A stretch of 23,597 nt of DNA from a virus. The notes under the pieces were generated by a model, which saw only the letters and a list, made by a program, of their open reading frames with translations, did not search any database and was not told the DNA's origin. Position 1 is the first letter of the stretch; every line of letters starts with the position of its first letter. The translations under genes and the position numbers were made by a program. The stretch spans positions 1-23,597 of IMG/VR virus record IMGVR_UViG_3300032782_000028; one strand, written 5' to 3'. Positions 1 to 23,597 of the stretch are shown here, piece by piece.

Positions 1-2
1 AT

Positions 3-53
3 AAATGGGGCAGACATCGCTTTGGCAGTGAAAACACTTGGATGGCAAGCTGA
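3..53 (+). CDS. Possible C-terminal end of an upstream gene (partial)
   Basis: The third reading frame is open from the window edge to a TGA at 51-53 and would encode 16 residues ending in NTWMAS. It stops 7 bases before the best start of the methyltransferase gene, as expected for tightly packed phage genes, where a terminase large subunit often lies upstream of the portal region. Nothing in so short a peptide identifies the product. The competing reading is that the methyltransferase frame, which is also open to base 1, simply begins further upstream. Confidence 0.3.
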   Translation, partial: KWGRHRFGSENTWMAS

Positions 54-60
54 GGAAACT

Positions 61-900
61 ATGAATTTGCAAGAGTATGAACGCATTCAGCCGAATGCCA
101 CGGTAGATGGCATTCTCTTTAATCTCCCCAATAGTCACTGTGAGTGGCGAGTAAAGACAATGTATACCAAGGAACCGGATACGGTTGCTTGGATTCGTTC
201 CATGCCTGCCGGAGACATTTTCTTCGATATTGGGGCCAATATTGGCCTATATACGATGCTGGCATGGAAACAGGGACTCCGGGTAATGGCTTTCGAGCCC
301 GAAGCCCAGAATTTCTCGGTTTTGATCCGGAATCTGGCGATGAACCGCGTTCCTAAAGAGCTTGCCGTGGCGTTTCCGCTTTGCATTTCGGACGGTGAAA
401 CCATCAATACGCTGCGGCTCTCAGATTTGCGCCCCGGCGGTTCGTGTCATTCCTTTGGCTCGGACATGAACTACAAGCGGCAAGAGAAACAATGGGCTTA
501 CGAGCAAGGTTCCGTGGCTTTTTCGCTGGATACGCTGGTGTTCGAATGCGGCCTGCCGGTGCCGAATCACGTCAAGATCGACGTGGACGGCTTTGAAGAC
601 AAGTGCCTGAAAGGTATGAGTCGCGTTCTCGCGCATCCAAGCCTAAAATCGGTGTTGGTGGAAATGGATTCCGCCAATTCTGACCATATGGGGTGGAAAG
701 ATGGACTCGAAAAACTCGGATTCAAAACCGACGACGCTCAGATTGCCGCCGCCAGACGATCAGAAGGGCCATTCGCGGGTATCGGGAACATTATCTTTAC
801 GCGGGTCGATGTTCCCGTATCAGAGAGCGTGCAGCCATCTTTGGGGACGGACGTACATCCGGCCCAAGATGGGAAGCTGTCTGAAACAACGACTCTGTAA
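61..900 (+). CDS. FkbM-family SAM-dependent methyltransferase
   Basis: Predicted 279-aa class I methyltransferase of the FkbM type, a family that O-methylates sugars and other small or polymer-bound substrates. The SAM-binding motif I is visible as FFDIGANIGLYT near residues 54-65, followed by an acidic motif II (AFEPEA, near 77-82). The FkbM signature KIDVDGFE lies near 172-179 and the strand VLVEMD near 200. I chose ATG at 61 because GAGGA lies just upstream with good spacing; an in-frame TTG at 22 has no such site and the frame is open to the window edge. The gene precedes the oxygenase by 37 bases and probably shares its transcript. A methyltransferase is not a core morphogenesis function, so it looks like accessory cargo before the portal. 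Substrate unknown. Confidence 0.8.
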   Translation: MNLQEYERIQPNATVDGILFNLPNSHCEWRVKTMYTKEPDTVAWIRSMPAGDIFFDIGANIGLYTMLAWKQGLRVMAFEPEAQNFSVLIRNLAMNRVPKELAVAFPLCISDGETINTLRLSDLRPGGSCHSFGSDMNYKRQEKQWAYEQGSVAFSLDTLVFECGLPVPNHVKIDVDGFEDKCLKGMSRVLAHPSLKSVLVEMDSANSDHMGWKDGLEKLGFKTDDAQIAAARRSEGPFAGIGNIIFTRVDVPVSESVQPSLGTDVHPAQDGKLSETTTL

Positions 901-937
901 AAAGTGCGGATTTATGCAATATCTCTAGGAGAGGATC

Positions 938-1588
938 ATGGACCCGGTGGAACATGCCATCTACAAATTGCGGAATGCTCAAGTCAACGAATACCCGTAT
1001 GGACACTTTTTTGTACATGACGTGTTCCCCAAGGACTTCTATCACGATCTGATTAAAGCCCTGCCGGGCAACGAGCACTATGCCCCGCTGCCCGGTGGTT
1101 ACAGGCATCGCCAAGCCCTGCAATCGCCGATAGAAATGGTCGCCGGGTTTGATTCCGCCTACTTCGCCTCTCAGGTTCTCACGGTTTTCAGCAAGCAATT
1201 CTTCACCCGCTATCCGGACCATAACCGGCCTAAATTCCGTCAGGAAATCAGGTTTATCCGCGATGAAGAAGGGTATGCCATTGGTCCGCATACGGATGCG
1301 CCATGGAAGGTGGTGAGCCTGCTGTTCTACCTGCCGTCCGAATACCACTACGTGGACCACGGAACCAGCATCTATGTCCCCGAAGACCACAAGAAAACGT
1401 GTCCCGGTGGGCCGCACTACCCATTTGAGGGATTCCATGAAGTTTGGCGTGCGCCTTTTGTGCCAAATTCTTGTTTCGGGTTCTTCAAGACCCCAAATTC
1501 TTGGCATGGGGTCGAGAAAATCGAGGGGAAGACTGAAAGAAATGTTATGCTCTTCAATATCTTCGAGGAACCGGCGCAGAAATCATGA
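938..1588 (+). CDS. 2-oxoglutarate/Fe(II)-dependent oxygenase (hydroxylase-like)
   Basis: Predicted 216-aa non-haem iron oxygenase that would use 2-oxoglutarate and O2 to hydroxylate a substrate. The facial triad is readable: His118 and Asp120 in the motif PHTDAPWK, and distal His190 in SWHGVEK. Arg201 in KTERNVMLF is placed to bind the 2-oxoglutarate carboxylate. The spacing fits the prolyl-4-hydroxylase-like double-stranded beta-helix superfamily. A strong AGGAGAGG site precedes the ATG. The stop overlaps the portal start by 4 bases (ATGA), so the gene is translationally coupled to the portal. Such oxygenases are known in many phages, often of unknown target. Together with the neighbouring methyltransferase it suggests modification of a protein or glycan; this is inference. 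Confidence 0.8.
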   Translation: MDPVEHAIYKLRNAQVNEYPYGHFFVHDVFPKDFYHDLIKALPGNEHYAPLPGGYRHRQALQSPIEMVAGFDSAYFASQVLTVFSKQFFTRYPDHNRPKFRQEIRFIRDEEGYAIGPHTDAPWKVVSLLFYLPSEYHYVDHGTSIYVPEDHKKTCPGGPHYPFEGFHEVWRAPFVPNSCFGFFKTPNSWHGVEKIEGKTERNVMLFNIFEEPAQKS

Positions 1589-3750
1589 TTGATCGTGAAG
1601 AATTCAAGCGCAAGGCCATCAAACGCCTTCATGAATGCCGCGAATTTTGCGGAAAGTGGCATCAGAAGGCGCGGGATGACTACGCTTTTATCGCGGGCGA
1701 CCAATGGAAGCCGGTAGACGAGAATTTGCTGCGTCAGCAAAGCCGTCCGCATGTCACGTTCAATTATTCCGAGAAAATGATCGACGCCGTGGGCGGCGCG
1801 GAAGTCAGTAACCGTCAGGAAGTGGTCTATGCGGCGCGCCAGATGGAAAACGTGCCCCTTGGCGAGATTTGGACGAATGCCGCGCGCTGGGTGCGCGACG
1901 AATGCAACGCGGAAGACGAAGAAACAGATGCTTTCCGGGATGCTCTCATTTGCGGAATGGGCTGGATCGAAACCCGCATGGATTACAGCGAAGACAAGGA
2001 CGGTATGCCGATCCTGAGCCGTATCGATCCGCTGGAAATGTTCTTCGATCCTGCCGCCATCAAACCCTCTCTTGCCGACCGCCGCTACGATTTTCATGGC
2101 GCGTGGATGGACAATGACCTGATTGCCGCGCGCTGGCCGAATGCCGTTATTGCCAACACTGATTGGGATTCGGCGGAAGGCGAAGTTACGCATATTCGGC
2201 ATGGTTTCCGCTATCAGGACGACCAGAACGCTCCCTATCCTGATTTGCGGCGCGTGGATCAGTCCAAGATTTGGTATTACCAATGTGTCGAGATGGAACC
2301 GTACTACCGTGTGGAAACCGGTGGTGGTGAAATCGCGGAATTGGAGGAAGACGACTTTCTGTCCATCAAAAAGGCCGTGGATGCGAACGGGCTGAAATAC
2401 GTTCGCTCTTTCCACAAAGTCTACTACCGGGCATTCTTCGCGGAAGAAACGATGCTGGAATGGGGGCTTTCCCCGTGTCAGGACGGCTTCACACGTAATT
2501 GCATCACGGGCAAACGCGACCGCAACAAAAATATGTGGTACGGGCTGACGCGCGTCATGAAAGACCCGCAACGCTGGGCGAACAAGTGGCTGTCGCAGAT
2601 CATGTACATCATCAACTCGAATGCGAAAGGCGGTCTTATCGCCGAAACCGGCGCATTCGTAGACCCGCGCAAGGCGCAAGAGGAATGGTCTAGCCCTGAT
2701 TCCGTGACGCTGCTGAATGAAGGCGGCTTGTTGAAGGTCAAGGAAAAGCAAATGACCGCCTATCCTGCCGGGCTTGCGCAACTCATGGAATTCGCGCTGA
2801 ATTCTCTGCCGCAAGTGACCGGGATCAATTTGGAAGCCCTTGGGCTGGCTAACCGTGACCAAGCCAATGTGCTGGAACAGTCGCGCAAGCAAGCCGCCTA
2901 TGGGCTGCTCGCGCCGATTTTCGATTCCCTGCATCGCTATCGCAAGCTGGAAGGGAAAATTCTGTTGTGGTTCATCCGGAACTACATCAGCGACGGTCGC
3001 CTCATCAAAATCAACGGCACGGGCGAAACCCAATATATGCCGCTGACGAAACTCCCGGATGCGGTGAAATTCGACATTATCGTTGACGACGCACCGACCG
3101 CGCCCGACGTGAAACAACGGACGTGGGAAGCTCTCATGCAGATCGTCCCGCCGATGATTAAGGCCGGGATGCCGCTGCCGCCTGATTTGCTGACCTATGC
3201 TCCGCTGCCGACTGATTTGATTCAGAAGTGGCAACAATACATGCTGAAAATGCAATCTCAGCAAGTCAATCCGCAAATGGTCCAGCAAATGCAGGAACAA
3301 ATGCAGAAATTGGAGCAACAGAACCAACAATTGCAATTGCAACTCAAGGACAAGAGTCAGGAACTCCAACTCAAGGCCGTGGAAGTGCAATCCACGCTTG
3401 AACTCAAGAAACAGGAAGTCTTGGGTAAGCTCCAATTGCAGGCTGACGCCCATAATCAGGACATGCAATTGCAGCGCGTGACGACTTCGCACAATCTCGC
3501 CTTGGCGCAGCAGAAGCAACAGGACGATACCAAAATCAAGGCCGCGACCGCCGGGCTTCAGGGCGGCGATGGCTCTGAAATTAGCCTGAAAATCGAAACG
3601 GAAGCCGAATCCATCGTCAAGGCGCTGGAAGGCGTTACCGAATCGTTCGCAGAAGCTCTGAAACAGATCGTTTCCAGCATTAATGCTCCCAAACAGGTAA
3701 TTCGGGATGCTAACGGTAATATCGTCGGAGTGAAATCACAAAATGGCTAG
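1585..3750 (+). CDS. Portal protein (P22-like)
   Basis: Predicted 721-aa portal, the dodecameric ring at the capsid vertex through which DNA is packaged and ejected. The N-terminal part reads as a P22-type portal: charged helices with RDDYAFIAGDQW and RPHVTFNYSEKMIDAVGG, then DALICGMGWIETRMDYS and DPLEMFFDP. A helical region follows around residues 390-470 (LPQVTGINLEALG). Residues about 548-648 are a long Gln/Lys-rich coiled coil, which could form the barrel or crown that projects into the capsid. Its length matches the P22 class (about 700 aa), longer than HK97- or phi29-type portals. It begins with ATGA overlap to the oxygenase and its last codons overlap the next gene by 8 bases. The long open frame on the opposite strand is a shadow. 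Confidence 0.9.
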   Translation: MIDREEFKRKAIKRLHECREFCGKWHQKARDDYAFIAGDQWKPVDENLLRQQSRPHVTFNYSEKMIDAVGGAEVSNRQEVVYAARQMENVPLGEIWTNAARWVRDECNAEDEETDAFRDALICGMGWIETRMDYSEDKDGMPILSRIDPLEMFFDPAAIKPSLADRRYDFHGAWMDNDLIAARWPNAVIANTDWDSAEGEVTHIRHGFRYQDDQNAPYPDLRRVDQSKIWYYQCVEMEPYYRVETGGGEIAELEEDDFLSIKKAVDANGLKYVRSFHKVYYRAFFAEETMLEWGLSPCQDGFTRNCITGKRDRNKNMWYGLTRVMKDPQRWANKWLSQIMYIINSNAKGGLIAETGAFVDPRKAQEEWSSPDSVTLLNEGGLLKVKEKQMTAYPAGLAQLMEFALNSLPQVTGINLEALGLANRDQANVLEQSRKQAAYGLLAPIFDSLHRYRKLEGKILLWFIRNYISDGRLIKINGTGETQYMPLTKLPDAVKFDIIVDDAPTAPDVKQRTWEALMQIVPPMIKAGMPLPPDLLTYAPLPTDLIQKWQQYMLKMQSQQVNPQMVQQMQEQMQKLEQQNQQLQLQLKDKSQELQLKAVEVQSTLELKKQEVLGKLQLQADAHNQDMQLQRVTTSHNLALAQQKQQDDTKIKAATAGLQGGDGSEISLKIETEAESIVKALEGVTESFAEALKQIVSSINAPKQVIRDANGNIVGVKSQNG

Positions 3751-3988
3751 TTACAAGAAACTTGCAGAGGATCGCGCGCATGAAATTGCCGCGCTTATCG
3801 TATCTCATCAGAAAGAGATGGATTCCTTGCGTTCCCAGATCGCCAATATGGCGGATTTGGACCGCATGTGTGAGGCTGTTACGGACGATGAAGCCAAAGC
3901 CGTACTCGCCACTTTCGCAGAGCGCGCCCAGAATCGCGCTGAACTGGTTCTTTTGATTCGCGTACTTGCAAGGATTAATCATGTCTGA
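3743..3988 (+). CDS. Small helical protein between portal and scaffold
   Basis: Unrecognised 81-aa protein that is almost entirely predicted alpha-helix and charged (AEDRAHEIAALIVSHQKEMD). It has no signal peptide or membrane segment. Its start overlaps the portal end by 8 bases and its end overlaps the scaffold-like gene by 8 bases, so the three are probably translated as a unit. The position suggests a role in head assembly, perhaps an assembly cofactor, but no motif shows this. The overlapping arrangement and phage-like codon use make it a real gene even though it is short. Confidence 0.7.
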   Translation: MASYKKLAEDRAHEIAALIVSHQKEMDSLRSQIANMADLDRMCEAVTDDEAKAVLATFAERAQNRAELVLLIRVLARINHV

Positions 3989-4892
3989 CTTCCAAGAATT
4001 GCCGCCGGAATACAAGGAATTTTTCGATACAGGCGTATTGCCTGCATCGCTCGCCCAACAGGCGACGCCTCCCGTGCCCGATGAGCCCCAAACTGTTGAC
4101 GCACCAACAGGATCGGAAACGACCACAACGAATCCCGCCTCCCCTAGTTCGTTGGATGCGACGCCTCCCGAACCTCAAACTCCGAATATGCCGGATTTGA
4201 GCGTATATGAGCGTTTGATTGAAGCGCAGCAAGCGCGTGAAGCGGAATTGCGGCAACAGGTTAAGGCCATGCAGGAGCAAATGGCGAAATTGACCGCTGC
4301 TCCCGCGCCTGACCCGACAACCGATCCGCTGGGATATCTGAATCATCAAATGAAGACGATTCAGGACCAGATCAATGCAATGCAGACGCAAACGCAAACG
4401 CAGCAGCAAACGCAGCAGCAACAACAGGACGTACAGCAATTCGTGAATACGCTGAACGGCCAGATCGCCGCGTTCAAGTCCACGCATACCGATTACGACG
4501 CCGCCTACAAGCATGTGGTGGATATGCGGATGCAGGATTACCGCGATATGGGGCTGACCGACCTGCAAGGCCGTCAAATGCTTGGCAACGAAGAAAGAAC
4601 GATTGCCATGCAGGCCATGCAGCAAGGAAAGAACCCTGCCGAAGTGGTGTACAAGATGGCGCAGAGAATGGGCTACAAGGCTGCTGCTGCCACGCCGACC
4701 GCGACCAAACTGGATACCATCCGGAAAGGTCAAGAAGCCGCCAAAACGGTGGAAGCGGGCGCTCGCGCAACTGCGCCGACCGGGGAAATCACGCGGGAAA
4801 CGTTGGAGAATGCGTCCGACGCTGAATTGACGAAACTGGTGTCGAACGATTGGGAAAAGATTTTCGGCAAATCCAAGGGCATTTTCGGGTGA
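3981..4892 (+). CDS. Scaffold-like head assembly protein
   Basis: Predicted 303-aa protein, likely the internal scaffold that guides procapsid assembly and is later lost. The N-terminal third is Pro/Thr/Ser-rich and probably disordered. Residues about 78-160 form a Gln-rich coiled coil, including a run of alternating Gln and Thr. The C-terminal part is helical and charged, with a closing basic segment (WEKIFGKSKGIFG), as is common in scaffolds that bind coat protein through a C-terminal helix. I chose ATG at 3981 because AAGGA lies 6 bases before it; the upstream TTG at 3966 has no site. Composition and position after the portal support the call, but scaffolds diverge quickly, so no specific family is claimed. 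The major capsid gene is unusually far away (about 4.6 kb). Confidence 0.65.
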   Translation: MSDFQELPPEYKEFFDTGVLPASLAQQATPPVPDEPQTVDAPTGSETTTTNPASPSSLDATPPEPQTPNMPDLSVYERLIEAQQAREAELRQQVKAMQEQMAKLTAAPAPDPTTDPLGYLNHQMKTIQDQINAMQTQTQTQQQTQQQQQDVQQFVNTLNGQIAAFKSTHTDYDAAYKHVVDMRMQDYRDMGLTDLQGRQMLGNEERTIAMQAMQQGKNPAEVVYKMAQRMGYKAAAATPTATKLDTIRKGQEAAKTVEAGARATAPTGEITRETLENASDAELTKLVSNDWEKIFGKSKGIFG

Positions 4893-4898
4893 ATTTAA

Positions 4899-6872
4899 AT
4901 GGCTGCTGACGGTTTCGTACAAGTCCCGCCCAATTCCACGGGCGGCAAAGTCGATTGTTCTAGCCTTTCGGTTGCCGGTGCGACCGTTGTCCGGCAACGT
5001 GTCGTTATCGGGGATAACGCGCATTCCGCGAACTTTGCGAATGTGACGAATGGCGCGTTGCAAGTCGGCGGCACTCTTGACAACATCAGCGCTACGGTAA
5101 CGGTTGCTGGCACCGTCACGCTAGGCGCTGGCTCCAACAACATCGGAACCGTTCAAGCGATTTCTGCCCCAGTGGTACTTGCTGCCGGTGCTAACAACAT
5201 CGGGAAAATTAACAACATCTCGGCCACGGTGGTTGTGTCCGGGACGGTTTCCCTTGGCGCAAGTACCGCCAATATCGGCGTACTCAACAATATCTCTGCC
5301 ACGGTGACGGTAGCCGGTACGGTGTCGCTTGGCGCAGGCACGGCGAACATTGGTTCCATCAACAATATCTCCGCTCCCGTGGTGTTGGCGGCGGGAACCA
5401 ACAACATCGGGACCATCAACAACATCTCCGCAAGCGTGACCGTCCAAGGTCATGTGACGGTAGATGCGATTTCCGCGACGGCGACATGCGTCATCGGCGG
5501 TTTTCTTGATCCCAGCGGTAACCAGAGGAATTTGGTAGATAGCGCCAATCTGGCCCTAAAAGTCAACGTTGTGGCTGGTGGTGCTGGCGGTGGGATCGTC
5601 ACGGGTCCGCACAACCAAGGCGTCTCTGTCACGGCTGGCGATAGCCCGGTACTCGTTGGGGGTACTGACGGCACGAATGCCCGGATGGTCAAGGTTGATT
5701 CGAACGGCAACCTGTACATCAACAACATCTCCGCGACGGTCACGGTAGCGGGGAATCTGAGCATTGGCGGGACAGTCGGCGGAACGTCCGCGACGGCTGG
5801 CAGTAGCTTTACGCTCATCGGCGGAACCGATGGTTCGCTTGCTCGCGCCATCAAGACCGATGCCAATGGAAACCTCGTCATCAACAACATTTCGGCGACC
5901 GTAACGGTCGCCGGAAATCTGACGGTCGGCGGCACGACCGGCGCGACCTCCTATACGGCGGGTAGCAGCTTTACCATGATCGGCGGGATGGACGGCTCTC
6001 TGGCCCGTGGGCTTCTCATGGACTCGTCGGGCCATGCCATCATTTCCGGTACGGTCGCCCTTGCTGGCGGTTCCAACAACATCGGGACCATCAACAATAT
6101 TTCGGCTGGTGTCGTGCTGGCTGCTGGCTCTGCGAATATCGGCACGATCAATAACATCAGCGCAAACGTCACGGTTCAAGGCACTGTTTCGCTGGGTGCT
6201 GGCACGGCCAACATCGGAACGATCAACAACATCTCTGCTGCCGTTTCTCTTGCCGCTGGTTCCAATAACATTGGCTCCATCAACAACATTTCGGCAAACG
6301 TCAACGTGGTATTGCAGGCTGGAACCGCGAATATCGGCTCCATCAACAATATCAGCGCGGCTGTCGTTGTTGCAGGTCAAGTTGCGGCGGGCGCATCCAT
6401 TACGGCTGGTAATAGTCCGGTATTGATGGGGGGTCGTGTAAAGCTGTCGGCTTCTACGACTGCCGCTGCTAAGGATTGCCAGTGGACATGGATGGATAAA
6501 GCCGGGCGCATGATTGTCCAGCTTAACCATCCGAGTTTGGCCCCTTCTGCATCGCACGGTCCTAAGACCGTGACGATTTCCACGTCGGCATCCGTGGCGC
6601 TGATTGCCGCGCCGGGTTCTGGTTTGGTAGCGTATGTAGATTCCATCATGGTAACGAATGGAAGTGCTACACTTACGCGAGCGGATATCTACGAGGCTTC
6701 CGGGACTGCTACGCCCGTAGTAGCTGGTTATCTCGCAGCAAGTGGCGGCGGTTTTGTGAATAAGTTTGATCCGCCGTGGCGCGTTTCTGCGAATACCGCG
6801 CTTAACGCCCGTGTGAAACCAAACGTCTCAAAGTGTCTTTTTGTGATTCATTTCCACGTCGGCGTGGATTAA
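4899..6872 (+). CDS. Large NNISA-repeat beta-rich virion protein
   Basis: Predicted 657-aa protein, most likely a head fibre, decoration or tail-associated fibre. An N-terminal segment (about 1-58) is followed by tandem units built on NNISA + TVTVAGTVSLGAGTANIG or the shorter NNISA + PVVLAAGTNNIG. These give periods of about 25 and 19 residues. The middle (about 240-385) has three longer repeats containing GGTDGSLAR and DANGNL. More short repeats run to about residue 490, and a distinct C-terminal domain (about 510-657) ends in CLFVIHFHVGVD. The hydrophobic/glycine periodicity fits a beta-solenoid or trimeric beta-fibre. Twelve copies of N-I-S occur at regular spacing, matching the N-x-S/T glycosylation sequon. 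It lies just after the scaffold-like gene. The exact function is unknown and no enzymatic motif is seen. Confidence 0.7.
   Translation: MAADGFVQVPPNSTGGKVDCSSLSVAGATVVRQRVVIGDNAHSANFANVTNGALQVGGTLDNISATVTVAGTVTLGAGSNNIGTVQAISAPVVLAAGANNIGKINNISATVVVSGTVSLGASTANIGVLNNISATVTVAGTVSLGAGTANIGSINNISAPVVLAAGTNNIGTINNISASVTVQGHVTVDAISATATCVIGGFLDPSGNQRNLVDSANLALKVNVVAGGAGGGIVTGPHNQGVSVTAGDSPVLVGGTDGTNARMVKVDSNGNLYINNISATVTVAGNLSIGGTVGGTSATAGSSFTLIGGTDGSLARAIKTDANGNLVINNISATVTVAGNLTVGGTTGATSYTAGSSFTMIGGMDGSLARGLLMDSSGHAIISGTVALAGGSNNIGTINNISAGVVLAAGSANIGTINNISANVTVQGTVSLGAGTANIGTINNISAAVSLAAGSNNIGSINNISANVNVVLQAGTANIGSINNISAAVVVAGQVAAGASITAGNSPVLMGGRVKLSASTTAAAKDCQWTWMDKAGRMIVQLNHPSLAPSASHGPKTVTISTSASVALIAAPGSGLVAYVDSIMVTNGSATLTRADIYEASGTATPVVAGYLAASGGGFVNKFDPPWRVSANTALNARVKPNVSKCLFVIHFHVGVD
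6853..6868 (+). promoter_or_regulatory. Hairpin at the end of the repeat-protein gene
   Basis: A 6-bp inverted repeat (TCCACG / CGTGGA) closes on a TCGG loop just before the stop codon of the repeat gene and the GGAGG site of the next. There is no U-tract, so it is not a convincing terminator. It could protect the transcript end or modulate translation of the small genes downstream. It may also be chance within coding sequence. Confidence 0.25.
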
Positions 6873-6883
6873 TGGAGGCTGAA

Positions 6884-7138
6884 ATGGCTGCGAAGATCAA
6901 CAAGACCGTCAAGATTTCGTTGCGTGACGGTTCGAACGTCAAGAATCAAATGTCCCCCGATAACCCGTGGCATGGCGGCGCAAGCGCCAAGGGCATGGGT
7001 GAAGTGGACGGCGTGAAGCGTCGCGGTGGTCCGTCGCCGGATACCGGCAAGGGCTACGGCACGGCTCGCGGTATTGGCGGCGGCACAAAGGCGACTGACG
7101 GTCGCAAGTCGGGCCAAGATTCTGACGATGGTGAATAA
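6884..7138 (+). CDS. Small Gly/Lys-rich hypothetical protein
   Basis: Unrecognised 84-aa protein beginning MAAKINKTVKISLRDG. The first 25 residues are basic and could form beta strands. The rest is low-complexity, rich in Gly, Lys and Asp (GKGYGTARGIGGGTKATDGR) and probably disordered. ATG at 6884 is chosen because GGAGG at 6874-6878 lies 5 bases before it; an ATG at 6872 overlaps the preceding stop but lies on top of that ribosome site. It opens a run of small genes between the repeat fibre and the capsid genes. Likely a minor virion or DNA-associated protein, but this is inference from position and charge. Confidence 0.65.
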   Translation: MAAKINKTVKISLRDGSNVKNQMSPDNPWHGGASAKGMGEVDGVKRRGGPSPDTGKGYGTARGIGGGTKATDGRKSGQDSDDGE

Positions 7139-7140
7139 TC

Positions 7141-7386
7141 ATGGCCGAAACCAAGAATGGGGGAGGCGGTGACGGCAAGGTGACAAACCGTGCCGGTAAC
7201 GTCTTCTCTTTCCAAGCTAATACCGGGAAAGTGCTAAAGGATGGCTCCGATTCGAGTCTTCCGATTACGCCAGCGACGGAATTGCGATACAAGGATGCCG
7301 TGGTATATGCCAAAGCCCATTCCGGCGCTTGGTATTCCTATACGGGGTCGGCTTGGGTTTCTAGCAAAAACCCGATGGGGATGTGA
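7141..7386 (+). CDS. Small hypothetical protein
   Basis: Unrecognised 81-aa protein. A Gly-rich N-terminus (TKNGGGGDGKVTNRAG) is followed by a compact segment with aromatic residues (GAWYSYTGSAWVSSK) that may form a beta-hairpin, a pattern seen in small adhesive or capsid-bound virion proteins. The start follows the previous stop by 2 bases, and the stop lies just before the next gene, so it belongs to the same transcript. No catalytic motif is visible. Confidence 0.65.
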   Translation: MAETKNGGGGDGKVTNRAGNVFSFQANTGKVLKDGSDSSLPITPATELRYKDAVVYAKAHSGAWYSYTGSAWVSSKNPMGM

Positions 7387-7387
7387 A

Positions 7388-7564
7388 ATGGCTTACGGTA
7401 GCGGAAATCGCCCGAAGGGAAGTCCTGAGCCAAAGGGCAAGAAAACGCCCAATGCTCCAGTCCGGGCAAAGAAACAGGCCAAGGTAGGCAATCCGGGCAA
7501 GGATAACGACGGCTCGCGTAACCGTTATGCGAAAGGTCTGCTGTCGGGGAAAAGCCGTGGCTAA
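7388..7564 (+). CDS. Tiny basic protein (58 aa)
   Basis: Predicted 58-aa, strongly basic, low-complexity protein: MAYGSGNRPKGSPEPKGKKT at the N-terminus and a GLLSGKSRG tail. It starts 1 base after the preceding stop and overlaps the following gene by 8 bases. Lysine, arginine, proline and glycine dominate, so it is probably disordered and may bind nucleic acid. An in-frame extension exists back to 7241 but would lie within the previous gene, so ATG at 7388 is preferred. Confidence 0.6.
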   Translation: MAYGSGNRPKGSPEPKGKKTPNAPVRAKKQAKVGNPGKDNDGSRNRYAKGLLSGKSRG

Positions 7565-7751
7565 ACTTACGAGCAAGACTCGGGCAAAGATTCCCGCCAA
7601 AAAGTTTGCTAACCCGAAAGAGCGCCGCTTCCCTCTGGAAGACAAGGCGCATATTCGCGCGGCTGAATCCTACAAGCGTTTTGCTTCTCCTGCTGAGAAG
7701 CAAAAGATCGATGCCGCTGCCAACAAGGCATTCGGCAAGAAGGGCAAATGA
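7557..7751 (+). CDS. Small basic phage protein (64 aa)
   Basis: Predicted 64-aa basic helical protein starting at GTG: residues read MAKLTSKTRAKIPAKKFANP, then PLEDKAHIRAAESYKRF and a lysine-rich end. I recognise the pattern (Lys-rich start, IPAKKFANP-type segment, DKAHIRAA helix) as a small protein recurrent in phage and prophage genomes, without a proven role. The GTG start is chosen because it keeps the conserved-looking N-terminus and follows GGGGAAAA, overlapping the previous gene by 8 bases. An in-frame ATG at 7527 would add ten residues without that support. Confidence 0.65.
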   Translation: MAKLTSKTRAKIPAKKFANPKERRFPLEDKAHIRAAESYKRFASPAEKQKIDAAANKAFGKKGK

Positions 7752-7894
7752 TGGCGAAGAAAATGACACTTCCGCAAGCGGAACGGAAGTATGAGAAGTC
7801 GGCGGCTGACCGCAAAGCCGATATTGCTGGCGCTAAAAAGCTCATGCGCCAAACCAACAAGCCCATGAGAAAGACCGCTGGCCGGGGGCGATAA
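7748..7894 (+). CDS. Tiny basic protein (48 aa)
   Basis: Predicted 48-aa helical basic protein ([20 protein letters not shown] start, then [20 protein letters not shown]). ATG overlaps the previous stop as ATGA, and its own stop TAA overlaps the next start by 1 base. Two adjacent ATGs (7748 and 7751) are possible starts. No family is recognised. The tight overlaps and the neighbours of the same kind make it credible despite its size. Confidence 0.55.
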
Positions 7895-8046
7895 TGCCAC
7901 TCGAAAAAGGAAAGTCGCGTAAAGCCTTTAGCGACAACGTGAAGACCGAAATCGCGGCTGGCAAGCCCCAGAAACAGGCGGTTGCCATTGCCTATTCGGA
8001 AGCTGGCGAGAAGAAGCGCAAACCTGCAAAGAGGAAAACAAAATGA
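7894..8046 (+). CDS. Tiny basic protein (50 aa), [10 protein letters not shown] family
   Basis: Predicted 50-aa basic protein. The core [20 protein letters not shown] followed by [14 protein letters not shown] is a recurring small-protein pattern in phages (basic start, short helix, [11 protein letters not shown] segment). Its function is unknown. It starts on the A of the preceding TAA and ends overlapping the next ATG by 4 bases. The C-terminus is a lysine/arginine tail, consistent with nucleic-acid contact, but this is inference. Confidence 0.65.
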
Positions 8047-8372
8047 TTCTCTTCCCCGAAGCCGATTTCGCTCCGGGTGATTACGAGAGTCAGATTGTAG
8101 ATATCCCGAACGATGTAACCCGACTGACCGCGTATGCGACGCGGGTCGGCTGGTCGGGGGATGACAATTGCCTAGAATTGGACCTGTACGCGAATCACCA
8201 CATTCGCGGGAAATGGTATTTGCTCGTCGGATTCAAGGCTGACGGCTCCATAGATGCTCCCGTTTCTTCCGTGGGCCGTAAAATCAAGATGTATGGGCCA
8301 CGGCAATTTCAGGTGAAATTCCGTGTCTTGCGCCCTATTAGGATGGAAATCGGCGTGGAGATGGAGACATGA
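8043..8372 (+). CDS. Hypothetical beta-rich virion protein (109 aa)
   Basis: Unrecognised 109-aa protein with alternating beta-strand-like segments ([51 protein letters not shown]). The pattern suggests a small beta-sandwich. It begins with 4-base overlap with the tiny basic gene before it and ends overlapping the following gene by 4 bases. The strand pattern and position before the capsid gene suggest a minor head or decoration protein. No signal peptide or catalytic motif is visible. Confidence 0.6.
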
Positions 8373-9034
8373 GCATCGCATTCGACAATGCTTCCTCTGC
8401 CAAGGGCGCTGCTGTAGCTACGATCAAATGGATTCATACCGCGCAGGCTAACGTCGTCGCGGTTATGGCGCTCTACAGTCCGGGCGCGAACAGCGCATCC
8501 TCTGCCGGGCTAAATAACGTCGCCATGACCAAGATGGGGATCGTAAAGCGGACAAGTGGCGCGCAGTGGATGACGATTTATACCGGTAGCGCCACATCTG
8601 CCGGGAACCTTAGCTGTAGTGCCACGCTTGGGGGTTCCGACACATGGCCGGTCGGGATGGTGACATATACCGGCGCAGCGGATAACGCATTCGGAACCGG
8701 ACTCAGCACGCAAACGGCATCCGGGGCGACAAACGTCAACCTGTCTGTTTCTACTCAGGCTGGACAGACTGTCGTAACATTTATGGCGATGAGTGTGGCG
8801 GCTTCTGCCGTGGCATCCAATGGAACGCAACGGCTGAATGTCAGTTCTGGATCGTCTTATACCCTCTTCGGATGGGATTTGCCGTCAGGCGGTAATACCA
8901 CGTCATTCTCTGTTTCTCTGGCGGCGGCGTCGGTGGTATTGGCCGGTCTGGGTATTTCCGCGAGTGCTGTATCAGTAAGCTCGCCTCCTGCAATCGTTCC
9001 TTATTCTCTGCGTCTTCTGGGTGTGGGGCTGTAA
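8369..9034 (+). CDS. Beta-sandwich virion protein (221 aa)
   Basis: Predicted 221-aa Ser/Thr/Ala/Gly-rich beta protein. Motifs such as NVAMTKMGIVKRTSGAQW, LGGSDTWPVGMVTYTGA and a long run of strands ending LAGLGISASAV resemble the beta-sandwich proteins of phages and bacterial surface layers in which a TYGGxxMTKxG-type segment recurs. Low charge suggests a capsid- or tail-exposed adhesive or decoration role. It overlaps the previous gene by 4 bases and is directly abutted by the next. The family match is from memory of the pattern, so function stays tentative. Confidence 0.55.
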   Translation: MSIAFDNASSAKGAAVATIKWIHTAQANVVAVMALYSPGANSASSAGLNNVAMTKMGIVKRTSGAQWMTIYTGSATSAGNLSCSATLGGSDTWPVGMVTYTGAADNAFGTGLSTQTASGATNVNLSVSTQAGQTVVTFMAMSVAASAVASNGTQRLNVSSGSSYTLFGWDLPSGGNTTSFSVSLAAASVVLAGLGISASAVSVSSPPAIVPYSLRLLGVGL

Positions 9035-9433
9035 ATGCTGCTCGCTCTCTGGTCAGACTTCTGGAATCCGGCTGATTGGGTACAGGGTGTTACTCCGCCG
9101 CCCGTTACCGCTCCGCAATCTCCTACAAATGCCGGTCACGGGCCGATGTGGAAGGAGAAAGAGTATCGGCGCGCGGATGAAGAATATTGGGAAGCCAGAG
9201 AACAATCCCTGAAAGCGCATATCCCGATCACGGTTTCCGAAGTGGTCGAAAAGCAATATCCGGAGATTGTTCCGATGGTTGCCGCGCACAATGAAATGGT
9301 TGCGCGTCTTCCGAAGCTGCCGGATATCGAGTCTCTGAACCGGGTTTCCACGGAAATTACCAAGCTGTCATTGCAAATTTCCAGATTACGTGTAAAATCC
9401 GACGAAGATGCGCTTTTGGCGCTTCTTCTCTAG
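9035..9433 (+). CDS. Hypothetical coiled-coil protein (132 aa)
   Basis: Unrecognised 132-aa protein. The N-terminus (LLALWSDFWNPADWVQ) is hydrophobic and aromatic, followed by a Pro-rich linker. A charged helix (EKEYRRADEEYWEAREQSL) comes next, then a longer helix near the C-terminus (NRVSTEITKLSLQISRLRVK) that could be coiled coil. It ends in DALLALLL. It starts immediately after the previous stop. The hydrophobic N-terminus is not a clear signal peptide because there is no basic n-region. It could be a capsid-associated protein. Confidence 0.55.
   Translation: MLLALWSDFWNPADWVQGVTPPPVTAPQSPTNAGHGPMWKEKEYRRADEEYWEAREQSLKAHIPITVSEVVEKQYPEIVPMVAAHNEMVARLPKLPDIESLNRVSTEITKLSLQISRLRVKSDEDALLALLL
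9371..9398 (+). promoter_or_regulatory. Candidate sigma70-type promoter before the capsid gene
   Basis: TTGCAA at 9371-9376 and TAAAAT at 9393-9398 are separated by 16 bases, giving 4/6 and 5/6 agreement with the -35 and -10 consensus. Both lie inside the end of the preceding gene, so the transcript would start near 9405 and carry about 120 bases of leader into the major capsid gene. This would fit the high expression a capsid protein needs. It is a pattern match only. Confidence 0.35.
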
Positions 9434-9437
9434 CGTT

Positions 9438-9504
9438 CATCCCGTGATGGGGTGAATAGCACCTTAGCCGTGATGGCCGATGATTTCCCCGCGTGAGGGG
9501 GAGA
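9438..9504 (+). promoter_or_regulatory. Structured leader upstream of the major capsid gene
   Basis: The only sizeable gap in this half of the window (9434-9524) holds three possible hairpins. The first pairs CATCCC with GGGGTG around a GTGAT loop (9438-9454). The second has GCC/GGC arms around the same GTGAT loop (9467-9477). The third pairs TTTCCCC with GGGGAGA (9484-9504) and is followed by TTTT, resembling a weak terminator. CCGTGATGG is repeated exactly at 9442-9450 and 9468-9476. Possible roles are RNA stabilisation, attenuation or a protein-binding operator for capsid expression. Confidence 0.4.
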
Positions 9505-9524
9505 TTTTCTATCGGAGTTTCATC

Positions 9525-10598
9525 ATGGCAACAACCTCGTTTGCGACCGGGGACAACCTAGCCGTCAAACTGTGGTCGAAAAAGATTGCTGTCGAGGCCC
9601 TTAAACAAACTTGGTGTTACAAGTTTATGGGGTCGGATGACAACAGTGTCATCCAAATCTTTGACGACACGCAGAAATCGGCTGGCGACCGGATTCGTAT
9701 TCCTCTCCGCCGCCTGTTGGCAGGTAACGGTGTTCTCGGCGATCAAACGCTGGAAGGCAACGAAGAACGCATCAACTACTACTCGGATGATGTGTACATC
9801 AACCAACTTCGTTGGGCTGTCCGCGAAGGTGGTAAGTTCACTCGCCAATTGGTCCCGTTCGATATCCGCGAACATGCTCGCGCCAGTCTGCAAGATTGGT
9901 GGGCTGACCGGATTGATTACTGGTTCATGAACCAGATCGCCGGTAACACGGTTCAAACGGACGTGCGTTTCACTGGCCTGCAATCTGCGATTGCTCCGGA
10001 TACGGACCATATCGTCTATGCTGGCGGCGCGACGACCGACCAATCGCTTTCGGCATCGGCGACTTATCGCTTTACCCTGACGCTCATTGACGTGTGCGTG
10101 GAAAAGGCGAAGTCCCTGCAAGTGCCGATCCGCCCGATCATGATTAACGGCGAAGAAAAGTATGTGATGTTCCTGCACCACTATCAGGTGACGGACTTGC
10201 GTACCAACACCAACACGGGCCAATGGTTCGATATCCAGAAAGCGGCTATGCAGGGCGGTAACGTCACGCAGAACCCGATCTATACGGGTGCCATCGGCGA
10301 GTACAACGGCGTGATTATGCACGCTTCCAACCGTCTCCCGGCTTTCTCGGCGGGTAACGCACTGTCGGCTGACGGCGGTCGCATCGCGGCATTCTGCGGC
10401 GCGCAAGCGGTCGGCATGGCATTTGGACGCGACAACGGGCCAGAGCGGTTCAATTGGGTCGAAGACTACTTCGATTATGAAAACCAGTTCGGTGTGGCTG
10501 CGGGCTGTATCGCAGGCATGAAGAAGCTGGTCTTCAACGGATCGGACTTCGCTACGATCAACGTGCGTACTTGGGCGCAAGCTCATACGACCAGCTAA
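9525..10598 (+). CDS. Major capsid protein (N4 gp56 family)
   Basis: Predicted 357-aa coat protein that forms the icosahedral shell. The sequence reads as an N4 gp56-type capsid protein: an N-terminal segment NLAVKLWSKKIAVEALKQ, then GDRIRIPLRRLLAGNG and the aromatic region DYWFMNQIAGNT. Further on come MFLHHYQVTDLRTNT and, near the end, QFGVAAGCIAGMKKLVFNG. The length fits that family, and there is no N-terminal HK97-type delta domain or protease site. ATG at 9525 is chosen because GGAG (9514-9517) lies 7 bases upstream; the longer frame from 9480 includes leader sequence. A structured leader and candidate promoter precede it. The 146-aa protein follows after 12 bases. Confidence 0.88.
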   Translation: MATTSFATGDNLAVKLWSKKIAVEALKQTWCYKFMGSDDNSVIQIFDDTQKSAGDRIRIPLRRLLAGNGVLGDQTLEGNEERINYYSDDVYINQLRWAVREGGKFTRQLVPFDIREHARASLQDWWADRIDYWFMNQIAGNTVQTDVRFTGLQSAIAPDTDHIVYAGGATTDQSLSASATYRFTLTLIDVCVEKAKSLQVPIRPIMINGEEKYVMFLHHYQVTDLRTNTNTGQWFDIQKAAMQGGNVTQNPIYTGAIGEYNGVIMHASNRLPAFSAGNALSADGGRIAAFCGAQAVGMAFGRDNGPERFNWVEDYFDYENQFGVAAGCIAGMKKLVFNGSDFATINVRTWAQAHTTS

Positions 10599-10610
10599 TA
10601 GGAGGCTGAC

Positions 10611-11051
10611 ATGGCTACTTATACGGCTACGGCGGCGCAAACGAACGCATCGGGGTTCTTCCTCCACCCGCCGAAGTACAACGAGAAAGGTGTGCAAGCG
10701 ATGAGCGTGCAATTCACCTTTACCACTTCACAATCGGCTGGCGACGTTATCCAGATGATTCCTGTCATGAAGGGGACTCAGGTCCACGACGTGATGGTTT
10801 CCACGTCCGGCTTTACTGGCGGGCTGGCTACCCTTGGGATCGGGGATGGCAATTCCACCAAACGATTCGGTTCTGCAAGCGTTTCCGCAGCGAATAGCAT
10901 TCGTCCTACGCAATTCACAATCGGTTATAGCTATTCGGCGGATGACACGATTGATATCCTGTTCGATGCGGTTTCTACCGCAACGGCCACGGGTACGGTG
11001 CGGCTGACGGTGTTTTTCTCGTTCGATCAGGCGCAAGACGGCAACTCGTAA
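10611..11051 (+). CDS. Structural protein downstream of the capsid gene (146 aa)
   Basis: Predicted 146-aa, beta-rich protein of low charge (VQFTFTTSQSAGDVIQMIPV, GTVRLTVFFSFDQ). It starts after a good AGGAGG site (GGAGGCTGAC before ATG), so it should be well expressed, as expected of a decoration or cement protein. In phages with an N4 gp56-type coat, a small protein of this sort commonly follows the coat gene. It is the last gene before a strong intrinsic terminator, so coat and this protein probably form one transcript. No enzymatic motif is seen. Confidence 0.6.
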   Translation: MATYTATAAQTNASGFFLHPPKYNEKGVQAMSVQFTFTTSQSAGDVIQMIPVMKGTQVHDVMVSTSGFTGGLATLGIGDGNSTKRFGSASVSAANSIRPTQFTIGYSYSADDTIDILFDAVSTATATGTVRLTVFFSFDQAQDGNS

Positions 11052-11072
11052 GATTCCCTCTGCAAGTGCTTG

Positions 11073-11096
11073 GCCCCGCTTCGGCGGGGCTTTTTT
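11073..11096 (+). terminator. Strong intrinsic terminator
   Basis: GCCCCGC and GCGGGGC form a perfect 7-bp GC-rich stem closed by a TTCG loop (a very stable tetraloop), followed directly by six T. It lies 21 bases after the stop of the 146-aa structural gene and ends the capsid transcript. It also insulates the accessory cassette that follows. Confidence 0.92.
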
Positions 11097-11103
11097 ATGT
11101 CAG

Positions 11104-11112
11104 TGATATACT
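11104..11112 (+). promoter_or_regulatory. Candidate extended -10 promoter for the accessory cassette
   Basis: TGATATACT fits the extended -10 pattern TGnTATAnT and lies 8 bases after the T-tract of the terminator. No good -35 is seen, because that position falls in the terminator stem, but an extended -10 can work without one. Transcription would start near 11120. A GGGAG ribosome site (11136-11140) precedes the ATG at 11146. This supports independent expression of the glycosyltransferase cassette. Confidence 0.45.
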
Positions 11113-11145
11113 GAAACCTGCAAAATCTGCACATCGGGAGAAAAC

Positions 11146-12708
11146 ATGCAGGTCGAAATGCACTTGCGGGATGCAGGCAACAACAAGCTACTTGGCATTG
11201 AAACCAAGGCGGCAAAACCGGCCAACCGTTTCTACGAAGCCGTGAATCTGGATCAGGCCGGGAAACTGAAAGAGGCGGAAGCCATCTACTTGGAAGTCCT
11301 AAGCTCCCATTTTGGGAATACAGCAGCAATCGCCGCGCTGGGGATGAATTACGCCGTACAGGAAAAACATGGCATTGCTAATGCCCTTCTCTCCCATGCC
11401 TTCAACAACGTGGACAATCTCGAAAAGGATTTGAGGGAATTGGGGATCGGCCTTGAAGAAACCGGCAAGGGCGGTCGGGAGCGTTTCCTGAAAATGAAGC
11501 GATCCGAACTCATGAATGCCATCGGTACGACATGGAAGCATGAGAACAAGATCGACAAGGCGCGCTATTGGTTTGAGCGAGCCAAGACTACCTTTGGCGA
11601 GCCGTCTGCTGACATTGAAAACAATCTGGCGACCCTGTACATCAACGAGGGTAAGCCTAGTCAGGCGATGACGCACCTGACGGAAGCCATCCGGATCGAC
11701 CCCACGCACGCACAAGCGCGATGGAACCGCTCGCTGGCGAACCTAGAGCTAGGGAACTACGCGGAAGGGTTCGATGAATACGGCTGGGGCAAGCGCGCGA
11801 AAGTCCGCTTGGACCGGGAATATGCCCTTCACCAAATCCCGGAATGGGATGGCTCTCCGGGAAAGACGATCATCGTTTATGGTGAGCAAGGCATCGGTGA
11901 TGAAATCATGTTCGCGTCCTGCCTGCCGGACCTGATTGCGATCAGCAAGCAGGTCGTGTTTGATTGCCACAAGAAACTGCATCGTCTGTTCTGCCATTCG
12001 TTCCCGTCCATCGATATCTACGGCACGCGCGAAGACGAAAACCTCATGTGGCCGATCAAACCGGATCGGACGAATCGTTATCCGTTTGATGCCAAGGTCG
12101 CCATCGGTGATTTGCCGAAATACTTTCGCCGTCACTTGGATTCGTTTCCCGGCAAGCCTTACATTACCCCGTCAACGGAAGCGCAATTGCGCTGGGCGCA
12201 ACGGCTGGATGAGATGTTCGGACGCGGTGACAAGAAACCGGTGATTGGCATTAACTGGATCGGGGGCCACAAGAAAACCCGCGTGGAAGTAAGAAGCCTG
12301 CAATTGGAACAATTGCTTCCCATCTTGAAACAGGATGCTCATTTCGTCTCCCTGCAATACACCCCTTGCGAAGACGAGATTTTCCAATTCGAGCAAAAGC
12401 ATGGTATCCAAATTCACCATTGGCCCGAAGCTGCTTATAACGAGCACTATGACGAAACCGCAGGACTTGTCGCTAACCTTGACCTCATTATCACTTGCTG
12501 TTCCTCCGTGGTGCATCTCGCAGGCTCAATGGGTGTTCCGTGCTGGGTTGCCACTCCGAGTCGCCCGGCGTGGCGATACCGTCTTGATCTTGATTACATG
12601 CCGTGGTACGGAAAAACCGTAACCCTGTTCCGGCAAGCGCCTGACACCGTGGAATGGGCCCCAGTAGTCAACGAAATCGCCGCATCCTTTGCGGAAATGT
12701 TGGAGTAG
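11146..12708 (+). CDS. TPR-repeat glycosyltransferase (GT-B, GT9-like)
   Basis: Predicted 520-aa protein. The first half contains tetratricopeptide repeats, clearest around residues 20-65 (EAVNLDQAGKLKEAEAIYLE) and 160-215 (NLATLYINEGKPSQAMTHL). The second half is a GT-B glycosyltransferase domain: IIVYGEQGIGDEIMFASCLP near 242-262 and PVIGINWIGG near 365. The nucleotide-sugar site DLIITCCSSVVHLAGSMG lies near 446-463. The fold resembles ADP-heptosyltransferase (GT9) and bacterial TPR-GT proteins related in layout to O-GlcNAc transferase. TPR domains in such enzymes usually hold a protein acceptor, so protein glycosylation is plausible. It starts the cassette after a terminator and a promoter candidate. 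The donor sugar is unknown; lipid or surface glycan modification is the alternative. Confidence 0.8.
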   Translation: MQVEMHLRDAGNNKLLGIETKAAKPANRFYEAVNLDQAGKLKEAEAIYLEVLSSHFGNTAAIAALGMNYAVQEKHGIANALLSHAFNNVDNLEKDLRELGIGLEETGKGGRERFLKMKRSELMNAIGTTWKHENKIDKARYWFERAKTTFGEPSADIENNLATLYINEGKPSQAMTHLTEAIRIDPTHAQARWNRSLANLELGNYAEGFDEYGWGKRAKVRLDREYALHQIPEWDGSPGKTIIVYGEQGIGDEIMFASCLPDLIAISKQVVFDCHKKLHRLFCHSFPSIDIYGTREDENLMWPIKPDRTNRYPFDAKVAIGDLPKYFRRHLDSFPGKPYITPSTEAQLRWAQRLDEMFGRGDKKPVIGINWIGGHKKTRVEVRSLQLEQLLPILKQDAHFVSLQYTPCEDEIFQFEQKHGIQIHHWPEAAYNEHYDETAGLVANLDLIITCCSSVVHLAGSMGVPCWVATPSRPAWRYRLDLDYMPWYGKTVTLFRQAPDTVEWAPVVNEIAASFAEMLE

Positions 12709-12711
12709 ATC

Positions 12712-13305
12712 ATGAAATGGCTGCTGTCTCTTCTCTTGCTCGCCGCGTGCGCTTCTGTACCGCCCCAACAGACGGCACGCAATTCGGTTGTTTATGTGGC
12801 GACGGATACGGGACACGGCTCTGGTGTCGTCATTAATGAGAAGTGCGCGCTAACTGCGGCGCACGTCTTGGACGGTGCCAAGGAATTTATCTTGATGGGG
12901 GAGGATGATGCGCCGCATATCGCAGCAATTGCGGCGGTAGATACCGACAAGGATATCGGAGTAGTGTGTGCTGCCAAATCCCTTAACGCGCCGCCCGTGC
13001 AAATGGTTGACAAGATGCCGCCAGATTGGACGCCTGTCTTTACCATCGGATTCCCGATCGATAAGAAGTGGATTCTGACGGAAGGGCGATATCAGGGCGA
13101 TTCCACCACGACGACGCCGGTCGCACCGGGCAGTAGCGGCGGCGGCGTGTTCACGGAAGACGGCAAATATGTGGGGTTCATCGATGCCTTGGCTCTCTAT
13201 TCATCTCCTGTTGGCGTCTTGGACTTTCCTCATCTGGCGACAATCATTCCCGTTACTGACATTCGGACCTTTCTGGATGCCAACCACATCACCTACAGAG
13301 GATAA
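12712..13305 (+). CDS. Lipoprotein trypsin-like serine protease
   Basis: Predicted 197-aa chymotrypsin-fold protease with a lipoprotein signal: MKWLLSLLLLAAC, where LAAC is a lipobox and Cys13 would be lipidated after export. The triad is visible as His51 (LTAAHVL), Asp81 (DTDKDIGVV) and Ser142 (PGSSGGGVF). HGSGVVI near residue 40 is the usual strand before the His loop. The mature domain is short for the family but complete. There is no PDZ domain, unlike DegP. It would sit in the periplasm or on a membrane leaflet. The start overlaps nothing and is preceded by GGAG within the end of the glycosyltransferase gene. A membrane-tethered protease within a phage structural block is unusual and suggests exclusion or envelope alteration, or a lysogenic-conversion trait; this is inference. 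Confidence 0.78.
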   Translation: MKWLLSLLLLAACASVPPQQTARNSVVYVATDTGHGSGVVINEKCALTAAHVLDGAKEFILMGEDDAPHIAAIAAVDTDKDIGVVCAAKSLNAPPVQMVDKMPPDWTPVFTIGFPIDKKWILTEGRYQGDSTTTTPVAPGSSGGGVFTEDGKYVGFIDALALYSSPVGVLDFPHLATIIPVTDIRTFLDANHITYRG

Positions 13306-13307
13306 CG

Positions 13308-13817
13308 ATGCTTTTCACGCCCCAATACGCAGCATTGCAACAAGAACTTCATAGCCGTGGCAATTACGGTGTGAGCGGCCATAAGCACGCCGATCACATT
13401 ATCCAGCTTACCCAGAATCTCGGAACGCGGGACGTGCTGGATTACGGCGCAGGACAATGCACGCTTTCCAAGGCGCTCCCTTTTGCGATCACGAATTACG
13501 ATCCGTTTATCATGGGCTTGGAGAAAGAACCGGAACCGCATGATATCGTCGTGTGTTCGGATATGTTTGAACATATCGAACCGGAATGTCTGGGTGCCGT
13601 GCTAATCCATATTCGCAGCAAGACCATGAAAGCCTTGTTTGTGGACGTGGCAACGCGCCCGGCAAACAAGGTATTGGCCGATGGCCGGAACGCTCATTTG
13701 ATTCAGGAGTCGCCAGAATGGTGGCTTTCACGCACAAGCAGCTTGTTCGACGTGCAATCCTTGCAAACCTATCAAGGGGGCTTTATCGCAATCTTTTCGC
13801 CGAAGGAAGTAAAATGA
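13308..13817 (+). CDS. SAM-dependent methyltransferase (class I)
   Basis: Predicted 169-aa methyltransferase. Motif I is DVLDYGAGQCTLSKAL near residues 42-57 and the motif IV-like segment DIVVCSDMFEHIEPE near 78-92. The short length fits a minimal Rossmann-type methyltransferase. EHIEP is common in methyltransferases acting on small or sugar substrates. The stop overlaps the next start as ATGA, so it is coupled to the glycosyltransferase that follows. Acting on a sugar added by one of the two transferases would be consistent, but no substrate can be read from the sequence. Confidence 0.72.
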   Translation: MLFTPQYAALQQELHSRGNYGVSGHKHADHIIQLTQNLGTRDVLDYGAGQCTLSKALPFAITNYDPFIMGLEKEPEPHDIVVCSDMFEHIEPECLGAVLIHIRSKTMKALFVDVATRPANKVLADGRNAHLIQESPEWWLSRTSSLFDVQSLQTYQGGFIAIFSPKEVK

Positions 13818-14542
13818 CTCCGCTGAAAATCGCCATCGGCTACGATCCGCGAGAAGCGGTCGCCTATCACGTCCTATGCCATTCAATTATGTCGCGGGCC
13901 TCCGGTCCGGTCCAATTCATCCCCATCAGCCTATCGACATTGAAAGGGATTTACGCTCGCCCGCGAGATACCCGGCAATCGACGGACTTTACCTACGCCC
14001 GATTCCTTACTCCATATCTTGCTGGGCCGGGGACTTCAATATTCCTAGACTCGGACATGCTGTGTTTATGCGACATTTACGAATTAGTCGAGAAAGCGTC
14101 CGAAGATCGTTTCTCCGATGTTTTGGTGGTAAAGCACGATTACACACCGAAATCCGGAAACAAGTTTCTGAATCAGGTGCAAACCACGTACCCGATGAAA
14201 AACTGGTCAAGCCTCATGGTCTTCAACGGGCATCGGATGGCCGTAAAGAACCTGACGCCGGAATACGTCAACAAGGCAAGCCCGATGGACCTGCATCAGT
14301 TCAAATGGGCGGGGGCCGTAGGCGCAATCCCGCCTGAATACAACCATCTCGTCGGCGAGTACGAACCGCGTAAGGATGCTAAAATCGTGCACTATACGCT
14401 AGGGTCGCCCTGTTTCCGTTCCTATCAAGAATGCGAATACGCTCAGGAGTGGTTTGAGGAATTAGGAAGGATGACGCATTGCGATGACCCGATTTTGGAG
14501 CTAATCCAATGCCAACCTACCTCAGCATCCAGCAAAACGTAG
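13814..14542 (+). CDS. Glycosyltransferase, GT8-like
   Basis: Predicted 242-aa GT-A type glycosyltransferase. The N-terminus reads KIAIGYDPREAVAYHVLCHS, then FTYARFLTPYLAG and the metal-binding DxD as LDSDMLCL (Asp79, Asp81). A late His motif (IVHYTLGSPCF) follows near residue 190. This layout fits the glycogenin/GT8 type, which transfers sugars with retention of configuration. I chose ATG at 13814, coupled to the previous gene by ATGA and preceded by GAAGGAAG; an upstream extension to 13586 would lie inside the methyltransferase gene. Its last 34 bases overlap the adaptor gene, marking where cassette and structural genes join. Acceptor unknown: protein or surface glycan. Confidence 0.75.
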   Translation: MTPLKIAIGYDPREAVAYHVLCHSIMSRASGPVQFIPISLSTLKGIYARPRDTRQSTDFTYARFLTPYLAGPGTSIFLDSDMLCLCDIYELVEKASEDRFSDVLVVKHDYTPKSGNKFLNQVQTTYPMKNWSSLMVFNGHRMAVKNLTPEYVNKASPMDLHQFKWAGAVGAIPPEYNHLVGEYEPRKDAKIVHYTLGSPCFRSYQECEYAQEWFEELGRMTHCDDPILELIQCQPTSASSKT

Positions 14543-15117
14543 CGGACATTCTGAACCGCTCGGATTACACTTCCCAGATTAAATTGGGGATCATTGCCAC
14601 AATCCGGGCCTACGAGAAGCAACGGTTCTGGTTCAACGAAACGGTAACGGCTCTGACATGCACGCCTAATAGCGAGCTACTGGCCGTTCCCGCCGACCAT
14701 CTCGAAACCGACCGGATGGAAATCGTCATCCAGTCGGCGGACGTGCCGATGATTAACGTCCCATTTTCGGAAGTCCGCTACATCAACATCAACGAATCTC
14801 TGGGCCTGCCGATGCGCTGGTGCCAGTACGGCGTCAACTTCCACTTGGCGAACGTGCCGGATTCGGCCTATACGATCCTCTGCTACTACATGCAGAAACT
14901 TCCGGAACTTTCCGCCGATGCCGATACCAACGATTGGCTGTCGTGCGCGGAAGACGTGGTGATGTACGGCGCAGCCAAGTTTGTGGCAAAGACTTACATG
15001 CGGGATTTGCAGGCCGGGGCGATTTTCTCGGCCATGCAGAAGTCCTATGCAGACGAACAGTTGTTCAAACTGCGCGACCAGAAATTCCAAGTGCGCCTCC
15101 GTCAGACGAGATTCTAA
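14509..15117 (+). CDS. Head-tail adaptor protein (gp4/SU10-type)
   Basis: Predicted 202-aa protein, likely the adaptor that docks below the portal ring. It is helical at both ends (LSIQQNVADILNRSDYTSQI and LFKLRDQKFQVRLRQTRF) with a beta-rich middle (DRMEIVIQSADVPMINVPFS). This resembles P22 gp4/SU10-type podovirus adaptors, whose usual length is about 160-250 aa. Its start at 14509 lies within the end of the glycosyltransferase gene, with GGAG 8 bases before. The tail stabilisation gene follows with no gap, the order expected for portal-tail components. Confidence 0.65.
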   Translation: MPTYLSIQQNVADILNRSDYTSQIKLGIIATIRAYEKQRFWFNETVTALTCTPNSELLAVPADHLETDRMEIVIQSADVPMINVPFSEVRYININESLGLPMRWCQYGVNFHLANVPDSAYTILCYYMQKLPELSADADTNDWLSCAEDVVMYGAAKFVAKTYMRDLQAGAIFSAMQKSYADEQLFKLRDQKFQVRLRQTRF

Positions 15118-16650
15118 ATGTTCATCCCTGTCGCCGAATGGTTGCCTGACCAACCGTCCTACAACAATCCGGGCGGCAACCGCGCATTCAACGTCATTCC
15201 CGGTCAGGCGTGGTATGAGCCTATGCCGTCGCTCGTTGTGAAGGCAACCGGCTCTACGGGCCGTATGCTCAACTTCATCAACGCCCGCGACAATGCCAAC
15301 AACAACTACACCTATTGCGGTGACGTGTCGGCGCTGTACGTACAAACGGGCGGCTCCCTGACTGCCGTAACCAAGGTTTCGGCTACTTACGCGGTCGCCA
15401 ATAGCGATAGCTGGGAATTCGTACAGTGGGGGCAGACAGTCCTAGCTACAAACGGCACGGACCCTATCCAGCAAATCTCCCTCGGCGCTGCCAACTTCGT
15501 GGATTTGGCCGGGTCGCCGCCCAAGGCGCGACACTTGGCCGTGATTCAGAACTTTGTCGTGACGGGGAACATCTCGGATTCGGCGACGAACGTACAGCGC
15601 GTGCGGTGGTCTGCGCTCAACAATGCCGGATCGTGGACGCCTGACCCTGCCACGCTGGCAGACTTTCAGGACTTGCCGGGAGACGGCGGCTGGATTCAGA
15701 AAATCGTGGGCGGTGAGCAAGGCGGCTACATTTTCCAAGAGCGCGCCATCTACCAAATGAACTTTGTTGGCTCTCCGCTGATTTTCCAGTTCAACAAAAT
15801 CCAGTACAACATCGGCGCTTATGCCCCGCAAGGCGTCGTCAACTACGAAAATCTGGTGTATTTCCTGTCGGCGGATGGCTTCTACAAATTCGATGGCACG
15901 AATATCACGCCTATCGGGCGAAGCAAGGTCGATAACACGTTCTTCACGGATTTGGATACCACGCACACGAACAATATCCGCGCGGCGGTGTGGCCGAAGC
16001 ACAAGATCGTGTGCTGGGCTTATCCGGGTGTCGGGAACAATAGCGGCAAGCCGAACCACATCCTGATTTATTCGTGGGCCTACGATCGGTGGAGTCGCAT
16101 CGATATCCCGACTACGCTGGATAACGGCGCGGTGGAATGCCTTGGCCTGTCTGCCGTGCCGGGAGTGACGCTGGAACAGTTGGATGCGTATTGCGGAAGC
16201 AATATCGATTCGCTGGTTATCTCGCTGGATGACCGCTCTTGGACGGGCGGTGAATTGGTATTCACGGCATTCGTAAAAGGTTCCCTGTATTATTTCAATG
16301 GCAATTCCATGTCTGCGGACGTGGAAACCACGGAAATGAACCCGATGCAGAACCTTTACCAAGTCCAGTTGAACCAAGGAAACGACAACGTTAAGTACCT
16401 ATGTCAGCTTAACGAAGTGTACCCAATTCTGGATGGCCCAAGTGCCGATGCTCAGACGGTGCAAATCGCCAGTCGCAGGCAAATCACGGACGCCGTGAGT
16501 TACGGGCCGTCCATTGCAACCAATTCCGCTGGCTTCTGTCAGTCGCGGATCACGAACCGGTTTTTCCGCTTCCGTGTCAAAACGGACGGAAGCAATTACA
16601 ACTTTTTACAAGGCGTGGATATCAATTTTGTCCCTGCCGGTCTTCGATAG
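15118..16650 (+). CDS. Tail stabilisation protein (P22 gp10-like)
   Basis: Predicted 510-aa beta-rich tail hub protein. Repeated short segments with Trp/Gly and Asp (PGQAWYEPMPSL, DSWEFVQWGQTVLATNG, WSALNNAGSWTPDP) look like blades of a beta-propeller, as in P22 gp10. NYENLVYFLSADGFYKFDG near residues 243-261 is typical of this phage stabilisation family. It would bind below the adaptor and close the channel. It begins one base after the adaptor stop. Length is close to that of P22 gp10 (about 470 aa). The family call rests on pattern and gene order. Confidence 0.7.
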   Translation: MFIPVAEWLPDQPSYNNPGGNRAFNVIPGQAWYEPMPSLVVKATGSTGRMLNFINARDNANNNYTYCGDVSALYVQTGGSLTAVTKVSATYAVANSDSWEFVQWGQTVLATNGTDPIQQISLGAANFVDLAGSPPKARHLAVIQNFVVTGNISDSATNVQRVRWSALNNAGSWTPDPATLADFQDLPGDGGWIQKIVGGEQGGYIFQERAIYQMNFVGSPLIFQFNKIQYNIGAYAPQGVVNYENLVYFLSADGFYKFDGTNITPIGRSKVDNTFFTDLDTTHTNNIRAAVWPKHKIVCWAYPGVGNNSGKPNHILIYSWAYDRWSRIDIPTTLDNGAVECLGLSAVPGVTLEQLDAYCGSNIDSLVISLDDRSWTGGELVFTAFVKGSLYYFNGNSMSADVETTEMNPMQNLYQVQLNQGNDNVKYLCQLNEVYPILDGPSADAQTVQIASRRQITDAVSYGPSIATNSAGFCQSRITNRFFRFRVKTDGSNYNFLQGVDINFVPAGLR

Positions 16651-16659
16651 GGTGATGAA

Positions 16660-17739
16660 ATGGCACTGCGCGATTGGTCCACCACTCCCGGTAGCAACGC
16701 AAACGTCGGCTCTATCAATTGGGCGGAAGGGCAAGCCCCTTCCACCGTCAACGATAGCGCCCGGCAAATGATGGCAGACGTGGCGGATTGGACGACAAAC
16801 GGTCCTGAGTGGTATCCGCGCGATTCCGCGACCTACGCGAGCGGAACTACCTTTACCGTGCCGGGCAACCAGACGGCGGCCTATACGGCAGGCCGCCGCG
16901 TATGGGCGGCGGTGACTGCCGGGAACGTCTATGGTTCCGTGGTGTCCGCAACCTACGGCACGAATACGACCGTCACTGTTGTCTGCGATTCAGGTTCTCT
17001 GGATTCGGGCCTGTCGTCTCTGCGCATCGGGCCGCAAGCCACGAATACCTCTTTCCCGACCAACACCAACCAAGGGTTTAACGTCCTGACGTGCGGCTCT
17101 CTATCCGTCAGCGCGGGTGCTACTGTAGCAACTCTGGCGGCGACGACTGCCGCCATCGGCGTGGCAAACGTGGGTTCCATGTCTATCAGCGCGGCTCTGG
17201 TGGTCACGGGGCTGGGTACGCTGGCCGGTGGTCTGCACGTAGACGGCGCGCTCTCTCTGAGTGCTGGCGTGGCAACACCTCTCATCATCAACAGTAACCA
17301 AGCTGCTGCCGGGATCAAATTCAGTTCCAGCACCGGAACCAAACTTGCCCGCGTGAATGGCGCGAACTTCGAATTCGTAGCGAGTGCTGGCTCTACCGTT
17401 CTTCTATCTCTGGATGATTCCGGGAACCTAACGGCGACTGCCAACATCACGGCTTACTCGGATGAGAATCTGAAAGAGGATTGGAGAAGCCTGCCGGATG
17501 ACTTCGTGGAGCAACTTGCCGCGATCCGGCGCAGCGGTACGTACTCCCGCATCGATACCGGTGCGCGAGCGGTAGGCGTCGGCGCGCAATCGCTTATGAA
17601 TATCCTTCCGGAAGCTGTCCTGAATGGCGGCGCGCACCTGTCGGTTGCCTACGGACAAGCCGCCCTTGTGGCATGCGTGGCGCTCTGCCGCCGCGTGCTG
17701 GCACTGGAAGCCAGAATTGCTGAATTGGAGAATAAATAA
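16660..17739 (+). CDS. Tail fibre with C-terminal S74 chaperone domain
   Basis: Predicted 359-aa receptor-binding or tail-associated fibre. The N-terminus (MALRDWSTTPGSNANVGSIN) is of the kind that docks to the tail. Residues about 55-260 are Ser/Thr/Ala/Gly-rich beta repeats. The C-terminal ~95 residues match the peptidase S74 intramolecular chaperone: YSDENLKEDW with Ser267 and Lys272 forming the expected Ser-Lys dyad, then VGVGAQSLMNILPEAV, VAYGQAALVACVALCRRVLA and a closing coiled coil. By family knowledge this part trimerises the fibre, folds it and cuts itself off before the Ser. Cleavage would leave about 266 residues. It follows the tail hub by 9 bases. Confidence 0.85.
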   Translation: MALRDWSTTPGSNANVGSINWAEGQAPSTVNDSARQMMADVADWTTNGPEWYPRDSATYASGTTFTVPGNQTAAYTAGRRVWAAVTAGNVYGSVVSATYGTNTTVTVVCDSGSLDSGLSSLRIGPQATNTSFPTNTNQGFNVLTCGSLSVSAGATVATLAATTAAIGVANVGSMSISAALVVTGLGTLAGGLHVDGALSLSAGVATPLIINSNQAAAGIKFSSSTGTKLARVNGANFEFVASAGSTVLLSLDDSGNLTATANITAYSDENLKEDWRSLPDDFVEQLAAIRRSGTYSRIDTGARAVGVGAQSLMNILPEAVLNGGAHLSVAYGQAALVACVALCRRVLALEARIAELENK

Positions 17740-18197
17740 TGGCTCTCCCGGCAAGCGGTGCTATTTCCATGTCGCAGGTAGCGACGGAAATCGGCGTCTC
17801 CCAAACTGGCTTGTCCATGAATCATGCGTGGATTCGTGCGCTGGCTAATGAATTTTCAGGTGCAGTGGATATGAACTCCCTGCACGGCCAAGTCGGAACG
17901 CTTACCGGGAATTATGCCATTACGGGTGGCCCAAGCGGGTTAATTACCGTGAATGCCGGATTTATCCACGGAACGCTGGGGAGCGTCGGGCAAAACCAAT
18001 TCGGGTTTATGACACTTTCCTTTAACGGCAACGGGATTAGTTATACGGGGAATATAAAAGTCACGAATAACACGTCTGCGACAAGCGGCGTATTGAGTTG
18101 GGTCAACTCAACCACATGGCAAGCAACGGTAAGCACATTCGTCATGCAAGCCAGAATCGGCGATACCGATAACTTTACCTTCACTTTCAGCAACTAA
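17739..18197 (+). CDS. Small tail-associated protein (152 aa)
   Basis: Predicted 152-aa protein. The N-terminus MALPASGAISMSQVATEIGV and the SGAVDMNSLHG segment match a recurrent pattern of phage tail proteins that begin MALPxSGxIS. The C-terminal half is a run of beta strands (GFMTLSFNGNGISYTGNIKV). The start overlaps the previous TAA as TAATG, so it is coupled to the S74 fibre. It may be a fibre accessory or a virion attachment module. No enzymatic motif is seen. Confidence 0.6.
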   Translation: MALPASGAISMSQVATEIGVSQTGLSMNHAWIRALANEFSGAVDMNSLHGQVGTLTGNYAITGGPSGLITVNAGFIHGTLGSVGQNQFGFMTLSFNGNGISYTGNIKVTNNTSATSGVLSWVNSTTWQATVSTFVMQARIGDTDNFTFTFSN

Positions 18198-18200
18198 AAA

Positions 18201-18626
18201 ATGTACTATAACATCAGAGGAATTCCGGCTGATATGATCCCGGACCTTTGGCGCTTTGCAGAGCCATATATAAAACGAGCCTTGGATCATACATTCGGGG
18301 AACTTTCGGTGGATGACCTCCGCGCATTATGCCTAAGCCGTGACGGGCAATTGTGGATGATGCAGAAGGAAGACCGTATTATTGGCGCTGGCATCACCAT
18401 GATCGTCGTCTACCCGCAAATGAAGGTTTGCCGCGTGGTGACGATGGCGGGTTCGGAGTTTGATGAGTGGAAGAACATGGTTTATGCCCATATTGAGTTA
18501 TGGGCGGAAGCGCAAGGTTGTGATGGCATGGAAGCCTATGTAAGAAAGGGCTTCGTGCCGAAGCTGCTGGAAATTGGATTCAAGCATCGGTATTCAGTGG
18601 TTCATAAGTCTTTCAAGGACGGCTAA
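18201..18626 (+). CDS. GNAT-like N-acetyltransferase (putative)
   Basis: Predicted 141-aa protein with the size and pattern of a GNAT acetyltransferase. A beta strand and turn DGQLWMMQKEDRIIGAGITM is followed by VYPQMKVCRVVTMAG. A helix (WKNMVYAHIELWAEAQGCDG) and a late segment RKGFVPKLLEIGFK recall the acetyl-CoA-binding and C-terminal motifs. The classical Q/RxxGxG/A P-loop is not clear, so activity is uncertain. Proteins of this type occur beside tail genes in many podoviruses and may serve as virion or internal proteins instead of metabolic enzymes. It is followed immediately by the next small tail gene. Confidence 0.55.
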   Translation: MYYNIRGIPADMIPDLWRFAEPYIKRALDHTFGELSVDDLRALCLSRDGQLWMMQKEDRIIGAGITMIVVYPQMKVCRVVTMAGSEFDEWKNMVYAHIELWAEAQGCDGMEAYVRKGFVPKLLEIGFKHRYSVVHKSFKDG

Positions 18627-18627
18627 A

Positions 18628-18960
18628 ATGGCTATCTCTGCGAATGCGGGTTCTCTAACCCCGACATTCCAGCAAGACGAAGTACGGCATCGCCGACGCA
18701 TTGCGGCGTGGGCGAACGCTGTCAACGCGGGCCATATCCAGAATACGGGTGTAACGACGCTGGGGACTTCCACGGCGACGACGGTGGTAACGGATTCTCG
18801 TGTTGGGAATACGAGTTTCATCGGGCTTATGCCTGTCACTGCTGACGCATCAGCAGCGGGGGCATACGTCTCATCCCAATCCAAGGGAGCGTTCACGATC
18901 ACGCATCCGAATAATTCCCAGAATGACCGGACATTCCGGTACTGCATTCTGGGGCAGTAA
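18628..18960 (+). CDS. Small tail protein with THxNNxQxDRTFRY motif
   Basis: Predicted 110-aa protein. A basic helical N-terminal part (FQQDEVRHRRRIAAWANAVN) is followed by beta strands and a closing motif FTITHPNNSQNDRTFRYCIL. That ending is a recurring pattern of small podovirus virion proteins near tail genes, without known function. ATG at 18628 follows the previous stop by 1 base. An in-frame extension to 18574 lies within the GNAT-like gene and is not preferred. Confidence 0.6.
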   Translation: MAISANAGSLTPTFQQDEVRHRRRIAAWANAVNAGHIQNTGVTTLGTSTATTVVTDSRVGNTSFIGLMPVTADASAAGAYVSSQSKGAFTITHPNNSQNDRTFRYCILGQ

Positions 18961-18971
18961 GGAGAAAGGCC

Positions 18972-20099
18972 ATGAGTGGCGGCGGCGGCGGCGGTAACAC
19001 TAATACCATCCAGCAAGCGGACCCTTGGTCGGGTATCCAGCCGTCCCTTTCCGCTCTGTATGGCAACCTGACGGGCGCATATAACGCTGGTCAGCTAAAC
19101 CCGTACCAGAATACCGGGCAGGTCGCTCCGTGGTCGCCCGCGATGAATGCGGGCTATGCCACGGCGATGGGCGGCGCAAATCAGGCAAGCGCGCTGACTT
19201 CACAATTGGCCGGGGGCAACTTCTCCAACAACGTCGGCGGTCAAGTCCTGTCCGGGATTGCGCAAGGCAATACGGCTGGCGATCAGTCGCTGGGGCAAAT
19301 GCTGAATGGCAATATCTCCCAGCTTGCCGGGGGCAACTTCACCAGCAACCCCGCTGCCAGTACGCTGGCGCAGACGGCGAACGGCAACTTCCTGAATGCC
19401 AATAACCCGCAAGTCCAAGGGCTGTTGGCGGCGGAAGCGCAACCGGTTACGCAGCAGTTCACGAATAGCGTGATGCCCGGCATCATGTCGGCCTTCGCAA
19501 GCGGTGGTCGGCTGGGTAGTGACGCCAATATGAACGCGCTGCAAATGGCGTCCAACTCTCTGGGGACCACGCTCAACAATCTGGCCCAATCCACGATTGG
19601 CCAGAACTACATGAACGAGCGGAACAACCAGCTTTCGGCTGCAAACCAGTTGCTTGGCACGCAGACGAGCGCCGGGAATCTGCTGAATACCGCTGCCACG
19701 GGATTGAACTACGGCCAGCAACAGGCCGGTAACTCGCTGGCGAACCTGCAAGGCTCCGCGCTCAGTAGCCTGCCTACCATGTCGTCGGCCCCGATGACGG
19801 CGGCAAGTACGCAACAGGATTACTTGCAAAACATCTTGAATTCGCAGATCGCGCAGCAGAATTACGTGAACCAAATGCCGCTCATGGGACTGGAAAACCT
19901 GTCGGGCCTGCTGCAAAACGGTATGACGCTGACGGGTTCCACGTCGAGCGGAACCAGCAACATCAACTCTAACCCGTTCGGTTCGGCTATCGGCGGCGCT
20001 GCACTCGGCGCGGGGATCGGCTCCATCATTCCGGGTGTGGGTACAGCAATCGGCGCTGGGCTCGGTGGGCTCGGCGGTCTGTTGTCGGGCATTTTCTAA
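18972..20099 (+). CDS. Putative DNA-ejection protein (375 aa)
   Basis: Predicted 375-aa Gln/Asn/Ala/Gly-rich protein. It starts with a Gly run and contains related segments (QLAGGNFSNNVGG, QLAGGNFTSNPAA, TANGNFLNANNPQ). A helical core follows (LLAAEAQPVTQQFTNSVMPG, then FASGGRLGSDANMNALQMAS) that recurs in podovirus tail/ejection proteins. The last ~40 residues are a Gly/Ala/Ile zipper (GGAALGAGIGSIIPGVGTAI, then glycine-rich to the end) able to insert into a membrane. This fits an ejection protein that leaves the virion and helps build the channel across the cell envelope. A strong AAGGAG site precedes the start. The next two genes share the Q/N-rich character. Confidence 0.65.
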   Translation: MSGGGGGGNTNTIQQADPWSGIQPSLSALYGNLTGAYNAGQLNPYQNTGQVAPWSPAMNAGYATAMGGANQASALTSQLAGGNFSNNVGGQVLSGIAQGNTAGDQSLGQMLNGNISQLAGGNFTSNPAASTLAQTANGNFLNANNPQVQGLLAAEAQPVTQQFTNSVMPGIMSAFASGGRLGSDANMNALQMASNSLGTTLNNLAQSTIGQNYMNERNNQLSAANQLLGTQTSAGNLLNTAATGLNYGQQQAGNSLANLQGSALSSLPTMSSAPMTAASTQQDYLQNILNSQIAQQNYVNQMPLMGLENLSGLLQNGMTLTGSTSSGTSNINSNPFGSAIGGAALGAGIGSIIPGVGTAIGAGLGGLGGLLSGIF

Positions 20100-20108
20100 G
20101 GTGATGCT

Positions 20109-20573
20109 ATGGACTTCTCTTCTCTGGCATCACTCTTTAACAACGGCGGATCGTCGTCTCCGTTTCTAAGTAATCTCATGCAGCTTTTCCAGCAACCGGG
20201 CGCTACGTCCGGGCTTATGTCTGGGAATATGGGTTCGTCCCTCGGAAATGCGCCCGCTGGGCTGTTTAGCGGTACTAACCCGACTGCGGCGATGACAAGT
20301 TATGGGCCGATGGGCGGCGGTATCTCCGGACAGGCGAATGGCCAGCAATTGCCGACGTTCTCTCTTAGCGGGCAGGCTCCGGGCTGGATGCCTAACCAAT
20401 CGCAAGGTATGCCTGCCGGACTCATGCAGGCATTCCAAGGAATTCAAGGACAGAACCAACAGAATCAGCAGCAGATTCAAAACTCGCTGAATATGCAGCA
20501 GCAGCAAGCCCTACAATATCAGCAGCAATTGCGGCAACGGATGGCTATGCTGGGGAACCGAAATGGATATTGA
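20109..20573 (+). CDS. Gln/Asn-rich virion protein (154 aa)
   Basis: Predicted 154-aa low-complexity protein, rich in Gly, Ser, Pro and Gln. A Gly/Pro-rich first half (SGNMGSSLGNAPAGLFSGTN) leads into a Gln-rich helix near the C-terminus (QNQQNQQQIQNSLNMQQQQA). It probably forms a coiled coil or disordered tether. It lies between two ejection-type proteins, with an 11-base overlap into the next gene, and is likely an ejected or internal virion protein. No known family is recognised. Confidence 0.55.
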   Translation: MDFSSLASLFNNGGSSSPFLSNLMQLFQQPGATSGLMSGNMGSSLGNAPAGLFSGTNPTAAMTSYGPMGGGISGQANGQQLPTFSLSGQAPGWMPNQSQGMPAGLMQAFQGIQGQNQQNQQQIQNSLNMQQQQALQYQQQLRQRMAMLGNRNGY

Positions 20574-21990
20574 TTTTGCATCTCTCTTGTCGAACCCGCT
20601 ATTCACGGTGGGCGCGGGTCTTCTCGGAGACAAGGGGAATAATGTCGCCCAAAATATCGCGGCTGGATTGCAAAACGCCCAGACGGCTCAAACCAATCCG
20701 ATCCAGAAGCAAATTCTCTCCATGCAAGCCGAACGGCTTCGCAATGCGATGAATTTCAATCCGGCCGATTATTTGCAGACAACTCCGAATCCGGAAGGAA
20801 CGAACGCATCCCTCCAAGCCGCGCAAAACCAACTCCCGGCGCAAATGCCTGCCGGTATCGGTGGTCCTATCGGCGGTCAAACTGCACTGCCCGGCGCAAA
20901 CCCGAACCAGATCGCGCTAAATCCGGCTCCCGGCATCCAGACTAACCAATTGGATTTGCCTGCCATGATTTCGGCGGGCATCCATGCTGGTCTGCCTGCC
21001 GGTGAATTGCAACAAATCTGGCAGACGATGGACCCGATGACGGCGGCGCGCTATCAGATCATGATCGCGGCCAACAAGCCGGAAGTGGTTGCCCCGCAAG
21101 CCAAACTTATGACGTATGCCGATACCCTGAATGGTGGGGGCGGCGGCGCGTCCAATGACAATCCGACTCCGGAAAGCGATCTTGGTCAGCTTATGGCGCT
21201 GAATAATGCGCGCGATGCTGCTATCAAATCCGGCAATACCACGCTGGCGAATCAGTTGCAGACTGCTATCGACAAGCGCACTGGCGCATTCGAGCAAGGT
21301 CTGACGACGGATATTCAACCGGTGGTAGATGCTATCGGGCATTACAACCAAGCGCCTCTTACCGGGAATGCAATGCGCGATCCGCGCGCCCAGAAAATCA
21401 TGGCGCAGGTTGCCAAGCAATATCCGCAATACAACGCCCAGAACTACGCGGCTTCGCAAGCGGCTTCGGAATCGTTTGCCGGTGGTCCGCTGGGGGATCG
21501 TTCGCGCGTGCTTAACGTGGCAATCAACCATTTGGATACGCTGAAAGACGTAGCGGCGGCGCTGGGTAACAAGGATATGAAAGCCTACAACGCGGCGCGT
21601 CAGGAAATCCTCACGCAAGGCGGTAGCAATATCCCGACCAACTTTGACACGGTGCATCAGATCGTGGCGAACGAAGTCATCAAAGCCGTCAGCAATTCGG
21701 GAACCGGTACGCAATCGGAACGCGATGAATTGAAGGACAACATCTCGAAAGCCAGTTCGTTTCAACAGTTGGCCGGGTCTATCGATCAGGCTCAAAAGCT
21801 GTTGGGCGGGCAACTTAACGGCTTGGCGACGCAGTACAAGGGCGCAACGATGGGCCGCACGGACTTTGCGGATCGTTACCTGACGCCCCGCACTCAGCAA
21901 GTGCTGGGTACGGGTACGTCCGCTGCCGCTCCCAAGATTGACCCGCAAGCGGCTCTTGCGGAATTGCGTCGTCGTGGAGCGATCAAGTAA
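20563..21990 (+). CDS. Putative internal/ejection virion protein (475 aa)
   Basis: Predicted 475-aa protein, mostly helical. The start overlaps the previous gene by 11 bases. It begins MDIDFASLLSNPLFTVGAGL, a segment like those in podovirus internal proteins. Pro/Asn-rich spacers run to about residue 140, and a helical domain with ERDELKDNISKASSFQQLAG follows near residues 385-405. The C-terminus is PKIDPQAALAELRRRGAIK. It lacks a signal peptide or enzymatic motif. Gene position between the glycine-zipper protein and the muralytic protein fits the second of three ejection proteins. Confidence 0.6.
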   Translation: MDIDFASLLSNPLFTVGAGLLGDKGNNVAQNIAAGLQNAQTAQTNPIQKQILSMQAERLRNAMNFNPADYLQTTPNPEGTNASLQAAQNQLPAQMPAGIGGPIGGQTALPGANPNQIALNPAPGIQTNQLDLPAMISAGIHAGLPAGELQQIWQTMDPMTAARYQIMIAANKPEVVAPQAKLMTYADTLNGGGGGASNDNPTPESDLGQLMALNNARDAAIKSGNTTLANQLQTAIDKRTGAFEQGLTTDIQPVVDAIGHYNQAPLTGNAMRDPRAQKIMAQVAKQYPQYNAQNYAASQAASESFAGGPLGDRSRVLNVAINHLDTLKDVAAALGNKDMKAYNAARQEILTQGGSNIPTNFDTVHQIVANEVIKAVSNSGTGTQSERDELKDNISKASSFQQLAGSIDQAQKLLGGQLNGLATQYKGATMGRTDFADRYLTPRTQQVLGTGTSAAAPKIDPQAALAELRRRGAIK

Positions 21991-23597
21991 TGGACCTGTC
22001 GAACGTTCCGACCGATCAGTTGTTTGCGGCTCTGCCGCCGACGCCCGCTAACTTCGCCGCTCGCTATGGTGATGTGGCGGCGCTCGCGGGTAATCAGTTG
22101 GGAATCGATCCGAAAATCATTCTGGGCCAGTGGGGGCAGGAAACCGGATGGGGCAAGTCCATCATTCCGGGGACGAACAACCTTGGCAATATCAAGGCTC
22201 CGAATGGCAATGGTGTAATGGCAACCGACAACGCCACGGGTAGCCGTGACGCCTATCAAGCCTTTCAGTCGCCTCAAGACTTCGCCAATGCCTATGTCCA
22301 TCTCGTACAGTCGCGCTACCCTAATGCGGTCGGCGCGGGCAGTGATGTGAATGCTTTTACGCGTGGGCTGCAAGGCTATGCTCAGGACCGTGCTTATCCG
22401 GTGAAGGTCGCTGCTGCTGCTAAATCCATTCCGGAACGCATCCTGAATGCGATCATCCCGTCCGTACAAGCGCAGGAAGCCCCGAGCGGTCCCGATCTTT
22501 CCAAGGCATCGGAAGCGGACTTGCGTGCTGCCGCTGGCCTGCCTGCCACTGGCGATCTGTCGCAAATGTCAGAAGCCGATTTGCGGGCCGCTGCCGGGTT
22601 GCCGCCTGCTGCGGCTACTCCTGCTCAACCGCCCGCGCCACCTATGCCGTTGGCTCAACAGCTTGCACGTCAGCTGGGGTTGACTGCACGCGCAGCGGGA
22701 CATGGATTGGCGGATGCAGCAGGCGTCATTGGCAACCCATTGAATGCAGCGGTGAATACCGTAGGCGGATTCTTCGGACATAATCCGCATCTTCGGGATG
22801 TGGATACGCTGCTCAAGAACGCGATTGACCAATATACACCGGCTCCCCAAGGCGACCTTCAGAAAACCGTAGGCGGCGTTGCGGAGCAACTTGCTAACCC
22901 GATCAATACAATTGTCCCGGGCGGTTCTGGCATTGCAGGTCGAGCGCTGGCAGGCGCGGCGGCGGGAGCTATGCAACCGGTCCATGCCGGTACGACTGCC
23001 GGTCAAATCGCCGCTAATGCAGGCGTAGGGGCACTCACGGGCGGTACGCTTGGCGCGCTCGGGCGCGTTATGGAAGGCGCGCGTGTTACTCCAGCAGCGC
23101 AGCAACTTATTGATCAAGGGGTCGAGCTTACGCCAATGCAAGCCATGGGCGGATTCCTCAACAAAGCTGAACAAAAGCTTTCGAAGACTATTCCTGTCGT
23201 CGGCGAAAGCATGGAAGATGCACGATATGCCGCTAACTTTAGCGCTAATAAGGCATTCGGTAATCAGGTACTCGCCCCTGTCGGAGAAACGGTAGACAAG
23301 AGCGCGGCCAATTCAGTGCGCACACTTGCTGCAAACGTCCATGAGAAGTTGAGCGCCAAATATCAGGAAGTTCTTCCGCAGATCACATTCAAGGTTGATC
23401 CGCAGTTGGCTCAGGATATGGCTCCGATCATGCAGGAAGTCCGTAACTTGCCGCCTGACACGCAGAATGAATTCATGAATATCTGGCAACGGAATATCGG
23501 TAGTCAGCTTAACCGTGGACAAATGCCCGGTCCTGTCTTCAAGCAAGCGGATAGCGTGATTGGCCGTGAAGCGGCTAACTTTTCCAATAAGCCCGAT
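21990..23597 (+). CDS. Muralytic ejection protein, FlgJ-like glucosaminidase domain (partial)
   Basis: At least 536 codons, truncated by the window edge. Residues about 30-150 form a FlgJ-like glucosaminidase domain of the lysozyme superfamily: LGIDPKIILGQWGQETGWGK with Glu51 as the likely catalytic acid, then NNLGNIKAPNG and FQSPQDFANAYVHLV. It would cut peptidoglycan during DNA entry, the role played by the transglycosylase domain of T7 gp16. A 20-residue tandem repeat (DLS..SEADLRAAAGLP twice, residues about 169-208) and a Pro-rich linker follow. Hydrophobic Gly/Ala segments near residues 310-360 may contact the membrane. The ATG at 21990 overlaps the preceding TAA. Very large ejection proteins are usual, so much of the gene probably lies beyond the window. 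Confidence 0.75.
   Translation, partial: MDLSNVPTDQLFAALPPTPANFAARYGDVAALAGNQLGIDPKIILGQWGQETGWGKSIIPGTNNLGNIKAPNGNGVMATDNATGSRDAYQAFQSPQDFANAYVHLVQSRYPNAVGAGSDVNAFTRGLQGYAQDRAYPVKVAAAAKSIPERILNAIIPSVQAQEAPSGPDLSKASEADLRAAAGLPATGDLSQMSEADLRAAAGLPPAAATPAQPPAPPMPLAQQLARQLGLTARAAGHGLADAAGVIGNPLNAAVNTVGGFFGHNPHLRDVDTLLKNAIDQYTPAPQGDLQKTVGGVAEQLANPINTIVPGGSGIAGRALAGAAAGAMQPVHAGTTAGQIAANAGVGALTGGTLGALGRVMEGARVTPAAQQLIDQGVELTPMQAMGGFLNKAEQKLSKTIPVVGESMEDARYAANFSANKAFGNQVLAPVGETVDKSAANSVRTLAANVHEKLSAKYQEVLPQITFKVDPQLAQDMAPIMQEVRNLPPDTQNEFMNIWQRNIGSQLNRGQMPGPVFKQADSVIGREAANFSNKPD

Follow-up and report, generated by a model that had tools for sequence, protein, structure and literature searches.

A podovirus head/tail block with a repeat protein and a TPR glycosyltransferase

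The window, the whole stretch of 23,597 nucleotides of viral DNA that we analysed, contains a podovirus head/tail block with a P22-like portal, a major capsid protein (MCP), a head protein and a tail adaptor; all features given below lie on the + strand. As a preliminary description of this DNA had held, these virion genes surround both a 657-residue repeat protein (4899..6872) and, about 4.3 kb downstream of it, a 520-residue TPR and GT-B glycosyltransferase (TPR-GT, 11146..12708). The MCP (phrog_334, 9480..10598) has the MCP of Ralstonia phage GP4 (8h89) as its solved relative, and its true start is probably the ATG at 9525. Directly between the MCP and TPR-GT genes lies the gene of a small head protein (phrog_486, 10611..11051), which adjoins the MCP in the position of a cement or decoration protein. 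Downstream of the TPR-GT gene are a trypsin-like protease with a lipoprotein-like signal (12712..13305), a class I methyltransferase (phrog_24759, 13308..13817), a GT8-like (GT-A) glycosyltransferase with a DSD motif (phrog_28018, 13814..14542), whose start and the stop of the methyltransferase gene share an ATGA, and the tail adaptor (phrog_2941, 14509..15117). The GT8-like assignment is weak: the window protein matches at E 0.005, below the Pfam cut-off, which one relative reaches. Possible partner enzymes are encoded at the beginning of the window, namely an FkbM-family methyltransferase with an open 5' end (1..900) and a weakly matched 2OG-Fe(II) oxygenase-like protein (938..1588; E 0.02, below the Pfam cut-off) that is conserved with the portal.

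The repeat protein belongs to no known family and is probably a beta-rich virion appendage. It contains exactly twelve N-I-S tripeptides (residues 62-486; 5082..6356), eleven as NNISA and one as DNISA. The regular spacing previously ascribed to them holds within two repeat blocks (19, 21 or 25 residues), but not between blocks (44-101 residues). This count is far above chance, since 5000 shuffles of the same composition gave a mean of 0.5 and a maximum of 4. As a whole, the protein shows no strong excess of sequons, because 19 N-x-S/T sites were observed for 12.5 expected and a shuffle maximum of 25; one tripeptide recurs because the repeat unit itself recurs. The units that bear N-I-S also hold ten copies of N-I-G.

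The TPR-GT protein has a GT9-like catalytic domain

We modelled the TPR-GT protein with AlphaFold2 (pLDDT 95). Its TPR region (about residues 28-217) is matched by Pfam, and the glycosyltransferase domain (about residues 234-520) adopts a GT-B fold that is closest, among the matches listed, to GT9 structures: 3tov (Z 19.1 over 264 residues), WaaF (17.1), WaaC (16.0) and TibC (15.8). The proposed catalytic base is Asp252 (11899..11901), part of a GxGD motif that is invariant in 72 sequences. We take this residue to be the putative counterpart of WaaC Asp13, which occupies the same place after strand 1; the equation rests on position and the WaaC sequence and not on a residue-level alignment. 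At the sequence level, the domain found nothing better than E 0.3 among solved structures, and the Pfam Glyco_transf_9 profile (PF01075) did not match the phage protein at E values up to 10.

When the whole model was searched with Foldseek, SPY and OGT came out on top, but whole-chain superposition on OGT/SPINDLY was poor (rmsd 12-24 Å). The Glyco_transf_41 (PF13844) and HMw1_D2 (PF18254) profiles had no match in the window at E values up to 10; of the control genomes, two gave a match above cut-off with PF13844 and none did with PF18254. HMW1C was also missing from the 50 structural neighbours listed for the domain, which by itself proves nothing. We therefore rejected membership in GT41/HMW1C for want of a profile match, in agreement with the preliminary description, which had called the enzyme GT9-like and not clearly HMW1C. 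It had also reckoned that closest solved relatives made up entirely of lipid-A-core transferases would refute glycosylation of the fibre; this is not the case here, the score of the protein Ser-heptosyltransferase TibC being close to that of WaaC.

Some bacterial relatives of the TPR-GT have structural filament genes as neighbours: at three loci a flagellin gene (288, 453 and 947 bp away), and at two a gene for type IV pilin (11 and 91 bp away). These neighbours account for 5 of 74 bacterial loci, counted without a matched random control, so that the argument rests on the rarity of such genes.

A three-gene cassette is inherited beside the capsid gene

The synteny set comprised 142 distinct MCP loci, 76 GT-positive and 66 GT-negative. 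Where GT-positive loci could be read through to the tail adaptor (n=59), the methyltransferase and GT8-like genes were both present in 47 and one of them in 8 more; neither gene occurred in any of the 66 GT-negative loci. The GT-negative sister phages, which share the same MCP family, are without all three genes, and their head genes run into the tail adaptor, an arrangement also seen in two cultured phages. Thus, the genes of the TPR-GT, the methyltransferase and the GT8-like enzyme are inherited together, as a three-gene cassette that separates the head genes from the tail adaptor. The protease is not a core gene of this cassette, since it occurs only in some close relatives. On the MCP tree, presence and absence of the TPR-GT require 8 changes, at least 3 of these being forced by well-supported branches. 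The position shared with the MCP could also reflect no more than a tolerated insertion site.

The TPR-GT follows the MCP and not the repeat, which is distributed differently. Among the 33 GT-positive relatives whose DNA extends 4.5 kb upstream of the MCP, 27 are without the repeat; repeat proteins with N-I-S were found in 6/33 GT-positive and 0/30 GT-negative phages, a co-occurrence explained by the restriction of the repeat to a single clade of the GT-positive phages. When searched for with a DNA pattern for NIGxxNNISA, real repeats likewise turned up only in this phage group; the other four contigs (L181, L184, L187 and L189) encoded no protein of this kind.

A virion structural protein as the probable acceptor

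Because the TPR-GT is part of a three-gene cassette beside the capsid gene in uncultured phages, it probably sugars the virus shell. We propose that a FlmG-like, TPR-guided cassette O-glycosylates a virion structural protein, most likely the MCP, and give this reading a probability of roughly 0.55. What the analysis shows is presence, synteny, co-inheritance and fold class; for the protein acceptor and its identity, the O-linkage and the order of steps, we infer the following. As virions assemble, the TPR superhelix would bind the acceptor in the cytoplasm of the host, and the GT9-like domain would attach the first sugar to a Ser or Thr, with a nucleotide sugar of the host as donor. The glycan might then be lengthened by the GT8-like enzyme, and the methyltransferase may cap or tailor it. 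Of the earlier idea that the phage glycosylates its own fibre, a virion protein of its own as the probable target has stood; the repeat as main target and N-glycosylation at N-I-S have not. Counted against our proposal is that lipid-core transferases have the GT9 fold as well, and that the acceptor could be the head protein or another virion protein.

The MCP gene adjoins the cassette, and a Ser/Thr-rich loop in the capsid A-domain (ORF residues 185-197, TTDQSLSASATYR; 10032..10070) is a candidate acceptor site. It holds 5.7 Ser/Thr of 13 residues in GT-positive and 3.4 of 13 in GT-negative MCPs, the biggest difference along the protein. After tree correction, t was 2.29, with P 0.014 for its own window and P 0.44 across all windows; independent pairs split 5.5 to 1.5, a signal that depends on few lineage changes. 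Since the difference loses significance once both tree and scan are corrected for, the loop is kept only as a candidate. No column of a conserved sequon exceeded 30% of the GT-positive MCPs.

It is less probable, yet well worth considering, that the cassette glycosylates a virion protein other than the MCP, such as the head protein, a fibre or an ejection protein. The head protein gene is flanked by those of the MCP and the TPR-GT, and its product has a mean Ser/Thr share of 23% in GT-positive and 20% in GT-negative phages, but no site pattern was found in it and it is poorly conserved across GT-positive phages. Alteration of the LPS core or O-antigen on the surface of the host cell, for instance to block superinfection, seems improbable to us. 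Phage-encoded surface modification is well known, and WaaC and WaaF belong to the GT9 fold; however, the genes sit within the head/tail block, no membrane segment is clear in the cassette proteins, with neither a flippase nor a multi-span membrane enzyme among them, and the enzyme has a TPR acceptor domain and bacterial relatives beside flagellin and pilin genes.

The N-I-S corner looks structural

We compared the repeat corner unit by unit in relatives. Asn and Ser were both present in 68 units, Ser without Asn in 33, neither in 4 and Asn without Ser in none, so that Ser was retained in 33 of the 37 units that had lost Asn. Moreover, Asn was better retained at the non-sequon N-I-G turn (69/76 units) than at the N-I-S sequon (68/105). 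The AlphaFold model of the repeat protein (pLDDT 41.5) was uninterpretable and was left unused. From the sequences, N-I-S looks like a structural corner, a by-product of repeat architecture rather than a glycosylation signal, as the preliminary description had itself allowed.

Ser being the best-retained corner residue, the enzyme might O-glycosylate the Ser of ISA, in the manner of TibC, whose fold it resembles and which modifies Ser, not Thr, in the repetitive autotransporter TibA, with repeats of 19-25 residues on offer here (PMC4358343 for TibC). We give this little credence: the cassette is conserved in phages without the repeat, and Ser may itself be structural in a repeat whose fold could not be modelled. 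HMW1C-like N-glycosylation of Asn at N-I-S, giving a sugar-coated fibre, is scarcely credible and was rejected on the unit-by-unit conservation and the phage distribution, despite twelve N-I-S in one protein and their restriction to GT-positive phages.

Comparison with known glycosylation systems

Few cultured tailed phages are known to have a sugar coat on the capsid, and among open-licence papers we found none that connects a phage capsid gene with a TPR glycosyltransferase. The conservation of this cassette on the capsid side in many environmental phages, and its absence from their sisters, allow a natural comparison of phages with and without it and leave few acceptors to consider. It is possible, though we advance it tentatively, that a widespread group of uncultured podoviruses carries a mobile three-gene capsid O-glycosylation cassette, kin to bacterial flagellin and pilin glycosylation enzymes, whose TPR-guided sugar transfer is now directed at a Ser/Thr loop of the HK97-fold capsid protein and which has undergone several gains or losses, always at the same site between head and tail genes. 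If true, TPR-guided GT9-like transferases would, as one enzyme class, be tied to flagella, pili and capsids, three kinds of protein shell or filament that assemble themselves.

HMW1C, the cytoplasmic N-glycosyltransferase of the earlier model, shares a GT-B fold and, in that model, a protein acceptor but carries an all-alpha domain rather than TPR; it differs further in that its profile finds no match and its acceptor Asn pattern is not conserved in the phage repeat. OGT and SPINDLY (GT41), which act on protein acceptors, also combine TPR and GT-B, but neither their whole-chain geometry nor their profile fits the phage protein. The LPS heptosyltransferases WaaC and WaaF are among the closest folds (Z 16-17), but have a lipid acceptor and no TPR domain, and the phage protein has no Glyco_transf_9 match. 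TibC/AAH autotransporter heptosyltransferases resemble the phage domain in fold; TibC adds heptose to protein Ser, and a protein acceptor and a Ser-linked sugar would be further likenesses, but TibC forms a dodecamer, has an iron finger and a beta-hairpin thumb, and contains no TPR (PMC4358343). According to Freeman 2023, as cited in PMC12619734 and PMC11256854, phage-encoded glycosyltransferases of mycobacteriophages modify capsid and tail-tube subunits, in other hosts than that of the phage studied here. A close precedent for TPR as acceptor-holder, a role that the preliminary description had named for O-GlcNAc transferase, is FlmG of Caulobacter crescentus, a cytoplasmic TPR and GT-B flagellin O-glycosyltransferase whose TPR binds flagellins (PMC7591256). 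Compared by architecture, both proteins are soluble and of similar size, with N-terminal TPR and C-terminal GT-B (596 residues in FlmG, 520 in the phage), and some bacterial relatives of the phage enzyme adjoin flagellin genes, whereas the phage gene itself adjoins a capsid gene and has methyltransferase and GT8-like partners.

A probable modification cassette beside the capsid gene

The window, an IMG/VR virus record, carries a P22-like portal, the major capsid protein (MCP), a head protein, a tail adaptor and tail genes. The end (ENLKEDW...) of one tail fibre gene (phrog_25788, 16660-17739) resembles an S74 chaperone domain. Between the head genes and the adaptor (14509-15117, +) lies a cassette of a TPR and GT-B glycosyltransferase (TPR-GT, 11146-12708, +), a methyltransferase (13308-13817) and a GT8-like transferase (13814-14542). 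The last two overlap as ATGA at 13814-13817, which suggests coupled translation and places the listed GT8-like start (13586) too early.

We gathered TPR-GT relatives from viral contigs and, independently, MCP relatives. Among 142 distinct MCP loci, the TPR-GT lay just downstream in 76 and was absent from 66, a ratio that is not a prevalence because some loci entered via the GT search. Where GT-positive loci could be read to the adaptor (59), 47 had both the methyltransferase and the GT8-like gene, six the GT8-like gene only, two the methyltransferase only and four neither; neither gene was found in the GT-negative MCP loci (0/66). GT-negative loci pass from head genes to adaptor, as do Rhizobium phage RHph_Y1_10 and Paracoccus phage KLEP18-1. 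The MCP and the adaptor mostly lie 2.3-5.6 kb apart where the cassette is present and 0.04-2.7 kb apart where it is absent. On the MCP tree, GT presence requires eight changes, at least three of them forced by starred branches. The cassette is a putative TPR-guided, probably O-linked glycosylation system aimed at a capsid-side protein.

Two further gene groups were observed. A trypsin-like protease (12712-13305), which starts MKWLLSLLLLAACASVPPQQ, a lipoprotein-like signal with LAAC, is confined, as a neighbour of the TPR-GT, to some of the close relatives (L011, L013, L017, L018). An FkbM methyltransferase and a weakly 2OG-Fe(II) oxygenase-like gene (1-1588), together upstream of the portal in contigs L009, L010, L013 and L021, possibly belong to the same modification pathway.

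The N-I-S repeat protein

The preliminary description had paired the TPR-GT, correctly placed, with twelve regularly spaced N-I-S tripeptides in a 657-aa repeat protein (4899-6872, +), and proposed a glycosylated virion. The observation was right: there are exactly twelve (11 within NNISA, one within DNISA), where composition shuffles gave a mean of 0.5. Spacing is regular inside blocks (19, 21 or 25 residues) but not between them (44-101). Total sequons, 19 versus 12.5 expected, fall inside the shuffle range, and the same repeat units hold ten N-I-G corners.

Relatives of this protein occur in about a dozen contigs and one annotated phage, MW202512. Of the corners that fit [hydrophobic][D/N/Q]x[I/V]x in twelve repeat proteins, 68 had Asn with Ser/Thr, 33 had Ser without Asn (such as IDKISA, LNDISR, IDGISA and VQAISA), four had neither and none had Asn without Ser. 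In the partner turn AGxxNIG, not a sequon, Asn was retained in 69 of 76 cases. Asn is thus better retained in this non-sequon turn, and Ser is retained without Asn. The N-I-S motif is explained by the repeat. The idea of virion glycosylation survives as a system aimed at a capsid-side protein, and its N-linked part falls. Nor can the repeat protein be the general GT target: among loci with 4.5 kb of DNA upstream of the MCP it was present in 6/33 GT-positive and 0/30 GT-negative ones, as the mark of one clade inside the GT-positive group.

Its AlphaFold model was too poor for use (pLDDT 41.5). Relatives at L013:10001-10969, L014:2-985 and L015:2688-4190 retain the repeat region with C-terminal domains quite unlike that in the window, which suggests domain swapping.

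A candidate acceptor in the capsid

The MCP (9480-10598, +) was the partner retained across all GT-positive loci used, which had been picked as MCP loci. Ser/Thr occupied ORF residue 191 in 97% of GT-positive versus 42% of GT-negative MCPs, and residue 193 in 94% versus 41%. The surrounding 13-residue loop, aligning to about residues 176-188 in the A-domain of the solved relative GP4, had 5.7 versus 3.4 Ser/Thr; nowhere else in the MCP did the two groups differ as much. Corrected for shared ancestry, the loop gave t 2.29 and P 0.014 alone, or P 0.44 with all windows scanned; for eight independent pairs the split was 5.5 to 1.5. We regard this loop as a candidate acceptor site, no more.

Fold and relatives of the TPR-GT

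The AlphaFold model of the 520-aa TPR-GT was confident (mean pLDDT 95). Foldseek ranked SPINDLY and OGT first, on the TPR and GT-B plan they have in common; overall superposition was poor. A GxGD motif (Gly249, Gly251, Asp252) was invariant in 72 sequences, and Asp252 presumably lies at the same distance from the first GT strand as the catalytic Asp13 of WaaC, by position and not by residue-by-residue alignment. Profile matches to Glyco_transf_41, HMw1_D2 and Glyco_transf_9 were not found. In a domain-level structure comparison, GT9 came closest to the GT domain (3tov, Z 19.1; WaaF, 17.1; WaaC, 16.0; and TibC, 15.8). TibC transfers heptose onto Ser of autotransporters (PMC4358343). Another podovirus from the same spring (L192, MW202713.1) carries, near its terminase, a methyltransferase and a TPR-less transferase with the annotation TibC, possibly a second arrangement.

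A genome scan for TPR-GT relatives in bacteria returned 79 loci at 25-40% identity. Pfam assigned three flagellins and three type IV pilins among 80 flanking proteins. Direct inspection placed flagellin genes 288 bp (L145), 453 bp (L105), 947 bp (L162) and, for a fourth, 3.5 kb (L112) from the relative, and pilin genes 11 bp (L100) and 91 bp (L104) away. Most loci have other neighbours, yet this is more than expected from random neighbours, judged without a matched control, because a genome holds only a handful of flagellin and pilin genes. The relatives at L100, L104, L105, L145 and L162 may be uncharacterised pilin or flagellin glycosyltransferases. In Caulobacter, the TPR domain of the flagellin O-glycosyltransferase FlmG binds flagellins by itself (PMC7591256). 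In domain plan, TPR with GT, FlmG and the window's TPR-GT are alike. Neither the enzyme plan nor virion glycosylation is new in itself; the novelty lies in the cassette beside the MCP and its tie to the flagellin and pilin relatives.
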